From positions 1 through 62,036 of IMG/VR virus record IMGVR_UViG_3300042889_000724: a DNA stretch of 62,036 nucleotides, one strand, 5' to 3'. Shown here one piece after another: positions 1 to 62,036 of this stretch. This DNA is from a virus. The notes beneath the pieces are model-generated. The model did no database searches. It had not been told where the DNA came from and saw only the letters and a program-made list of their open reading frames with translations. Both the position numbers and the translations under genes were made by a program. Every line of letters starts with the position of its first letter. Position 1 is the first letter of the stretch.

Positions 1-185
1 ATCCTTTGCTTATATTTAAGACGACCTTCGAGGTATTCCTCGAAAGATTTATAAGTGGGAACACCGTTCGCTTCCAACTCAAAATTAATTTCAGCAAAAT
101 TTTGCTGTTCATACTGCCACCCGTTCCACGAAATGCCGAGCAGTTCTAGCAATTCTTCTTCGCGCTGGGTAATATCAATAACCAT
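1..185 (-). CDS. Conserved phage hypothetical protein, 5' part only
   Basis: The reading frame is open from an ATG at 185 leftwards to the window edge, giving about 61 residues (start MVIDITQREEELLELLG). The start at 185 is preferred to an in-frame ATG at 197 because a GGAGG Shine-Dalgarno sits just upstream (about 191-195). It is the first gene of a leftward transcript with its own sigma70-like promoter at 208-236. The visible part is acidic and probably helical at first, then contains YKSFEEYLEGRLKYK. I recognise no family, and the function is unknown. Confidence 0.7.
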   Translation of the reverse strand, partial: MVIDITQREEELLELLGISWNGWQYEQQNFAEINFELEANGVPTYKSFEEYLEGRLKYKQR

Positions 186-207
186 CAAAACCTCCATAAT
201 ATTATTC

Positions 208-236
208 ACTATACCCTGTTTATGGGAAAATGTCAA
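208..236 (-). promoter_or_regulatory. Sigma70-like promoter, leftward
   Basis: Read on the minus strand, TTGACA (231-236) is followed after 17 bases by TATAGT (208-213). It drives the leftward gene starting at 185. It is arranged back to back with the rightward promoter at 261-289, and the two share a CAGGGTATA / TAGGGTATA stretch around the -10. Confidence 0.75.
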
Positions 237-260
237 GCCCCTTTTTAATTTTATTTTCCC

Positions 261-289
261 TTGACATTTCCATCGTAATAGGGTATAAG
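261..289 (+). promoter_or_regulatory. Sigma70-like promoter, rightward
   Basis: TTGACA (261-266) and TATAAG (284-289) are separated by 17 bases. This promoter probably starts the transcript reading the small gene at 319 and the radical SAM operon behind it. The full consensus -35 suggests early expression by unmodified host RNA polymerase (inference). Confidence 0.75.
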
Positions 290-318
290 AGTATGTTGAG
301 TTTGAAAAGGATTTTGTT

Positions 319-720
319 ATGTCTATGCAACTTATGTCACATGCGTTCACTACCACTAGTACCAAGAAGCGCAAGACTTCTAACAAGGGTGTCGCTGCAC
401 GGTATTCCCAGGATTGGGTTGAATATAACAAGCAGATGAAGCGCATCGGTTCTACAACTAAGACTTTCGATGAGTATGTTCAATATCGGCAAGGTAATTA
501 TAAACCCAAGTTGCGTGGCACACCTCTACCTAAATATGAAGTCAGCGACCATCGTCAAAAGTATCCTTCTGGTGATGGTATCGGTGTAAACTATTCTCGT
601 AAAGAACAGATCTACACAGGCACGCTTATCAAGGGTATCAGCGTTCTACATAAGAGCAATGCTGTTCCTGTTATCAATAATGAACAGATTCTGGAAATAG
701 CAAAGATGCGCCGAAGTTGA
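319..720 (+). CDS. Conserved T4-like marine phage protein, unknown function
   Basis: This is a 133-residue basic protein with no signal peptide or membrane segment. An AAGGA Shine-Dalgarno about 7 bases before the ATG supports the start. The C-terminal half has KEQIYTGTLIKGISVLHKSN followed by a VPVINNEQ motif and a terminal KMRRS. From memory, this pattern recurs in small proteins of T4-like cyanophages and other marine phages. The middle carries a W-EYNK and a TFDEYVQYR motif. It lies first in the rightward operon, and the next gene starts inside its stop codon. No function can be assigned. Confidence 0.75.
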   Translation: MSMQLMSHAFTTTSTKKRKTSNKGVAARYSQDWVEYNKQMKRIGSTTKTFDEYVQYRQGNYKPKLRGTPLPKYEVSDHRQKYPSGDGIGVNYSRKEQIYTGTLIKGISVLHKSNAVPVINNEQILEIAKMRRS

Positions 721-2033
721 ATGTAAAAGAAAAGTTGGATTCGGTTGGGCATGGATTCTGCCCACAGAAGTGGAGATGGTTAGCACTATATCTTCACTCT
801 GGGCATAAACACAGTTGTCATCATCCACCACCGATGCATATTGCTCTAGAAGAAATCGCTAAAGATCCCGCAGCATTACATAATACCTCACATGAGAAGC
901 AGCAACGCAAGACCATGTTGGAAGGTGGCAGACCAGATGAGTGCTCTTACTGTTGGAGTATCGAAGACATCAATGAAGTCAGCGATCGCGTTGTGAAAAA
1001 TACTGTTGCACCGAATACTCTATTAGATCTTGATGAAGAAATACAAATTTTAAGAAATACACCATGGGGTGAAAATGTAAACCCATATAACATGGAAGTT
1101 AGTTTCAGTAATGCATGTAATTTCAAGTGTGGTTACTGTTGTCCATCATTTTCTTCTCTCTGGGAAGATGAAATAAAACAACATGGTAATTATGATTTAC
1201 AATATAATCAGTATGGGTTGTCTGATAAGATCTATTCCGAGAAAGAATATAATCCATATGTTGAGGCATTTTGGAAATGGTGGCCAAATTTAAAAAATGA
1301 TTTAAAGGTTTTCCGCATTACTGGGGGGGAACCTTTAATGACTGCCAACACGTTCAAATTGCTCGATATGTTGAAGGAAGATGGCAACCCAGAGTTATTA
1401 CTTCAGATCAATACTAATCTAGGGGTAACGAATCGTAAAGTTTTAGATTTTTGCTCGCGAGCGCGAGAATTGATTAAAAAGAAACACGTCAAGAATATTA
1501 GAGTGTTTACGAGTATAGAATGCACAGGTAAGCAAGCAGAATACATTCGACGCGGACTCAACTATGAATTGTTTCTACAAAATATTAATACTGTATTAGA
1601 AACAGTTCCAACTGCATACGTAAGTTTTATGACAACGTATAATGTCTTAACTGTTCCATATTTCAAAGATTTCTTAAAGTTGGTTGTAGAACTTCGTGCG
1701 AAATGGGGCGAACGAATTCTAATTGATATTCAGCATCTTAAAGAACCGCCACACTGGACAATGAATATACTACCGAAAGAATTTGGTAGATATATAGACA
1801 GCGACGTCGAATACATGAAGCAAAATGGATTTCAAGAGTTCGAAATACAAAAGATGGTACGAGTTCGAGAGTATTTCTATAATGATACGCATAATATATC
1901 AGAGGAATACAGATTGAATGCCAGAAAAGATTTTGCCAAGTTCTTTCCGGAATATGACCGTAGAAGCAACAGTAATTTGGCAGACACGTTTCCCGAATTT
2001 ACAGAATTTTTAGAATGGTGTGAGGAATTATAA
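717..2033 (+). CDS. Radical SAM protein 1 with N-terminal twitch-like domain
   Basis: This 438-residue protein belongs to a family that cleaves S-adenosylmethionine with a 4Fe-4S cluster to start radical chemistry. The core motif CNFKCGYC (C134, C138, C141) is the canonical CX3CX2C. The glycine-rich SAM motif TGGEPLM follows, and INTNLG and SIECTG motifs lie along the barrel. Before the core is an auxiliary-cluster motif: C15, a Gly-X4-Cys ending at C34, then C76-X2-C79. The start is a TTG overlapping the upstream stop. No in-frame ATG precedes C15, so TTG is preferred. The substrate is unknown. It is the first of six such genes in a row and is closest to the proteins from 2617 and 4034. Confidence 0.85.
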   Translation: MNVKEKLDSVGHGFCPQKWRWLALYLHSGHKHSCHHPPPMHIALEEIAKDPAALHNTSHEKQQRKTMLEGGRPDECSYCWSIEDINEVSDRVVKNTVAPNTLLDLDEEIQILRNTPWGENVNPYNMEVSFSNACNFKCGYCCPSFSSLWEDEIKQHGNYDLQYNQYGLSDKIYSEKEYNPYVEAFWKWWPNLKNDLKVFRITGGEPLMTANTFKLLDMLKEDGNPELLLQINTNLGVTNRKVLDFCSRARELIKKKHVKNIRVFTSIECTGKQAEYIRRGLNYELFLQNINTVLETVPTAYVSFMTTYNVLTVPYFKDFLKLVVELRAKWGERILIDIQHLKEPPHWTMNILPKEFGRYIDSDVEYMKQNGFQEFEIQKMVRVREYFYNDTHNISEEYRLNARKDFAKFFPEYDRRSNSNLADTFPEFTEFLEWCEEL

Positions 2034-2035
2034 AC

Positions 2036-2620
2036 ATGGTTAATTTTGATGTTGTAATGCTTTGGATGCAATATATTCGCAATAATCCAGATAATGCATA
2101 CAGATTCTCTGAGAATTTTTGGCCGAGTCAGATCGAGAGTAAGAAGTGGTTACTCGAACATGTAACTCACATGGATAGATCGATCATAATTTTCGGTGGA
2201 TGGTATGGAGTTCTTGCGCAGTTTATTGCACATAAATTTCCAGATGCCCGAATTCTAACCACAGATTTAGATTCTAGTTGTAGGCATGTATTCGCTGCTA
2301 TCGACGAATGTTATCACGATATTGTCTTTCGTCAACATGACATGAAAAATGGTATGCCAATCAACATACATCCCGATCTGGTGATCAATACCAGCAGCGA
2401 GCATGTTACGCAAGAAGTTTACGATGCTTGGTGGGACTCTATTCCTAGCGGGACTAAATATATCGTTCAAGGAAATAATCTAGAAAATCATGAGCATGTT
2501 CGTCTTGCTAATAGTCTAGAGGAATTCTTAAACATCAACAATATTAAAGAACCAGAATACGCTGGTATGTTGAAGTGTGGACATTTCTATAGATACATGG
2601 CAGTGGGTTATAAAAAATGA
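2036..2620 (+). CDS. Class I SAM-dependent methyltransferase-like protein
   Basis: This 194-residue protein is embedded in the radical SAM array, starting 2 bases after gene 1 and overlapping gene 3 by an ATGA. The region IIIFGGWYGVLAQFIAHKF, then TTDLD, looks like strand 1/motif I and the acidic end of strand 2 of a Rossmann methyltransferase. DLVINTSSEH fits motif IV. The GGWYG loop differs from the usual GxGxG, so catalysis is not assured. The gene at 52737-53393 has a similar layout (a SWLGFPLVP loop, then IDID, then VVVSIGCEAMY). Its position suggests it acts with the radical SAM enzymes on a shared target (inference). Confidence 0.6.
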   Translation: MVNFDVVMLWMQYIRNNPDNAYRFSENFWPSQIESKKWLLEHVTHMDRSIIIFGGWYGVLAQFIAHKFPDARILTTDLDSSCRHVFAAIDECYHDIVFRQHDMKNGMPINIHPDLVINTSSEHVTQEVYDAWWDSIPSGTKYIVQGNNLENHEHVRLANSLEEFLNINNIKEPEYAGMLKCGHFYRYMAVGYKK

Positions 2621-4041
2621 GTGATGGTGCGCACGAGGAACATAATCTGGATGTCCATTCAGTAGATTCATATTGGAATTTTCTGAAAGAGAAACGTGAA
2701 GTAATTAATAATGTAAGTCCTACCTTCTGCGCTGCAAAGTGGAAACAATCCACAATTCTTCTGTATAATGGTGAAACACATAGTTGTCACCATCCTTCTC
2801 GCCATAAAATTACGTTAGAAGATATTAAAGACAATCCAAGAGGTATTCACAATACTGCTGTTAAAAAGGCAGCACGTATTGACATGCTCAATGGTATACA
2901 AACCAAAGAATGTGACTATTGTTGGAAAATTGAAAATCTCGACAAAGATTGGATGAGTGATCGGATATACAAATCCACGTATTCATGGGCGCTCCCGCAC
3001 ATTGATGAAATTGTAAAATCTGGTGATGGGGCAGATATTGATCCTTCGTATTTAGAAGTTGCATTCGAATCTACATGCAATTTTAAATGTGTATACTGCA
3101 GTCCAGAAAGTTCCTCAAGGTGGCAGGAAGAAATTGAAACGCACGGTCCAATTGAATTAGAAGATTTCAAATTGCACGATCTTGGATGGTTGAAAGAAGT
3201 CGGTAAATTGCCGATTCACAGGAAAGATGAAAATCCATACATCGATGCATTCTGGGAATGGTGGCCAGAATTATATCCAAATTTGCATACATTTAGAATC
3301 ACTGGTGGTGAACCTTTACTCAGTAAGCACACATGGAGAGTTCTTGATTATATTGCAGAGAATCCGAACCCAAATTTGACACTTGCAATCAACACCAATC
3401 TCAATGTTCCTGATAAATTGGTTGAGAAACTCGTGGAGTATATTAATAGAATCTCTTGTAATATTAAATTGTTTGATGTTTATACATCCCTCGAGAGCAC
3501 AGGTAAACATGCTGAGTACTCCAGATTTGGTATGCAATTTGATGAGTTTAAGAAAAACTGTGAATATGTATTAGATAATACGCCAAATACCACAAGACTA
3601 CATTATATGACAACTATAAACCTAACAAGCGCTCCAACTCTTCTAGAATATTTACAATATATCAGAGAAATGCGTTTACGGTATTATAGTAAGATTCATG
3701 AATTCAGAGTAAGAACTCATCTTTCATATCTTCGCTGGCCTAGAATGTTATGTTTGACATTGTTATCTCCGGAAGATAAACAAAAGTTTGGGGATATGTG
3801 GATAGAATATGTTGAAGAACATAAATTAACATCAAAAAAATCTCTCCAAGAAACCTTTTATTTGGAAGAAGTCGATCAAGTAAGAAGATTGGTCGATTAC
3901 ATGAGATCAACTAAAGAACCAGAATCACTATACAGAGACTTCAGAAACTATACTCGCAGTTTGGACAAACGCAGAAAAACATCATTCGTTGACACTTTTC
4001 CAGAACTTGCGTATTTAATGGATGACGACTATTATGGATGA
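2617..4041 (+). CDS. Radical SAM protein 2 with N-terminal twitch-like domain
   Basis: This 474-residue protein has the radical SAM motif CNFKCVYC at C154, C158 and C161, followed by ITGGEPLL and INTNLNVP. The N-terminal auxiliary motif is C38, Gly52-X4-Cys57 with SCHHP, then C99-X2-C102 within a CDYCWKIE motif. That CDYCWKIE motif is identical in the protein from 4034. The ATG overlaps the stop of the methyltransferase-like gene (ATGA), which indicates translational coupling. It shares the FWEWWPEL segment with the other two proteins of this subgroup. The substrate is unknown. Confidence 0.85.
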   Translation: MSDGAHEEHNLDVHSVDSYWNFLKEKREVINNVSPTFCAAKWKQSTILLYNGETHSCHHPSRHKITLEDIKDNPRGIHNTAVKKAARIDMLNGIQTKECDYCWKIENLDKDWMSDRIYKSTYSWALPHIDEIVKSGDGADIDPSYLEVAFESTCNFKCVYCSPESSSRWQEEIETHGPIELEDFKLHDLGWLKEVGKLPIHRKDENPYIDAFWEWWPELYPNLHTFRITGGEPLLSKHTWRVLDYIAENPNPNLTLAINTNLNVPDKLVEKLVEYINRISCNIKLFDVYTSLESTGKHAEYSRFGMQFDEFKKNCEYVLDNTPNTTRLHYMTTINLTSAPTLLEYLQYIREMRLRYYSKIHEFRVRTHLSYLRWPRMLCLTLLSPEDKQKFGDMWIEYVEEHKLTSKKSLQETFYLEEVDQVRRLVDYMRSTKEPESLYRDFRNYTRSLDKRRKTSFVDTFPELAYLMDDDYYG

Positions 4042-5359
4042 TAGATTACTTCAATTTAGAGATGGTATATTAAATTCTAAATCTGCATCGTTTTGTGGTG
4101 CGAAATGGGGAAATAGTACTCTGTGGTTGGGTAGCGGAGAAACCAGCAGTTGTCATCTTCCTCCTGTTCATAAAATAGATCCAGAGCAAATTTTATTAGA
4201 TCCAGCAAAACTGCATAATACTGATCATAAAATAAAAATGCGACAACTGATGAAGGATGGACATAAACCATCTGAGTGTGATTACTGCTGGAAGATTGAA
4301 AGTATGGGAACTGATTATATTTCAGATCGTGTCTTTAAATCTCTACAGTTTACACCAGAAGAAATGCAAAAATGGTTTGATAAACCAGCAGATGCTCGTA
4401 TTATTCCACCCACATTAGAAGTTATGTTTGATAGAACCTGTAATTTTGCATGCAGTTATTGTAATGCAAATTTCAGCACAACATGGGAAAGAGACATAAA
4501 GAAATACGGTAACTATGATCTCGAGACTTCTGGTGGAGGTGCATTTAAACATGATGGTACGGTAAATAATTGTTATGAGAAAACAGAAAATCCATATATC
4601 AAAGCATTTTGGGAATGGTGGCCAGAACTTAGTAAAGAACTTCGCACGCTAAGAGTTACTGGTGGTGAACCATTAATGAGCACAGATGTTTGGAAATTGA
4701 TTGACTTGTTTGCAGAAGAGAAATATCTGTTTGAATTGGGAATCAATACCAATCTTGGTGCAAAAAAATCTATCATAGATAGACTGATAGAGAGATCGCA
4801 CGACATTAACAATCTTACTCTCTTCACAAGCATGGAAACTACAGGTGCGCAAGCAGAGTATATTCGCGATGGATTGGATTATGAATCGTGGTGCGATAAC
4901 GTTGAGCGTATTCTTGGTGAATCTAATGTGAAGCGCATTGTTGTTATGATGACGATTAATGCAATGTGTTTGTTTAATATTACCGATTTTATGGATCAAG
5001 TTATGATTTGGAAACAGAAATATCGAAATCTTATCAGTATGAGTATTAATTTCCTACGGTTTCCTGCATTTCAAAGTTTAACAGTTTTACCTGATACTCT
5101 AAGAGAAAAATCGCATCAACAACTTTCTGATTGGTATCAAGTTAATCGTGATGATCCAAATCTTATGTTCACAGAGAAAAGTGATATTGAAAGATTAATT
5201 TCTTATGTCGATGTTATTGAAACACCACATTCATATGACACAGATCTAGAAAAAAATCGAAGCGATTTCAAAAAGTTCTATACTCAATATAGTTCTCGCA
5301 GAAATAAACCAATTGATGTATTCCCAGAGGAGTTTTTGCAGTGGTTCAACACTCTCTAA
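4034..5359 (+). CDS. Radical SAM protein 3 with N-terminal twitch-like domain
   Basis: This 441-residue protein carries CNFACSYC (C136, C140, C143), VTGGEPLM and INTNLGA motifs of a radical SAM barrel. The N-terminal auxiliary motif is C21, Gly35-X4-Cys40, and C82-X2-C85 (CDYCWKIE). The ATG at 4034 overlaps the previous stop by 8 bases. An in-frame ATG at 4022 would add four residues and cannot be excluded. Together with the proteins from 717 and 2617 it forms subgroup A, defined by SCHxP and FWxWWP motifs. These three look like successive duplications of one ancestor. Confidence 0.85.
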   Translation: MDDRLLQFRDGILNSKSASFCGAKWGNSTLWLGSGETSSCHLPPVHKIDPEQILLDPAKLHNTDHKIKMRQLMKDGHKPSECDYCWKIESMGTDYISDRVFKSLQFTPEEMQKWFDKPADARIIPPTLEVMFDRTCNFACSYCNANFSTTWERDIKKYGNYDLETSGGGAFKHDGTVNNCYEKTENPYIKAFWEWWPELSKELRTLRVTGGEPLMSTDVWKLIDLFAEEKYLFELGINTNLGAKKSIIDRLIERSHDINNLTLFTSMETTGAQAEYIRDGLDYESWCDNVERILGESNVKRIVVMMTINAMCLFNITDFMDQVMIWKQKYRNLISMSINFLRFPAFQSLTVLPDTLREKSHQQLSDWYQVNRDDPNLMFTEKSDIERLISYVDVIETPHSYDTDLEKNRSDFKKFYTQYSSRRNKPIDVFPEEFLQWFNTL

Positions 5360-6534
5360 GAAACGATGGGTATTGCACCCTGCCATTCAATCACATGAAT
5401 CTTCATCCTAATGGAAATGTTTCTATTTGCTGCGTTTCTAAGATGAGCGGACCAGATAGTGGTTTCGCTAAAGATAAAAACGGGAAATTACTCAATCTAA
5501 AAACGAATACGCTCGACGAAATTTTTAATAGTTATTCTACGAACAAAGTTCGAGATGAAATGTTAACACACCAGTATCCTTCTGCGTGCGAGGGTTGTTA
5601 TAAGATTGAGCAACATGGAGGAAAGTCTCGTCGAATAACGGAGAATAACCGTTGGGAAAATGTTGAGAAACCTCAATTGGAGTTTCTAGATATTCGCTTG
5701 AGCAATCTTTGTAACTTAAAGTGTTTGATGTGTTATCCAGATTCTAGTTCTTCTCTTGTATCTGATTATAAAGAATGGTCGGATCAACTTCCATTCGTAC
5801 CAAAAAACAATACTGATTACGATTTATTTCAGTGGTTTGATGAAAGTATAATCGACCAACTCTATGCACACAAAGATTCATTAAAATATCTTTATATTAA
5901 TGGCGGTGAACCTTTTATTATGCCAATGCAATGGAAATTGCTTGAAAAATTGATAGAATGGGATGTCGCTAAAAACATACACATTAGTTACAATACTAAT
6001 TGCACGACGTATTCGGATTCTTTCAGCGATTACTGGAAACATTTTAAAGTTGTTACTCTCGGATGTAGTATGGATGCAGTCGGGGATAAGAATAAGTTTA
6101 TTCGTTATCCAAATGATTGGGATCGGTCGAACGAAAATATTAAAAAACTATTAGAAAATCCCTACATCGCTGCTTTAAACATTACATGTAGTATTCAGTG
6201 GTTGAATGCACCATTTCTTCCGGAGTTTTATGAGTGGGCAGTTCCTTTGACCAAATTGAAACCGCACACAACAATCAACCAAAACTTTATTGTTTTTCCT
6301 GATTATCTTTCATTGAATTGCGCTTCTAAAAATTTCAAGAAAGAATTAACCCAACTCTATGAAGAATCACCATACTCTAATTGGATTCTGACAGAAACAA
6401 TGAAATCATACCTTCGTGTTGAATCGCAAAACGATTTGCATTGGCAACAAGGCAATAAATACTTAGACGTTGTTCAACTAAGTAGAAAAATGGGTCCGTG
6501 GAAAGATATATTCAATTATGACTATCAATACTGA
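5341..6534 (+). CDS. Radical SAM protein 4 with N-terminal twitch-like domain
   Basis: This 397-residue protein has CNLKCLMC (C124, C128, C131), INGGEPF and YNTNCT motifs. The N-terminal motif is C12-X12-Gly25-X4-Cys30-Cys31 then C83-X2-C86. This fits the first half of a SPASM (twitch) cluster site, but placed in front of the barrel rather than behind it. The start is a GTG at 5341 overlapping the upstream gene by 19 bases. A later ATG would remove C12, so the GTG is preferred. It belongs to subgroup B, with LxPxGxxxICC, and is clearly diverged from subgroup A. Confidence 0.83.
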   Translation: MVQHSLRNDGYCTLPFNHMNLHPNGNVSICCVSKMSGPDSGFAKDKNGKLLNLKTNTLDEIFNSYSTNKVRDEMLTHQYPSACEGCYKIEQHGGKSRRITENNRWENVEKPQLEFLDIRLSNLCNLKCLMCYPDSSSSLVSDYKEWSDQLPFVPKNNTDYDLFQWFDESIIDQLYAHKDSLKYLYINGGEPFIMPMQWKLLEKLIEWDVAKNIHISYNTNCTTYSDSFSDYWKHFKVVTLGCSMDAVGDKNKFIRYPNDWDRSNENIKKLLENPYIAALNITCSIQWLNAPFLPEFYEWAVPLTKLKPHTTINQNFIVFPDYLSLNCASKNFKKELTQLYEESPYSNWILTETMKSYLRVESQNDLHWQQGNKYLDVVQLSRKMGPWKDIFNYDYQY

Positions 6535-7810
6535 AAATAATAAAAGTATCTGTAGATATCCATGGGTCCATAGTTATATCGGATCACAGTACGAACGAAA
6601 AATCTGCTGTATATCTGATGACATCCATTCTGAAGAAAAAACAGAAACTAAGGATTTCTGGAATTCTTCAGTGATGAAAGATGTTCGAAAGAAGATGGTA
6701 GCAGGAGAAAAGATTGATGCATGTTCTGTGTGCTATAAGAACGAAGAGCAGAATATCCAATCTTTGCGACAACAGAGTTGGAACGAGCATCAGATCGAAG
6801 AAGAAGAATTAATCGCTGATGTCATAAGTAAAACCGACGAAAATGGTTCTGTGTCAGAACTTCCTACATATTTTGACTATCGAACCATTCATTGTAATTT
6901 ACAGTGTATAAGTTGTGGGTTTTTCTATAGTTCTAAACACAATTCTCTGTTCAGAGAAATGTGGGGTCATGCGCCAAAAATGTATCTGTCTGGTAAAGAA
7001 TTTGTGATAGATTATAATTTCGAAGATTCTATGGCACAAGAAATTATTGATTGTTTGGACCAGCGGAGATTGACTAAGATATATTGGGCTGGTGGCGAAC
7101 CGATGATGTCCCATGTGCATTGGAAAGTAGTAGACAAACTACTAGAGATTCAAACTGTAGATCCTGCGTATCTAGACAAAATCTTTATTCACTATAATAC
7201 CAATCTAACTCGTCTTCAATGGAAAGGAAAGATTATTCCCGAACTGTTGGAGTTTTATCAACCAAGTATACAGGCAAGTCTAGATGGGACGCATGAAACT
7301 TTTGAATTTTGCCGAGATGGGGCGTCATGGGAAACAGTTTCTAATAATTGGAAAGAATATCATTCTAGACTAAACAAGAGAAACCAATTCGGTCTTTCAA
7401 GCATTATGTCTGCTCCAGTTCTTATGGATATAGATAGATGGTTTGAATTTTATGAACCGTATGATCCGGAACTGCATTCTCACAAATTATTTGGTAATAT
7501 TACTTCTGATGCTTATCAGGGATTCTTGGATATTCGATTATATCCCCAACAAATTTTCGATAGAATTGTTGATCACGCTATTAAAAGATTTGAAGAGTGT
7601 TCTTTGAGAGGAAAAGAAAGAACGATTGCAATATTAAAATCTTATAAATTAGATAAAAGCAATAACCCAATTTATTCAGATCTAGAAATGTTAAAAATGA
7701 TGAAAGAAAATTGGGAATATCGAGAAAAGTTTCTGCTGGGAAAACACACCTTTGAAAGTCTAACTGCAATTATAGACCCAGAGGTGAGGGATTGGTATTT
7801 GTCAATATGA
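6518..7810 (+). CDS. Radical SAM protein 5 with N-terminal twitch-like domain
   Basis: This 430-residue protein has CNLQCISC (C126, C130, C133), WAGGEPMM and YNTNLT motifs. The N-terminal auxiliary cysteines are C12, C30-C31 and C69-X2-C72. It overlaps the upstream gene by 17 bases and the downstream gene by an ATGA. The family-typical Gly-X4-Cys turn is replaced by a YERKICC sequence. The core is intact, so an active enzyme is expected. The substrate is unknown. Confidence 0.83.
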   Translation: MTINTENNKSICRYPWVHSYIGSQYERKICCISDDIHSEEKTETKDFWNSSVMKDVRKKMVAGEKIDACSVCYKNEEQNIQSLRQQSWNEHQIEEEELIADVISKTDENGSVSELPTYFDYRTIHCNLQCISCGFFYSSKHNSLFREMWGHAPKMYLSGKEFVIDYNFEDSMAQEIIDCLDQRRLTKIYWAGGEPMMSHVHWKVVDKLLEIQTVDPAYLDKIFIHYNTNLTRLQWKGKIIPELLEFYQPSIQASLDGTHETFEFCRDGASWETVSNNWKEYHSRLNKRNQFGLSSIMSAPVLMDIDRWFEFYEPYDPELHSHKLFGNITSDAYQGFLDIRLYPQQIFDRIVDHAIKRFEECSLRGKERTIAILKSYKLDKSNNPIYSDLEMLKMMKENWEYREKFLLGKHTFESLTAIIDPEVRDWYLSI

Positions 7811-8952
7811 GCGAAACTAAAATTTATTGTCCGTCTATGTGGAAATCGGTGCATGTTGATACCGATGGTTACCTAACACCATGCTGTCTTTTTATCCATA
7901 GAGAAGATAAAAAAAGTAAACTTGTAGATATAGAACATGCGGAGAGTATTCTACAAGAAGAATTTCAGGAATATCGCGACCAATTATCGCAAGGTATTTG
8001 GCCGAGTGGTTGCAACCAGTGTAAATTTGCAGAAGACGAGGGGCGAGACAGTAAACGAACACAAGATATGTGGATGTTACATAATGGAACAATGCAAACG
8101 CCACCTGAAGAAGTTTCTCTTGAATATCTACAGTTAAAAACTGGAAGATTATGTAATCTCCGTTGCACCATATGCACTCCTGCGTGCTCAACTGCAATTT
8201 CGACCGAACTGTTACGCATAGGAAAATTGGACAGAGAAACATATGATCGTCTTAATGAAGAGATTGCTTGGTCTTATGATTTAGAACAATATAAGAAATT
8301 GAATCCTGGTGAAAGTGGATATTTCAGAATTGATATTGCGGGCGGCGAACCTCTACTAAACAAGACACACTTTGAGTGGTTGGACCAATTACCAAATCCA
8401 GAAAAAACAATATTATTATATAATACGAATGGAACACAAAGACCAAGTAGAAAAGAGATTGATATTTGGAAAAAATTCAGAGGTATTGTTTTATCTTTCA
8501 GTATAGATTCTTACGGCGATAAGTTTGAGAAACTAAGAGTAGGTGCTAAGTGGGATCAAGTTTTGGATAACTTGAAATACTGCCAAGAAGAAATTATAGC
8601 AAAGGAATTCGATTTACACACATCAAATGTTTCTATTGTTATGACAGTAAGTAAAATGAACGTCAGAGACTCGATTACTCTTTACAAGATATTGAATCAA
8701 TATGTGCGGTTTACTAATTCAAATCCGTTAAATTTTAACTACTTGTATTATCCTGACCACATGGCATGCCACAACATGACGCGAGAGGAACTGCAGGAAG
8801 TAATTGCATTGTATGATGCTGAAATACCTTCTTTACCCGAAGAAGGCAAAATGCGGAAACAGTGTATGGATTTACGAAATAGTCTTTTTTCATTTTTGGA
8901 TGGAAAGGAAGTTGAAAATCTACGACCAATGCCGAGCGATCATAGAAAATGA
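7807..8952 (+). CDS. Radical SAM protein 6 with N-terminal twitch-like domain
   Basis: This 381-residue protein has CNLRCTIC (C116, C120, C123), IAGGEPLLN and YNTNGT motifs. N-terminal auxiliary cysteines are C8-X12-Gly21-X4-C26-C27 and C69-X2-C72. The ATG at 7807 overlaps the upstream stop (ATGA). An upstream in-frame ATG at 7792 is possible but lies deeper in the previous gene. It is the last member of the array, and its own stop overlaps the SGNH-like gene. It is one of three subgroup B members. Confidence 0.83.
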   Translation: MSETKIYCPSMWKSVHVDTDGYLTPCCLFIHREDKKSKLVDIEHAESILQEEFQEYRDQLSQGIWPSGCNQCKFAEDEGRDSKRTQDMWMLHNGTMQTPPEEVSLEYLQLKTGRLCNLRCTICTPACSTAISTELLRIGKLDRETYDRLNEEIAWSYDLEQYKKLNPGESGYFRIDIAGGEPLLNKTHFEWLDQLPNPEKTILLYNTNGTQRPSRKEIDIWKKFRGIVLSFSIDSYGDKFEKLRVGAKWDQVLDNLKYCQEEIIAKEFDLHTSNVSIVMTVSKMNVRDSITLYKILNQYVRFTNSNPLNFNYLYYPDHMACHNMTREELQEVIALYDAEIPSLPEEGKMRKQCMDLRNSLFSFLDGKEVENLRPMPSDHRK

Positions 8953-9752
8953 ACCTTGACGGAAAAAAAAGATTAGTTTCGTTTGGGTGTTCTTTTACGT
9001 CTGGTCACGAAATTATTGATCATGAATTATTAAACATTACATTTGATGAATGTAATTCTATCAAGAAAAAAATTGGTTCTATAACCAAGTTCGACAAATA
9101 CTTAGAAAAAACGACTGGTGCATCTACTCTTGAACTTTCTGAGATATCATCTAACCGAGCATATGCGGGTAAATTGGCATATAAATTGAATTTGAGTTAT
9201 AAGTCGTATGCATGGCATGGACATGCTTTAGAACATTCTGTTCTGTTATTTCTGCAGGCGTTATACAAGGGAGAATTAAATCCTGATACGGATTTACTAT
9301 TTTTCGGAATAACAACACCACAAAGGTATTTGCATTTTGGTCCCGATGGACGGCCTTTAACAAGAGTTATACGAACTGATTTTACTGAAATTGATGTTTA
9401 CTATAATTCATATAAAATAATGCAAACATATGGATTTGCTTTAAATCAAATTATTGGAATCTGTAAAGAAGCAAATTTTGATTTCGTAATACAACCAGTT
9501 GTTATTACGAAACTGTTAAGATATATGGGTGGAGTGGATAACTATTATTGTGACATGATAGAGTGTTGGGAATTTATGCCGTTATTCGAGAAAATATTAG
9601 AAAAATCTTTAGAATATTCTATAGACGCCAAGGTTCATCTACATCAATTTTATAATCCATCGGTACACAAAACATGTCAATATGCGCATCCGCCTGAAGA
9701 GGTTCATGAATTATTTGCGAGGGACTTATATGATAAAATTATTAGTAAGTAA
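8949..9752 (+). CDS. SGNH/GDSL-hydrolase-like protein
   Basis: This 267-residue protein starts with VSFGCSFTSGHE. That resembles block I of the SGNH family, in which the serine after GxS is the nucleophile. The C-terminal part contains HLHQFYNPSVHKT and AHPPEEVHELFA, reminiscent of the catalytic Asp/His block. Mid-protein, FFGITTPQRY may correspond to the oxyanion block, although no GxND is obvious. There is no signal peptide, so it acts in the cytoplasm. The ATGA overlap with the last radical SAM gene ties it to the same operon. Likely chemistry is esterase or acyl transfer on an unknown substrate (inference). Confidence 0.6.
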   Translation: MNLDGKKRLVSFGCSFTSGHEIIDHELLNITFDECNSIKKKIGSITKFDKYLEKTTGASTLELSEISSNRAYAGKLAYKLNLSYKSYAWHGHALEHSVLLFLQALYKGELNPDTDLLFFGITTPQRYLHFGPDGRPLTRVIRTDFTEIDVYYNSYKIMQTYGFALNQIIGICKEANFDFVIQPVVITKLLRYMGGVDNYYCDMIECWEFMPLFEKILEKSLEYSIDAKVHLHQFYNPSVHKTCQYAHPPEEVHELFARDLYDKIISK

Positions 9753-9834
9753 GATTAAACAATATTATCAAATTTATAAATTTAAGAAGAAAATGAAAAA
9801 ACTTAGAAAGTTAGATCCGTTCATTTATGATTGA
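9730..9834 (+). CDS. 34-residue basic micro-protein
   Basis: This short frame overlaps the end of the SGNH-like gene by 23 bases and the start of the carbamoyltransferase by 8. The protein is strongly basic (KFKKKMKKLRKL) and ends with LDPFIYD. I recall short Lys/Arg-rich proteins ending in a DPFIY-type motif in other large phages, sometimes near carbamoyltransferases. That recurrence and the coupled overlaps argue for a real gene. The function is unknown. Confidence 0.55.
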   Translation: MIKLLVSKIKQYYQIYKFKKKMKKLRKLDPFIYD

Positions 9835-11254
9835 GTGGGGAATCTCTGCAGGAGCACATGATGCTGCATTGACTGTTGTTGGTGGGGATGAGATTCTTTT
9901 CGCATCACATGCCGAGAGATATAGTGGTGTCAAAAATGACAAGCACCTAAATGCTGATCTGATCACTGCAGCATTGAAGTTTGGTAAACCAGAAAAGATA
10001 CATTGGTATGAGAAACCAAAACTACGAGCAATGCGCAGACTACTTTCGGGGCAAGGACTAGTTCGTTTCAGTGTTCGGCGATATCTAGAGGATGAATTTG
10101 GACTCCAAGTTCCTGTTGAATTTGCATCTCACCACGAGTCACATGCTGCAGCAGGTTTCTATACTTCTCAGTTTGAATCTGCAACTGCTCTAGTAATTGA
10201 TGCTATCGGTGAATTCGATACAGCATCTATTTGGTTGTGTGACAGCGAGAAGATGAAGAAGAAGTGGAGTATGGATTATCCGAAATCTCTTGGATTGTTT
10301 TATTCCGCTATAACAGACAGAGTTGGATTGAAACCAAACGAAGATGAGTATATTCTCATGGGTATGGCAGCGTATGGTAATCCCAACAAGCACTATTGGG
10401 ACATGCGCGAACTATATGAGCGAACTAATTTGCATCGTGGTTGTAGGTGGTGGTTGAAAAACGAAGATCCTGATCACTATGATCTTGCTGCCTCTGCGCA
10501 GAAGATTTATGAAGAAGAATTCGATAAACTGCTCCGTCGTGCCAAGGAAATAGACCCTCTACAAAATAATCTAGTTTTATCAGGGGGTTGCGCACTTAAC
10601 TGCTCTGCGAATCATATCGCTTTGAAATACTTCAAGAATGTATGGATTATCCCGAATCCAGGAGACGCTGGTAGTTCTCTTGGTGCTATTGCTGCAAACA
10701 ACCGCAGAAAACTAAACTGGCAAGGTCCATATCTCGGCGAGAATATTGATACTGAATATCCTGTAGAAAAACTATTGACTTCTTTGCGAGAAGAGGGTAT
10801 AGTGGGTGTTGCTAATGGAAAAGCAGAGTTTGGTCCGAGAGCATTTGGTAACCGAAGTCTTCTTGCTGATCCAACTAGACCAGAGATTAAGGACAGAGTA
10901 AATGCAATCAAGCGCAGACAAAAGTTTAGACCATTCGCACCAGTCATCCTTGAGCAACATGCAGCAGAGTATTTTGACATACCAGTTGAAGTATCCCCTT
11001 ACATGCAATTTACTGCAAGATGTAAATTTCCTACAAAGTTCCCTGCTATCATTCACGTTGATGGCACATCTCGCGTCCAAACTGTAAACGAGCAGCAGCA
11101 TCCAGGACTATTTGAATTGCTGACAAGATGGTATAAAGAAACTGGTTGTCCGATGTTACTCAATACCAGTCTGAACATAAAAGGGTTTCCGATGGTAAAT
11201 GATAAAAAAGATGCTGCAATGTTCCAAAACATCTATAATGTGGAAGTATTTTAA
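9827..11254 (+). CDS. Carbamoyltransferase, NodU/HypF-C family
   Basis: This 475-residue enzyme matches the O-carbamoyltransferase family, which moves a carbamoyl group from carbamoyl phosphate (through carbamoyl-AMP) to a hydroxyl. The YrdC/Kae1-like domain shows HHESHAA (H102, H103, H106), VIDAIGEFD (D125), and LSGGCALNCSAN plus GDAGSSLGA nucleotide-binding loops. The C-terminal domain begins at AEFGPRAFGNRSLLADP. No hydrogenase-type acylphosphatase or zinc domains are present, so it is NodU-like rather than HypF. Such enzymes occur in large phages, where the acceptor (nucleobase, sugar or small molecule) is often unknown. It is the last gene of the modification operon. Confidence 0.85.
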   Translation: MIEWGISAGAHDAALTVVGGDEILFASHAERYSGVKNDKHLNADLITAALKFGKPEKIHWYEKPKLRAMRRLLSGQGLVRFSVRRYLEDEFGLQVPVEFASHHESHAAAGFYTSQFESATALVIDAIGEFDTASIWLCDSEKMKKKWSMDYPKSLGLFYSAITDRVGLKPNEDEYILMGMAAYGNPNKHYWDMRELYERTNLHRGCRWWLKNEDPDHYDLAASAQKIYEEEFDKLLRRAKEIDPLQNNLVLSGGCALNCSANHIALKYFKNVWIIPNPGDAGSSLGAIAANNRRKLNWQGPYLGENIDTEYPVEKLLTSLREEGIVGVANGKAEFGPRAFGNRSLLADPTRPEIKDRVNAIKRRQKFRPFAPVILEQHAAEYFDIPVEVSPYMQFTARCKFPTKFPAIIHVDGTSRVQTVNEQQHPGLFELLTRWYKETGCPMLLNTSLNIKGFPMVNDKKDAAMFQNIYNVEVF

Positions 11255-11265
11255 TAAATAGATCT

Positions 11266-11550
11266 ATGGCAGAGATACTCAAATTTCCTGATAAGTTTTA
11301 CGGGAAACGACTATACCGAATACCATTGTATTCGGATATGGACATTGACATTGTTTTATTCTGCGTTAATGCATTTGGTGAAACAGATAATCGTGTAATT
11401 ATTGACGATTTAATTAAGATGGATCCAGTTGATGTCATAAAATGTATTGACTTTTCGCTTGAATCAGAGTATATTTCTAATACTACGAAAGCGCATATTC
11501 AATGCATTCGTAAGTCGATTGAGGAAGTCCCCTTTAAACTTGAGAACTAA
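11266..11550 (+). CDS. Small hypothetical protein
   Basis: This 94-residue acidic protein begins MAEILKFPDKFYGKRLY. It has no signal peptide, cysteine cluster or membrane segment. The middle (IDDLIKMDPVDVIKCIDFSLES) looks helical. It starts 11 bases after the carbamoyltransferase stop and lies 6 bases before the next gene, so it is probably co-transcribed. The N-terminal EILKFP motif recurs in small marine-phage proteins, but I know no function. Confidence 0.65.
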   Translation: MAEILKFPDKFYGKRLYRIPLYSDMDIDIVLFCVNAFGETDNRVIIDDLIKMDPVDVIKCIDFSLESEYISNTTKAHIQCIRKSIEEVPFKLEN

Positions 11551-11556
11551 TATATT

Positions 11557-12096
11557 ATGAATATCTTTTACCTTGACCACGACGTCAAAACTTGTGCTAC
11601 ATATCACAATGATAAGCACGTTGTTAAAATGATTTTAGAGTATGCCCAATTACTGTCAACAGCACATCGTATGCTTGATGGTAAAGAATATATTGATGCC
11701 TCTTCTGGTCGACGCATAAAACGTTGGCGACTTGGTGATGAGAACATGGAGAATATACTTTACAAGGCATCACACATTAACCATCCCAGTGCTATTTGGG
11801 TTCGGCAGTCCAATAATAATTACAATTGGTTAATGTGTTTGTTGCAAGATCTGTTACAGGAATATACTTACCGATATGGCAAGATTCATGCGACTGATCG
11901 CTTAGTATACTGGTTGCGAAAACCACCTGCTAATATTCCTGTTGGTTATTTTACACAACCAACTCCTGCCATGCCCGACGAATACAAAGTTCCTGACTCT
12001 GTTCAGTCGTATCGTAACTATTATGTCGGCGCAAAAAAAACTATGGCAAAGTGGAAAAAACGTCCAATTCCAGAGTGGTGGAGCGATACAGTTTAA
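11557..12096 (+). CDS. Widespread conserved phage protein of unknown function
   Basis: This 179-residue protein opens with NIFYLDHDVKTCATYHNDKH and then VVKMILEYAQLLSTAHR. I recall that signature from a protein family common in large marine phages. Conserved-looking His residues (H23 and the HINHPSAIWVR segment) and a C-terminal YRNYYVGAKKTMAKWKKR are further hallmarks. There is no transmembrane segment. The conserved H, D and K residues could suggest an enzyme, but I know of no demonstrated activity. It is followed by a strong terminator at 12164. Confidence 0.75.
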   Translation: MNIFYLDHDVKTCATYHNDKHVVKMILEYAQLLSTAHRMLDGKEYIDASSGRRIKRWRLGDENMENILYKASHINHPSAIWVRQSNNNYNWLMCLLQDLLQEYTYRYGKIHATDRLVYWLRKPPANIPVGYFTQPTPAMPDEYKVPDSVQSYRNYYVGAKKTMAKWKKRPIPEWWSDTV

Positions 12097-12163
12097 TAAA
12101 TACTTACATGAGAACAAAAACACCAATCCCAATTTCAGATACCGAACTCCCTCGGTAACAAAT

Positions 12164-12195
12164 GGCGACTCCACCTGTGTGGCGTCGCCTTTTTT
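12164..12195 (+). terminator. Rho-independent terminator
   Basis: GGCGAC-t-CCAC and GTGG-c-GTCGCC (12164-12189) form a stem with one internal mismatch and a four-base loop, followed by six T. It ends the transcript from the carbamoyltransferase/small-gene region before phoH. Confidence 0.85.
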
Positions 12196-12226
12196 GTATT
12201 CACTCTAGTAAGAATAAGGACTGTTC

Positions 12227-12979
12227 ATGACGAGAAGAAAAAACAATCTCCAAGTTGTAACGAATTCTGAACCAAAGGTAACAATTGAAAAGAGTAAACT
12301 GTGCAAAGTTAAATATGAGGATCTACGAAATATCCAACCAAAGACACAGAATCAAAGACTCTTCTTCGATCTTTACAATCAACAGTCCACTGCAATGCTA
12401 CTACATGGTGTAGCAGGAACAGGCAAAACATTTATTTCCATGTATAAAGCACTTGAAGAAGTTCTGGATCCAACAACAGATTATGAACGTCTTGTTGTTG
12501 TGCGTTCAGCAGTACCATCAAGAGATATCGGACACCTTCCAGGTGACGAGAAGGAAAAAACAGAGGTCTATACTTTACCTTACGTTGAGATATGTGATGA
12601 CTTATTCAATCACATCCAACCCTTCCTGCGCATGCAGGAGCAAAAGACCGTTCATTTCCTAATCACCTCGTTCGTGCGTGGTATCACACTTGATAATTCA
12701 GTGATCATTGTTGACGAATGTCAGAACATGACTGACATGGAACTCAACTCTATAATGACACGTATCGGTAAAAACTCTAAGATCATCTTCTGTGGAGACT
12801 TCCGTCAAACCGACCTAAATAAAAAGAACGACATGTCAGGATTGCAAAAGTTTATCGCAATTGCTGAGATGATGCCATCATTTAAGACGGTTGAATTTTC
12901 CGTGAATGATATTGTCAGGTCAAAACTTGTCAAGGAGTATATCCTTGCTCGGTTAGAATATGAAGAAAAACATAATTAA
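12227..12979 (+). CDS. phoH: PhoH-like P-loop ATPase
   Basis: This 250-residue protein is a PhoH-family ATPase. Walker A is GVAGTGKT at residues 61-68. Walker B is VIIVDECQNM around residue 160, and a sensor-like IIFCGDFRQTD follows. The PhoH-specific RSAVPSRDIGHLPGD and DNSVIIVDE segments are present. PhoH is very common in marine T4-like phages, and its role in infection is unresolved (phosphate stress or RNA/fatty-acid metabolism have been suggested). The start follows an AAGGA-type Shine-Dalgarno. It is transcribed after the 12164 terminator, and no clear promoter is visible in the short gap. Confidence 0.92.
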   Translation: MTRRKNNLQVVTNSEPKVTIEKSKLCKVKYEDLRNIQPKTQNQRLFFDLYNQQSTAMLLHGVAGTGKTFISMYKALEEVLDPTTDYERLVVVRSAVPSRDIGHLPGDEKEKTEVYTLPYVEICDDLFNHIQPFLRMQEQKTVHFLITSFVRGITLDNSVIIVDECQNMTDMELNSIMTRIGKNSKIIFCGDFRQTDLNKKNDMSGLQKFIAIAEMMPSFKTVEFSVNDIVRSKLVKEYILARLEYEEKHN

Positions 12980-12983
12980 GGGC

Positions 12984-13011
12984 TTGACTTTTCTGTCAAT
13001 TATAGTATAAT
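12984..13011 (+). promoter_or_regulatory. Sigma70-like promoter before the nuclease gene
   Basis: TTGACT (12984-12989), a 16-base spacer and a perfect TATAAT (13006-13011). The first ATG of the nuclease gene is only 7 bases past the -10, about where transcription should start, so the message may be leaderless. Confidence 0.75.
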
Positions 13012-13017
13012 GGATAT

Positions 13018-13701
13018 ATGATGTTTGAAACAATATATGAATATGAAGATTTTGCCCAGTCAACTACGAGCGAAGATGGTGGTAGAGTTTATGTAAATGC
13101 CAGTGGCACTGCCTATCCCTCTGCCACCACCGTTCTTGGAGTTCTCTCTCGCGACTCTATCGCTGCTTGGCGAAAGCGTGTTGGCGAAGAAGAAGCAAAT
13201 AAGATTTCAAACAAAGCATCGACTCGTGGAACTAAGATTCACACGCTAACCGAAACGTATCTTAAGAACGAAAACGTTAGTGACAAGATTGATGAGGTCA
13301 AAGCGTCGATGCTCGATGTCGAGATGTTTAATAAATTCAAATCTATCCTAGATCCAATCAGTAACATTCATTGTCAGGAACTTGCGCTTTACAGTGATCA
13401 CCTGCGTATGGCAGGTCGAGTCGACTGTATTGCTGAGTATAACGGCAAACGTGCTGTCATCGACTTCAAGACTTCAAACAAGTCAAAGTCTAAATCATAT
13501 ATCGAGAGTTACTTCATGCAGACGGCAGCATATGCTATCATGTATGAAGAACGTACTGGTATTCCTGTTCCGTGGTTGGTAATCCTAATCGCAGTTGAAG
13601 ATGATGCTCCTCAGGTATTCATTGAAAAGCGTGACGACTGGGTGAAGAAACTTCTTCGCACTCGCGACTATTATGAAAATGGGTATTATACCAGTGAGTG
13701 A
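13018..13701 (+). CDS. PD-(D/E)XK nuclease (RecB/Cas4-type exonuclease)
   Basis: This 227-residue protein has the core of the PD-(D/E)XK nuclease fold. It shows RGTKIH (H75), an acidic residue before strand 1 (E121), GRVDCIAEY with D136, VIDFKTS with D149 and K151, and the QTAAYA motif (Q168, Y172) typical of RecB-like enzymes. The catalytic set H-E-D-D/K-Q/Y is complete, so it should be an active Mg-dependent DNA exonuclease, probably in recombination or host DNA degradation. There is no iron-sulfur Cys set of the Cas4 kind. Its 3' end overlaps the Cys-rich mini-gene by 29 bases. Either of two adjacent ATGs (13018, 13021) may be used. Confidence 0.85.
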   Translation: MMFETIYEYEDFAQSTTSEDGGRVYVNASGTAYPSATTVLGVLSRDSIAAWRKRVGEEEANKISNKASTRGTKIHTLTETYLKNENVSDKIDEVKASMLDVEMFNKFKSILDPISNIHCQELALYSDHLRMAGRVDCIAEYNGKRAVIDFKTSNKSKSKSYIESYFMQTAAYAIMYEERTGIPVPWLVILIAVEDDAPQVFIEKRDDWVKKLLRTRDYYENGYYTSE

Positions 13702-13867
13702 ACTGTCCGAACAACGGATGGAAATTTGTAGGCAGTGTGAGTTTTTAAAAGCAAAACTCTGCATGAAATGTGGTTGCCTCATGCCAGCAAAAACCAAACT
13801 TAATCGTGCATCCTGTCCCATTGGTAAATGGGGTTCTGTAGGAAAAAAACTTCCTTGGGAAGCATAA
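13673..13867 (+). CDS. Cys-rich mini-protein, probable zinc ribbon
   Basis: This 64-residue protein has CRQC (C19, C22), LCMKCGC (C30, C33, C35) and a further Cys in ASCPIGKW. It forms two or more CXXC knuckles suited to one zinc. The C-terminus CPIGKWG followed by W is shared with small phage proteins that I have seen annotated only as hypothetical. It overlaps the nuclease gene in another frame and may act with it. It could instead bind nucleic acid independently. Confidence 0.7.
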   Translation: MKMGIIPVSELSEQRMEICRQCEFLKAKLCMKCGCLMPAKTKLNRASCPIGKWGSVGKKLPWEA

Positions 13868-13872
13868 AACAC

Positions 13873-13903
13873 TTGACTTCCTACGTTAAGTATAGTATAA
13901 ATA
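13873..13903 (+). promoter_or_regulatory. tmRNA promoter: sigma70 elements overlapping a T4 late octamer
   Basis: TTGACT (13873-13878) is followed after 17 bases by TATAAA (13896-13901). The -10 hexamer is embedded in an exact TATAAATA (13896-13903), which is the T4-type late promoter element. The same start could therefore be used both early by host sigma70 and late by the phage sigma factor (inference). Confidence 0.7.
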
Positions 13904-13971
13904 GAATATTAGTTGATGACAGTTGACAATAAAAGCGGAAAGACGAGGGTTCGACTCCCTCCACCTCCACC

Positions 13972-14022
13972 ATGAGCACTGTTCCGATAGAGGGTTCAGT
14001 CGCCGAAAAGAGCAGTGCTCAT
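13972..14022 (+). other. Intervening processing hairpin of the permuted tmRNA
   Basis: A perfect 10-bp inverted repeat, ATGAGCACTG (13972-13981) and CAGTGCTCAT (14013-14022), closes the segment between the encoded CCA and the 5' acceptor strand. It extends the acceptor stem of the precursor. In known two-piece tmRNAs this segment is cut out by tRNA-processing nucleases, and the same is expected here. Confidence 0.85.
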
Positions 14023-14105
14023 GATGGGGGTGACCTTGGAATTCGATTTTCGTGTAATAGGAATACCGAGACTGATTGACTGGCAAAGCGCCACAAACTG
14101 TAAAT

Positions 14106-14141
14106 GCAAACGATAACGTTGCCTTTGCTCTAGCTGCATAA
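14106..14141 (+). other. tmRNA proteolysis-tag reading frame (ANDNVAFALAA)
   Basis: From the resume codon GCA the frame reads A-N-D-N-V-A-F-A-L-A-A then TAA. The A-L-A-A end is the classic ClpXP recognition tail, and the ANDN start is typical of tmRNA tags. Together with the trapped alanine, the added tag would be A-ANDNVAFALAA. The resume codon is assigned by analogy. Confidence 0.85.
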
Positions 14142-14239
14142 GCTAGCATTGGGTTTTTGATAGTTTTTCCTCGAAACAGAATAAAACTATCAACCGTTCG
14201 ATTAAACGGTTGAACCGAGTCTCACTGCGGTTCCATGCT

Positions 14240-14247
14240 TATAAATA
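14240..14247 (+). promoter_or_regulatory. TATAAATA octamer, possible late promoter for the lysin
   Basis: An exact T4-type late octamer lies at the 3' edge of the tmRNA. It would read through the hairpin at 14255 into the lysin gene at 14373. The intervening terminator makes this doubtful. Confidence 0.3.
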
Positions 14248-14254
14248 TTTGCAT

Positions 14255-14301
14255 AACCTACTATGCCTCTACTTGAAAAAGCACGCCTAGTAGGTTTTTT
14301 T
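14255..14301 (+). terminator. Terminator after tmRNA
   Basis: AACCTACTA (14255-14263) and TAGTAGGTT (14288-14296) form a 9-bp stem, ending in a run of seven T. The loop of about 24 bases is longer than usual, so efficiency is uncertain. It separates the tmRNA transcript from the lysin gene. Confidence 0.65.
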
Positions 14302-14372
14302 ATCTTCGGATAAGCAGTGTGGGGAGTCACTGGTTAATACCCTCTCAAGTTTAACAAGTACTAGGAAATAAG

Positions 14373-14978
14373 ATGACTTCCTTTAACAAGAAGTTTTTCA
14401 AGTTTCTTTCGATTTTTACAGTATTAGTATATAGTTTATATGGAATCAATTCATATGCTGAAGATGCTATCGAGAGAGATACAAGGGAATACTCCCTTGG
14501 CTTTGTAGAAGTAATCCAAGAGATTAAAGAAGATGCGGCAGAAGAAAAAAAGAAAACCGCATTAAGAAAAATTGAAACCCAAAACATACATTTAGCAAAT
14601 AATCGCGAATTGAAATGTCTAGCAGACAATATTTACTACGAGGCAGGAAACCAGTCAACTCAAGGAAAGTTGGCGGTTGCTGCAGTAACTATCAATCGCG
14701 TAAAAAGTCCCAAGTTCCCGAAGTCTGTATGCGCAGTCGTGTATCAGAGAACAAAGCGTGTTTGCCAGTTCTCATGGGTATGCGAAGGTAACAAGAGCAT
14801 ACGCAGTGCCCAGCAATATTCAGAATCTAAAAAAGTTGCTGAAAAAGTATTGCTTTCTGGGGCAAATCAGGGTATACTTGGACGTAACGTGCTATTCTAC
14901 CATGCGGATTATGTTAATCCGAGATGGAATCTGAAGCGTGTTGCAAAAATCGGTGATCACATTTTTTATGCAGGATAA
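14373..14978 (+). CDS. SleB-type cell wall hydrolase (probable lysin)
   Basis: This 201-residue protein has an N-terminal hydrophobic segment (FLSIFTVLVYSLYGINSYA, about residues 11-29) that reads as a signal peptide or SAR-type anchor. After a charged linker, the hydrolase domain runs from about 74 to the end. It has LADNIYYEAGNQ with the presumed catalytic Glu in YYEAG, LAVAAVTINRVKSPKFP and a CQFSW motif, as in the SleB/CwlJ Hydrolase_2 family. It would cleave peptidoglycan from the periplasmic side, either at lysis or while remodelling the wall. It sits just upstream of gp33 and not among tail genes. No holin is recognisable next to it. Confidence 0.8.
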   Translation: MTSFNKKFFKFLSIFTVLVYSLYGINSYAEDAIERDTREYSLGFVEVIQEIKEDAAEEKKKTALRKIETQNIHLANNRELKCLADNIYYEAGNQSTQGKLAVAAVTINRVKSPKFPKSVCAVVYQRTKRVCQFSWVCEGNKSIRSAQQYSESKKVAEKVLLSGANQGILGRNVLFYHADYVNPRWNLKRVAKIGDHIFYAG

Positions 14979-14989
14979 TAACTTTGAAC

Positions 14990-15259
14990 ATGGTAATGGA
15001 TGGTTCTGAAGTAACCAATGAATTTTTAATTACGAAAGAGTATAATACAGCAATAGAGTTCTCTCAATTCGTAGAGAAACAGTCATTCGAGAATGGTATT
15101 CCTTGTTTGGATATTCTTCTTGATTATTGTATCAAAAAAGATATTGAGATGGAGTCTGTTGCTGTATTACTCACCACTTCCCTAAAAGAAAAGATTCGAG
15201 CAGAAGCAGAAGAACTAAATATGCTAAAGCGAAAATCTGGCGGGAAATTACCACTTTAA
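14990..15259 (+). CDS. 33: gp33-like late transcription co-activator
   Basis: This 89-residue protein occupies the place of T4 gene 33, directly before gene 59 and then gene 32. In T4, gp33 bridges RNA polymerase and the sliding clamp (gp45) to activate late promoters. The LITKEYNTAIEFSQFVEK and CLDILLDYCIKKDIEMESV segments resemble the gp33 helices. The C-terminus GGKLPL is a short hydrophobic tail where T4 gp33 has its clamp-binding end. The start is uncertain. A TTG at 14984 is better placed behind AGGA, while ATG at 14990 is the first strong codon. The stop overlaps the next ATG by one base. Confidence 0.72.
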   Translation: MVMDGSEVTNEFLITKEYNTAIEFSQFVEKQSFENGIPCLDILLDYCIKKDIEMESVAVLLTTSLKEKIRAEAEELNMLKRKSGGKLPL

Positions 15260-15861
15260 TGGAAGCGTATGAAGTTTATCGCCTCTACATGGCACTTAAA
15301 CTACATTTCACTACTGAGTCTTATGACATCACCAAAACCAAGGGTGCTGTCAAGTCATCAGAATCTGCCTTCTTAAAACGGAGAGATGTTTTCCTATTCA
15401 GGAAACTGGCGAAGAAGTTCGTCGCTCGTCAAGAAATTATCAACTACTTTGTTGCAAACTTTGCAGCAGGTGATAAGAACGGCGGCATCTTTAGTGCAGA
15501 TTCTGATGACATCTATGAGAAGTGGAAAGGTAGGCAAGATAGATTGTCTTACATGTTCACAGACGATATTAGTCGCTTATTACTAGAAGCAGAGAAGTCA
15601 GAGCAAGATCCTTTTGTATCTGTTAGCAATCAACATCCAATATTAATTAAGATGTTACTTGGTAAAAAAATTTCACTAGAAACAGTTATTATACTTGACA
15701 AACTACTAGATTTCAGGTATAATGTAACTACTGAATTATTGAACGATTTTATCTGGAATGATTTAAATCTTTTGATAATTAAGTACCGTCCGTTCGTTCG
15801 TATAGATCGAACGAAATTCTTTGAACTATGGAATAAGGAGAAAGGCCAAGTGGTCTGTTAG
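15259..15861 (+). CDS. 59: gp59-like helicase loader
   Basis: This 200-residue protein is close in length to T4 gp59 (217). The N-terminal YEVYRLYMALKLHF, the FLKRRDVFLFRKL segment and a C-terminal NDFIWNDLNLLIIKYRPF follow the gp59 pattern. In T4 it binds fork DNA and gp32 and loads the gp41 helicase, coupling recombination to replication. The neighbours gp33 upstream and gp32 downstream reproduce the T4 order 33-59-32. The start overlaps the gp33 stop by one base, indicating translational coupling. There is no unusual feature apart from the lack of zinc or cysteine clusters, which fits the family. Confidence 0.85.
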   Translation: MEAYEVYRLYMALKLHFTTESYDITKTKGAVKSSESAFLKRRDVFLFRKLAKKFVARQEIINYFVANFAAGDKNGGIFSADSDDIYEKWKGRQDRLSYMFTDDISRLLLEAEKSEQDPFVSVSNQHPILIKMLLGKKISLETVIILDKLLDFRYNVTTELLNDFIWNDLNLLIIKYRPFVRIDRTKFFELWNKEKGQVVC

Positions 15862-16035
15862 ATGAGTAACTCAAGAAGTAAAGACTACTACGGGTCTGAA
15901 CCCCGAGTAAAAGAAGTACGCAAGGGTGTTGATAAATCAAATAAGCACCGTAAGAACCTGTATAAATACTCTGGTAGTAATGATGCTGAAGAGCATGATG
16001 ACTACGATGATTATAATACAAATCGCAAATACTAA
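15862..16035 (+). CDS. 57-residue charged protein between gp59 and gp32
   Basis: The ATG immediately follows the gp59 stop (TAG then ATG). The product is basic at first (SRSKDYYGSEPRVKEVRK), then acidic (EEHDDYDDY) and ends NTNRKY. Tyr and Asp content is high, and the protein is probably disordered. T4 has no gene at this place. It ends 30 bases before gp32. The function is unknown. A role with gp32 or gp59 is only suggested by position. Confidence 0.65.
   Translation: MSNSRSKDYYGSEPRVKEVRKGVDKSNKHRKNLYKYSGSNDAEEHDDYDDYNTNRKY
15961..15968 (+). promoter_or_regulatory. Candidate late promoter for gp32
   Basis: An exact TATAAATA inside the 57-codon gene lies 97 bases before the gp32 ATG. T4 gene 32 is also served by a late promoter, which supports the assignment. 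The octamer alone is weak evidence within coding sequence. Confidence 0.45.
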
Positions 16036-16065
16036 ACATACAACGCAAATATAAGGACAATACAT

Positions 16066-16992
16066 ATGTCAAATAATACACTATCAGAACTCCGTAAAAA
16101 TCGCGGAAACTTCGACTCACTCATGAAAGCAGTTGAGTCAATCGCAAACCCATCAAATGAAAAGCGTGGCGACGATGATCGCTTCTGGAAACCAACTGTC
16201 GATAAGGCAGGTAATGGTCAAGCAGTGCTTCGTTTCCTCCCTGCTCCTGCAGGTGAAGAACTTCCTTGGGTTCGCGTCTTTGATCATGGTTTCCAGGGTC
16301 CAACTGGAAAGTGGTATATCGAAAACTCGTTGACCACAATCAACAAACCAGATCCAGTCGGCGAACTGAATTCCGAACTTTGGAACTCAGGTATCGAAGC
16401 GAATAAGGAAATCGCTCGTAAGCAAAAGCGTCGTCTTTCCTACATCTCCAACGTTCTTGTGGTTCGCGATCCCGCAAATCCTGAGAATGAAGGTAAGGTA
16501 TTCCTCTACAAGTATGGTAAGAAAATCTTTGACAAGATCAAGGATGTAATGCAACCAACCTTTGAAGACGAGAAACCAGTCAACCCATTTGACCTTTGGG
16601 AAGGTGCTAACTTCAAGTTGCGCATTCGTCAGGTTGAAGGTTATCGTAACTACGATAAGTCAGAATTCGATGGTCCAACTCCTCTTGACGAAGACGAGGA
16701 TAAGTTGGAGCAGGTCTGGAAGAATGCGCATTCACTTGCCACTTTCCTCGATCCTTCGAACTTCAAGTCATATGATGAACTGAAGGCGAAGATGAATACG
16801 GTTCTTACAGGTGGTGGTGCTCGTATGGCAACTGCTGAGAAGGTTAATCCGCTTGATGCTGAAGATGAACTGTTCGTTGAAACCAAGATGCGTAATGCAC
16901 CTGCTGCTAAGGCAACGGATGACAGTCCACCTTGGAAAGAAGACAGTGACGATGACACGATGAGTTACTTCTCGAGTCTCGCTGATGACTAA
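16066..16992 (+). CDS. 32: gp32-like single-stranded DNA-binding protein
   Basis: This 308-residue protein (T4 gp32 has 301) starts with SELRKNRGNFDSLMKAV, a basic N-terminal cooperativity segment. The core contains AVLRFLPAP and LPWVRVFDHGF, followed by KWYIENSLTTI. A very acidic tail (DSDDDTMSYFSSLADD) is the usual docking site for replication partners. There is no cysteine anywhere in the protein, so the Zn site of T4 gp32 is absent. A good AAGGA Shine-Dalgarno lies 9 bases before the ATG. A strong hairpin terminator follows the stop. Confidence 0.9.
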   Translation: MSNNTLSELRKNRGNFDSLMKAVESIANPSNEKRGDDDRFWKPTVDKAGNGQAVLRFLPAPAGEELPWVRVFDHGFQGPTGKWYIENSLTTINKPDPVGELNSELWNSGIEANKEIARKQKRRLSYISNVLVVRDPANPENEGKVFLYKYGKKIFDKIKDVMQPTFEDEKPVNPFDLWEGANFKLRIRQVEGYRNYDKSEFDGPTPLDEDEDKLEQVWKNAHSLATFLDPSNFKSYDELKAKMNTVLTGGGARMATAEKVNPLDAEDELFVETKMRNAPAAKATDDSPPWKEDSDDDTMSYFSSLADD

Positions 16993-16998
16993 AAACTT

Positions 16999-17023
16999 GG
17001 GGGAGCGTTTCGCTCCCCCATTT
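16999..17023. terminator. Bidirectional terminator between gp32 and tape measure
   Basis: GGGGGAGCG (16999-17007), loop TTT, and CGCTCCCCC (17011-17019) form a perfect 9-bp stem. T-rich sequence follows on both strands (ATTTCATT rightwards, AAGTTTTT leftwards). It separates two convergent transcripts. Confidence 0.85.
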
Positions 17024-17025
17024 CA

Positions 17026-19293
17026 TTATGCCACTGCTCTTCTTTCCTGGAAGCGTAACCATGTAGGATCATTAGATCTCACGTTTCCTACACCTCCTGG
17101 GAAAGTTATTTGCGGAGGTGCTTGACCACCACCTCCACCTTGGTTGATTACAGTTGGTGGCGGAACATTAATTTGCATTTTATCTTTGGTCGCTGCAGTT
17201 CCTTGTTCAATTAAAGCACCGTCCATATTCTTACCAGTTTCAGTTTTTGATTTACTTGGAGACAGTTTGTCATATGCTGCTCCCGCAAGCATACCTACTG
17301 GACCAAGGGCAGCACCAGCAATCGCACCTTTATTTTTTGAGAAGAAACTACCAGTATCTTTTTTCGCTCCTGGTTCTACACTGCCAACTTTTGGTTTTTT
17401 CTGTGTTCCAGCATACTCACCTGCTGCCATTTTATCTTCAGTACTGTCAACCATACCAAATGTCAATCCGCTAAGAACGTTTCTTCCAGCGTTTTTAAAT
17501 TTCTGACCAGTAGTTGCATTTGGATCAGCATTGAATCCTTTATATCCATCATATGCTGCCATACCTGCTGCAAGTGGAAGCGCAAGTTTTCCTGCAACTC
17601 TACCTGCGAATCCAAGACCCTTTACTAATCCTGGTGATGCTTTGCTGAGAATGCTACCTGCTTTAGAACCTAAACTAGAAGCACCACTAGCAATCTTACC
17701 CAAGAATCCAGTTGACTTAGTTGCTGCAGCTGCAGTACCCGCAGTACCAGCAGTTCCTACTCCAGCAGCACCAGCGGCACCTGCAGTTCCTACTCCAGCA
17801 GCACCTGCAGTTCCTACTCCAGCAGCACCAGCAGTTCCTACTCCAGCAGCACCAGCAGTTCCTAAACCAGCAGCACCAGCAGTTCCTGCTGCTCCCAATC
17901 CAAGCATTCCGAGAGTTCTAGCACCGCCACTGAGAACAGCACTACCAAGTGTTCTAGCACCACCCGCTAAACCACGAGCAAGTCCTCCTACTCTGCCTCT
18001 GATGCCACGACTGGCCATACGTGCGCGAGCACGCATTCTACCCCTAGATCTTTTTCTGTCGGGTAAATCGATGTCCATACCACCACCGTCGTCACCACCG
18101 CCACCACCGCTTTGACTTTCAGATGACATCTTCTTCATCAGTTCTAGTATCTCTTTCAATACATCGACTGTCTCGGTTGTCTTTTCTTGGATAATATTGG
18201 AATTTTCTTGTATTAAAACATTAGAATCAGCAGTTTTTTGTAATGCTTCAATTGTTGCATCTTTAGAGATACCTGCAGTATCTTCTTGTTGTTCGCTTGA
18301 TGCTGCTAAGGTCTTATTGATTTCATCTTTGCTGACTGGTTTACCGTCTTTTCTGTATGATATATCTTTTTCGGAAGCAGGAGCAATTCCTTGTTCTTCT
18401 AGAGATTTAATTTGATCTTCTGTTAAATCAGTCAATTTGTCAATAGGTTGAAACTTCTGTTTTTCCTTGGGTTCCTTGGATTGAACCTTCTCTTTTTCCT
18501 CTTTAAAGAATTCTTGGATGGCCTTCTTAAATGAGTCATTCGCAGATGTAGATTGTTTCTCGTTCGCCTCAGAATCTATTCTGTTCATCAAGCGTTCACG
18601 TTTCTGCTCGTCCGAAGTGAACACGTTATCAGCGAAACTACCTTCTGGCGCTTCTCTTCCTACGGCGATATTAAATCCACGTTTGAGAGTTCCGCCAATA
18701 CTAGAACCAAATCCTTTGGCGAGTTTCCCGATGCCTTGTCTATTTTTTTCTATGGGTTCTTCTTCGGTGTTCATACCAACTGAACGACCAAGACGATTTA
18801 AAAATGTATCTTTTTCACCAGTTAAAGTATACCCAGATGCCTTTACTACTTCCTCACGAGATTTTTCTTCCATATCTTTGCCGAGTTTTTGCAAGATTGG
18901 ATTATCAGAGTTTTGTAGATCCTTTGAGATACCAACAATCTTACCGATTGCCTTCTCAAACTCTTTCATGTTTTTAGTTTGTAACTTGGTGATCTCATCG
19001 ATCATTGTTTTGATCAATTCTTTTTGATCATCATTTGTATCTTCGCGCATTTCTATTGCTGAAGACTCAAAGGTCTTCATGAAAGTCGAGATCATAGATT
19101 GTGTAGCAGTAGGATTTGCCTCTGCCATCGAACCTGGATTTACTGCAGCAGCAATCTTAGAAAGTTGACTTTCTTTACCAATACCTTTTTGTTGTGTAGA
19201 TCCGGACTGAGCAATGGTGCGACCTTGCCCGACTCCTGGACCAGCAGTTCCTTTATCATCTATTGGTCCAGTTTTTTCGTCTAATTCGTTCAT
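17026..19293 (-). CDS. Tape measure protein (gp29-like role)
   Basis: This 755-residue protein is long and low in complexity. The N-terminal half is charged and coiled-coil-like (FEKAIGKIVGISKDLQNS, EEKEKVQSKEPKEKQKF). A Gly-rich linker follows near residue 395, then an Arg-rich stretch (RKRSRGRMRARARMASRG). Next come an Ala-Gly-Thr repeat (units of AAGVGTAG) and hydrophobic helices such as LALPLAAGMAAYDGYKGF. The C-terminus has a P-P-T-V-I-N-Q-Gly5 segment. Length, composition and position directly behind a gp26/chaperone gene fit a tape measure that sets tail length and is threaded inside the tube. T4 gp29 is not obviously alignable by eye. The ATG overlaps the -1 frame extension of the chaperone gene (TAATG). 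Confidence 0.75.
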   Translation of the reverse strand: MNELDEKTGPIDDKGTAGPGVGQGRTIAQSGSTQQKGIGKESQLSKIAAAVNPGSMAEANPTATQSMISTFMKTFESSAIEMREDTNDDQKELIKTMIDEITKLQTKNMKEFEKAIGKIVGISKDLQNSDNPILQKLGKDMEEKSREEVVKASGYTLTGEKDTFLNRLGRSVGMNTEEEPIEKNRQGIGKLAKGFGSSIGGTLKRGFNIAVGREAPEGSFADNVFTSDEQKRERLMNRIDSEANEKQSTSANDSFKKAIQEFFKEEKEKVQSKEPKEKQKFQPIDKLTDLTEDQIKSLEEQGIAPASEKDISYRKDGKPVSKDEINKTLAASSEQQEDTAGISKDATIEALQKTADSNVLIQENSNIIQEKTTETVDVLKEILELMKKMSSESQSGGGGGDDGGGMDIDLPDRKRSRGRMRARARMASRGIRGRVGGLARGLAGGARTLGSAVLSGGARTLGMLGLGAAGTAGAAGLGTAGAAGVGTAGAAGVGTAGAAGVGTAGAAGAAGVGTAGTAGTAAAATKSTGFLGKIASGASSLGSKAGSILSKASPGLVKGLGFAGRVAGKLALPLAAGMAAYDGYKGFNADPNATTGQKFKNAGRNVLSGLTFGMVDSTEDKMAAGEYAGTQKKPKVGSVEPGAKKDTGSFFSKNKGAIAGAALGPVGMLAGAAYDKLSPSKSKTETGKNMDGALIEQGTAATKDKMQINVPPPTVINQGGGGGQAPPQITFPGGVGNVRSNDPTWLRFQERRAVA
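17740..17900 (-). repeat. Tandem Ala-Gly-Thr coding repeat in the tape measure gene
   Basis: Near-identical units with the core CAGCAGCACCAGCAGTTC (plus strand) recur about every 24 bases. They encode alternating GTAGAAGV octapeptides on the minus strand. Such repeats can change copy number by slippage, which would alter tape length. Confidence 0.75.
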
Positions 19294-19475
19294 TAGTCCT
19301 GATTCTCTGCTTTCTTTTTAAGATGCGCCATCAGCATCCCTATGTAAACTTCCCTCTCCCAAGGCATCATATTCTCTAATTCAGTCAAACTATATTTATG
19401 TTCATGCATTAAAATAAAGTTGATTTTGTAGAAATTCATCAAATTATCATGAGAAAGGGTTATCCGAAAAAATTT
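19293..19475 (-). CDS. -1 frame extension of the gp26-like gene (tail assembly chaperone T-domain)
   Basis: A frame in -1 relative to the gp26-like gene opens exactly at the slippery site (19466-19476) and runs to a TAA at 19293-19295. It codes for about 58 residues, including SLTELENMMPWEREVYIGML and then MAHLKKK. No Shine-Dalgarno precedes the only sensible internal ATG (19439, MNFYKINFIL). This argues that it is read as a C-terminal extension by ribosomal frameshifting, giving a fusion of about 284 residues. It lies directly before the tape measure gene, as do the T-domains of the lambda G/GT pair and similar chaperone pairs in other phages. Confidence 0.7.
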   Translation of the reverse strand, partial: KFFRITLSHDNLMNFYKINFILMHEHKYSLTELENMMPWEREVYIGMLMAHLKKKAENQD

Positions 19476-20146
19476 TCAACACCATCCACGACTACAGTAT
19501 TTTCTGTTCCACATTTCGGGCATGTGTAATCAATATTGTGGAAAATCTTCGGCGCAGTGACAAAGAATTCTACAATTTTCTCAAACTGTTCATTTGTCAA
19601 TCCTTCAATAAAGGTAGCAATTTCTTCAGTCGTTTGGTCTTTCGCGTCATGAATTTCATCTTGTGTGAAAACTTTATCAATGCAGGACACAACTAAATCA
19701 AACACAGGTAAGTCGTCATCTACCAGAACTTCTGCGGTAGGATACTTCATAATGACACCAACATCAGGTGTGATCATAATTTTATTCTTGTGCTCGGGAG
19801 TTATTTGCAATTCAATGTTGTCTAAATCTAAGATGGTTGGAGTCTTGTGTCCACATTCACCACAAATTAAATTAAACTCTGACTCTTTACCAATAGACTG
19901 TGAGCGCAATTTAATAAAGATGTTCTGTATGTCAAAGAACGGTAGTTTCTCTGAGTCAATCTTACCATCAGAGCACGAGTTAATGACTTGCTGCATTGCT
20001 CGAATCATATCTGCTCGTTGATTTGATTCTGCTGCTAGAATTAAAATCTTTTCCTCTTTCACAAGGAATGGTCTCATTGATACCTTTTGTTTTGTTGAAT
20101 ATACTTCAACGTCAAATGTCGGTACTGATATTGTAGGTAGCGCCAT
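19460..20146 (-). CDS. 26: gp26-like baseplate protein / tail assembly chaperone
   Basis: This 228-residue protein belongs, by eye, to the T4 gp26 baseplate family (T4 gp26 has 208). It shows VYSTKQKVSMRPFLVKEEKI near the N-terminus, and two CXXC pairs (CGECGHKT near residue 105 and CPKCGTEN near 210) that could hold a zinc ribbon. In between lie helical segments (DQTTEEIATFIEGL). A small fraction of ribosomes probably shift to -1 at the last codons to make a longer product. That would make this gene the counterpart of G and G-T in siphophages. It lies in the minus-strand tail operon before the tape measure. Confidence 0.8.
   Translation of the reverse strand: MALPTISVPTFDVEVYSTKQKVSMRPFLVKEEKILILAAESNQRADMIRAMQQVINSCSDGKIDSEKLPFFDIQNIFIKLRSQSIGKESEFNLICGECGHKTPTILDLDNIELQITPEHKNKIMITPDVGVIMKYPTAEVLVDDDLPVFDLVVSCIDKVFTQDEIHDAKDQTTEEIATFIEGLTNEQFEKIVEFFVTAPKIFHNIDYTCPKCGTENTVVVDGVENFFG
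19466..19476 (-). promoter_or_regulatory. Probable programmed -1 ribosomal frameshift site
   Basis: On the minus strand the mRNA reads AAAAUUUUUUC, in frame GAA AAU UUU UUC GGA UAA. It contains two canonical heptamers in the right phase, A-AAU-UUU and U-UUU-UUC. In the -1 frame a UGA (19476-19478) sits immediately upstream, while the 0-frame UAA is at 19460-19462. The overlap of the two frames is therefore about 16 bases and consists essentially of the slippery run. Confidence 0.7.
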
Positions 20147-20162
20147 AATTTACTCCAATTAT

Positions 20163-20834
20163 TTAAGTGTCTTCAAATTGTGGGATGTCATTTTCAACAT
20201 CATTTATTAACTGATCAGCGTTAGCGTCGATATTATCATCGCCGATGATATCATCGTTGATGTAGTCAGATTCTGATTCTGAATCTGCGTTACCATCTAC
20301 GCCAATGGATATCCATTTTGTATATGCAAACGTTACTGGCATTCGCAAAACTTCAGAATTGGTTGCAGAAATAGAAATAGGTGCCATCGAACGAGGAAAT
20401 GCCTCTTGTATTCTCCATTCAGCAATGACTTCATCTTTATTATTTAATGAGACAAGTTCTATTTCTGCAAGATAATCATAAGGATAGCTAACATATCTGG
20501 TGACAGGATTAATGATTGATGTCATCCAATCTTCAAAAAAACGTTTTGCTGCCCATGTTGTGTCAACTAGAAAGGTGAATGTTATGGCATCACCGCCAAA
20601 ATCAATTACGTTTGCACGTTGCTCGTTTAAATTGTTTATTCTGAACGGTCTTGTTCCAACAAGAATTCCTGGGAACAATCCATCTTCAACCATTAATGAG
20701 ATTTCTTTTGTATCACCACCTACACCAAGAACTCCAGGAGTCGAAAACCTTACTTCGAATCTACTAGACCTTGCGAAGTCAGTCTCACGAACACGTGCGA
20801 CAAAATCGGTAATATTATGACCTGCTGTTGCCAT
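20163..20834 (-). CDS. gp19-family tail-tube-like protein (possible gp54)
   Basis: This 223-residue protein shows features of the T4 tail tube fold. These include FARSSRFEVRFSTPG at the start, then KEISLMVEDGLFPG, a FGGDAITFTFLVD segment, and FFEDWMTSIINPVTRYVSYP in the middle. YLAEIELVSLN and AFPRSMAPISIS follow. The C-terminal 50 residues are acidic and probably extended (DADQ/DDND-type). It is longer than T4 gp19 (163) and sits among hub genes, so it may be the tube initiator (gp54-like) rather than the major tube protein. The gene is directly downstream of 20834-21406 with a one-base overlap. Confidence 0.72.
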   Translation of the reverse strand: MATAGHNITDFVARVRETDFARSSRFEVRFSTPGVLGVGGDTKEISLMVEDGLFPGILVGTRPFRINNLNEQRANVIDFGGDAITFTFLVDTTWAAKRFFEDWMTSIINPVTRYVSYPYDYLAEIELVSLNNKDEVIAEWRIQEAFPRSMAPISISATNSEVLRMPVTFAYTKWISIGVDGNADSESESDYINDDIIGDDNIDANADQLINDVENDIPQFEDT

Positions 20835-21406
20835 TAGAATTTGCTCCTAGAATCTCTGAATACCTGTTCCTTTGTGGCACCCACAAAGTTTTCAATCGGT
20901 AAGAATATTGCTGCTTGCCAGTCTTCAGGGTTGACCTTTAAGAATTGCGAATTAACATGATTAGTCAGATAATGTTTGATACATGGTTTGACTTCATTCG
21001 CATTCTTCAAATTATTTAACAGATTGTATGACATGCGTAACTTGGTTGTTTCAGAATATGTCTTGGTTGTTTTGTAATCTAACAACTCGCCGAGAACTTG
21101 TGCTCGCAGCAGATAAGGCAGGTAATGTAAATTGATTCCATAAAATCCACCTTTTGCTGGACCAAATGGTAGTACCAGCGGAAAGGTATCGTAGAAAGGA
21201 AGTTCTTCCTTTAACTTTGGATCGTAGAAATACAAATACATCGAACCGATCTCGATATTAGTTTTTAATTCACCGATATCTGATTTCATTACGCTGCTCT
21301 GAGACAACCTCGCGCCCACGAGATTTTTCACATTTCGCATGTACCAATCCATGGACTTTTGTCCATCACCTGCTCGGGCGCGAAGTCTCTGAAACGGATT
21401 TGCCAA
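20834..21406 (-). CDS. Conserved T4-like virion-associated protein, unknown role
   Basis: This 190-residue protein starts MANPFQRLRAR from a TTG codon directly behind the upstream stop (TAATTG). The segment YLYFYDPKLKEELPFYDTFP and the LPFGPAKGGFYGINLHYLP region form a pattern I recall from conserved T4-like marine phage genes next to tail genes. The C-terminus has INSQFLKVNPEDWQ-like and AIFLPIENF motifs. There are no enzyme motifs. Context suggests a hub or tail-completion component (inference). Confidence 0.65.
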   Translation of the reverse strand: MANPFQRLRARAGDGQKSMDWYMRNVKNLVGARLSQSSVMKSDIGELKTNIEIGSMYLYFYDPKLKEELPFYDTFPLVLPFGPAKGGFYGINLHYLPYLLRAQVLGELLDYKTTKTYSETTKLRMSYNLLNNLKNANEVKPCIKHYLTNHVNSQFLKVNPEDWQAAIFLPIENFVGATKEQVFRDSRSKF

Positions 21407-21562
21407 TTACCTACCTTGTCCTCTGTATGCTTTATAGTTCGCACGTTTACGTTTATTCATGGTTGAAAACTTTATCGAAGAGGCACTACCACCGATTGAT
21501 GTCTTGCCTTTTTTCTGATTAGTAAAGGAAATCTTATTGTTTCCGCCACTTGCCTTTGCCAT
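21407..21562 (-). CDS. Small basic conserved protein (51 residues)
   Basis: This frame lies between gp4 and the TTG-started gene. It encodes MAKASGGNNKISFTNQKK and, further on, GGSASSIKFSTMNKRKR and YKAYRGQGR at the C-terminus. I recall the FSTMNK and YRGQG motifs from tiny genes in other marine T4-like phages. It is strongly basic and Gly/Ser/Lys-rich, probably disordered. It abuts the next gene without a gap. The function is unknown. Confidence 0.65.
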   Translation of the reverse strand: MAKASGGNNKISFTNQKKGKTSIGGSASSIKFSTMNKRKRANYKAYRGQGR

Positions 21563-21576
21563 AGATATTCTCCTTC

Positions 21577-22035
21577 TTATTTATTACGGATTCCCAACTC
21601 TTTTTCAGTTAAGATGATAAATTTCCATCCTCTATCTTCACAAAATTCAGTAGCAAATTTCCACTTTGCTTGGTTTACACCCCATTGCATAACTTCCTGT
21701 AGAAACTTTTTTGTTTTTCTAGCAGGTACTTTGGGTTCTTTAGTAAACTTCTGCGGTTTTACCTCAACCAGATACTTCTTCGTAACACCACTTTTTTCTT
21801 GAACCTTGATATAAAAATCCACGAAATATCTATGTACTCGATTATCTAAAGGAGAGATATACGGTATGGGTAACTCTTCAGATCCCCATTCCAATATGTT
21901 GTCGTTATTATCGCACCACTTCATGAACTTTAGTTCCCAACTGGAGCGATAAACAATATTGTTTGGATTCCCAATGTATTTCTTTGGATCCTGTATTTTA
22001 TACAGACCTTTCAAAGATTCCTTACCATAACTCAT
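21577..22035 (-). CDS. 4: gp4-like head completion nuclease
   Basis: This 152-residue protein (T4 gp4 has 150) has VYRSSWELKFMKWCD, ILEWGSEELPIPYISP, then RYFVDFYIKV and YLVEVKPQK. This is the TnsA-like PD-(D/E)XK layout with Glu in SSWE, Asp in VDF and Glu/Lys in VEVKP. In T4, gp4/gp50 is needed to complete the head after packaging, before tail joining. The first gene of the minus-strand operon starts here. It is divergent from gp48, with the plus-strand late octamer overlapping its first codons. Confidence 0.85.
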   Translation of the reverse strand: MSYGKESLKGLYKIQDPKKYIGNPNNIVYRSSWELKFMKWCDNNDNILEWGSEELPIPYISPLDNRVHRYFVDFYIKVQEKSGVTKKYLVEVKPQKFTKEPKVPARKTKKFLQEVMQWGVNQAKWKFATEFCEDRGWKFIILTEKELGIRNK

Positions 22036-22042
22036 ATAAATA
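22035..22042 (+). promoter_or_regulatory. T4-type late promoter for the tail operon
   Basis: An exact TATAAATA lies 36 bases upstream of the gp48 ATG, in the short divergent gap after gp4. It would drive the long rightward series of baseplate genes. Confidence 0.65.
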
Positions 22043-22078
22043 TTCCAAACTCTATACTTAATAGGATATTTATTCTAG

Positions 22079-23338
22079 ATGGCATTAACTCCTGCACCTG
22101 CCGCACCTACGCAAACTCCTGCTCCAGGAACAACTGCACCTGCTGCGCCCACAAAGGCACCTGAACCCAAAAAAGAAAGTAGGTTCAGCAGAGGAACTGC
22201 GCCTGTTAATTTTTTAGAAACACCGCTGGATAAAGACGGGCAACGACGTTATCCAATGGATGTCGGAAACTCTGCAGAGTATCCGCATTATGTTGTTTTC
22301 TATCCTCTCGTGCGCGAAGGAACGAAACGAGGCAAGGAATTATTGTCAAATGGTGGTGGTAGAATTTTTGATCAGACAGATCAGAACAGAGTCGATCCAG
22401 AAAATGGTAAAATTGCAACGGGTGCAGCAGGAGCGTTAGTTGGTGCCCCAATAGGTGCTGCTGTTGGTGCGGGTAATGCCGCATCCCTTGGTGACTCACT
22501 CCTCAAGAACGGTGGTACTGCTGTAAACAAAAATCCTAACGCTACAGGTGGTCCAGTATCAATTGGTGTAAAAATGGCGGCAGGACTCGTCGGAGGAATT
22601 TTAGGTGCTGGTGCTGGTGCTGCAGCAGGTGTTGCTGCCAGCGCGATCGCAGGAGAACAACGCCTAGTAATTGGTAGCGACGAGATAGTTCTATATATTC
22701 CAGATAAACTGTCAACAGGATATAATGCCAACTATGAAACCGCAGATCTTGGTGCGCTTATTGGCGGTCTCGCTTCAGGTAAAACATCAGTGGGCGGATT
22801 ATTTACTGAAGGAACGGAAACTGCTGACTATCTTATAAGAAAAGCAGGTCGTGTCGCCAATATCGCTGGTTTCGATCAGTTTACTAATGTACTACAGGCA
22901 ACTTCCAAGAGAGTAGAAAACCCATACAAAGAACAATTATTTAGATCTATGGGATTTAGAAAGTTCTCATTTGACTACAGATTTGCACCAAGAACTCCTG
23001 CTGAAGCAGAGATGGTTTTTGGACGCCCAACAGGAACGAATGGTGAACCACATTCTGGTATACTTGAGTTGTTCACTTCACACATGCATCCAACAATGAG
23101 TCCTAATGGATTGTTTCAAACATATCCGTCAGAGTTTATGATAATCTATTATCATAATGGTGCTGAGAATACTTATGTAAGAAAAATATCGAACTGTGTG
23201 TTGACAGATATGACTATTGATTATGGCGCAGAAGGTTTTACCACATTCGAAAACGGATGTCCAACTGAAGCATTTATTAGATTACAATTCTCTGAATTGG
23301 AAACTTTGACTACAGATAGAATTGAGAAGGGTTACTAA
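22079..23338 (+). CDS. 48: gp48-like baseplate tail tube cap
   Basis: This 419-residue protein matches the T4 gp48 tail tube cap (364 residues). The C-terminal half holds LFRSMGFRKFSFDYRFAP, LFTSHMHPTMSPNGLF and FMIIYYHNGAENTYV, ending ELETLTTDRIEKGY. The first 35 residues are a Pro/Ala-rich extension (PAPAAPTQTPAPGTTAP). Residues about 115-200 form an Ala/Gly-rich insert (GAAGALVGAPIGAAVGAG) that could be membrane-active or a flexible loop. It nucleates tube growth on the hub. The ATG lies downstream of the 22035 late octamer. Confidence 0.85.
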   Translation: MALTPAPAAPTQTPAPGTTAPAAPTKAPEPKKESRFSRGTAPVNFLETPLDKDGQRRYPMDVGNSAEYPHYVVFYPLVREGTKRGKELLSNGGGRIFDQTDQNRVDPENGKIATGAAGALVGAPIGAAVGAGNAASLGDSLLKNGGTAVNKNPNATGGPVSIGVKMAAGLVGGILGAGAGAAAGVAASAIAGEQRLVIGSDEIVLYIPDKLSTGYNANYETADLGALIGGLASGKTSVGGLFTEGTETADYLIRKAGRVANIAGFDQFTNVLQATSKRVENPYKEQLFRSMGFRKFSFDYRFAPRTPAEAEMVFGRPTGTNGEPHSGILELFTSHMHPTMSPNGLFQTYPSEFMIIYYHNGAENTYVRKISNCVLTDMTIDYGAEGFTTFENGCPTEAFIRLQFSELETLTTDRIEKGY

Positions 23339-23339
23339 T

Positions 23340-23852
23340 ATGCTGTTTTCTATGTTCCCGCGATTGTTAGTCAATACGATTACACCCAATACCGCGACAC
23401 TTGTAACTGATATATTTCGCAGAATCTCGCTAAATAAATTTAAGAGTAATGTTGTTTTATTGCAGACAATCACTGTTCCAGATGGTTATACAATCGAGCA
23501 AGTTTCCGATAAGTTTTATGGCAACCCAGACTATCATTGGGTGATCATGACAATAAATGAAATCGTTGATGCGCGAAGAGAATGGCCAATGGGTAATTCG
23601 GATTTACTTGCATATTGTAAAAAGAAATATGGTGAAACAGGAATTTACTTACCGCACCATTATAGAACATCTGATGCATTTAAAATAATCGTGGATTATA
23701 ATTCAACTGATATTGCGGATGGTACTGCAGTTGTTGTTTCCAATTACGAATATGAAGAAGAACTAAATAATAGTAAACGAGAAATAAAGATGTTGGAACC
23801 AAAATATTTGGCGGAATTTGTTTCTTTATACTCGAATTTGATTAGTAGGTAA
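23340..23852 (+). CDS. 53: gp53-like baseplate wedge protein
   Basis: This 170-residue protein begins MLFSMFPRLLVN at the ATG overlapping the gp48 stop region. VTDIFRRISLNKF and VPDGYTIEQVSDKFYGNPDYHWVI follow the T4 gp53 pattern (T4 length 196), including the LysM-like YGNP.YHW segment. It links wedge and hub around the tail tip. A frame starting at 23322 exists but lies within gp48, so the 23340 start is chosen. Confidence 0.87.
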   Translation: MLFSMFPRLLVNTITPNTATLVTDIFRRISLNKFKSNVVLLQTITVPDGYTIEQVSDKFYGNPDYHWVIMTINEIVDARREWPMGNSDLLAYCKKKYGETGIYLPHHYRTSDAFKIIVDYNSTDIADGTAVVVSNYEYEEELNNSKREIKMLEPKYLAEFVSLYSNLISR

Positions 23853-23858
23853 TTAATA

Positions 23859-25934
23859 ATGGCAGAACCCGCAACAGGGCAAGAAAAATCTAAACCTTCG
23901 CCAGCAATCAGTGACTCGATGACAAAACCAGGAGATGTAATTATTTCATCTCTGACTCTAAATGTCATATCATCAGAAGAACCATTAGATCTTAAACCAT
24001 TCATGATGGAAATAAATCTGTATGAAGATATTTTTTCCCCCGCACTACATGGTTCAGTAATCATTCGTGATTCGTTAAATCTTATTGGGAGATTACCAAT
24101 CATTGGCGATGAGGTTCTTACCATGGACATTCAAACACCATGGAAAGAGTTGGGCGGTTATACCAAAAGTGATCTAGGAACATTCGATCCTATCAACAAA
24201 ATCCAAAAGTCATTTTCAGTTTATGCAGTCAAGAATCGCAAACTAAACAATGACAGAGAGCAATATTATGAATTGTTATTTTGCTCTATAGAAGCATCTT
24301 CTGATAATGTTGTAAAAATATGTAAAAAATTCGAAGGTCCAACCGACGAAATTGTTGCTGAAATTTTTAAAGAAAACATAAAAGCAGAACGGTTTTTTAA
24401 TCGTAAAAGTCAAGTTAGCACAGGAACAGACAATCCTGCAACGCCTGAAACGGGCAGCGAATCATCATATGATATCACAGATGAAACGGCATATACCGAA
24501 CTGTATATCGCCGACTCTCCGCACCAATCAGAAATAACGTTCGTGTCGCCGATGTGGTCGCCGTTTCAGTGCATAAATTGGTTGGCGAAACGATCTATTG
24601 GAAACTTGAATAAATCTCCAACTTTTATGTTTTATGAAACAACCAAAGCATTTTATTTTGCCTCAATCGAGGGTCTTGTTAAAAATCAGTTAGAAAACGG
24701 AGACATATATTCAGCCTTCGTTTATAATACCAATTTAACCAATCTACAAACGGTTTCTTCATTGGTCAAGGGTTTCCAGACCATAGAAGCACTGCAATTT
24801 ATCACTAATTTGGATGTCATTCAGAGTCAAGATTTAGGTCACTTTGCCAGCACTGTTCATTCATTCAACATGGTGAAGAAAGAATATACGGCATACTATT
24901 ATGATCATGGGTTCAACTATAAACAATATAATCACATGGAAGATGGAAATTTAGATCCATCTTCAGGGGCATATACATTCCCTGACATTGATATAAATGA
25001 TCCTAGCAAAACTGACAAAAAATACAAAATGATTTTCCCGATTAATGTGATGCGGTCATCTGACACTAAACCGTTTGTTTCCACTGTAAATCCTGGTGTG
25101 CTGGATTCAACTGAAGATTCTATTGATCTACATCCAGAAGAATTTGTGTCACAGAGAAATAGTTCGTTGATGGACTTAACCACATTAAGGTTGCAGATAA
25201 CAGTTCCTGGAAGAACGGATGCTGAAGTCGGTAGAATGATCAACCTGTATTACCCGTCCGTCGGGGAGAAAACTAAAGAGGATTCTGAAGCATTGATATG
25301 GGACAAATTTGTAACAGGTATCTACATGATAACTGCGATACACCATCAAATATCTCCTTTGCGCCATACTATGTTTTTGGAAATTTCCAAAGATTCTTAT
25401 GCGCAAGAAATTTATGAAGTTGAAGAACTTGGTGGGTCGGATGATACTAGTACTCCAGCTTCTGATTCTGCACCAACCACAACAGATCCTGCTACACCAG
25501 CAGCATCGCCGACGAAACCAGTTGGTAAAGGTTCGTTTATCGGCGATAGTATTGCACAGGGTCTAGGAACTTCTGCCAAGGATGCAACAACAAATGCTAC
25601 GGTTGGTTGGAATACTGACAAAATTAAACAAAACTATGTTGCTAAAGGTGGTTCTGATTATACAGTCATATCAATGGGATCTAATGATAAAGGATTCCCG
25701 AATATTAAGACTGCCGAAAATGCAACTGCAGTAAGAGAATCCATTAAAGCACAATCTAAGAAAGTTATCTGGATTCTTCCATATGATAGTGCGATTGCAC
25801 AAAAGATTCAAGGTGTTGCATCTAAATATGGTGACAAAACGATCAAACTATCGGAATTCCCTTCGAATGACGGATTACATCCAAAAAGTTATGCGAAGGT
25901 TCTCGAACGTGTCAATAGTGAAATAGGAAGTTAA
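23859..25934 (+). CDS. Baseplate hub protein with C-terminal SGNH-hydrolase domain
   Basis: This 691-residue protein combines a gp27-like hub part (about 1-530) with an SGNH/GDSL domain (about 556-691). The hub part shows MEINLYEDIFSPALHGSVII, QYYELLFCSIEASSDN and a long beta-rich middle. A Thr/Pro/Ala-rich linker (SAPTTTDPATPAASPTKP) leads to FIGDSIAQG with Ser564, then SMGSNDKG with Asn609 and SNDGLHPKSY with Asp671 and His674. These match SGNH blocks I, III and V. The domain could deacylate or deacetylate a cell-wall or capsule sugar at the tail tip. T4 gp27 (391 residues) has no such domain. Confidence 0.78.
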   Translation: MAEPATGQEKSKPSPAISDSMTKPGDVIISSLTLNVISSEEPLDLKPFMMEINLYEDIFSPALHGSVIIRDSLNLIGRLPIIGDEVLTMDIQTPWKELGGYTKSDLGTFDPINKIQKSFSVYAVKNRKLNNDREQYYELLFCSIEASSDNVVKICKKFEGPTDEIVAEIFKENIKAERFFNRKSQVSTGTDNPATPETGSESSYDITDETAYTELYIADSPHQSEITFVSPMWSPFQCINWLAKRSIGNLNKSPTFMFYETTKAFYFASIEGLVKNQLENGDIYSAFVYNTNLTNLQTVSSLVKGFQTIEALQFITNLDVIQSQDLGHFASTVHSFNMVKKEYTAYYYDHGFNYKQYNHMEDGNLDPSSGAYTFPDIDINDPSKTDKKYKMIFPINVMRSSDTKPFVSTVNPGVLDSTEDSIDLHPEEFVSQRNSSLMDLTTLRLQITVPGRTDAEVGRMINLYYPSVGEKTKEDSEALIWDKFVTGIYMITAIHHQISPLRHTMFLEISKDSYAQEIYEVEELGGSDDTSTPASDSAPTTTDPATPAASPTKPVGKGSFIGDSIAQGLGTSAKDATTNATVGWNTDKIKQNYVAKGGSDYTVISMGSNDKGFPNIKTAENATAVRESIKAQSKKVIWILPYDSAIAQKIQGVASKYGDKTIKLSEFPSNDGLHPKSYAKVLERVNSEIGS

Positions 25935-25937
25935 AAC

Positions 25938-26975
25938 ATGGCAATGGACAATATTACATCTAACAATAATGCAAACTTTTATTGGTGGTTTGGGGTGGTT
26001 GAGGATCGAAACGATCCGCTGCGTTTAGGTAGGTGTCGAGTAAGAATTATTGGGTATCACACTGAAGATAACGAAGTACTTCCATCAGAAGATCTTCCAT
26101 GGGCAATTCCTGTGATGCCTGCAAACTCAGCGGGAAGTTCTGGAGTTGGTTGGTCACCAACAGGCGCAGTAGAAGGTTCTTGGGTTGTTGGGTTTTTTGC
26201 TGACGGTGAAAACGGGCAACACCCCATGTTTTTCGGTACAGTCGGTTCAATTCCTGGAGGACTGGCATCTGCAGATTGTGCACCATCCGAGGGATCTGGA
26301 TCTTCTGGTGATTCTGCAACAGGTAGCGGGAATTCTGATTCTGGTGGCGATATCGGTGATGTGGTGCAACCAAGTGGTAATGCAAAAGATCTGGAATCTT
26401 ACTTGGAATCATGGTTGGATATTAATGGTAAAAAAATAAAGGGGTATACTCCAATCGCCAAAGCTATGATCATGGCGCAATGCGCTCACGAATCTGGTGG
26501 ATTCACGAAAATGACTGAAGTCGGTAGTGACGAATATTTTATTTCTGGTCTCAATCGTGGGAAAAAAGTACATAGCGGTTATGATATTAACAGTCAATTT
26601 GCAGACGGTAGGCAAAGAGCAAAACAAAATGGTAATACAAAACCAGGAGATGGTAAGAAATATCGCGGAAGAGGGTTTTTAGGTCTTACATGGAAGAACA
26701 GTTATAGAAACTGTGGAGATTACATCAAGAAACCGTTGGTTGAAAATCCAGACTTAGCATCAACTAAAGAGGTTGCAGCGGAAATATTGATTTGGTATTT
26801 TAATACACAAAGACCGAAGATTGGTAAAAATAATCAGTGGAGTGATGTCCTAGAAGTTAGTATGGCAATAAATGGATATATTAGTAAAGAACGAGTAGCA
26901 GAGGGGAAGAGACCTCTTGGGTTTGAAGACAGAAAAAAAAGATTCGCATTCTACAGAAATAAGTACAAAGTCTAA
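25938..26975 (+). CDS. 5: gp5-like tail lysozyme, OB fold plus GH19-like domain
   Basis: This 345-residue protein has an N-terminal OB-fold (about 15-110; FYWWFGVVEDRNDPLRLGR and GENGQHPMFFGTV) as in T4 gp5. A Gly/Ser linker (about 115-145) follows. Then comes a hydrolase domain with MAQCAHESGGF (Glu185), YRGRGFLGLTW and IWYFNTQRP motifs, typical of GH19 chitinase-like murein lysozymes. The triple beta-helix of T4 gp5 is missing here. A beta-helix-type region is present in the next gene instead. It cuts peptidoglycan during penetration. Confidence 0.83.
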   Translation: MAMDNITSNNNANFYWWFGVVEDRNDPLRLGRCRVRIIGYHTEDNEVLPSEDLPWAIPVMPANSAGSSGVGWSPTGAVEGSWVVGFFADGENGQHPMFFGTVGSIPGGLASADCAPSEGSGSSGDSATGSGNSDSGGDIGDVVQPSGNAKDLESYLESWLDINGKKIKGYTPIAKAMIMAQCAHESGGFTKMTEVGSDEYFISGLNRGKKVHSGYDINSQFADGRQRAKQNGNTKPGDGKKYRGRGFLGLTWKNSYRNCGDYIKKPLVENPDLASTKEVAAEILIWYFNTQRPKIGKNNQWSDVLEVSMAINGYISKERVAEGKRPLGFEDRKKRFAFYRNKYKV

Positions 26976-26985
26976 GGTATAACTA

Positions 26986-29900
26986 ATGAAAAAACCTGAT
27001 CCATTTACACCGTATTTTACGACAGTTGATACAATCAACATGGGCGAAGAAGAAACTATCGGTTCTCTGACTCGCGATGATGTAGTTACGCTTTTGAAAG
27101 AAATTCAAAAAGCGATGACTTTACAATACTATAAGAAAGTTTATAATTTTGGACAAACGTCTCCTGGACCTGGATACAATTTATTAGAAGTAAAGGGTGG
27201 TCAACTAACAGAAACTGGTGATCAATGGAAATTTACTGTTGTTCATGCGGATGGTGAGTATGGTGTTTATAAACTTGGCGTAACGCAACTTATTGATGCT
27301 GGAATATTCGGTAGCGATTTGAATAACTGGATCAGCAATAATCTACCAAATATTCCTGTTCCGTCGAAGGGTAACGAGGAATATGAAAGTTGGTATAGTC
27401 GATTCGTGAAGTACAACAGGTCTAAGCAAACAAGAATAATTGAAGCACCTGTTAATGCCCGAAATAATGCATTATACTACATGTTAATTTATCCAATTAA
27501 TGGTGGTGATCCCAGATTTAATGTTTCTGTGCACCCGCAGTTAGCAACGAAAAATTCAGATGGTGCTTTGACAGACCACGGCGACATGCATGGAGGATTC
27601 ATAGAAAATCCATTTTTGCAAGATCTCGCTGCTTCAAATCTACTAAAGTTTACATATCAATTATTACTGACATCTCGTGCAATAAATGAATCGGTTGATA
27701 AGAAAACTCTTGCTGGTGCATTGGCATTATCACTGTGCTGGGATATTGACTCCACGCAAAATTATTTACGAGGAAATATCAAGACAGATACAAGTGGTGT
27801 ATCTGCGAAGTATTGGTTCGATGTGGGGTACAATGCTGTTGCGCTACCCGCAGAAAAGGTTGCAACACCTGGACCAATTCCTGGTACTACCAGTATAGTC
27901 AAGGATGAAGAAGTAACACCTCCTCCCGCAGTTGAACCAGAAACACCTGCTGGACAAACTACTGTTGAAACTGTAAAAACATCTAATTCCCCAGTAGAGG
28001 CAAAAGAAGTTCCTAAGAAAATTGTTAAGACAATTAATAATGGAACGATCACATATGAATTAACTTCCAATGGAACTATTTCTGCTAAAGTCGTTACTTC
28101 CGTAAAGAAAACTGCTAGTGTCGTTGATTCTTCTGGTTTTACTACATCAGTAACAAATCCATTCAGATTTATTCAGAATGGTATTTTAACTACATTAGAA
28201 CAACTTGGTGCAGAAACTTTTAAACTTTCTGTTGTAGATAAGGTTGAGAATGGAAGAGTTTTATTTGAAGGATCAGATGCAAATTCTGCAACTCTTGCTT
28301 CTAATGCAGCATCTAAACTTAATCAAATAAAAGCAGCAGAACGTGATTCTCTACATGGTAGAGGATCTGGCGGAACTTGGTTACTTGCTATTGAAACTGT
28401 AGTGGAATGGTTACCCAACACATATCCAAGTATTATCACAGCACTAACACAGTTAAAAACTAATGATGCTAATGCTAAAACTGATGATGTTGAAAGCAAT
28501 AAAACAATTGCTTTCGACGATCCTGCTGATGTAGAAACTCTTATTAAGCAACTTGATGCTAAAGCGCAAGAAGCAGATAGATCTAGATTGACATTTACAT
28601 ATGAAGCATGTGTATCAGCGAAGAATGAAATTCTAACAAACTTTACTACAGATACGCAAACTATTTCTTCCGCGATTTCACAAGCAACAGAAACTTCTGC
28701 TGATGGAAGTTCTACATCATCAGTGTCGACTGTTCAATCATCTGGTGCGGTAACAACTGTTACTACAACAACAGATGCAGATGGAACAGTAACACAAACT
28801 AAGACAGTAGAAAAGGTAGATGCTCCATTAAAGGATTCTTCCCAGAATACTCTAGATAATGGTATCGAACACAATACAAGATCAGCAGAACCTACTTCCC
28901 AAATAAATTCTCCAACTGCAAATGCTCTTCCGACACACGAGGGAACTAATGTAGAAAAACCAATTGAGAAAGGTTTTGCAGATCCAAATAAATCATATCC
29001 TAAACCAGACTATGTAAACAAACCAGATACCAATAGTCTGGCGCTTGGCGTTAATTCTAAAAATATTAACCCAGACCCAAGAACATCTGCAGGTGATAAA
29101 TCATCGCAGTCATTAGGTTCTTCTCCAGCAGCAAGAAACGCATCGAGAAAACGTGCGGTAAAGATGGCAGGTCGGTCTGGATCTACGTGGGAACAACCAG
29201 CAACTCCTTACGCTGCAAAGTATCCGTTTAATAAAGTTTTTGCGGGTGAATCCGGACACGCATTAGAAATCGATGACACTCCTGGATTTGAGCGGTTAAA
29301 TATTGCCCACAGGTCAGGAACTTTTACAGAGACTGGACCTGATGGAACTCAAGTAAATAAAATTATTGGTAATGGGTATTCCATCATTGAAAAAGATGGT
29401 TTCGTTTTAATTGAAGGTAATGCTAACGTTCACATTGCAGGGCAATGTAATGTGTTCATTATGAATGACACTGCACTAACAATGCATGGTAAAGTCAGTC
29501 TTGACATCCACAATGATGTTAATGTCAACATTGGCGGGTCGCTTGGTCTTTCAGTACAAGATGGTATATATCTAAGAAACGAAGGTGATATTTCTGTTAA
29601 GAATGAAGGTAAGGTTGATGCTGAAATAACTGGCGCAGTCACTACTAAAACTGCAGGTAAATATAACCTGACAACAAATGCAGGGTTGAATCTGACATCC
29701 AAAGTTAATACGCATATCAAATCTGGTGGAGCATTCTTTAACCATTCAACTGGTAACATGAACCTATGTACTGATGCAGAAATTCTTGCTAAATCTACTG
29801 GTGATATCAACTTAAAAACTGCCGCGATGATCAATCAAGAATCAACAGGCAATGTTAATATTAAATCTGCTGCGATGATCAACCAAGAATCAACAGGCAA

Positions 29901-31041
29901 TGTTAACATTAAATCTGCTGGAACTATTAATGCAGAAAGCACAGGAAACATCAGTTTGAAGGCGCCACTGGTTACGTCTTCGCCTATTGATACTGCAACT
30001 CTTGATGTAACAACAGCAAATATTACTACATTGAATGCAGGAACTACAAACCTGAAGGGAACACATAATAGTCCAGATGATACTACCGATATAAAGGGCA
30101 ATACCACTGCATCTATCACAGTTCCTGCGTCTGCTGGTTCTGCTGGATCCGCTGAAGATGCAATCTGTGCAGTATCTGCGAAACTTCCAGTAACATATGA
30201 ATTAGAAAAACCTGTATCCGTATCTGCACCACAACCTGTGGAACGCACCACCAATGATGTTGCTACTGGTTATGATGGTGAAAATGATATTATGAATTCC
30301 GATGGCGATGACACTCCTCCAGCAGAAGGCGATAATCCAGATTGCGTTAATACGGATGGCGATCCGTCAACCCCAGGAAATGATACTACTTCGCCCGATA
30401 CTGGTGACCCAGAAACATCAACTGGAATGATTCCGGATAAATCTGGTGTTGCAACTAAATCGTGTAATACAGTTATACTCGGAGGCAAATCGGTGCAATT
30501 AACACCATTAGTTGGAAAGTATGATGGTAATCTGCAACTGTCGCCCAATTTCAAACTTAAAGACCTCTGTGTGTTTCCAAGTAATGGATGTCCAGATGGG
30601 TGGAAGGGATTGCGCAAATCTCCATGGGGCCACACGACTGCAGACATTATCAACAACTTGCGTTGTCTGTGCGTAAACATACTTGAACCAACACAAGAAA
30701 AATGGGGTAAAATTAGACTTTCTTGTGGTTATAGAAGTCAACATCCAACTAAGGGTGGTAACGACAAGGGTGCCCATGGTTATGGTGCTGCGGCCGATAT
30801 CGAGGGAATTGGTGGTAGAAGCAAGAAAGAATTTATTAAAATCGCCAAATGGATCACCGAAAATTGTAAACACGATCAAATCTTACTCGAGTTTACACCA
30901 GGAAAATCTGGTAGCGGGTGGATACATGTAGGTTGGGTTTATAAAGATGGAAAACAACGTGCTGGGATGAGTGGAACTATGGTTGGACCAACTGGTAAGT
31001 ATATATCGAAAGGATATTTCAAACAACTTCCGACCGTCTAA
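26986..31041 (+). CDS. Second spike protein: beta-helix plus M15-type peptidase
   Basis: This 1351-residue protein has an N-terminal region with GEYGVYKLGVTQLIDAGIF, similar to murein-binding or transglycosylase-linked domains. A Ser/Thr-rich middle follows (about 290-780). A beta-helix-like region runs from about 800 to 1010 (NVHIAGQCNVFIMND, SLDIHNDVNVNIGG and repeated ESTGNVNIKSA). A C-terminal peptidase M15 (D-Ala-D-Ala) domain runs from about 1150. M15 motifs are AHGYGAAADIE (His1264, Asp1271) and WIHVGW (His1314). It looks like a tail spike that carries a peptidoglycan endopeptidase, complementing the GH19 activity of gp5. There is no equivalent in T4 itself. Confidence 0.78.
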   Translation: MKKPDPFTPYFTTVDTINMGEEETIGSLTRDDVVTLLKEIQKAMTLQYYKKVYNFGQTSPGPGYNLLEVKGGQLTETGDQWKFTVVHADGEYGVYKLGVTQLIDAGIFGSDLNNWISNNLPNIPVPSKGNEEYESWYSRFVKYNRSKQTRIIEAPVNARNNALYYMLIYPINGGDPRFNVSVHPQLATKNSDGALTDHGDMHGGFIENPFLQDLAASNLLKFTYQLLLTSRAINESVDKKTLAGALALSLCWDIDSTQNYLRGNIKTDTSGVSAKYWFDVGYNAVALPAEKVATPGPIPGTTSIVKDEEVTPPPAVEPETPAGQTTVETVKTSNSPVEAKEVPKKIVKTINNGTITYELTSNGTISAKVVTSVKKTASVVDSSGFTTSVTNPFRFIQNGILTTLEQLGAETFKLSVVDKVENGRVLFEGSDANSATLASNAASKLNQIKAAERDSLHGRGSGGTWLLAIETVVEWLPNTYPSIITALTQLKTNDANAKTDDVESNKTIAFDDPADVETLIKQLDAKAQEADRSRLTFTYEACVSAKNEILTNFTTDTQTISSAISQATETSADGSSTSSVSTVQSSGAVTTVTTTTDADGTVTQTKTVEKVDAPLKDSSQNTLDNGIEHNTRSAEPTSQINSPTANALPTHEGTNVEKPIEKGFADPNKSYPKPDYVNKPDTNSLALGVNSKNINPDPRTSAGDKSSQSLGSSPAARNASRKRAVKMAGRSGSTWEQPATPYAAKYPFNKVFAGESGHALEIDDTPGFERLNIAHRSGTFTETGPDGTQVNKIIGNGYSIIEKDGFVLIEGNANVHIAGQCNVFIMNDTALTMHGKVSLDIHNDVNVNIGGSLGLSVQDGIYLRNEGDISVKNEGKVDAEITGAVTTKTAGKYNLTTNAGLNLTSKVNTHIKSGGAFFNHSTGNMNLCTDAEILAKSTGDINLKTAAMINQESTGNVNIKSAAMINQESTGNVNIKSAGTINAESTGNISLKAPLVTSSPIDTATLDVTTANITTLNAGTTNLKGTHNSPDDTTDIKGNTTASITVPASAGSAGSAEDAICAVSAKLPVTYELEKPVSVSAPQPVERTTNDVATGYDGENDIMNSDGDDTPPAEGDNPDCVNTDGDPSTPGNDTTSPDTGDPETSTGMIPDKSGVATKSCNTVILGGKSVQLTPLVGKYDGNLQLSPNFKLKDLCVFPSNGCPDGWKGLRKSPWGHTTADIINNLRCLCVNILEPTQEKWGKIRLSCGYRSQHPTKGGNDKGAHGYGAAADIEGIGGRSKKEFIKIAKWITENCKHDQILLEFTPGKSGSGWIHVGWVYKDGKQRAGMSGTMVGPTGKYISKGYFKQLPTV
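29824..29919 (+). repeat. Tandem 48-bp repeat in the beta-helix segment
   Basis: Two near-identical units start with GCGATGATCAA at 29824 and 29872. A third, more diverged unit follows. They encode 16-residue rungs (AMINQESTGNVNIKSA) and show recent duplication of a beta-helix coil. Confidence 0.85.
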
Positions 31042-31049
31042 GAAGTTGA

Positions 31050-31057
31050 TATAAATA
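31050..31057 (+). promoter_or_regulatory. TATAAATA just before the gp25 ATG
   Basis: The octamer ends 5 bases before the gp25 ATG, so transcription would begin at or near the start codon. It may be a chance match, or it may give a leaderless message. Confidence 0.35.
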
Positions 31058-31062
31058 ACTAT

Positions 31063-31461
31063 ATGGCAACAAAAACAGTAAACAGAATCTACTCGGATCT
31101 AGATTTATCCTTCGCAATGCATCCAATTACGGGTGACGTTGCGAGGAAGTTTGACGTCAATGCTGTAAAACAGGCACTGAAGGTTCTTGTTCTCACGAAC
31201 TTTTACGAAAGACCATTCCAACCCAAGATTGGTTCTCCGATCTATGGTATGATGTTTGAGAACGTTGATATTGTTACCGCCAATTCTTTGAAATTAAGAT
31301 TAGAACAATTAATCAGTAAGTATGAACCCAGAGTTAGATCGCAACAGATAGATGTTGTTCCTCTCTTTGATCAGAATGCATTTAATGTAACCATTTATTT
31401 CTATGTTGTCGGGGTCGTAGATCCCGTTTCATTTTCAACTGTTTTAAGAAGAAGTAGATAA
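31063..31461 (+). CDS. 25: gp25-like baseplate wedge protein
   Basis: This 132-residue protein has the same length as T4 gp25. It has YSDLDLSFAMHPITGDVARK, NFYERPFQPKIGSPIYG and a LRLEQLISKYEPRV region. This is the gp25/lysozyme-like wedge family also found in type VI secretion (TssE). It joins sheath and wedge at the baseplate core. It is followed by gp6 after one base, as expected for a conserved wedge pair. Confidence 0.92.
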   Translation: MATKTVNRIYSDLDLSFAMHPITGDVARKFDVNAVKQALKVLVLTNFYERPFQPKIGSPIYGMMFENVDIVTANSLKLRLEQLISKYEPRVRSQQIDVVPLFDQNAFNVTIYFYVVGVVDPVSFSTVLRRSR

Positions 31462-31462
31462 G

Positions 31463-33361
31463 ATGACTCAACTTAATGTAACTGAATTAGATTTTGCAAC
31501 TATCAAGGAAAATCTAAAAACCTTCATGCAATCGCAAGAGGAGTTTCAAGACTACAACTTTGATGGCGCTGGTCTTACGATCCTTCTTGATATTCTTGCA
31601 TATAACACGCACTATAATGCAACTCTTGCGCATCTTCAAGCAAATGAAATGTTTATCGATAGTGCAGTCAAAAGAAACTCGGTTACTTCGATTGCGAAAA
31701 CATTAGGTTATACGCCGACTTCTAGAAAATCTGCTCGCGCCAATATCACACTGCAGATCGATCCACCTGCTACGTTTACCAATACAAGTTTAACTGTAAC
31801 ACGCGATACGCCGTTCACTGCAAAAACAGCAAAGAACACATATACTTTCTTCCCGAAAGAGGATTATGTTTCTGGACTAGTAACTCTTGAAACAGGTCAA
31901 ACAGGATTCACCTTCCCAATGGAACTGATTGAAGGTAAGCGAGTAACTAATACATTCATTGTTGATCAATCTAATAAATCTGGACCGTTTGTTTTACCGA
32001 ATAGTAACATTGACACTACTACTGTGAGAGTAAGAGTGCAGACATCATCTACAGTCACATCAGTTGTAACTTGGAATTTCTATGATGATATTGTAGAAGT
32101 CGATGGGACTACTAAAGCATTCTTCATTGAAGAAGGTCCATCGGGATTATATGAGATAAGATTTGGTGACGATATTATCGGTAAGCAATTGCAGGTCGGT
32201 AATATTGTTATCATTGATTATATCGTAAGTAGCGGATCAGCAGCGAATTCTATTCCTAACTTTTCACCATCAAAAACTTTCACTGCATCTGGGGAGACTA
32301 AAGTAGTCTATCTTGGATCCGCTGCAACTGGTGGTCGTGAAAAAGAAAGTGTTGACAGTATTCGTTACAATGCTCCCAGATTTAATTCTACTAAAAATCG
32401 TGTTGTTACTTCTTATGATTATGAGACATTGATCAGATCTAGATTTAATAATATCAATTCTATTGCTGTGTGGGGCGGCGAAGAAAATAATCCTCCGATC
32501 TATGGTAAAGTGTTTATCTCGATTCAACCACTACCTGGATCGATTGTCTCCCAAGCAGATAAGGACATTATCGCTAGAGATATTATTCGACCAAGAAGTG
32601 TTGTTTCTATCCAACCTGAATTCGTTGATCCAATCGAAACATATATCGGGTTGAACATTTCAGTAAACTATAATAAAACAATTACATCTTTAACCTCCTC
32701 AAGAATTGAGTCCGAGGTTAGGACAGTTGTGCAAAACTTCTTTACGAACAACGTTAACAAGTTACAAAAGAACTTCTATTATTCCAAGTTGCTTTCTGCT
32801 GTTGTTGGAACGACGCAGTCTATTTTTTCTGCCAGTATTCAAGTACTGATGCACAAACGAATTCCGATATTTACGGAGTTTACTGAGGATTACGTGGTAA
32901 GATTTAACGGACCATTGGAAATTGAAACATTAAGGACTACGACGTTCAATACAACTGTTGGAACACAGGAATACGTGGTATACATAACCGACCAACATGA
33001 TATAACAGTCGGCGATATTGGAACTCTTGTCATGAAACGTGCGTCGGATGATGTTATTGTTCTTTCCAATGTAGGAAATGTCGACTATACGACTGGTGTT
33101 GTTACTATTACCGATCTTCTTATTAATTCAGGGACAGAATCTACTATAGATAGCACTCTTAGAGTTTATGTTGAACCTTTTGGTGATGCACCAAACATTT
33201 TAACGACAGATCTAACATCTACTACTAACTCATCAACGGCAGCAGTTTTCCCATATGCTGCTAGAAATACTGTATTGACATTGGATACTAGCGCAGCAAA
33301 TTCAGCAACAAATATTCCTGTAGGACTGTCAGTTACGGCAGTTGCTAATTCACAAGAATAA
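31463..33361 (+). CDS. 6: gp6-like baseplate wedge protein
   Basis: This 632-residue protein (T4 gp6 has 660) belongs to the gp6/J-like wedge family. It has LDFATIKENLKTFMQSQEEF, GAGLTILLDILAYNTHYNA, SVTSIAKTLGYTPTSRKSA and a C-terminal dimerisation part with IYGKVFISIQPLPG. The start directly follows gp25. Its role is the inner ring of the baseplate. The C-terminal 100 residues look less conserved. They are rich in Ser/Thr/Asn and probably exposed. Confidence 0.9.
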   Translation: MTQLNVTELDFATIKENLKTFMQSQEEFQDYNFDGAGLTILLDILAYNTHYNATLAHLQANEMFIDSAVKRNSVTSIAKTLGYTPTSRKSARANITLQIDPPATFTNTSLTVTRDTPFTAKTAKNTYTFFPKEDYVSGLVTLETGQTGFTFPMELIEGKRVTNTFIVDQSNKSGPFVLPNSNIDTTTVRVRVQTSSTVTSVVTWNFYDDIVEVDGTTKAFFIEEGPSGLYEIRFGDDIIGKQLQVGNIVIIDYIVSSGSAANSIPNFSPSKTFTASGETKVVYLGSAATGGREKESVDSIRYNAPRFNSTKNRVVTSYDYETLIRSRFNNINSIAVWGGEENNPPIYGKVFISIQPLPGSIVSQADKDIIARDIIRPRSVVSIQPEFVDPIETYIGLNISVNYNKTITSLTSSRIESEVRTVVQNFFTNNVNKLQKNFYYSKLLSAVVGTTQSIFSASIQVLMHKRIPIFTEFTEDYVVRFNGPLEIETLRTTTFNTTVGTQEYVVYITDQHDITVGDIGTLVMKRASDDVIVLSNVGNVDYTTGVVTITDLLINSGTESTIDSTLRVYVEPFGDAPNILTTDLTSTTNSSTAAVFPYAARNTVLTLDTSAANSATNIPVGLSVTAVANSQE

Positions 33362-33364
33362 TAA

Positions 33365-36300
33365 ATGACCGAAACCACCTCATATTATAAAAAGGTTACT
33401 AGTGTAACTGTCACTGATGGTGGATCAGGTTATACCTCTGCGCCAACAGTTACACTCAGCGGGAATGCAACAGCAACTGCTACAGTTTCTGGTGGTAAAG
33501 TTACTGCGATTACTTTAACGTCCGCTGGTTATAATTATCTTTCACCGCCAACAATTACATTTTCAGGTGGCAGTGGATCTGGTGCCACAGCAACTGCGAA
33601 CATGGTTTATATTGATGATGCCTATAATGGGTTCAAACAATCACTAAGTCATCTTATTGCAAACCAACTTCCAGATTTCGTCCGTGTTGAGTATCCTGTA
33701 TTCATTACGTTCCTAGAAAAATATTATGAGTTTTTAGATGAAGAAAATCAGGTAAACAATTTCCTTCTCAACTATGAGAAGAATTTTGATATTAACAGAA
33801 CACTTGATACATTCATCCCCAAGTTTAAGAACCAGTATGCGCAGAACTTTCCGCTTACTGCACAGATTGATGACAGAAGATTAATCAAATTCATCAAGCA
33901 GTTCTATGAAGCAAAAGGTTCTGAGAAGGCAATCGAACTTCTCTTTAGAATCTTATATAATGAACGCACAGAAATCGTTTATCCATCTGAACAGGTGCTT
34001 CGTGCATCTGATGGTATCTGGATTGAAGACATAACATTAAAACTTGCAGTCGATTCATCTATCACAGCAAATCCATTCGATCTAAACAGCAGAACAGCCA
34101 AAATTACATACTATGAGAATGTCTCATCAGTAACATATGAGCGACATGTTGAAACCAACATAAGCAATGTAACTAAATTCGCATATGTTTTCCCTGCTGT
34201 TTATGAGTTGGTAACAAGTCTACCTAAAACTGCAACAATTCGAGTTCCAGGCGCTGGTGCTGCTGCGAATGCTCTAGTTTCTGGTGGTGAAGTAAAGGCG
34301 ATAGTCGGAGAAACCAACAAGACATTTAGTAGTATTACAACAGCAGGAACTCTAGCAGCGACTGTTGCTACTTCTGGCGCTGCTGGTCAGTTTACTTGCG
34401 GCAACTCAACTCTAGCAGTTGGCGATCGCCTTACAATTACTGGCACACCTGGAGTTGCAACTCTGGCAGCAACTGTTGCTGTTTCCGGAACTGCTGGGCA
34501 GTTTACTTGTGGTGCATCAACACTTGCAGTCAATGATCTCGTAACGATCACTGGTACTAAAGGCGGTACTGCTACAATCACTGGTTATACGACAGGAACA
34601 ACATATAAGGTTTCTGCCGTAACTGGGACGTCGCCGAACGTTACTGGATTTACTCTAACTACTCAATCTAATGCTGCAATTGTAACTACTGCTGGTACGT
34701 TGACAGGTCTAACATATACGACCACAGGCACTATTACTGGATACACTACAGGAACCACATATAGAGTTTCTGCGGTAACTGGTACATCACCAAATGTTAC
34801 TGGATTTACGTTAACCACTCAATCTAATGTTCCCCTCGTAACTACTGCTGGTAAGTTAACAGGCTTGACGTATGCGACTGCAACAGGTATTAACTTAACG
34901 AGTAATACTATTACTGTTCCTTCTCATGGGTATACTACGGGTGATGTGGTTATCTATGACAAAAATGGTGGGACAATTGTAACTGGTCTTACCAATTATG
35001 GTGTATACTTCGTCATAGTAGTTGATGTTAATACAATCAAACTTGCTACGAGCGCAGGAAATGCTACACTTGGCACAGCAGTTGATCTTACCATTGTTGG
35101 TTCTGGAACACACAGACTGTATGCTCCTGTTATTGATAGTGGTAATGGTTATTTTGCAACACCTGCAGTACAATTCACTACGGACTTAGAGGGCGTAACA
35201 ACTGCAGTCGCTAGAACAATCCTTACAGATACTGGTGAAATATCACACGTAATAGTCACAAACGGCGGATCTGGATATTCAACAGCGCCTGCTGTTACGT
35301 TTTCCACAGAAGCAATACGAACTAAGGTTGAGATAGTTTCTGGAACTACGACAACCCTGTATGGGTATGTTGTTCGCCAACTTTCGACTGTCGATGTTAT
35401 TGATTGTTCCGGAACACCACCATGTGGATTTTCAGTCGGTGATATTTACTCGATCGATGAATCTGGATCAGTAGGTTCATATACAATTGATTTTGAAAAT
35501 GATGCCTCAGAATATTTCTTAAACAAGTATAATGAAACTGATTCTGGATTAAATCCATATACTCTTGTTGGTAGAGATAACAAGGCATCAATTCGTATAG
35601 ATGCGATTGATGTTGATGGTTGCCCTACTGCAGTTAGTATTTTCGATACAGGATTTGACTTCGAGCGCGAAACGTTCACGGTAGATATAGAATCACCACT
35701 TGGGTGTACTGCTACGCTGTCGTTTACCACAGGTGCTGTGAACGTCAAGACAGGTAGATTTAGAGACTCACGTGGTATGTTGTCGAATGTCAACAAACTA
35801 CAGGATAACTTCTACTACCAGAACTACTCATATGTAATTCGCTCAAATGTCCCATCCAATAAATGGTTGGATATTGTTAAGAATACTACTCACCCAGCAG
35901 GTACTGCTATCTTTGGTGAACTTACCATCGAGCAGACGGTTGACTTTAATCAATTCATTACAACACCAATACAACCTCTACATATCTATGAGTTTGTGCT
36001 TGAAGAACTTTCTGCGTCGGGTGGCATTACTCGTAATAACGAATTCTACTTCGCAGTGAACTTCATCAAAGTTCTTACTGACTCTGCAACAGTAGCAGAG
36101 GCAAATAGTAGTCATGTCTTTAAGGTATTGTCTGATGCTGCTACAGCAACAGATATAGCATCTCTCGATTTTACTGTTGGTATCTATGGAACCGAAGATG
36201 ATACCACAGAAACATTGGATGTGTTTGATCGTGTTGTCCAATATGTCAGAGAAGTAAACGAAACAACAATTACTGCTGAAAATGCAATTACTGATTTTGA

Positions 36301-37096
36301 TAAGGTGCTTGAAGAAACAATTTTCCTCCAAGATCCATATGCTGAAGATTTCTTTGATGAAAATTATGTTTCAGCAGATACTACTGAATTTGATTTCGCG
36401 AAGGTTCTTGCTGATGCAGCAACGGCTTCTGAAGCAAATGTATTTGCAGTTTCGAAAGTAATAACACCTTCTTATGTTACTCCGTTTGATAATGCCAGCG
36501 CACTTTATGGTACTACTTTTGAAATAACCAGTGGTGGCGGTCTTTATACTATGACTATTAGTATCAATAGCGAAGGTGTTATTACTATTGTTTCTGGGTT
36601 TGGAATGCCATTTGGTTATTATGTTTCCGTCGGAGGAACTACATTCGAACATATAGCAGGTGAAGATGCTGTTATTGCAACCGAATCGTTTGGTAGAACT
36701 GTAGAGTATTACAGAACGTTTGCAGAATCCGTAATATCTAATGAGTATGCCAATGCTGGTATCGAAAAACCTGAAACAGATGTAGCGACAGCAGCGGAAG
36801 CTTCAACCAACCATCTGTATAAATATTTGACTGATTCCGTTACATCAACTGATACCATTGGCGTAATTCCATATCTGGTTAAAACTGACAATGCAGGTGC
36901 TACTGAATTATTAATTGTTGCGAATGACTCTGCAACGATAGAATCTATCGCTGCGACTGAACAATCGCTTATAAATACACTTAAAGGACTATTCGAAACA
37001 GTAACAGTCACCGAAGATGGCATCGTCAATACCCAAGACTACGTTGATGGCGATTTCGGTTCGGATTATGTTGGTCAAGTAACTTATTTTAACTAA
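33365..37096 (+). CDS. Large baseplate wedge/structural protein with inserted adhesin-like repeats
   Basis: This 1243-residue protein takes the gene-7 place between gp6 and gp8. The conserved part (about 80-220: [53 protein letters not shown]) is a wedge-type domain I recall from marine T4-like phages. Around it are GYxxAP-type Gly-rich repeats ([13 protein letters not shown] near the N-terminus; [13 protein letters not shown] near 640). A block at about 330-510 contains two copies of a [10 protein letters not shown] unit. That block is shared with the protein from 39198. The C-terminal third holds repeated [19 protein letters not shown]-like segments. It probably projects from the baseplate. 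Confidence 0.72.
34352..34890 (+). repeat. Tandem and dispersed domain repeat, copy in the 1243-residue protein
   Basis: Within this stretch, an AATVA-type unit (34352 and 34440 onward) and a [20 protein letters not shown] unit (about 34580 and 34738 onward) each occur twice. A single related block lies at 44250-44530 in another gene. Long runs of nucleotide identity between the blocks suggest recent shuffling. Confidence 0.7.
36970..36977 (+). promoter_or_regulatory. TATAAATA, candidate late promoter for the 37113 gene
   Basis: An exact late octamer lies in coding sequence 135 bases before the 37113 ATG. It is only weakly supported. Confidence 0.35.
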
Positions 37097-37112
37097 GAAG
37101 AAGGTAAATCAA

Positions 37113-37562
37113 ATGAAACTAATCGAAAACGTAAAAGGTACTAAGGGCGAACTAAACATCGTTCTTCGCGACGAAGCAGGGAATGTCAAGCAAGAAGTGA
37201 CTGTTCCTAACCTTGTTGTTAACACTGGTCTTGCTTATATTGCTTCGCGCATGAAGGATACAACTCTTTCTGCTATGTCGCACATGGGTGTTGGATCGGG
37301 CACAACAAATCCAGCAGCAGGTGATACTGCTCTTGAAACTGCACTTGGTGCACGTGTTGCTCTGACTTCAACAACTGTAACAGCAAACGCAATTGAATAT
37401 GTTGCAACTTTTGGTGCAGGTTCAGGTACTGGTGCTGTTACTGAAGCAGGTATCTTCAATGCTCTTACCAGCGGAACAATGCTTTGCCGCACTGAATTTG
37501 CTGTCATCAACAAGGGTGCGTCAGACAGCATGACAATCACTTGGACGGTTACGATCTCGTAA
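37113..37562 (+). CDS. Small virion structural protein (probable fibre/wedge adaptor)
   Basis: This 149-residue protein has VPNLVVNTGLAYIASRMKD, SHMGVGSGTTNPAAGDTAL and AGIFNALTSGTMLCRTEF. The pattern is a beta-rich adaptor seen in several phage fibre operons. A Shine-Dalgarno-like AAGAAGG lies upstream of the ATG. It sits between the wedge proteins in gene-7 and gene-8 position. It may decorate the baseplate or attach fibres. The function is inferred from context only. Confidence 0.65.
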   Translation: MKLIENVKGTKGELNIVLRDEAGNVKQEVTVPNLVVNTGLAYIASRMKDTTLSAMSHMGVGSGTTNPAAGDTALETALGARVALTSTTVTANAIEYVATFGAGSGTGAVTEAGIFNALTSGTMLCRTEFAVINKGASDSMTITWTVTIS

Positions 37563-37568
37563 TATAAC

Positions 37569-39182
37569 ATGACACTTCTTCTACGATCAGCAGGTCGCAC
37601 AGAAATAGCAAGAAGTCTTTATCGTGATATTTACAACGAGAACGACTTCTTCTATTTCTTTGTGGGCAGAACAACTGAGTGGGGTGATGAAGAATCACCT
37701 GAAGATCCAGTGGATTCTGTGCGTTATGCGAGCACGTCAAGTAGAAACATGCTGTTCGTTAAACGTATCCAATCAAGCGACACAGTTCTTATGATTCCTA
37801 GAATTAATTGGGCATCTGGAACTGTATATGATCAGTATGATGATAAGTACGGCGAACTAGATCCTGATGATGAAGTATATACTGCAAACAGTGGTGCTGC
37901 ATCGCTCAAAGATGCAGAATTTTATGTACTGACTGATGATGATCACGTCTATAAATGTATCTTCAATAATAGTAATGCACAAAGCACTACCAAACCCACA
38001 GGAACTTCCACTTCTGCAATTGAAACAGCAGATGGATATATTTGGAAGTTTATGTTTAAGGTTGAAGCATCAGATAAGACAAAGTTTCTTACGCCAGAAT
38101 ATATCCCTGTGAGAAAGATTGCAGGTTCTGGTGATCCTGCATTTGATGTTAATGGACAAATTGATACTATTACTATTACTAATGCTGGTTCTTCATATGA
38201 AACTGCACCAACCGTTATCATAAATGGTGATGGTACTGGTGCAGTTGCAACTGCTACTGTTAGTGCTGGTCTGGTTACTGCTATAACGATATCAAATTCA
38301 GGCGAAGGTTATAGTTTTGCGTATATTACATTTTCAGGCGGTGGTGGTTCTGGCGCTGCGGCTTCCGTTACATTGGGCGCTACTGAGTCTGGTACAGCAC
38401 AACAAAACGTCGAGAATGCTGCTGTTCCAGGAACAATTGATCGCATAGAAATTCTTTCTGGCGGTATCGATTACGTAGAAGGCGACGCCACCCTTTCAAT
38501 CATTGGTGATGGTTCTGGTGCAGAAGCAACACTAGAAATTGATCCAGATGATGGAGCAATTCTTTCAATTACCATAACAAATCGTGGTACTGGTTATACC
38601 TTTGCTGACATTACCATTGATGGCGCAGAAGGTACTGGCGCCAGTTTAATTGCAGTTATTTCACCAAGAGCAGGTCATGGTGCGAATGCGCAAAAAGAAC
38701 TGTTTGCAACTAATGTTGGATTCTCTGTCAATTTAACAAATGACACTGCTGATCTGTTCCTGAATAATGATTTCCGACAAATCGGATTGGTGAAAAATCC
38801 ATTAATTTTTGATACTAATAATAATTTTCAAGATTCTACGGGAACCTGCTGTTACATTATTAACACTTCATCTCCCGCTAGTTATGCCTTGGATGACGTG
38901 ATTACAACTGACAGTGGCGGTAAATTTATTGTTGTCCAAAAAGTTGATGCTAATAACAATGGATCATTAGAAAGTATATACCTTCTTCCTATAATTCCAA
39001 TAATAACATCTTCTAGTATACTCGCTAATACCACGCAATCCTTGACTGGATTGACTATAAATAGTGTGGTAGAACCTGAAATCGACAACAAAACAGGTGA
39101 AATTATATATCTGGATAACAGAGAATTCATCGTTCGTCAAGAAGATCAGGTAGAGAAAATTAGAGCAATTCTAAAATTTTAA
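37569..39182 (+). CDS. 8: gp8-like baseplate wedge protein with GYxxAP inserts
   Basis: This 537-residue protein (T4 gp8 has 334) matches gp8 in its N-terminal part. That part shows DFFYFFVGRTTEWGDEESP, VLMIPRINWASGTVYDQYD, FYVLTDDDHVYKCIFNNS and DGYIWKFMFKVEASDKTKF. Residues about 197-370 insert three to four Gly-rich repeats (AGSSYETAPTVIINGDG and similar), the same repeat type as in the upstream wedge protein. This explains the extra length. The C-terminal part resumes a wedge-like fold. It forms part of the outer wedge. Confidence 0.83.
   Translation: MTLLLRSAGRTEIARSLYRDIYNENDFFYFFVGRTTEWGDEESPEDPVDSVRYASTSSRNMLFVKRIQSSDTVLMIPRINWASGTVYDQYDDKYGELDPDDEVYTANSGAASLKDAEFYVLTDDDHVYKCIFNNSNAQSTTKPTGTSTSAIETADGYIWKFMFKVEASDKTKFLTPEYIPVRKIAGSGDPAFDVNGQIDTITITNAGSSYETAPTVIINGDGTGAVATATVSAGLVTAITISNSGEGYSFAYITFSGGGGSGAAASVTLGATESGTAQQNVENAAVPGTIDRIEILSGGIDYVEGDATLSIIGDGSGAEATLEIDPDDGAILSITITNRGTGYTFADITIDGAEGTGASLIAVISPRAGHGANAQKELFATNVGFSVNLTNDTADLFLNNDFRQIGLVKNPLIFDTNNNFQDSTGTCCYIINTSSPASYALDDVITTDSGGKFIVVQKVDANNNGSLESIYLLPIIPIITSSSILANTTQSLTGLTINSVVEPEIDNKTGEIIYLDNREFIVRQEDQVEKIRAILKF
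39056..39063 (+). promoter_or_regulatory. TATAAATA, candidate late promoter for the 2088-residue protein
   Basis: An exact late octamer lies inside gp8, 134 bases before the next ATG (39198). It is plausible but unproven. Confidence 0.35.
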
Positions 39183-39197
39183 GAGAGAACATAAAAT

Positions 39198-42100
39198 ATG
39201 GCACTGAATTTAAATGTATCTCCATACTATGATGACTTTGACGATGCAAAAAATTTCAATCGAGTTTTGTTCCGTCCTGGATATGCAGTACAGGCACGCG
39301 AACTTACGCAACTACAAACTCTGTTGCAATCTCAAATTGGTAAATTCGGAAACCATATTTTCAAAAATGGTTCAGTCGTCCAAGGTTGTGAATTCAAACT
39401 GGATTCTCAGAGAGCATTCGTTAAGATCCTTGATGCTGGAGTAGATAATGACACACTAGTAGATTATGTTGGTGATACGGTAACTGGTGCAACATCAGGA
39501 ATCACCGCAGTAATTCTTGATGCAGCAACTGGTACTCAAGCAGAATCTCCTGATTTGAAAACACTATATCTTCGTTATACAAGCGGTGATGGATCCACGA
39601 CTGCGGTTCACTTTACAGGAGGTGAAACTCTTACTGTAACTTCCACCACTGCAGGCAGAAACGGTGATACATTTGTTGTTGATACCACATATGATGATGC
39701 AGAACCAACTAACAGTTATTGGGGTCTTGCTTCTGCGTTGACTGTTGATGATGGTATTGTGTATATTGATGGTAAATTCGTCAATCATGAAACACAAACA
39801 ATCATACTTTCCAAGTATTCCAACCTACCATCTGTAAAGGTTGGATTTCAGATCGTAGAAGATACAGTTTCTGCTGAAGATGATCAAACTTTACTAGATC
39901 CTGCGCAAGGATCTTTCAACTATGCTGCTCCTGGTGCCGACAGATACCAAGTTACGACTACTCTTGTTGCATATGAATCAACTGACACAATTCCTCCCAC
40001 GTTTAACCAATTGGTTGAAATCATAAGTGGAGAAGTCCAAAGAATTTACACTGCAAATATCTATGGCGAACTCGGCAAGAACATGGCCAGACGCACATAT
40101 GATGAGTCAGGTAACTATGCAGTAAGACAATTTCCTGTTCTGATTAAAGAGCATCTTAATGTTGACGATAACAATGGTTTACGAACACTAAACACTGTCG
40201 ATCCAGAACGTGGTGGCAGCAAAGATCTTCTTGCTATCGGTCTTGAAGCAGGTAAAGCATATGTTCGTGGGTACGAGCATGAAACATTCCAAACAGAATA
40301 CGTTGTTGTTCCAAAGGGACTTACAACAGTAAATCAACAAGAAATACCGATTAGCACTGCGTATGGTAACTATATTCTCGTAGATGAATTCTGCGGGATG
40401 TGGGATTTAAACACTGGCGATAAGGTCAGTCTTCGCAGTACAGCAGCAGGAGCAATTACTGCAACAACATTTTCTGCTACTGCTGCAGCGGGATCCGAAG
40501 TCGGTACTGCTCGCATAAAACAGATCGTATATGAATCGGGTACAGTTGGAACTGCTGCGGCAGAATATCGTTTATATCTCTATGACATTGCAATGTCAAG
40601 CGGAGATTTTAAGGATGTTCGTGGTATCTACTATAATGATACTGCCGATGGTCATGCCGATGTAGTTTTGACAGATGGTAATGCAGTTCTACAAGAAACA
40701 AGTTTCAACAAATCTCTATATAGAATTCCTGCTCGAGCAACGAAAACGATTGCTCCCAGTGCAGTTTACGATAACTCATTTATCTATACCAAAGAATTCG
40801 ATGGAGAACTTTCTGCAACTGGTGGCGTTACCATTACATTGTCTGGTGATGAAACATTCCCGTATGATTCGTTTACTGCAACGATCATTAAGAACAACTT
40901 CACGATGGTCTTGAAGGAAGCAGCAACAATAAACTCAGTTGCAAGACCGATCGGTTCGGTTATTGATCTTTCTGGCGCAGCATTCACAAAGAACTCTGCC
41001 CAATCTATTTCGATCGACCTAACAGGCAATGTTACTTCTGCACCAAAAACCATAAAATTGTATGTGAACGTTCAAACAGCAAATGCACAACCTGTTCTGA
41101 AGGTTCTTCGTGAAGATCGTTATGCAATCATCAATACGAATACTCACCCAGCAACAAATACTGGTACGTATTCACTTGGTCTGTCAGATGTTTATCAAAT
41201 TAAAAATATCTTTATTGGTGCCAACACTGATACTGATTCTGCAGTAGTTGCTGCTGGTGTAGATATTGCTTCTTCGTTTACTCTCGATAATGGTCAACGT
41301 GATAATGAATATCGCAATGCCAAGATCATCAAGAAACCTAGCGCACCGTCACTTACGAATAAGAAATTGGTTATCAAATTAGATTTCTTCACCCACGATG
41401 GTGCTTCTGCAGACGGTACTTTCTTTGTCGTTGATTCGTATCCGATTGATGATACTGGTGCAACCGCAGCGACAATTAAGACGCAGGATATTCCAATTTA
41501 TAGATCGCCGCTGACGGGCGAATCATTTGACTTGCGTGATACTTTAGATTTCCGTGTTCGTTATGCAGATTCTGCAGCAAATTCTACTACTGTAGGATCT
41601 GCAACAACCAATCCTACTGAGAGCACGACCTTAACTGCACCTTCTGTGGGTATCACAAATCCAGTTCCAACAGAACAGTTTATTACTGATTTAGAGTATT
41701 ATCTCGGAAGAACAGATCGACTGATCATTGACTCCGAAGGTGTGTTCAGTTCTATCTACGGAACACCGTCACTTACTCCTGGAACTCCCGCCGAACCTGA
41801 CAATTGCATGTCACTGGCAATCATAACAATTCCACCATATCCATCACTCGCTCCTAATGTTGCGAAGACTGTGAATCGCCCAGATTATGGTGTGACATTC
41901 CGAAGCATTGATAATCGTCGTTACACAATGCGCGATATCGGTGTTCTAGAACAACGAATTAACCGTCTTGAGTATTATACATCTCTATCGCTACTGGAAA
42001 AAGCGGCCAGCGATTTGTCCATACCAGATGGTTCTGGTCTTGATCGATTCAAAAATGGTATCCTAGTTGATGCGTTTACTGGGCATAACATCGGTAATGT

Positions 42101-45100
42101 TTTCGATAGTGCATATCATATTTCAATTGATCCAGTAAAGAAAGAGATGCGTCCTTTCTTCCATCTGGAAAATATTGATCTCGCGTTTGATTATACCAAC
42201 TCAACAAACGTATATAAGACGGGTGACTTGATCACTCTTCCATATGTAAACGTTGAGATGACTAAAAATACATCTGCCTCCAAACCAAGAAATTGTGTCG
42301 GGGAGTTACTCTTTAACTACATCGGAAATATGGAACTAGATCCACCAGTTGATAACTGGACGGATACCGCACGGCAACCAGATGTAAGCGTAAACTTCGA
42401 TGGAAATTACGATGCTTGGGAAAACATGGCAGATGCATGGGGAACTCAGTATGGTGATTGGCAAGATGTAGTAACTGGAAGAACCGCCACAGGACAATCT
42501 TCACAAACTGTCTCTGGTAATACGCAATTACGTGGTGATACGCTATTCCAAGAACAAACACAAGTTGTTACTACTACCACCGAACAACGTCAAACTCGTC
42601 AAGGTGTTTCTATTTCAGTAACTCCGGAAACACAATCTCAGAGAATTGGTGCTCGTGTAACGGACACTTCAATCATCCCGTTCATGCGGTCAATTGTCGT
42701 AACGTTTATCGCGAAAAGAATGAAACCGAATACTAGAGTATTCCCATTCTTTGATGGTATTGGTGTCGCGACACATTGTAGACCACTGAGTTTTGATCCA
42801 ACCACGGATATACCACCAACGGATCCTGCAGCGTATTCATCATATATCGATGGTACTTATGGTGATCCATTAATTACAAATGCTCAAGGTATTTGCGTAG
42901 GTCAATTTAGAATTCCAGCAGCGACATTCCGCACTGGTGATAAGAATTTCCGTCTCTGTGATGATCAATTTAACCGTGATGCATTCATAACAACTGCGTC
43001 AATGCAAACATGGTCAGCAAATGGATTGTCACAATCTGTTCAAGATACAGTCGTATCGACTCGTGTTGCTAACGTAGCAGTTAATAACGTTTCAGATTCG
43101 AGATCAGTATTTGAAACATCTACTACTCAAAATAGATTAGCAGATAGAAATGTTGGTGTTGTCCAAACAACAGTAAACAATACATTCACGACAGTCAATA
43201 ACGTAACAAATATTGATAATACTGTGACTAATACTACAGTAGTTAATGTTACGGAAGTTATCGATGTTGTTCAAGATCCTGTTGTTATTACACCAACTCC
43301 ACCACCAACACCAACTTCACCTGTCGTGGTTATTGCCGATACTCCAACTCCAAACCCTTGCGAACCAGTAACAACCTGCTGGGAAGAATCGGAATTCCAA
43401 ATTGGTGGTCTAGGTGGTTTCGGTGGTCTTATCAATGGAAGTATCGAAACAGTAATCGTACCAGCTGGATGCAACACAGTAAGTCCTTGCGCGCCAGCTT
43501 TTCGCGGACGAGATCCTATCGCGCAGACCTTCTACGTCGAAGGTATGCCATTCGGTTGTTATGTTACCAACCTTGATGTATATTTCAGAACCAAATCATC
43601 TAGTGCACCAATTACTCTCCAACTAAGAGAAGTGGTAAACGGATATCCAGGTAATAGAGTTATTCCGTTTGGTGAAGTCACACTAAATCCTGCTGACGTT
43701 TCTGTCAGCGAAACCGCTGCGACTGCAACAACATTCACTTTCCCTTCGCCTGTATATCTCCAGAACAATACGGAATACTGTTTTGTTCTTCTTCCCGCAG
43801 GTAATAATCCAGATTATAATATTTGGGTTTCTGAATTGGGCGAGAACGAACTCGGCACAGAGAATAGAATTTCTGAGCAACCCCATGTTGGTGTCCTATT
43901 CACATCCGCCAATGATAGATCATGGACAGCACAACAAGCAGAAGATATTAAGTTTACTTTGCGTCGTGCAAACTTTGAAATCAATACAGTTGGTTCGCTT
44001 GTGATGAAAAACATGGATGTCGACTTCCTGAAATTCGATTCGTTTACGAACGGAAACTTTGAAGCAGGTGATGTAATTCACGGATTCTCCTTCGATATTA
44101 CAAATGCGGGGACTGGTTATACGAACGGAACTATTGCACATACTCTGTCAGGTGGTGGTGCTACTACAAATGCAACTGTTGCTGTAACAATCGCAGGCGG
44201 ATCAGTAACAAATGTCGTAGTTACAAATCCAGGAGCAGGATATACTACATCAACTGGAACTCTGGCAGCGACTGTTGCTACTTCTGGTACTGCTGGTCAG
44301 TTTACTTGTGGTGCATCGTCGCTATCTGTTGGTGATACTGTAACAATTACTGGTACTCGTGCAGGTACAGGTACCATTACTGGATACACATCAGGAACTG
44401 TCTACAAAGTTTCTGCAGTAACTGGAACGTCACCAAATGTTACTGGATTCACTCTTCAAACTTCTGGTGGTGCAGCAATCGTAACTACTGCTGGTACGTT
44501 GACGGGGTTGACATATGTAACTGCAACTAATCCGACACTAACGATCTCAAGTGGTGCTGGTTCGAGTGCAGCAGTTACTGTTACGCTTAACAGAGGATTT
44601 GTTAAACAATATGATTCTCTATACAATGTTGGTAAGATTTTAGTAAATTCAGGTTCGTTCACTGCTGCTGATATTATTGGTAACGGTACATCTTATGCTG
44701 AAATTACTGAAATTGAGAACAAGCAACTTAATGTCCTTGAAACCAATATCGGTTCCATTGATCATACTCCTGCAACCATTGCTTGGTCGGTCGCACCAAC
44801 TGCAACTGGTGCAGGTGCGGGCGGAACTACGTTTGCGGGAATCAATTTTGGGCAGGAGTATGAGTTATCATATGAAGCACAAATCTATTCGTACTCAAAT
44901 GAACAGGCAAATTTGGGTGGGGATAAATCTCTGACAGTTAGAGCAGGTATGATAACACAAACATCAACTGTTTCGCCTGTAATCGATACTAGAAAATGTT
45001 CTATAATCGCAATTGCCAATGATGTAAATAATGATACTACCGATGAAGATGGAAACAACGGTTCCGCTGCTTCTAAGTATATCTCTCGTAGAGTTGTTCT

Positions 45101-45464
45101 TGATGACGGGCAAGATGCAGAAGATCTAAAGGTATATTTGAGTAATCAGATTCCAGCAGGTTGCGACGTTAAAGTATATGGAAAATTCCAAGAAGCAACA
45201 GATCCCTCAAACTTTGATGATCTTGCTTGGATTGAATTGGAGGCAGTAAATCCACCGCTTAACAACACAGCAAAATCTGGTTATGTTGAATATCAGTATG
45301 TCATACCTACAGCAAATAAAAATGCTGGAGTTCTTGAATACACAGTAGGAAGTGCTACGTACAGCGGATATAAAAGTTTCGCAGTAAAGGTTATTCCTCT
45401 TTCAACAAATACTTCTGTTGTTCCTCGTGTGAGAGAACTAAGAGCGATTGCATTACAGGTATAA
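39198..45464 (+). CDS. Giant baseplate/fibre structural protein (DUF4815-type)
   Basis: This 2088-residue protein opens with NVSPYYDDFDDAKNFNRVLF and RPGYAVQARELTQLQTLLQ. I associate that with the large DUF4815-type virion proteins of marine T4-like phages. About residues 1160-1290 have Thr/Gln-rich segments. Near 1350 there is a run of Asn/Thr/Val repeats (VNNTFTTVNNVTNIDNTVTN) that looks like a triple-stranded stalk, then a Pro-rich hinge. At about 1640-1780 sits the block shared with the 1243-residue protein. It probably forms a wedge-attached fibre (gp10-like role, inferred). It is the largest gene in the window. Confidence 0.72.
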   Translation: MALNLNVSPYYDDFDDAKNFNRVLFRPGYAVQARELTQLQTLLQSQIGKFGNHIFKNGSVVQGCEFKLDSQRAFVKILDAGVDNDTLVDYVGDTVTGATSGITAVILDAATGTQAESPDLKTLYLRYTSGDGSTTAVHFTGGETLTVTSTTAGRNGDTFVVDTTYDDAEPTNSYWGLASALTVDDGIVYIDGKFVNHETQTIILSKYSNLPSVKVGFQIVEDTVSAEDDQTLLDPAQGSFNYAAPGADRYQVTTTLVAYESTDTIPPTFNQLVEIISGEVQRIYTANIYGELGKNMARRTYDESGNYAVRQFPVLIKEHLNVDDNNGLRTLNTVDPERGGSKDLLAIGLEAGKAYVRGYEHETFQTEYVVVPKGLTTVNQQEIPISTAYGNYILVDEFCGMWDLNTGDKVSLRSTAAGAITATTFSATAAAGSEVGTARIKQIVYESGTVGTAAAEYRLYLYDIAMSSGDFKDVRGIYYNDTADGHADVVLTDGNAVLQETSFNKSLYRIPARATKTIAPSAVYDNSFIYTKEFDGELSATGGVTITLSGDETFPYDSFTATIIKNNFTMVLKEAATINSVARPIGSVIDLSGAAFTKNSAQSISIDLTGNVTSAPKTIKLYVNVQTANAQPVLKVLREDRYAIINTNTHPATNTGTYSLGLSDVYQIKNIFIGANTDTDSAVVAAGVDIASSFTLDNGQRDNEYRNAKIIKKPSAPSLTNKKLVIKLDFFTHDGASADGTFFVVDSYPIDDTGATAATIKTQDIPIYRSPLTGESFDLRDTLDFRVRYADSAANSTTVGSATTNPTESTTLTAPSVGITNPVPTEQFITDLEYYLGRTDRLIIDSEGVFSSIYGTPSLTPGTPAEPDNCMSLAIITIPPYPSLAPNVAKTVNRPDYGVTFRSIDNRRYTMRDIGVLEQRINRLEYYTSLSLLEKAASDLSIPDGSGLDRFKNGILVDAFTGHNIGNVFDSAYHISIDPVKKEMRPFFHLENIDLAFDYTNSTNVYKTGDLITLPYVNVEMTKNTSASKPRNCVGELLFNYIGNMELDPPVDNWTDTARQPDVSVNFDGNYDAWENMADAWGTQYGDWQDVVTGRTATGQSSQTVSGNTQLRGDTLFQEQTQVVTTTTEQRQTRQGVSISVTPETQSQRIGARVTDTSIIPFMRSIVVTFIAKRMKPNTRVFPFFDGIGVATHCRPLSFDPTTDIPPTDPAAYSSYIDGTYGDPLITNAQGICVGQFRIPAATFRTGDKNFRLCDDQFNRDAFITTASMQTWSANGLSQSVQDTVVSTRVANVAVNNVSDSRSVFETSTTQNRLADRNVGVVQTTVNNTFTTVNNVTNIDNTVTNTTVVNVTEVIDVVQDPVVITPTPPPTPTSPVVVIADTPTPNPCEPVTTCWEESEFQIGGLGGFGGLINGSIETVIVPAGCNTVSPCAPAFRGRDPIAQTFYVEGMPFGCYVTNLDVYFRTKSSSAPITLQLREVVNGYPGNRVIPFGEVTLNPADVSVSETAATATTFTFPSPVYLQNNTEYCFVLLPAGNNPDYNIWVSELGENELGTENRISEQPHVGVLFTSANDRSWTAQQAEDIKFTLRRANFEINTVGSLVMKNMDVDFLKFDSFTNGNFEAGDVIHGFSFDITNAGTGYTNGTIAHTLSGGGATTNATVAVTIAGGSVTNVVVTNPGAGYTTSTGTLAATVATSGTAGQFTCGASSLSVGDTVTITGTRAGTGTITGYTSGTVYKVSAVTGTSPNVTGFTLQTSGGAAIVTTAGTLTGLTYVTATNPTLTISSGAGSSAAVTVTLNRGFVKQYDSLYNVGKILVNSGSFTAADIIGNGTSYAEITEIENKQLNVLETNIGSIDHTPATIAWSVAPTATGAGAGGTTFAGINFGQEYELSYEAQIYSYSNEQANLGGDKSLTVRAGMITQTSTVSPVIDTRKCSIIAIANDVNNDTTDEDGNNGSAASKYISRRVVLDDGQDAEDLKVYLSNQIPAGCDVKVYGKFQEATDPSNFDDLAWIELEAVNPPLNNTAKSGYVEYQYVIPTANKNAGVLEYTVGSATYSGYKSFAVKVIPLSTNTSVVPRVRELRAIALQV
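44250..44530 (+). repeat. Dispersed domain repeat, copy in the 2088-residue protein
   Basis: This block codes [18 protein letters not shown], then [20 protein letters not shown] and [12 protein letters not shown]. It closely matches 34352-34890, including many silent positions. Confidence 0.7.
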
Positions 45465-45465
45465 C

Positions 45466-45675
45466 ATGACAAGAATTAAACTAACCGATACATCTAAGTA
45501 TGAACGTGATGGTCATTCGAAGGCAATACTTTCGAATGATCTGCCTGCTCTAGCGGCATACAAGTCTCGTAAACAACACATGAAACAAATTGAATCATAT
45601 GGAGACGATATAAATAATCTTAAGAATGAAATGATTGAGATTAAAAACCTACTAACACAAATACTACAGAAATAA
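45466..45675 (+). CDS. Small coiled-coil virion protein
   Basis: This 69-residue protein is MTRIKLTDTSKYERDGHSKA in its first 20 residues, then LSNDLPALAAYKSRKQ and a heptad-patterned tail (INNLKNEMIEIKNLLTQIL). The ATG one base past the previous stop is chosen over an upstream in-frame ATG inside that gene. I recall similar short coiled-coil proteins between fibre genes of marine T4-like phages. It is possibly a trimerisation aid or fibre connector. Confidence 0.7.
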   Translation: MTRIKLTDTSKYERDGHSKAILSNDLPALAAYKSRKQHMKQIESYGDDINNLKNEMIEIKNLLTQILQK

Positions 45676-45686
45676 GGATAAAAAGC

Positions 45687-46169
45687 ATGAGCACACTTAC
45701 CCTTAGATCTGTAAAGGGGACTCCGCTGACAAATACTGAAGTTGATACTAACTTCAGCAATTTGAATACAGATAAGTATGAATCTGGCGCTAGTCCTTCT
45801 TTTGCAGATTTAACACTTACAGGATCCCTGACCAAATCGGTTGCAGGCACAGTTACAGCAGCAGGAACCACTCAAGGTGATGCTACTGCGCTGACAAAAA
45901 CTGTCAACATGATCACAACAGCAACAGCAAATCAGGGTGTAAAACTCCCGACTGCTGCCGCTGGATTGACCATCAAGGTTATCAATACCACAGCAGTTAC
46001 CATTAAGGTGTATCCAAATACTTCAGATGTTATTGACGGTGGAACTGTCAACGTTGGTGTTAATCTATCACCATATTCATCTGTTGAATTGGTTGCACAA
46101 GATGCCGTAGATTGGTATCGCGTAACTAATTTAATTGTATATGACTCGAGTGGTAACAGGTTAAACTAA
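45687..46169 (+). CDS. Small tail-fibre-like protein
   Basis: This 160-residue protein has RSVKGTPLTNTEVDTNFSNL, a common fibre N-terminal signature, followed by a beta-rich part (KLPTAAAGLTIKVINTTAVT). It ends with YRVTNLIVYDSSGNRLN. Similar N-termini are used by many phage fibres to start a trimeric shaft. A Shine-Dalgarno (AAGGA) precedes the ATG. It is probably a short adaptor or cap near the two long repeat fibres. Confidence 0.68.
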   Translation: MSTLTLRSVKGTPLTNTEVDTNFSNLNTDKYESGASPSFADLTLTGSLTKSVAGTVTAAGTTQGDATALTKTVNMITTATANQGVKLPTAAAGLTIKVINTTAVTIKVYPNTSDVIDGGTVNVGVNLSPYSSVELVAQDAVDWYRVTNLIVYDSSGNRLN

Positions 46170-46170
46170 A

Positions 46171-48402
46171 ATGAACCCTCTAAAGGTCAAGGCAACAGGT
46201 TCCCCAATCACTTCTGCAAACATCAGCGGTTTGCAGACCATGACCGACGCAGAGGTAAAAAATTATATTGCCAATGTTATCACAGAAAAGTTTGCTTCAG
46301 TAACAGATGGTACTGGTACTGCTGAAATTAACATTACTACAAACGACAGTGGGTCTGGTACTTCAATCGGAACATTCGTCGATACGACAAGAACCGAATC
46401 TATCGGAACACATCCTGCTACTGGTGCAGTCTCTACAACAACATACACTGCTAAGCAGGTTACTGCTGCTGCGGTGGAAAGTATTACCAACAGACCATTA
46501 GCATGGGATTCTCGTCTAGAAGAAATGGTAGATGGTGACATTGATAGCACAATGGATCTCTGCGTTGAGGCGATGGTCGCAGAATCAACATATACTGCTG
46601 GGCAATATAAACTCCAAGCAACTGCACCATCGGGCGGAACTTGGGTTTCGCGGTATACATTAACAGATACAGCGCAAGGTGGAAACACTGTAACATATCT
46701 GTGGCAGAAAACAGTTGCATCTTCATCACCAACAGCGGATCTTACACCACTAAGAGCGTTTAATGGTGGTAACTGCAAGCAGATGACTGAGGCAGAAATC
46801 GAGCAGATGCTTCCAGTCTTTAGAAATAGAATTATTGAAACAGGTATCGGAACTTATAAAATCCAATCAGATGCGCCTAGTGGCGGCACTTGGGTTCAAA
46901 CAGGTAACACATTCACGGATACTCGCGAAGAAGTAACGCCACAGAATTATGCAGGAAACTTTACTGGAAATTTCACTGGTAACTTTTCTGGGAATTATGT
47001 CGGTACAGCAAACTACTCAGGTTCTAGAACATATTCTGGAAACTATCTTGGCGGTGGAACTTTTTCTGGAACTTATTCTGGTTCTAGAACTTATTCTGGT
47101 AACTATCTAGGTGCTGGAAACTTTTCTGGCAATTATTCTGGTTCAAGAACTTATTCTGGTAACTATCTAGGTACTGGAAACTTTACTGGTCCACAAAACT
47201 ACTCAGGTAGTAGAACCTATTCTGGTAACTACTTAGGCACTGGAAACTTTGCTGGCGGGGTAAACTACTCTGGTAATAGAACTTATTCTGGCACTTACTT
47301 GGGAACTGGAAACTTTTCTGGCGCACAGAACTACTCTGGTTCTAGAAACTATGCTGGTGCCTACTTAGGCACTGGAAACTTTGCTGGAACAATATCGTAT
47401 TCCGGATCTAGAAACTATGCTGCCAACTATCTTTCACCACCATCAACTTATGGTGGAGTATATGCTGGTTCGAGAAACTATGCAGGATTTTATGCAGGTC
47501 CAGGCACAAATTATTCTGGATTCTTTATGGCAGAAACTTATTCAGGAGGTCCATATTCTGGACCAATTGGATACTCTGGTACACCATACACAATATATCA
47601 ACCAACACCAAGTAGTCTAGATACAGTAGTTTATTTTGTGACGCCATACTTTAGTGGTCCAGGAGGATTCTACTCAGGTCCAGGATTCCAGGCAACACAA
47701 TTTATTCCTGGTGTCGGAAATTTTCCTGTATTCTATTCAGGCGGAGAATTCGCTGGTCCTGGTCCTGGATACTCAGGTTCCAGAAATTATACTCCAACTT
47801 TTCCAATTGCTGGATATTTGGGATTTTATTCAGGTCCAGGTATAAACTACTCTGGTTCTAGAAACTATACTGGTAACTATGCAGGTTCTGGAAACTTTGC
47901 TGGACCACAGAACTATTCTGGGGACAGAAACTATTCTGGTAACTACTTAGGTTCTGGTGGAAACTTTGCTGGACCGCAGAATTACTCTGGTTCAAGAAAC
48001 TATTCTGGTAACTATCTAGGTACTGCAAACTTTACTGGACCACAGAACTATTCTGGGGACAGAAACTATTCTGGTAACTATCTAGGTACTGCAAACTTTA
48101 CTGGACCGCAGAATTACTCTGGATCTAGACCATATTCTGGTAACTATCTTGGAACTTATGGCGGAGCAGCAAATTATTCTGGATCTAGAAACTATACTGG
48201 TAACTACGTAGGAAATTATGGTGGAGCAGTAAATTATTCTGGTTCTAGAAATTACTCAGGCCTATATAATGGACCAGCAAATTATTCAGGCAATTACTCA
48301 AGCGCATTCTCGGGTAATTTTAGTGGATCATTTTCTGGGGCAACAATACAAGCAACTAAAGAAACAGTGTCATCTGTTAAGTTATGGATAAGGACGGCAT
48401 AA
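46171..48402 (+). CDS. Repeat tail fibre A (Tyr/Gly/Ser/Asn-rich)
   Basis: This 743-residue protein has an N-terminal domain (about 1-250) with two related halves, each with GTYKIQSDAPSGGTWVQT-like or YTAGQYKLQATAPSGGTWV segments. It is followed by about 440 residues of irregular repeats such as NYSGSRTYSGNYLGTGNF. The C-terminal 20 residues (SGATIQATKETVSSVKLWIR then TA) are nearly shared with the next gene. There is no cysteine in the repeats. It has the layout of a fibre or adhesin whose repeat number can drift. The regular Tyr/Ser/Asn spacing would suit modification (speculative). It starts one base past the previous stop. Confidence 0.75.
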   Translation: MNPLKVKATGSPITSANISGLQTMTDAEVKNYIANVITEKFASVTDGTGTAEINITTNDSGSGTSIGTFVDTTRTESIGTHPATGAVSTTTYTAKQVTAAAVESITNRPLAWDSRLEEMVDGDIDSTMDLCVEAMVAESTYTAGQYKLQATAPSGGTWVSRYTLTDTAQGGNTVTYLWQKTVASSSPTADLTPLRAFNGGNCKQMTEAEIEQMLPVFRNRIIETGIGTYKIQSDAPSGGTWVQTGNTFTDTREEVTPQNYAGNFTGNFTGNFSGNYVGTANYSGSRTYSGNYLGGGTFSGTYSGSRTYSGNYLGAGNFSGNYSGSRTYSGNYLGTGNFTGPQNYSGSRTYSGNYLGTGNFAGGVNYSGNRTYSGTYLGTGNFSGAQNYSGSRNYAGAYLGTGNFAGTISYSGSRNYAANYLSPPSTYGGVYAGSRNYAGFYAGPGTNYSGFFMAETYSGGPYSGPIGYSGTPYTIYQPTPSSLDTVVYFVTPYFSGPGGFYSGPGFQATQFIPGVGNFPVFYSGGEFAGPGPGYSGSRNYTPTFPIAGYLGFYSGPGINYSGSRNYTGNYAGSGNFAGPQNYSGDRNYSGNYLGSGGNFAGPQNYSGSRNYSGNYLGTANFTGPQNYSGDRNYSGNYLGTANFTGPQNYSGSRPYSGNYLGTYGGAANYSGSRNYTGNYVGNYGGAVNYSGSRNYSGLYNGPANYSGNYSSAFSGNFSGSFSGATIQATKETVSSVKLWIRTA
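46939..48330 (+). repeat. Irregular tandem repeat region of fibre A
   Basis: Units of about 15-21 codons with the core AACTATTCTGGTTCTAGAAA recur roughly twenty times. Spacer codons for LGTGNF or TGPQ vary. Several adjacent units from 47860 to 48130 are almost identical, a sign of recent expansion. Confidence 0.85.
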
Positions 48403-48405
48403 AAC

Positions 48406-50121
48406 ATGGTTTTAAGAAATAAATCTTCGGCGACCCCTGTTTCTGCTGTAAACTGGCAGGGTCTACAACAGATGTCAGTTGATGAAGTAAAGAATTACAT
48501 TGCACAAACTCTGACAGTTTCCTTTGGTGCAAACTCAGATGGTACTGGCACTGCTGAAATTAACATTACCACAAACGACAGTGGGTCTGGTACTTCAATC
48601 GGAACATTTGCTGACACAGATCGCCAAGAAGCAACAGGAACTCACCCAGCAACTGGTGCAGTTGACACTGTTACATACACTGCCAAACAAGTTACTGCTG
48701 CTGCGGCAGAAAGCATTACCAATCGTCCGTTGAAATATGACGATGGTATCAAAGAAATGACTGATGGTCAAATTGATAGTGAAATCTTAGATTATGCAAT
48801 CAATGCGATGATCACTGAGACCACATATACTGCAGGTCAATATAAACTACAACCAACTGCTCCATCAGGTGGTACATGGGTTGCTCGATACACATTAACT
48901 GATGTTGCCAATGGCGGAAACACCGTAACATATCTATGGCAAAAAACTGCTGCAACTACACTGTCAGACTCCAATCTTAAACCATTAAAACTAATTGATA
49001 CCAAAGATGTCAAAGAAATGTCATCTTCTGAAATCCTACAGATGCTTCCAAGTTTTAGAAACAGAATCATTGACACAGGAATTGGCACATATAAGGTTCA
49101 ATCTTCAGCACCAGTGAGTGGTACTTGGGTTGCGATGGGCGATGAGTTTGCTGACACCAGAGAGCAAGTAACACCACAGAACTATCTGGGTAACTTCTCT
49201 GGTAACTACCTTGGCACCTTCTCAGGTTCAAGAAACTATACTGCAGCATATGCTGGAACATATTCTGGATCATTCGCAAACAACTTTAGTGGTGGTTATG
49301 TTGGACCAGCAAACTATTCCGGAGCATATTCTGGAGCATTCGCAAACAACTTTAGTGGTGGTTATGTTGGACCAGCAAACTATTCTGGATCTTACTCACA
49401 GGGGTTCAGTGGAAACTATGTCGGTAACTATGTTGGACCAAAAAACTATTCTGGATCTTACTCGCAGGGTTTCAGTGGAAACTATGTAGGAAATTATGCT
49501 GGTTCTAGGAACTACGCAGGCAACTATGCAGGTAACTATCTCGGAACATACTCAAGCAACTTTACGGGTAACTATACACGAAACTTCACTGGAACATATA
49601 CTCCATTCTTTGGTGGTTTCCTTGGTCCTACAGGATACTCTGGTAACTATCTAGGAACTTTCTCTGGTAACTATCTGGGCAACTTCTCTGGTAACTATCT
49701 CGGTACCTACTCTGGTTCTAGAAACTATGCAGGTAACTATGCTGGAACATATCTCGGAACATACACAGGATTCTTCACAGGAAACTATCTCGGAACTTCA
49801 ACATATACTGGAACATATTCGGGTAATTATACTGGATTCTTTACAGGAAACTATCTCGGAACTTCAACATATACTGGTACTTATACTGGATTCTTTACAG
49901 GGTTTTATACTGGGTTCTTTGCAGGAACTGCAACATATACTGGTACATACACTGGGTACTTCACAGGAAACTACACTGGATATTATTCAGGTTCTAGAAA
50001 CTATGCGGGTAACTATGCCAGTAACTTTAGTGGAACGTATTCAAGCAACTTCTCTGGCGCAACAGTAATTGCGACCAAAGAAACTGTATCGACGATAAAA
50101 CTTTGGGTTCGCACTGTATAA
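48406..50121 (+). CDS. Repeat tail fibre B, paralogue of fibre A
   Basis: This 571-residue protein has an N-terminal domain (about 1-255) nearly parallel to fibre A, including GTAEINITTNDSGSGTSIGT in both. It is followed by about 300 residues of shorter repeats (TGFFTGNYLGTSTYTGTY, SGGYVGPANYSG). The C-terminus SGATVIATKETVSTIKLWVR then TV mirrors fibre A. It starts 4 bases after fibre A. The two genes are a clear duplication with independently remodelled repeat zones, which may give two fibre types or a heteromeric fibre. Confidence 0.75.
   Translation: MVLRNKSSATPVSAVNWQGLQQMSVDEVKNYIAQTLTVSFGANSDGTGTAEINITTNDSGSGTSIGTFADTDRQEATGTHPATGAVDTVTYTAKQVTAAAAESITNRPLKYDDGIKEMTDGQIDSEILDYAINAMITETTYTAGQYKLQPTAPSGGTWVARYTLTDVANGGNTVTYLWQKTAATTLSDSNLKPLKLIDTKDVKEMSSSEILQMLPSFRNRIIDTGIGTYKVQSSAPVSGTWVAMGDEFADTREQVTPQNYLGNFSGNYLGTFSGSRNYTAAYAGTYSGSFANNFSGGYVGPANYSGAYSGAFANNFSGGYVGPANYSGSYSQGFSGNYVGNYVGPKNYSGSYSQGFSGNYVGNYAGSRNYAGNYAGNYLGTYSSNFTGNYTRNFTGTYTPFFGGFLGPTGYSGNYLGTFSGNYLGNFSGNYLGTYSGSRNYAGNYAGTYLGTYTGFFTGNYLGTSTYTGTYSGNYTGFFTGNYLGTSTYTGTYTGFFTGFYTGFFAGTATYTGTYTGYFTGNYTGYYSGSRNYAGNYASNFSGTYSSNFSGATVIATKETVSTIKLWVRTV
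49171..50060 (+). repeat. Irregular tandem repeat region of fibre B
   Basis: Repeats with cores coding NYLGTFSGNY, FSGGYVGPANYSG and TGFFTGNYLGT occur in clusters. The unit spanning about 49266-49325 is copied almost exactly at 49329-49388. Confidence 0.8.
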
Positions 50122-50126
50122 AACCC

Positions 50127-50159
50127 TTGACTTTTTTGGTAAAATAGCGTATATATAAT
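50127..50159 (+). promoter_or_regulatory. Sigma70-like promoter before the 50192 gene
   Basis: TTGACT (50127-50132) is followed 17 bases later by TATATA (50150-50155). The overlapping TATAAT (50154-50159) would need a 21-base spacer. It separates the late fibre operon from the accessory block. Confidence 0.65.
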
Positions 50160-50191
50160 ATTGAGAAATTATTTTTTTAATGGAGATTTGA

Positions 50192-50647
50192 ATGACTAGT
50201 ACACGCACTATTGAAAATCCTTACTGGGCGAACAAAGAAAAACAACATGTGATTGCAGAGTTCGTTTATTCTGACACGGGTAAACGAGCAACTGCATCAA
50301 TCATGAACGATGGTACTAATCGAGATTATGATGAATTGATGCAGAAGTATAGCATCGAGCAGATTGATGCGAATACCAAGAAACGGTTTGATGACCGCAA
50401 TCAACATATCAAGCATAACATTGAACGCCAGAAGGTTGACAAGACTCGTATGCAGCAAGAGCAACTGTTCGCTGCTAAACTGGATGCATTCGAGATCGAT
50501 CTAATTAAATCCTCGAAGAATCGTGACTTGAAGTCCAAGATTCGTAAAGCAAAGAACATCATGGAAGTTACTGCGTACACGGTAATTCTTCTACAACAGG
50601 AAGAAGCAAATACTGCTATCGTACGAGAAGCAGTTGATGCAGAATAA
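50192..50647 (+). CDS. Conserved phage hypothetical protein
   Basis: This 151-residue protein is highly charged and mostly helical (YSIEQIDANTKKRFDDRN, IERQKVDKTRMQQEQLFAAK). Its N-terminus, TRTIENPYWANKEKQHVIAE, resembles conserved short virion- or fibre-linked genes of marine phages. A GGAG Shine-Dalgarno lies about 8 bases before the ATG. It has its own sigma70-like promoter at 50127. The end overlaps the start of the glycosyltransferase gene. The function is unknown. Confidence 0.68.
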   Translation: MTSTRTIENPYWANKEKQHVIAEFVYSDTGKRATASIMNDGTNRDYDELMQKYSIEQIDANTKKRFDDRNQHIKHNIERQKVDKTRMQQEQLFAAKLDAFEIDLIKSSKNRDLKSKIRKAKNIMEVTAYTVILLQQEEANTAIVREAVDAE

Positions 50648-51332
50648 TGGTTTTCTCTACGTAGCAACAGTAAGAAAAGGTTACTATAGAGCGGCGAGAA
50701 ATTCCGCTATATCTCTGCGCGATTTCTATCCTGATGCAAAAATAACATTCTTCACGCATGAGGAATGGGTTCAACCAGATGATTATGAAATCTTCGACAC
50801 AGTTGTAACTGAGAATGTCCCAAGAGATAAACGAGCGAAACTTTGGGCGCTTGATCAAACTCCATATGATTTAACAACCTACATGGATTGTGACATGGAA
50901 GTTGAGCATGAAGACATCCAAAAGATCTTTGATCAAATCCCAGATGACATTGATGTCATCTTTACTGCTAATCGCCCGTATAACGCAGCACTGACTAAGT
51001 TATCTGACACGGAAGAAATGACTGAGCACTGTGGATTGTTCGTTTATCGAAACAATGAACAAACATTAAAACTAATGCGTGCATGGTATGACGAGTATTG
51101 GGAACAGAATAAACCAGGATGGGATCGCAAACATTATCCTAAATCTGCATTGCAGTGGGATACATTCACAATGTGGAGACTCCTAAATCATTTTGACTTT
51201 GGTGTCAAAACTGCCAGATTCCCTGATCCAGATGCCAGATGGAACTTTGTTTCCGGATATAAACAAGAAGAATTGCAGGGTCAACCAGTAGTGATTTATC
51301 ATTATACAATTCCACATTCTTTATTAGATTAA
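50637..51332 (+). CDS. Glycosyltransferase-like protein (GT-A fold, DXD)
   Basis: This 231-residue protein begins MQNNGFLYVATVRKGYYRAA. YMDCDMEVEH is a DXD motif (Asp-Cys-Asp) that binds metal and nucleotide-sugar in GT-A enzymes. HCGLFVYRNNEQ and a late YHYTIP segment fit the acceptor side of GT8-like enzymes. The start at 50637 (ATG) is preferred to a TTG 3 bases earlier. It overlaps the upstream gene by 11 bases. The sugar and acceptor are unknown. Confidence 0.68.
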   Translation: MQNNGFLYVATVRKGYYRAARNSAISLRDFYPDAKITFFTHEEWVQPDDYEIFDTVVTENVPRDKRAKLWALDQTPYDLTTYMDCDMEVEHEDIQKIFDQIPDDIDVIFTANRPYNAALTKLSDTEEMTEHCGLFVYRNNEQTLKLMRAWYDEYWEQNKPGWDRKHYPKSALQWDTFTMWRLLNHFDFGVKTARFPDPDARWNFVSGYKQEELQGQPVVIYHYTIPHSLLD

Positions 51333-51342
51333 CAGGACACAC

Positions 51343-52020
51343 ATGCTACAATTTACAAATTCAGTTTCTAAAGAACTAAGTGATATTTTAGATCCATTCA
51401 CAGAATGGTTTTTCGCCCAAAATGATCAACATCTCGTACTGGGTCCACAAGAGCAGCAAGAAAAGCGTCGCGGTGGATTGAATATGGAAACTGCTACTGA
51501 TGAACAATATTTAAATCATATTGTCAATAAGCGCGATAAGCATGTTGGTTTCCCTGATGTTGCATGGTGCACTGATATGTCTCAGGCACATGGACAACCA
51601 TGGTTCCCTTTTGAATATGGTAGAAGGCAGCAAGAAACAAATAAAGAATTGATCAGTTATCTTGGCGCAAGAAACAATGCGGTGTTTACTTACTATCCTG
51701 AAAATGGTTTTATGGGATGGCACACCAACTGGAACGCATCAGGATATAATATTCTGATTACTTACAATACAGAAGAAAATGGTGGATACTTCCGCTACTT
51801 GGATCCTGTTACAAAAGAAATCGTAACTATGGTTGATCCAAAGGGATGGTCATGTAAGGTTGGACACTTTGGTGATCGTAGCGATCCAAATAAAATTGTA
51901 TACCACTGCTGCGGCAATTCTGCCAAGAGACTGACTTTAGGATATGTTGTGCCGCATCTTGAAATTTGGCGCTCAATGATCGAAGATATCAGCGGTGAGG
52001 ATGCTTCTCACTTTTCTTGA
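51343..52020 (+). CDS. 2OG-Fe(II) oxygenase-like protein
   Basis: This 225-residue protein has a double-stranded beta-helix-like pattern. VFTYYPENGFMGWHTNWNAS is followed by NILITYNTEENGGYFRY, and then IVYHCCGNSAKRLTLGYVV. The facial triad would be His in WHTNW, Asn in place of the usual Asp, and a distal His in YHCC, with Arg binding 2-oxoglutarate in AKRLTLGY. The Asn is unusual and could mean altered or lost chemistry. The reading frame overlaps the convergent minus-strand gene by 32 bases. Confidence 0.55.
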   Translation: MLQFTNSVSKELSDILDPFTEWFFAQNDQHLVLGPQEQQEKRRGGLNMETATDEQYLNHIVNKRDKHVGFPDVAWCTDMSQAHGQPWFPFEYGRRQQETNKELISYLGARNNAVFTYYPENGFMGWHTNWNASGYNILITYNTEENGGYFRYLDPVTKEIVTMVDPKGWSCKVGHFGDRSDPNKIVYHCCGNSAKRLTLGYVVPHLEIWRSMIEDISGEDASHFS

Positions 52021-52735
52021 CCTTTTCGCGCTCTTTATGTTTTGCCAGTAGTTCTTCGAGAACAACTAAATTTTCGTGCATCTTTTCCATATCATCTAAC
52101 ATTTTTGGAACTGCAACAGATGCCTGCTGTATAATTGCGAACTCGTAGTTTGTGTGTAAAGGGTTGGTAGCAGATTTTATTCTTCGCTGCTTCAAGAAAC
52201 TTTTAATTTTACTCACCAACGAGGGTTTTCTTGCCTCGACCATATTCAACTTACTGCCTTTCTGGTCTGTTGCTTGTTGTCTTGCCTTTAAAATTTGTTC
52301 TTCTTTTATTTTTGCCGCTGCAGCATTTTCTCTGGCAAGTTTTTCGTTTTCTTCTTTGAGAATCTGTAGTTCTTCAACTAGTTTCGGATCTGTAACATGA
52401 ACAGTTTCTATAACTGTTTCGATTACCTTCTCAATTACGACAGGTGGATTTTCTAAAATATCTTTTGCTTTAGCAATTGTTTCTGCTGCTACTTTTGACT
52501 CTTCTTCTATTGCAAGTTTTTGTCTCTGCAATTCTCCATGTTTTTCTTGCGCAATTTTTTCTCTATCAAGTTCTTCTTGAGAGGGTTCAATAATCTCAAC
52601 TTCGATAATTTCTTCTTGAAAGTTTCCTTCGATCCAATCTTCCACAATCACTTCTTCGGGTGGAGGTGGTAATGATACTAAGGGTTCTGGAATATAATCT
52701 TGTGGTGGTGGTGCGACGACTCTTGCTCTTGCCAT
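51989..52735 (-). CDS. Coiled-coil protein with Pro-rich N-terminus
   Basis: This 248-residue protein begins ARARVVAPPPQDYIPEPLV and has a long acidic/heptad-rich middle (REKIAQEKHGELQRQKLAIE; EELQILKEENEKLARENAAA). Near residue 150 come basic residues (KARQQATDQKGSKLNM), and the end is Lys/Glu/His-rich. There is no enzyme motif. It could be a scaffold, tail-associated or signalling coiled coil. It is the last gene of the leftward glycosyltransferase cluster and overlaps the oxygenase gene tail-to-tail. Confidence 0.68.
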   Translation of the reverse strand: MARARVVAPPPQDYIPEPLVSLPPPPEEVIVEDWIEGNFQEEIIEVEIIEPSQEELDREKIAQEKHGELQRQKLAIEEESKVAAETIAKAKDILENPPVVIEKVIETVIETVHVTDPKLVEELQILKEENEKLARENAAAAKIKEEQILKARQQATDQKGSKLNMVEARKPSLVSKIKSFLKQRRIKSATNPLHTNYEFAIIQQASVAVPKMLDDMEKMHENLVVLEELLAKHKEREKVKKSEKHPHR

Positions 52736-52736
52736 A

Positions 52737-53393
52737 TTATTTCTTCCCTATTACCATGAAGCGATCGAAGTTTACTTTACCATCCCAAGACCAGTAAGAC
52801 TGTTCGATCTGTCCCTCGTAGAAAACATCAGTAACTCCAACATTCTCAACATGCTCTTCGATCGATGGAACACAATTAATACCCCACATCTCTCTAAAAA
52901 CATTTGACGACTGACAGGCAAAGATACAATCCTTGTTTGCGGTCGTCATTTTATTTAGCGGATACATTGCCTCGCAACCAATAGAAACTACCACATCAGT
53001 TTCTAGTGCATTGATGTCATGATATGCGAATGGAACATCCCAGTTGATATGATTTAATTCAATACCCTTCTCAGAATAATACCGATTGAACACCATTGAT
53101 AATTCCAATGCGTCTTTATCAATATCGATCAAGTTAATTTTCTTGACATTTAAATTTTCACACAGTAATGGAACAAGTGGAAATCCTAACCAAGAATTTA
53201 GAATTGTAATGTCTAATTCTTCTGGAACATCTTTCATCTCCAATAGTTTTTCGACTAACCAAATGGCAGCATCCATAGTATTCGGATTCATGGACTTGCG
53301 GAAGTCCTCGTGTTTCCATGGCATCTCGTTGGCAATCTTATCAAGTCCCTCGCCCCAATAGCGATAGTTGTTCAAGTAATTATAATTTAACAT
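52737..53393 (-). CDS. Methyltransferase-like Rossmann protein
   Basis: This 218-residue protein has DITILNSWLGFPLVPLLCEN then INLIDIDKDALEL, a Rossmann strand-loop-helix with an acidic end of strand 2 (IDID). VVVSIGCEAMYPLNKM fits motif IV. It lacks a perfect GxGxG. The layout resembles the protein from 2036, so the two may be paralogues of one family. An upstream in-frame ATG at 53450 exists but lies deep in the preceding gene. The start at 53393 is chosen. Confidence 0.6.
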   Translation of the reverse strand: MLNYNYLNNYRYWGEGLDKIANEMPWKHEDFRKSMNPNTMDAAIWLVEKLLEMKDVPEELDITILNSWLGFPLVPLLCENLNVKKINLIDIDKDALELSMVFNRYYSEKGIELNHINWDVPFAYHDINALETDVVVSIGCEAMYPLNKMTTANKDCIFACQSSNVFREMWGINCVPSIEEHVENVGVTDVFYEGQIEQSYWSWDGKVNFDRFMVIGKK

Positions 53394-54063
53394 CTTGTGG
53401 TCTTTCCATTGAATCGTATAAACAAACGAGTGGTTCAGGTCTGAGAACATGTTCTCTTACATCAATCGGCCAAACATATCCATAGTTATAACTATACACC
53501 CAGTTATCTGGAAAATGTCCGATCTTCAAAAGACGTTCTCTTTGGTGACCGAATAGATTATCTAACCCACGATAATAAAAAAACATTTGATCAGGATAAT
53601 CTCTTACGAACTTAGTAATTTTGTTTACATCTAATTTATCGTTCCATCTAAGAACGCTTGAATTTAGATCCGTGTATCTAAACGGAATTTCTTTTGTATC
53701 CTCTTTCATTTGCTTCATGTTATGCCAACGAGTTCGAATGAAAGTTAATGTATCTTCTGGATTATATTCAACAATACAATCAATATTGTGTTGGATACCT
53801 ATGTCTAAGTCTAGGAAAAGTTTTTCTCCCATCTGCCGCACGACATTTTTGTCGAACAAGTGGAGTTTATTCCACCATTTTTCATAATAATTATCTTCAG
53901 GAATGGGAATAACTATGACCTCTGGATCTAAATCTCCAGGGTGTTCTGTGATACAATAAAATTTAAATTCGTGAGTTATGTGCTCTCTACACATTTCCAG
54001 AATACGATTTACGTATTCTGGTCCATATTTGAAACCCCACTTCACTGTGTAAATATTAATCAT
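53380..54063 (-). CDS. Glycosyltransferase-like protein, paralogue 1 of the minus cluster
   Basis: This 227-residue protein begins INIYTVKWGFKYGPEYVNRI, the family signature. KLFLDLDIGIQHNI holds the DXD (Asp-Leu-Asp) that would bind nucleotide-sugar and metal. Mid-protein, LNSSVLRWND and a VYSYNYGYVW segment recur in the paralogues. The TGATG overlap with the upstream gene indicates coupling. The acceptor is unknown. Confidence 0.65.
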   Translation of the reverse strand: MINIYTVKWGFKYGPEYVNRILEMCREHITHEFKFYCITEHPGDLDPEVIVIPIPEDNYYEKWWNKLHLFDKNVVRQMGEKLFLDLDIGIQHNIDCIVEYNPEDTLTFIRTRWHNMKQMKEDTKEIPFRYTDLNSSVLRWNDKLDVNKITKFVRDYPDQMFFYYRGLDNLFGHQRERLLKIGHFPDNWVYSYNYGYVWPIDVREHVLRPEPLVCLYDSMERPQDVKL

Positions 54064-54881
54064 CAAATATTCCAATGCTCTAAAAGATCAGGATCAACTA
54101 ACGATTCCTGTTTCACTTTGCCTCTACGATCATCTTGGAACGGCAGTAAATCCACATTAAACACGCAGAGAATGCAGTCTTTTCTATATATACCCACAGT
54201 AAGGTCGCCTGAATCCCAGTCGCGTCCTCGATTATATGAGTAAGCAAACGTATTTGGAAAATGTTTCCATAGAGGAGTATTGCTAAAGTCGCCCCATCGC
54301 CAACTGTGGTAGTTGTCGGTTCCATCTGTAAACGTAAACCAAATACGCTCTTGGTTTTCGAGAACGTCCTGCCAGATACACTCCGTCTGATCATCCGACC
54401 ACACCATGCAACTACCATTGGTATACGCACCATGAGAAAGTTTGAAGTTGCGCGATTTCATCGGTCGCGGATCTTGCCACCATGATCGTAACTTGGTGGG
54501 ATTCTCTAGGTCATAAGTGATGATTGGCGACAAATCATTTTGTATGATAACATCAAGGTCGAAAAAGACAAATCTTCCAGTGGGTTTATCGTCTGCGAAG
54601 TTGTGTGTATTGAAGATGAACGTCTTTGGTCTGTCCCAACAACGTGCCATGCCGTATTTAAAATCCTCAGACCCAAACCAGTATTTCGGATGGATGTCGG
54701 GAATGTCTGGGAAGTCTATTACTTTAATCTCGGCATCAAATCCTTCGCTGTTATCCGTATAGCAATAGAAATGAAACTCAAAATTATCTGGAGTATGCTT
54801 CTTTGCCATTCGATAAAGACGGTTGACAAACTCAGAAGAATACTTTGTTCCCCATTTACAGCAAACGTAATTAACTCTCAT
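54063..54881 (-). CDS. Glycosyltransferase-like protein, paralogue 2
   Basis: This 272-residue protein has the VCCKWGTKYSSEFVNRLYRM signature and VFFDLDVIIQND (DXD). An NGSCMVWSDDQTE segment matches the acceptor-site loop. The ATG at 54881 is chosen because it overlaps the previous stop (ATGA). A GTG two codons earlier is the alternative. It differs from the neighbours by a YWFGSEDFKYG-type middle shared with paralogue 3. Confidence 0.65.
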   Translation of the reverse strand: MRVNYVCCKWGTKYSSEFVNRLYRMAKKHTPDNFEFHFYCYTDNSEGFDAEIKVIDFPDIPDIHPKYWFGSEDFKYGMARCWDRPKTFIFNTHNFADDKPTGRFVFFDLDVIIQNDLSPIITYDLENPTKLRSWWQDPRPMKSRNFKLSHGAYTNGSCMVWSDDQTECIWQDVLENQERIWFTFTDGTDNYHSWRWGDFSNTPLWKHFPNTFAYSYNRGRDWDSGDLTVGIYRKDCILCVFNVDLLPFQDDRRGKVKQESLVDPDLLEHWNI

Positions 54882-55639
54882 TGCCACAACCTAATAATAT
54901 TTTCATCAGTGCATTCCATTAATTTAATTTGTGCCTTTGCACTCGGATGCGGAACATTGTCTGTGTTGAACAAACATACCTTAGCATCTTTACGAAACTT
55001 AAACCATTCCACATCATCTGGGTGATGCTTTCCACGATTCCAAGAATAGATCCATCCACCTGGAATATCTTTCCAGAAATCTCTCTGTCTCCAGTAATGG
55101 TAATTGTCGCTTCCTTTAAAAAAGGTTTTGAATACAGATTGAGAATTCTGCATAACATCTTTATAGATGTGCTCACAAGAAACATTAGGCCATAACATCA
55201 TGCTCGAATTATAGAACGTGCCTCGAGTATCTATAAACAATCTATCATGTTTCAGTGATTGTGGTTGCCAACGACATTGAATTATTCTTGGTTTTTCAGA
55301 TAGGTCAATTACCTCTGTTATATCTTCTTGGATTACCACGTCAAGGTCGAAGTAACACCAGTTCCCAGTATAACCAAGCCAATTATGTGAATTAAATACT
55401 AAGAACTTTGCACGGTCAAAACAGAAAGTTTCTTCACCAAACCAATATTTGGGATGCAAAATACCATCGTCTGGTATAGGTGCAGTATCACATTCAATTC
55501 CCTCGGCGTTATCTGTAAAACACGTGAATGTATAGGAAGATAAGTTCCGAGAAAAATTCTTTCGCACCATCTTATATAAGTTGTTTACATACTTGGCAGA
55601 GTACTTGTCGCCCCACTTAATACATACGAAGTTCATCAT
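54878..55639 (-). CDS. Glycosyltransferase-like protein, paralogue 3
   Basis: This 253-residue protein has FVCIKWGDKYSAKYVNNLYK at the N-terminus and CYFDLDVVIQEDI as the DXD region. PKYWFGEETFCFDRAKFLVF links it to paralogue 2. It overlaps the upstream gene by 23 bases and the downstream gene by 4 bases, so all four enzymes are likely translated from one message. An ATG one codon later is an equally good start. Confidence 0.65.
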   Translation of the reverse strand: MMNFVCIKWGDKYSAKYVNNLYKMVRKNFSRNLSSYTFTCFTDNAEGIECDTAPIPDDGILHPKYWFGEETFCFDRAKFLVFNSHNWLGYTGNWCYFDLDVVIQEDITEVIDLSEKPRIIQCRWQPQSLKHDRLFIDTRGTFYNSSMMLWPNVSCEHIYKDVMQNSQSVFKTFFKGSDNYHYWRQRDFWKDIPGGWIYSWNRGKHHPDDVEWFKFRKDAKVCLFNTDNVPHPSAKAQIKLMECTDENIIRLWQ

Positions 55640-56294
55640 ACTTTTTTTCTGCTCCAGGAAACTGATCTAAACCATTTAACAATGCTATCGTATAAGTTGG
55701 GCGATAGAAGAAGGATTCGTTGTGGTCGTCAATTCCATAATAATCTGCACCATAAACAAAAGAATAAATTTCACCCTTTGGAAAGTAATTGAATCTAAAA
55801 TCTTCATGCCAAAGGAATCTATCATCACCAAAGTATTTAACCATGTAGTAATCAGGATCTGTTTGAAAGTGTTCCCAAATATGATGAACAGTTCCTTCTC
55901 TCCACATAACAACACTTGAGTTGTAATTACTCAAGAAACGCATACCATGTGTGTCACCAACATAATCGGGAAACTCTTTATCCTTCCAATAAGTATATAC
56001 TATTGTAGGAAAATTGTCAATAGAATTCCACAGATGATCAATGTTTTTTTGTATTCTGATATCAAGATCTAAGTAAAGAACATCACCCAATTCCTCCAAA
56101 GTATACATCCATATTTTAATCCAATGTCCCTCTATATCTTCAGGCATAGGAATTGCTTTTATTAATGGATCTAGGTCAGTCGGATCATCGGTGATACACG
56201 CATAGTTATATTTTCTGCCAGTATCATTTACTATTCTGTTTACGTCTGCAGCAGAATATTTTTCACCATATTTTATCATCAAAATCGTTTGCAT
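55617..56294 (-). CDS. Glycosyltransferase-like protein, paralogue 4 (first of the minus cluster)
   Basis: This 225-residue protein begins QTILMIKYGEKYSAADVNRI. LYLDLDIRIQKNIDH is the DXD region. NYNSSVVMWREG matches the loop of the other paralogues. The ATG at 56294 fits the family start. A longer frame from 56351 would run back over the promoter. An octamer close to the late consensus (TATAAATT at 56327-56334, minus strand) precedes it. Confidence 0.65.
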   Translation of the reverse strand: MQTILMIKYGEKYSAADVNRIVNDTGRKYNYACITDDPTDLDPLIKAIPMPEDIEGHWIKIWMYTLEELGDVLYLDLDIRIQKNIDHLWNSIDNFPTIVYTYWKDKEFPDYVGDTHGMRFLSNYNSSVVMWREGTVHHIWEHFQTDPDYYMVKYFGDDRFLWHEDFRFNYFPKGEIYSFVYGADYYGIDDHNESFFYRPTYTIALLNGLDQFPGAEKKYDELRMY

Positions 56295-56309
56295 AGTATT
56301 CTCAGTTAT

Positions 56310-56317
56310 TATAAATA
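56310..56317 (+). promoter_or_regulatory. T4-type late promoter for the fibre/neck block
   Basis: An exact TATAAATA ends 27 bases before the 56345 ATG, in the divergent gap with the glycosyltransferase cluster. Confidence 0.6.
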
Positions 56318-56344
56318 TTCTCATATAATTTATAAGGGTTTCTG

Positions 56345-56674
56345 ATGGCACAAATTCAAAATATCTTTATTGACCAAGGAACGACTTTTTCTTTGTCCCT
56401 CGCAGTAAATGATCAGAACGGAGATCTAAAGGATCTTACTGGTTATACTGTAGCAGCACAAATGCGCAGATCGTATTACACTACTACTTCTACTAATTTT
56501 ACTGCAGCAGTTTCTTTACCAGAAGATGGCGAAGTCACTATTTCATTGACTGCGGTGCAAACCTCAGCAATAAAAGCAGGAAGATATGTTTACGATATTG
56601 AAATTACAGGCGACGGTGAAACGCTACGAGTTCTTGAGGGGATCGTTGTAATTAATCCAGAGGTAACGAAATAA
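56345..56674 (+). CDS. Small virion protein, beta-rich
   Basis: This 109-residue protein begins AQIQNIFIDQGTTFSLSLAV. It shows LKDLTGYTVAAQMRRSY and YVYDIEITGDGETLRVLEG, the pattern of a small beta-sandwich (BppU/Ig-like) protein found in T4-like fibre operons. It shares one base with the next gene. It likely attaches to fibres or the neck, but this is an inference from context. Confidence 0.65.
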   Translation: MAQIQNIFIDQGTTFSLSLAVNDQNGDLKDLTGYTVAAQMRRSYYTTTSTNFTAAVSLPEDGEVTISLTAVQTSAIKAGRYVYDIEITGDGETLRVLEGIVVINPEVTK

Positions 56675-56919
56675 TGGCACTTAACGTTACAGTAGGAACC
56701 CCGAATGCAGTTAAAGTTGAAGTGGGAACTTCAAATACTATAAATACAAGTATAGTAAGTAAAAGAACATCAACTAAAATAGAGACGTTAGCGGACGTAG
56801 ATGTAGAAGGTATTCAAGATGGATATACTTTAGTTTACAATACTGCTACTAACAAATGGGAGGCAGTAGATCCTGCTTTAGATTTGAATTTGGGTATTAT
56901 AGACGGTGGAACGTTTTAA
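56674..56919 (+). CDS. Short fibre/adaptor protein ending in IDGGTF
   Basis: This 81-residue protein has ALNVTVGTPNAVKVEVGTS and then ETLADVDVEGIQDGYTLVYN, a segment common in short fibre adaptors. It ends NLGIIDGGTF. The same terminal motif, IDGGTY/LDGGTY, closes the proteins ending at 58651 and 59557. This suggests a common docking or folding tail. Confidence 0.65.
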   Translation: MALNVTVGTPNAVKVEVGTSNTINTSIVSKRTSTKIETLADVDVEGIQDGYTLVYNTATNKWEAVDPALDLNLGIIDGGTF

Positions 56920-56959
56920 CAACTGAAATAGAAATAATAAACTAAAGGAAACTGACATT

Positions 56960-58651
56960 ATGTCTACAATCATTCAAATTAAAAGAAGTTCGGGCGCAAC
57001 TGCCCCAGCAACTTCCGCTCTCCTAGAAGGCGAAATGGCATACGCACAAGACGCAAGCAATAGCGGCGCAAGTGCAAAACTTTATATCGAATCAGTAGAA
57101 GGTGGTTCTGCCGCAATTCATGCTGTCGGTGGTAAGTATTTCACAGACAAGGTTGATGCTCGTCTTATCGATGCAACCTCATCAGTCGGTGGTAAAGCAA
57201 CCTTTGCTGAAGGAACATCTAATGGTTCCAGCAAAGTAACTCTAAAGGCACCAGATTCGCTTGCTGCCGATCTTACTCTGATCCTTCCAACCGCAGACGG
57301 TACAAACGGTCAGATCCTTACCACAAACGGTTCAGGTCAACTCGCATTCTCTGCACCTGCTTCGTCGTCATTCACAATCAGCGACAACCAAGGAACTCCA
57401 AATACTGATTCCTTCTCAACTGGCGGAACTCTGACTTTTGCTGGTTCAGCTGGTGTCAAGACAACAGTTTCAGACAACCAAGTTGCTATCGCTGCTGATA
57501 TTACTGGTGCTACTGCTCTGACATCACTTGCTGATGCAGACGAATTCCTTGTTTATGATGCTTCGGCAACTGCAAACAAGAAGATTACTGCTGAAGATAT
57601 TGGCGATTACATCTATGCTGCCGTTTCTGGCGATATTACAATCAGCGAATCAGGTGTTGCGTCGATTGCTGCCAACTCGGTTGCTCTTGGAACTGACACA
57701 ACTGGTAACTATGTTGCTACTGTTGCTGGAACTGCAAACCAAATTGCTATCACAGGTTCAGGTTCTGAAGATGCTGGTGTAACTGTTGCTCTTACTAATG
57801 ACGTTACCCTTGTTGGTGACCTAACAGTTGGCGGTAACGACATTAAGGCAAATGGCGGCACAACTTCTATCACTCTTTCGGGTGCAGATGTTTCGGTTGC
57901 TGGTGACCTAACAGTTACTGGAAACGACATTAAGTCATCTTCTGCTACTGCTCTAACACTTGACGGTGCAAACGTTGCTGTTGCTGGCGATCTTACTGTA
58001 ACTGGTAACGACATCAAGTCATCTTCTGCAACTGCTCTGACTCTTGACGGTGCAAACGTTACTGTTGCTGGTGATCTAACGGTTGGTGGTAATGACATTA
58101 AGGCATCTGACGGAACTACTGCCCTGACACTTTCAGGCGCTAACGTTACTGTTGCTGGTAACCTTACTGTTTCGGGAACAACAACTACTGTTAACTCGAC
58201 AACTCTAACTGTTACCGATCCACTCGTATTCGTTGGTAACGACAATAACGCAACTGACGCAGTTGACATCGGTCTGTTCGGTATGTATGATACCAGCGGT
58301 TCGCTAGACCTTTACTCAGGTATCTTCCGCGATGCTTCGGACGGTAAGTGGAGACTCTTTAAGGATTCACAAGCTGCTCCAACCACAACTGTTAACACAG
58401 CGGCAACTGGTTACACCATTGCTACTCTTGTTGCTAACCTTGAAGGCGGAACTATTTCTTCGCTTGCTTCGGCAATCAGCGTTCCAAACGGTGGTACTGG
58501 TGCGGCAACGTTTACTGCTAACGGTGTTATGTTCGGTAATGGTACTTCTGCACTCGGAGTTACCGCTGCGGGAACTGCGGGTCAAGTTCTTCTATCTGGT
58601 GGTTCAGGCGCTGCTCCTTCGTTCGGCAATATCGACGGTGGAACATACTAA
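56960..58651 (+). CDS. Fibre protein with IKRS N-terminal module and GDLTVTGND repeats
   Basis: This 563-residue protein starts STIIQIKRSSGATAPATSAL, then LLEGEMAYAQDA, the phage fibre module also used at 58989 and 60732. A repeat zone near 290-400 encodes copies of VAGDLTVTGNDIKSSSATAL. The C-terminal half has SGTTTTVNSTTLTVTDPLVF, present in another fibre here (59581). It ends with IDGGTY. A GGAAACTGAC leader lies before the ATG. It is probably a trimeric fibre shaft. Confidence 0.72.
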   Translation: MSTIIQIKRSSGATAPATSALLEGEMAYAQDASNSGASAKLYIESVEGGSAAIHAVGGKYFTDKVDARLIDATSSVGGKATFAEGTSNGSSKVTLKAPDSLAADLTLILPTADGTNGQILTTNGSGQLAFSAPASSSFTISDNQGTPNTDSFSTGGTLTFAGSAGVKTTVSDNQVAIAADITGATALTSLADADEFLVYDASATANKKITAEDIGDYIYAAVSGDITISESGVASIAANSVALGTDTTGNYVATVAGTANQIAITGSGSEDAGVTVALTNDVTLVGDLTVGGNDIKANGGTTSITLSGADVSVAGDLTVTGNDIKSSSATALTLDGANVAVAGDLTVTGNDIKSSSATALTLDGANVTVAGDLTVGGNDIKASDGTTALTLSGANVTVAGNLTVSGTTTTVNSTTLTVTDPLVFVGNDNNATDAVDIGLFGMYDTSGSLDLYSGIFRDASDGKWRLFKDSQAAPTTTVNTAATGYTIATLVANLEGGTISSLASAISVPNGGTGAATFTANGVMFGNGTSALGVTAAGTAGQVLLSGGSGAAPSFGNIDGGTY

Positions 58652-58659
58652 TATATAAA

Positions 58660-58691
58660 GGGAGGGGAATTTCTCCCCTCCCACTTTTTTT
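58660..58691 (+). terminator. Strong rho-independent terminator
   Basis: GGGAGGGGA (58660-58668), a 5-base loop and TCCCCTCCC (58674-58682) form a perfect 9-bp stem, followed by AC and seven T. It ends the fibre transcript before 58703. Confidence 0.9.
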
Positions 58692-58702
58692 GGAGATAGA
58701 TA

Positions 58703-59029
58703 ATGGATCAAACAAAATTTATTAACTCGTATATTGCAAATCTTGCAGAACGACTGAAGGCGTTAACACTTGATAATATCATGCTGAATACACAACTTAC
58801 GATGGCGAATGAAACCATTAATGAGTTGCAGAAAAAGATTCAAGTTTTAGAAGATATCCAAGCAATACCAATTCCTAAGTCCGACTACATGGGTCTTGAT
58901 GGTAAATTGAAATCTGATTACAGTTACACTGGTGCAGAAGAACCCTACCTCGTTGACGATGCGGAACAAAATGAGAAGGAAATTTTAAATGACAGCGGCG
59001 GCAACGATAGTCCAAGTAAAGAGAAGTGA
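58703..59029 (+). CDS. Small coiled-coil protein
   Basis: This 108-residue protein has a heptad-like helix (NIMLNTQLTMANETINELQK and KIQVLEDIQ) followed by an acidic, Gly/Tyr-containing tail (LKSDYSYTGAEEPYLVDD). It lies between fibre genes and overlaps the next gene by 41 bases. The ATG has a GGAG Shine-Dalgarno. It could be a fibre chaperone or connector. Nothing more can be said. Confidence 0.65.
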   Translation: MDQTKFINSYIANLAERLKALTLDNIMLNTQLTMANETINELQKKIQVLEDIQAIPIPKSDYMGLDGKLKSDYSYTGAEEPYLVDDAEQNEKEILNDSGGNDSPSKEK

Positions 59030-59351
59030 AACTGCTAATGCAATACCCACTGCAGGACAACTTGCAATAGGCGAACTCGCAGTCAATTTGACTGACAAAA
59101 AAATATTTTCTAAGAAAACTGACGGAACAATCGTTTCTATCGGCGGTGTTGGAGTTGATGGTGGAGATGGAACTACCTCGGTAGGCACAATCGCTTTTTC
59201 TGATACTGCATTCAGCGACTTCTTCGTTGATACATCAACTACACCTGGAACAGCAATTGTTCGCCTCAATCAGATAACCGATCTTGACTATGGATTGATT
59301 ACTGATGAAGTAGCAGCATATAATGCAGTTGATTACGGGAGCATCGCATAA
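58989..59351 (+). CDS. Fibre/adaptor with IVQVKRSE N-terminal module
   Basis: This 120-residue protein has TIVQVKRSETANAIPTAGQL, LAIGELAVNLTDKKIFSKKT and GTIVSIGG. The same layout opens the gene at 60732. The tail is different (SDTAFSDFFVDTSTTPGTAI). It overlaps the next gene by one base. It is a short fibre or attachment protein, probably trimeric (inference). Confidence 0.68.
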   Translation: MTAAATIVQVKRSETANAIPTAGQLAIGELAVNLTDKKIFSKKTDGTIVSIGGVGVDGGDGTTSVGTIAFSDTAFSDFFVDTSTTPGTAIVRLNQITDLDYGLITDEVAAYNAVDYGSIA

Positions 59352-59557
59352 TGGCAGCAAGAGTAAAACTGAGAAGAGGTACTTCTACTCAGCATAATAC
59401 CTTTACTGGCGCTGAAGCAGAAATTACTGTGGACACTACAAACAATACGATAAGGGTGCATGATGGTTCCACTGCTGGTGGTCATCAATTGTTGAAAACC
59501 ACTCTAGCAAACATAGCAGATGGTGCCATTCTTGATGGTGGAACATATACTACCTAA
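59351..59557 (+). CDS. Short fibre protein, LRRGT/Mtd-N-type module, ends LDGGTYTT
   Basis: This 68-residue protein starts AARVKLRRGTSTQHNTFTGA, then EAEITVDTTNNTIRVHDGST. That is the LRRGT...QH..FTGA module also seen at the start of the fibre at 59581. It resembles the N-terminal part of phage tropism determinants. The end, AILDGGTYTT, matches the IDGGTF/Y motif of other fibres here. No reverse transcriptase or template repeat is present, so it is not part of a diversity-generating element. Confidence 0.68.
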   Translation: MAARVKLRRGTSTQHNTFTGAEAEITVDTTNNTIRVHDGSTAGGHQLLKTTLANIADGAILDGGTYTT

Positions 59558-59580
59558 ATAGGGTGGACTAGGAGATACAA

Positions 59581-60729
59581 ATGGCAACGATTTTACAACT
59601 TAGAAGAGGGACTACTGTCCAGCACTCTACCTTTACTGGTGCTGTCGGTGAAGTCACAGTCGACACAACAAAAGATACAGTAGTTGTTCATGATGGTACC
59701 ACCGCTGGTGGTAAACCTCTGGCAACTGAAGCATATGTTACTTCGGCAATTCAGACTAAAGATAACACTGACGAAATCACAGAAGGTTCAACAAACCTCT
59801 ACTTTACAACTACCAGAGCAAGAGATGCATTTAGCGCAAGCACAGGTATTAGTATTACTAGTGGCGCAATTTCATCCACCATTACTCAATATACAGATGC
59901 TCTTGCCCGTGGTGCTGTATCTGTAACAGATAGTGGCGGTGATGGATCGCTCGCATATAACAGTTCGACGGGTGTAATTACTTATACTGGTCCAAGTGCA
60001 ACAGATGTTCGCGCTCATATCAGCGCTGGAACTGGTGTTACTATCACTGATGGTGCAGTTGCTATTGGTCAGGCAGTTGGAACTGGATCTAACGTTACGT
60101 TCAATGATTTAACTGTTAGTGGTAATCTAACTGTTTCTGGAACTACAACCACAGTAAATACCGAAACTATTAATCTTGCCGATAATATTATCTTACTGAA
60201 CAGTAATGAAACTAGCACACCAAGTCAAAATGCTGGTATCGAAGTTGAGCGTGGATCTTCTACAAATGTCGTATTTCAATGGAATGAAACTACTGATGTT
60301 TGGGAATATACAGTAGACGGAACCAACTATATTCCAGTTGTTGGTACTACCGCAACTCAAACTCTAACTAACAAGACACTTACCAGTCCTGTGATTGGCA
60401 GCATTGTCAACACTGGTACACTAACTCTACCAACAAGTACGGATACACTAGTCGGTCGTGCTACCACCGATTCTCTTACCAACAAGACAATTAGTGGTGC
60501 ATCAAATACTCTATCAAATATTGGTAACGCATCACTAACCAACAGCAGCATTACTTTAGCAGGCACTGCAGTTTCTCTGGGTGGTGCATTTACCGCAACT
60601 AATATGCTTGATGCAATTAAGACAGTTGATGGTACAGGATCTGGTCTAGATGCCGATCTACTGGATGGTAACTCAAGTGCGTATTTCCGAATCAATGTTT
60701 ACAACTCAGCAGGAACTTTATTGAATTAA
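59581..60729 (+). CDS. Fibre protein with LRRGT N-terminal module
   Basis: This 382-residue protein starts ATILQLRRGTTVQHSTFTGA, then VGEVTVDTTKDTVVVHDGTT. The middle and C-terminal parts are repeat-like and Asn/Thr/Ser-rich (FNDLTVSGNLTVSGTTTTVN, ETWEYTVDG-like and NKTLTSPVIGSIVNTGTLTL). It ends NVYNSAGTLLN. It is most likely a fibre shaft and tip, and the SGTTTTVN segment is shared with the 563-residue fibre. Confidence 0.7.
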   Translation: MATILQLRRGTTVQHSTFTGAVGEVTVDTTKDTVVVHDGTTAGGKPLATEAYVTSAIQTKDNTDEITEGSTNLYFTTTRARDAFSASTGISITSGAISSTITQYTDALARGAVSVTDSGGDGSLAYNSSTGVITYTGPSATDVRAHISAGTGVTITDGAVAIGQAVGTGSNVTFNDLTVSGNLTVSGTTTTVNTETINLADNIILLNSNETSTPSQNAGIEVERGSSTNVVFQWNETTDVWEYTVDGTNYIPVVGTTATQTLTNKTLTSPVIGSIVNTGTLTLPTSTDTLVGRATTDSLTNKTISGASNTLSNIGNASLTNSSITLAGTAVSLGGAFTATNMLDAIKTVDGTGSGLDADLLDGNSSAYFRINVYNSAGTLLN

Positions 60730-60731
60730 TT

Positions 60732-60974
60732 ATGGCAACAGTAATCCAACTAAAAAGAAGTGAAAGTACAGGAGCAATTCCTGCAGTCGGTGATATTGCA
60801 GTCGGAGAACTTGCGGTAAATCTCGCAGACGGTGTATTGTATTCTAAAAAAACCGATGGAAGTATTATTGAGGTCGGAGGATATAATCCAGAATTCTTTA
60901 CTATTCCAGGAACAATCGATCTGGGTGATCTCGCAGGAGTGGATCCTACAGTTTATGACATGGGTACATTATAA
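60732..60974 (+). CDS. Short fibre/adaptor with IQLKRSE module
   Basis: This 80-residue protein opens ATVIQLKRSESTGAIPAVGD, then IAVGELAVNLADGVLYSKKT, nearly the same as at 58989. The tail PEFFTIPGTIDLGDLAGVDP is short and ends VYDMGTL. It starts 2 bases past the previous stop. The exact role is unknown. It belongs to the same module family as the neighbouring fibres. Confidence 0.66.
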   Translation: MATVIQLKRSESTGAIPAVGDIAVGELAVNLADGVLYSKKTDGSIIEVGGYNPEFFTIPGTIDLGDLAGVDPTVYDMGTL

Positions 60975-60977
60975 ATA
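60970..60977 (+). promoter_or_regulatory. T4-type late promoter for gp13
   Basis: An exact TATAAATA overlaps the end of the preceding gene and lies 19 bases before the gp13 ATG. Confidence 0.6.
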
Positions 60978-60996
60978 GTCCCAAAGAGGACAAGAT

Positions 60997-61965
60997 ATGG
61001 CAATTTCTTCAAGACAAGGTTTAATAGATTACTGTCTCCGCAGACTCGGATTTCCAGTAATTGAAATTAATGTGGACGATGATCAAGTAGAAGATCGCAT
61101 CGATGACGCATTACAGTATTTCCAAGAGTATCATTTCGACGGTGTCGAGAGACTCTACCTGACGCACAAAGTCACAACCGCAGAACTAAAATTCTCGGGG
61201 TTGTCTGCACCTTCATTTCAAAACAACGAGATGTTAATCGGTAATACTTCGGGCGCGACATGTATTTTATACACATTATCTGGAACCACTGCGAGAATAA
61301 CAAACGTAAAGGGTGTGTTTACAACAGGTGAAACTGTAACAGGATCTACCTCAGGATTCAGCAGAGCACTCGCAGCAACTAGTTTCTACACTCCAGGTGA
61401 TATTCAGAACGGTTATCTCCCACTCCCAGATTCGGTAATCGGTGTTATCCGTGTTCTTCCCGTCAATGGTCCAAGTTCTGGTATGAACAATCGCAACAAC
61501 ATGTTCGATCTTATCTATCAGTTCCGTCTTAATGACATGTATAACTTGCTGTCTGCTGACATGGTTTATTATACGCAAGTTCAACAGCATCTGTCAATGC
61601 TTGACATGCTTCTAGTTGGCGATCGTTCATTCAAATACAATCGTAAAATGGACAAGATGTATATTGACATGAATTGGGAAGAAGTATTAAATCCTGATGA
61701 TTTTATTGTCGTTGAATGCTATCGTATCCTAGACCCAACAACATACACACAAGTCTATGATGACATGTTCCTGAAACGTTATTCGACTGCATTGATCAAA
61801 CGTCAATGGGGTGAGAACATGAAGAAGTTTGGTGGGATCCAACTTCCTGGGGGTGTAATTCTAAATGGCAGAGAGATCTACGAAGAAGCAGTCGAAGAAA
61901 TCGCGACAATCGAAAACGAAATGCAATTGAAGTCAGAGTTGCCAATAGACTTCATGGTTGGATAA
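60997..61965 (+). CDS. 13: gp13-like neck protein
   Basis: This 322-residue protein (T4 gp13 has 309) starts AISSRQGLIDYCLRRLGFPV, then IEINVDDDQVEDRIDDALQY. The C-terminal part has FKYNRKMDKMYIDMNWEEVL and VVECYRILDPTTYTQVYDDM, then a typical KFGGIQLPGGVILNGREIYE end. In T4, gp13 and gp14 form the neck between head and tail. A GAGGACAAG leader precedes the ATG. A mid-region insert (about 65-125) is Thr/Gly-rich. Confidence 0.9.
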   Translation: MAISSRQGLIDYCLRRLGFPVIEINVDDDQVEDRIDDALQYFQEYHFDGVERLYLTHKVTTAELKFSGLSAPSFQNNEMLIGNTSGATCILYTLSGTTARITNVKGVFTTGETVTGSTSGFSRALAATSFYTPGDIQNGYLPLPDSVIGVIRVLPVNGPSSGMNNRNNMFDLIYQFRLNDMYNLLSADMVYYTQVQQHLSMLDMLLVGDRSFKYNRKMDKMYIDMNWEEVLNPDDFIVVECYRILDPTTYTQVYDDMFLKRYSTALIKRQWGENMKKFGGIQLPGGVILNGREIYEEAVEEIATIENEMQLKSELPIDFMVG

Positions 61966-61968
61966 GAC

Positions 61969-62036
61969 ATGCCAACGAACTTCTATTTTCAATCTGGTAA
62001 TACATCTGGAACCACAAACGAACAACGTTTGGTGGA
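61969..62036 (+). CDS. 14: gp14-like neck protein, 5' end only
   Basis: The ATG is 3 bases past the gp13 stop. The 22 visible residues start PTNFYFQSGNTSGTTNEQRL. Position after gp13 and the N-terminal pattern (Asn-rich, then NEQ) fit gp14, the second neck protein. Most of the gene lies beyond the window. Confidence 0.7.
   Translation, partial: MPTNFYFQSGNTSGTTNEQRLV

Follow-up and report, generated by a model that had tools for sequence, protein, structure and literature searches.

The 62,036-base window, i.e. the whole stretch of DNA analysed here (an IMG/VR virus record), carries a two-piece (circularly permuted) tmRNA gene at 13909–14236 on the + strand, and in the lineage of the window the intervening sequence (IVS) of this gene behaves as an exchangeable cassette that is swapped wholesale between phages. 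With a probability of roughly 80%, we read the locus as a functional, late-expressed two-piece tmRNA whose discarded IVS is a site of exchange and bears genes in relatives. It is the IVS that is the unusual part of the gene; a preliminary description, made from the sequence alone, had noted it merely as a hairpin linking the acceptor strands.

Structure of the tmRNA gene

The Rfam covariance model tmRNA_permuted (RF04321) matched 13911–14141 with 86.2 bits against a cut-off of 47 (E 3.8e-15). The alpha_tmRNA model (RF01849) scored 54.5, a narrow margin above its cut-off of 50, and the beta_tmRNA model (RF01850) scored 56.1, below its cut-off of 84. ARAGORN, an independent caller, also reported a permuted tmRNA, with the tag ANDNVAFALAA. 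The covariance search had been named in the preliminary description as a check on its proposal of a permuted two-piece tmRNA in a T4-like phage, and it bears the proposal out.

The 3' half of the tmRNA is encoded ahead of the 5' half, with the IVS between them. The 3' piece (13909–13972, +), defined from RF04321, ARAGORN and the sequence, consists of a helix strand, the T-arm GAGGG/TTCGACT/CCCTC (13945–13961), the acceptor 3' strand CACCTCC (13962–13968), the discriminator A (13969) and an encoded CCA (13970–13972). Its 5' end at 13909 is an estimate, the RF04321 match beginning at 13911. The 53-nt IVS (13973–14025, +), which is predicted to be removed, comprises a 12-bp closing stem, a 25-nt loop and a TGAT linker. 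The 5' piece (14026–14236, +; 3' end estimated) was delimited from RF04321, ARAGORN, folds and alignment with relatives. It starts with the acceptor 5' strand GGGGGTG (14026–14032) and contains a D-loop-like region and an mRNA-like region. The T-arm, the CCA end and the GGGGGTG strand were thus all located where they had first been placed. All seven of the proposed acceptor pairs form, the G3·U wobble among them, and compensatory changes in this stem were seen in the alignment with relatives. A G3·U pair is an identity element for AlaRS.

The tag frame, read identically in the preliminary description and by ARAGORN, runs from GCA at 14106 to 14138 and is closed by a TAA stop at 14139–14141 (+). 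Many related contigs have the same or a similar tag, most ending in LAA. Folding of the remainder of the 5' piece gave three hairpins (14158–14192, 14192–14211 and 14212–14233, +), where two had been counted earlier; the terminator reported after them is present as a terminator-like hairpin with a 9-bp stem and a U run (14255–14301, stem 14255–14296, +; −13 kcal/mol, z −2.9). The stretch 13911–14141 as a whole folds with z −5.3.

The retained tag is relevant to whether the RNA acts in ribosome rescue at all. The RNA might be made and processed mainly to titrate SmpB or to block host trans-translation, in the manner of the DS6A phage tmRNA, which has a tRNA-like domain only and was reported to inhibit host tmRNA (PMC4131195, PMC11915505). 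No SmpB gene was found in 14 phage records, which fits such a role and also means that any tmRNA activity depends on the host. However, a decoy or regulator would not need the tag frame, the LAA end and the stop, which are kept across many related contigs, and we consider this role very unlikely. Even less credible is that the locus is a non-functional remnant of a host ssrA gene. Permuted ssrA genes do occur in alphaproteobacteria and others, and prophage ssrA fragments are described in PMC9004378; nevertheless, the pairings, the CCA and the tag of the window gene are all intact, the acceptor and IVS stems show compensatory changes, the locus is conserved across phages, and a tmRNA with the tag of the window was not found in the 84,980 species genomes scanned with a tag pattern.

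The IVS hairpin and its linker

The perfect 10-bp linking hairpin of the preliminary description exists (13972–13981 paired with 14013–14022), but in the energy model the IVS stem is 12 bp long and stacks on the acceptor stem. The segment formed by the acceptor and the IVS hairpin (13962–14033) folds with −40.6 kcal/mol and z −7.3, and 0 of 200 shuffles were as good. Folded alone, the IVS gave z −4.0. In the predicted fold, the tmRNA precursor is one long helix with a single C·A mismatch inside the CCA end, and from this model we infer that the helix places both cleavage sites.

The same layout recurs widely. In 82 of the 109 IVSs that exceed 15 nt, a closing stem of ≥9 bp ends four nt ahead of the 5' piece (shuffled mean 0.1, maximum 2), and in 83 the linker is TGAT; TGGT, the perfect complement of ACCA, was found once. 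The bacterial IVSs compared were two plasmid-borne cases, and the tmRNA of a Microvirga plasmid has the hairpin–TGAT layout as in phages, which is therefore not phage-specific.

In 17 loci scanned with Rfam at gathering thresholds, the tmRNA was the only RNA family recognized over the IVS, and ARAGORN found no tRNA inside 95 IVSs, while T-arm-like motifs were present in the IVSs of L149, L078, L159 and L277. A structured IVS type with the pattern GACGA.CC...GG.AGCAAAC...GGC recurred in L046, L048, L091, L096 and L151, with no Rfam match in those scanned. The 2025 tmRNA database (PMC11915505), which lists 11,946 permuted sequences, reports one tRNA (tRNA-Ala) in the IVS of a permuted tmRNA and one repetitive element in another. 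These resemble the present case in that the IVS holds extra cargo, but they are single cases, with no protein genes or phage exchange.

A late promoter at a fixed position

The octamer TATAAATA, the exact T4 late promoter consensus (PMC5587285), lies at 13896–13903 (+). A spacing as in T4 puts the predicted transcript start at ~13909, i.e. essentially at the 3' piece. The comparison set comprised 122 distinct two-piece genes (that of the window and 121 others, nearly all viral), after exclusion of L142, L056 and L113 as false pairings among the script-called intact tmRNA_permuted loci. Within 110 nt before the CCA end, TATAAATA was found in 40 of the 122 genes, against 1.26 expected, and 27 of the matches were located 76–77 nt ahead of the CCA end. 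All eight genes that share the 5' piece of the window have it 77 nt before the CCA end. No sigma-70-type promoter was found on the + strand near the gene.

As an argument from motifs, this suggests late expression of the window tmRNA, in contrast to the early promoter and expression proposed for the Methylophilales phage Melnitz in PMC9004378. The fixed position of the late promoter thus gives a direct prediction of timing that is at odds with the literature proposal. In the window, exact TATAAATA octamers number 12 on the + strand and 0 on the − strand; the octamer at 14240 is followed closely by the terminator-like hairpin, which precedes the hydrolase gene.

Exchange of the IVS between phages

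Compared with the window, the loci L255, L256, L265 and L167 are 93–95% identical upstream, 95–100% in the 3' piece, 99–100% in the 5' piece and 98–99% downstream. Their IVSs, of 65, 134, 67 and 70 nt, respectively, are unrelated to that of the window. In L257, the IVS is just 5 nt long. L328 shares with the window an IVS that is 92% identical, with flanks of only 42% and 66% identity and pieces of 76–78%; relative to the window, its IVS has a compensatory change from G-C to A-U at pair 2 of the stem.

The IVS differences might instead reflect nothing more than fast drift in a spacer under no constraint, together with assembly errors and chance ORFs. Drift is to be expected of a segment that the mature RNA lacks (PMC11915505), and in a sample not selected for ORFs, the number of IVS ORFs led by a Shine-Dalgarno-like (SD) sequence was not above that in shuffles (3 vs 1.0). 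Yet drift cannot explain unrelated IVSs ahead of 5' pieces that are 99–100% identical, nor does it agree with the strong retention of the closing stem and TGAT, or with the ORF families in which synonymous change is in excess (see below). Moreover, the main IVS types were found repeatedly, in several contigs, which is evidence against assembly error; some such errors could be present in metagenomic contigs. We therefore regard drift as quite unlikely.

Genes inside the IVS of relatives

The IVS of the window itself contains no ORF. ORF-bearing IVSs were sought with a scan for CCACCTCCACCA followed by an SD-like sequence and ATG, which by design selects for SD–ATG; it returned 69 stretches, many of which are permuted tmRNA genes. 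In the pooled set, an SD-led ORF spanning most of the IVS was present in 27 distinct genes. Since the counts in the unselected sample did not differ significantly from shuffles, the case for coding depends on codon evolution. Synonymous change exceeded non-synonymous change in all four of the IVS ORF families compared, one pair being compared per family (p 7e-6 to 5e-3, pooled Fisher p ~2e-14). By this measure of codon change, coding selection acts on the four families.

In several of the ORFs, the TGA stop lies inside the TGAT linker, so that the ORF ends one base short of the end of the linker (IVSs of 82, 86, 138, 170, 177, 180, 208 and 482 nt). The closing stem is retained in 23 of the 27 ORF-bearing IVSs, and in consequence the SD-like sequence commonly lies within the stem. 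Apart from an HNH-like family, the ORFs have a small hydrophobic or Cys-rich appearance. L361 and L373 have identical 3' pieces and 95% identical 5' pieces, and their ORFs are entirely different. In L359 and L395 the IVS holds two ORFs, of which the second, small and hydrophobic (MFK.Y..WSICADI), is common to both, and the rest of the IVS differs.

HNH alone gave a credible lead when known families were sought for the IVS ORFs, and no relatives of three of the ORFs were found in 50,697 phage records. One protein, with the motif CSC...CGTC, was considered as a BFD [2Fe-2S] domain and had no Pfam support. Two further kinds of frame were also seen. In L065, L066, L139, L051 and L118 the IVS lies inside a frame that is open through the tRNA-like 3' piece and encodes the shared motif WYYT.NEWSR....PPERN, for which no start codon was identified and no phage relative was found. 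The IVS frame of L199, L200 and L213 encodes a CCGRGCEGCVW-type Cys motif, which may be akin to the Oxidored-like domain.

An IVS of 482 nt, at L340:5948-6429, contains an ORF for a 156-aa HNH-like endonuclease with its stop within the TGAT linker; such an ORF is also present in L356, L368, L375 and L376. The L340 protein resembles cyanophage homing endonucleases, with a Pfam HNH match just under the cut-off (E 5e-4). In tmRNA, homing endonucleases have been noted solely in group I introns (PMC11915505). As in that case, the endonuclease gene of L340 sits where RNA processing removes it, but no intron is involved, and removal would occur by tRNA-end processing rather than splicing. The five HNH-bearing contigs raise the question of whether HNH-type endonucleases drive IVS replacement in general, short hairpin IVSs such as that of the window being leftovers. 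This seems unlikely to us: a single family among the IVS ORF families is HNH-like, a near-identical gene without the HNH ORF was not found for L340, and the hairpin IVSs retain a paired, compensated stem, unlike scars.

A more specific form of the exchange reading is that the IVS is a site dedicated to carrying genes, in which the ribosome-binding sequence of the cassettes lies in the processing stem, so that translation and tmRNA maturation would compete. The cassettes may then be of several kinds, namely structured RNAs, small membrane or Cys-rich proteins, and homing endonucleases. We put forward both parts of this idea tentatively, at somewhat less than even odds.

Genome setting and relation to known tmRNAs

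Upstream of the tmRNA gene lies a PD-(D/E)XK exonuclease gene (13018–13701, +; PF12705, PHROG 298). Downstream are genes for a cell-wall hydrolase (14373–14978, +; PF07486) and a gp33-type phage late-transcription coactivator (14984–15259, +; PF16805). Further neighbours encode a DUF6171 protein, gp59 and gp32, and T4-like baseplate and tail genes are found farther along. With gp32, gp33, gp59 and T4-type baseplate genes present, the window is a T4-like phage. At 9827–11254 it also encodes a Nol-like carbamoyltransferase (PHROG 1601), of the PHROGs class of auxiliary or host-takeover genes.

A search for the gene in related phages, as had been suggested, found ssrA in a matching gene neighbourhood in numerous related phage contigs. 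The tag was also sought in 84,980 species genomes, as a pattern for ANDNVAFA in which part of the codons were fixed; there were two matches (Desulfobacteraceae and Fusibacter), and ARAGORN found no tmRNA in either. Both results disfavour a fresh capture of a host gene, which was one of the origins first considered. Permuted tmRNAs were also detectable in isolate phages of Ruegeria, Alcaligenes, Stenotrophomonas and Xanthomonas; in RpAliso, a phage of R. pomeroyi DSS-3, the IVS is 30 nt long. In the records of four Xanthomonas/Stenotrophomonas phage isolates (L403, L405, L407 and L404) they are unannotated, and in L404 an annotated hypothetical protein lies antisense over the permuted tmRNA.

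The two-piece phage form had been thought possibly new; it is in fact already described, with phage examples published since at least 2022. As reported in PMC9004378, two-piece molecules make up 53 of 133 phage tmRNA structures, 50 of these from marine or aquatic phages, and the two-piece tmRNA of Melnitz adjoins its late coactivator gene. Melnitz therefore resembles the window as a T4-like phage with a permuted ssrA near the late-transcription coactivator gene. It differs in having a glutamine riboswitch; in the window, Rfam at gathering thresholds listed the tmRNA alone and no glnA-type riboswitch beside ssrA. The portion of that source available to us makes no mention of IVS exchange for Melnitz. 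In Pelagibacter phage Mosig EXVC030M (MT647606), SsrA is annotated, and the nuclease, tmRNA, late coactivator and gp59 are ordered as in the window. Mosig differs in its tag (GEDNFALAA vs ANDNVAFALAA), in its hairpin IVS (44 vs 53 nt) and in the absence of the cell-wall hydrolase that stands between tmRNA and coactivator in the window. The alphaproteobacterial two-piece tmRNA (RF01849) is likewise permuted, with the T-arm and CCA first and a CAACAGAA-like motif in the 3' domain, but the score is low and the tag and IVS are different. We found no literature report of IVS-nested genes, in a search that left older work (Sharkady and Williams 2004, Mao et al. 2009) outside its scope. The gene itself is thus one more of the known phage two-piece tmRNAs, and the exchangeable, sometimes gene-bearing IVS is its variant feature.

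Proposed mechanism and significance

In the model that we favour, the gene would be transcribed late in infection, probably from its own TATAAATA promoter, and the single precursor would fold with the IVS hairpin and the acceptor stem stacked on each other. The tRNA-processing enzymes of the host (RNase P at 14026 and 3' processing at 13972) would cut out the 53-nt IVS, and the two tmRNA pieces would remain paired and receive alanine. Together with host SmpB, the charged tmRNA would free ribosomes stalled on broken mRNA and add the LAA-ending tag, and the tagged products would presumably be degraded. Because it is discarded, the IVS would be free to change or to be replaced, and recombination within the conserved pieces on either side is the most likely route. 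The IVSs of relatives contain different hairpins, genes for small proteins or an HNH-like endonuclease gene. We infer the processing, charging, rescue activity, timing and recombination route of the window tmRNA from the features described above.

The IVS is normally treated as waste. Here whole IVSs are exchanged between phages, and those of relatives contain small genes on which coding selection acts. Should this be confirmed, it would mean that genes can be housed within an RNA gene while the RNA stays unharmed, in an arrangement that is intron-like but in which removal occurs by tRNA-end processing.
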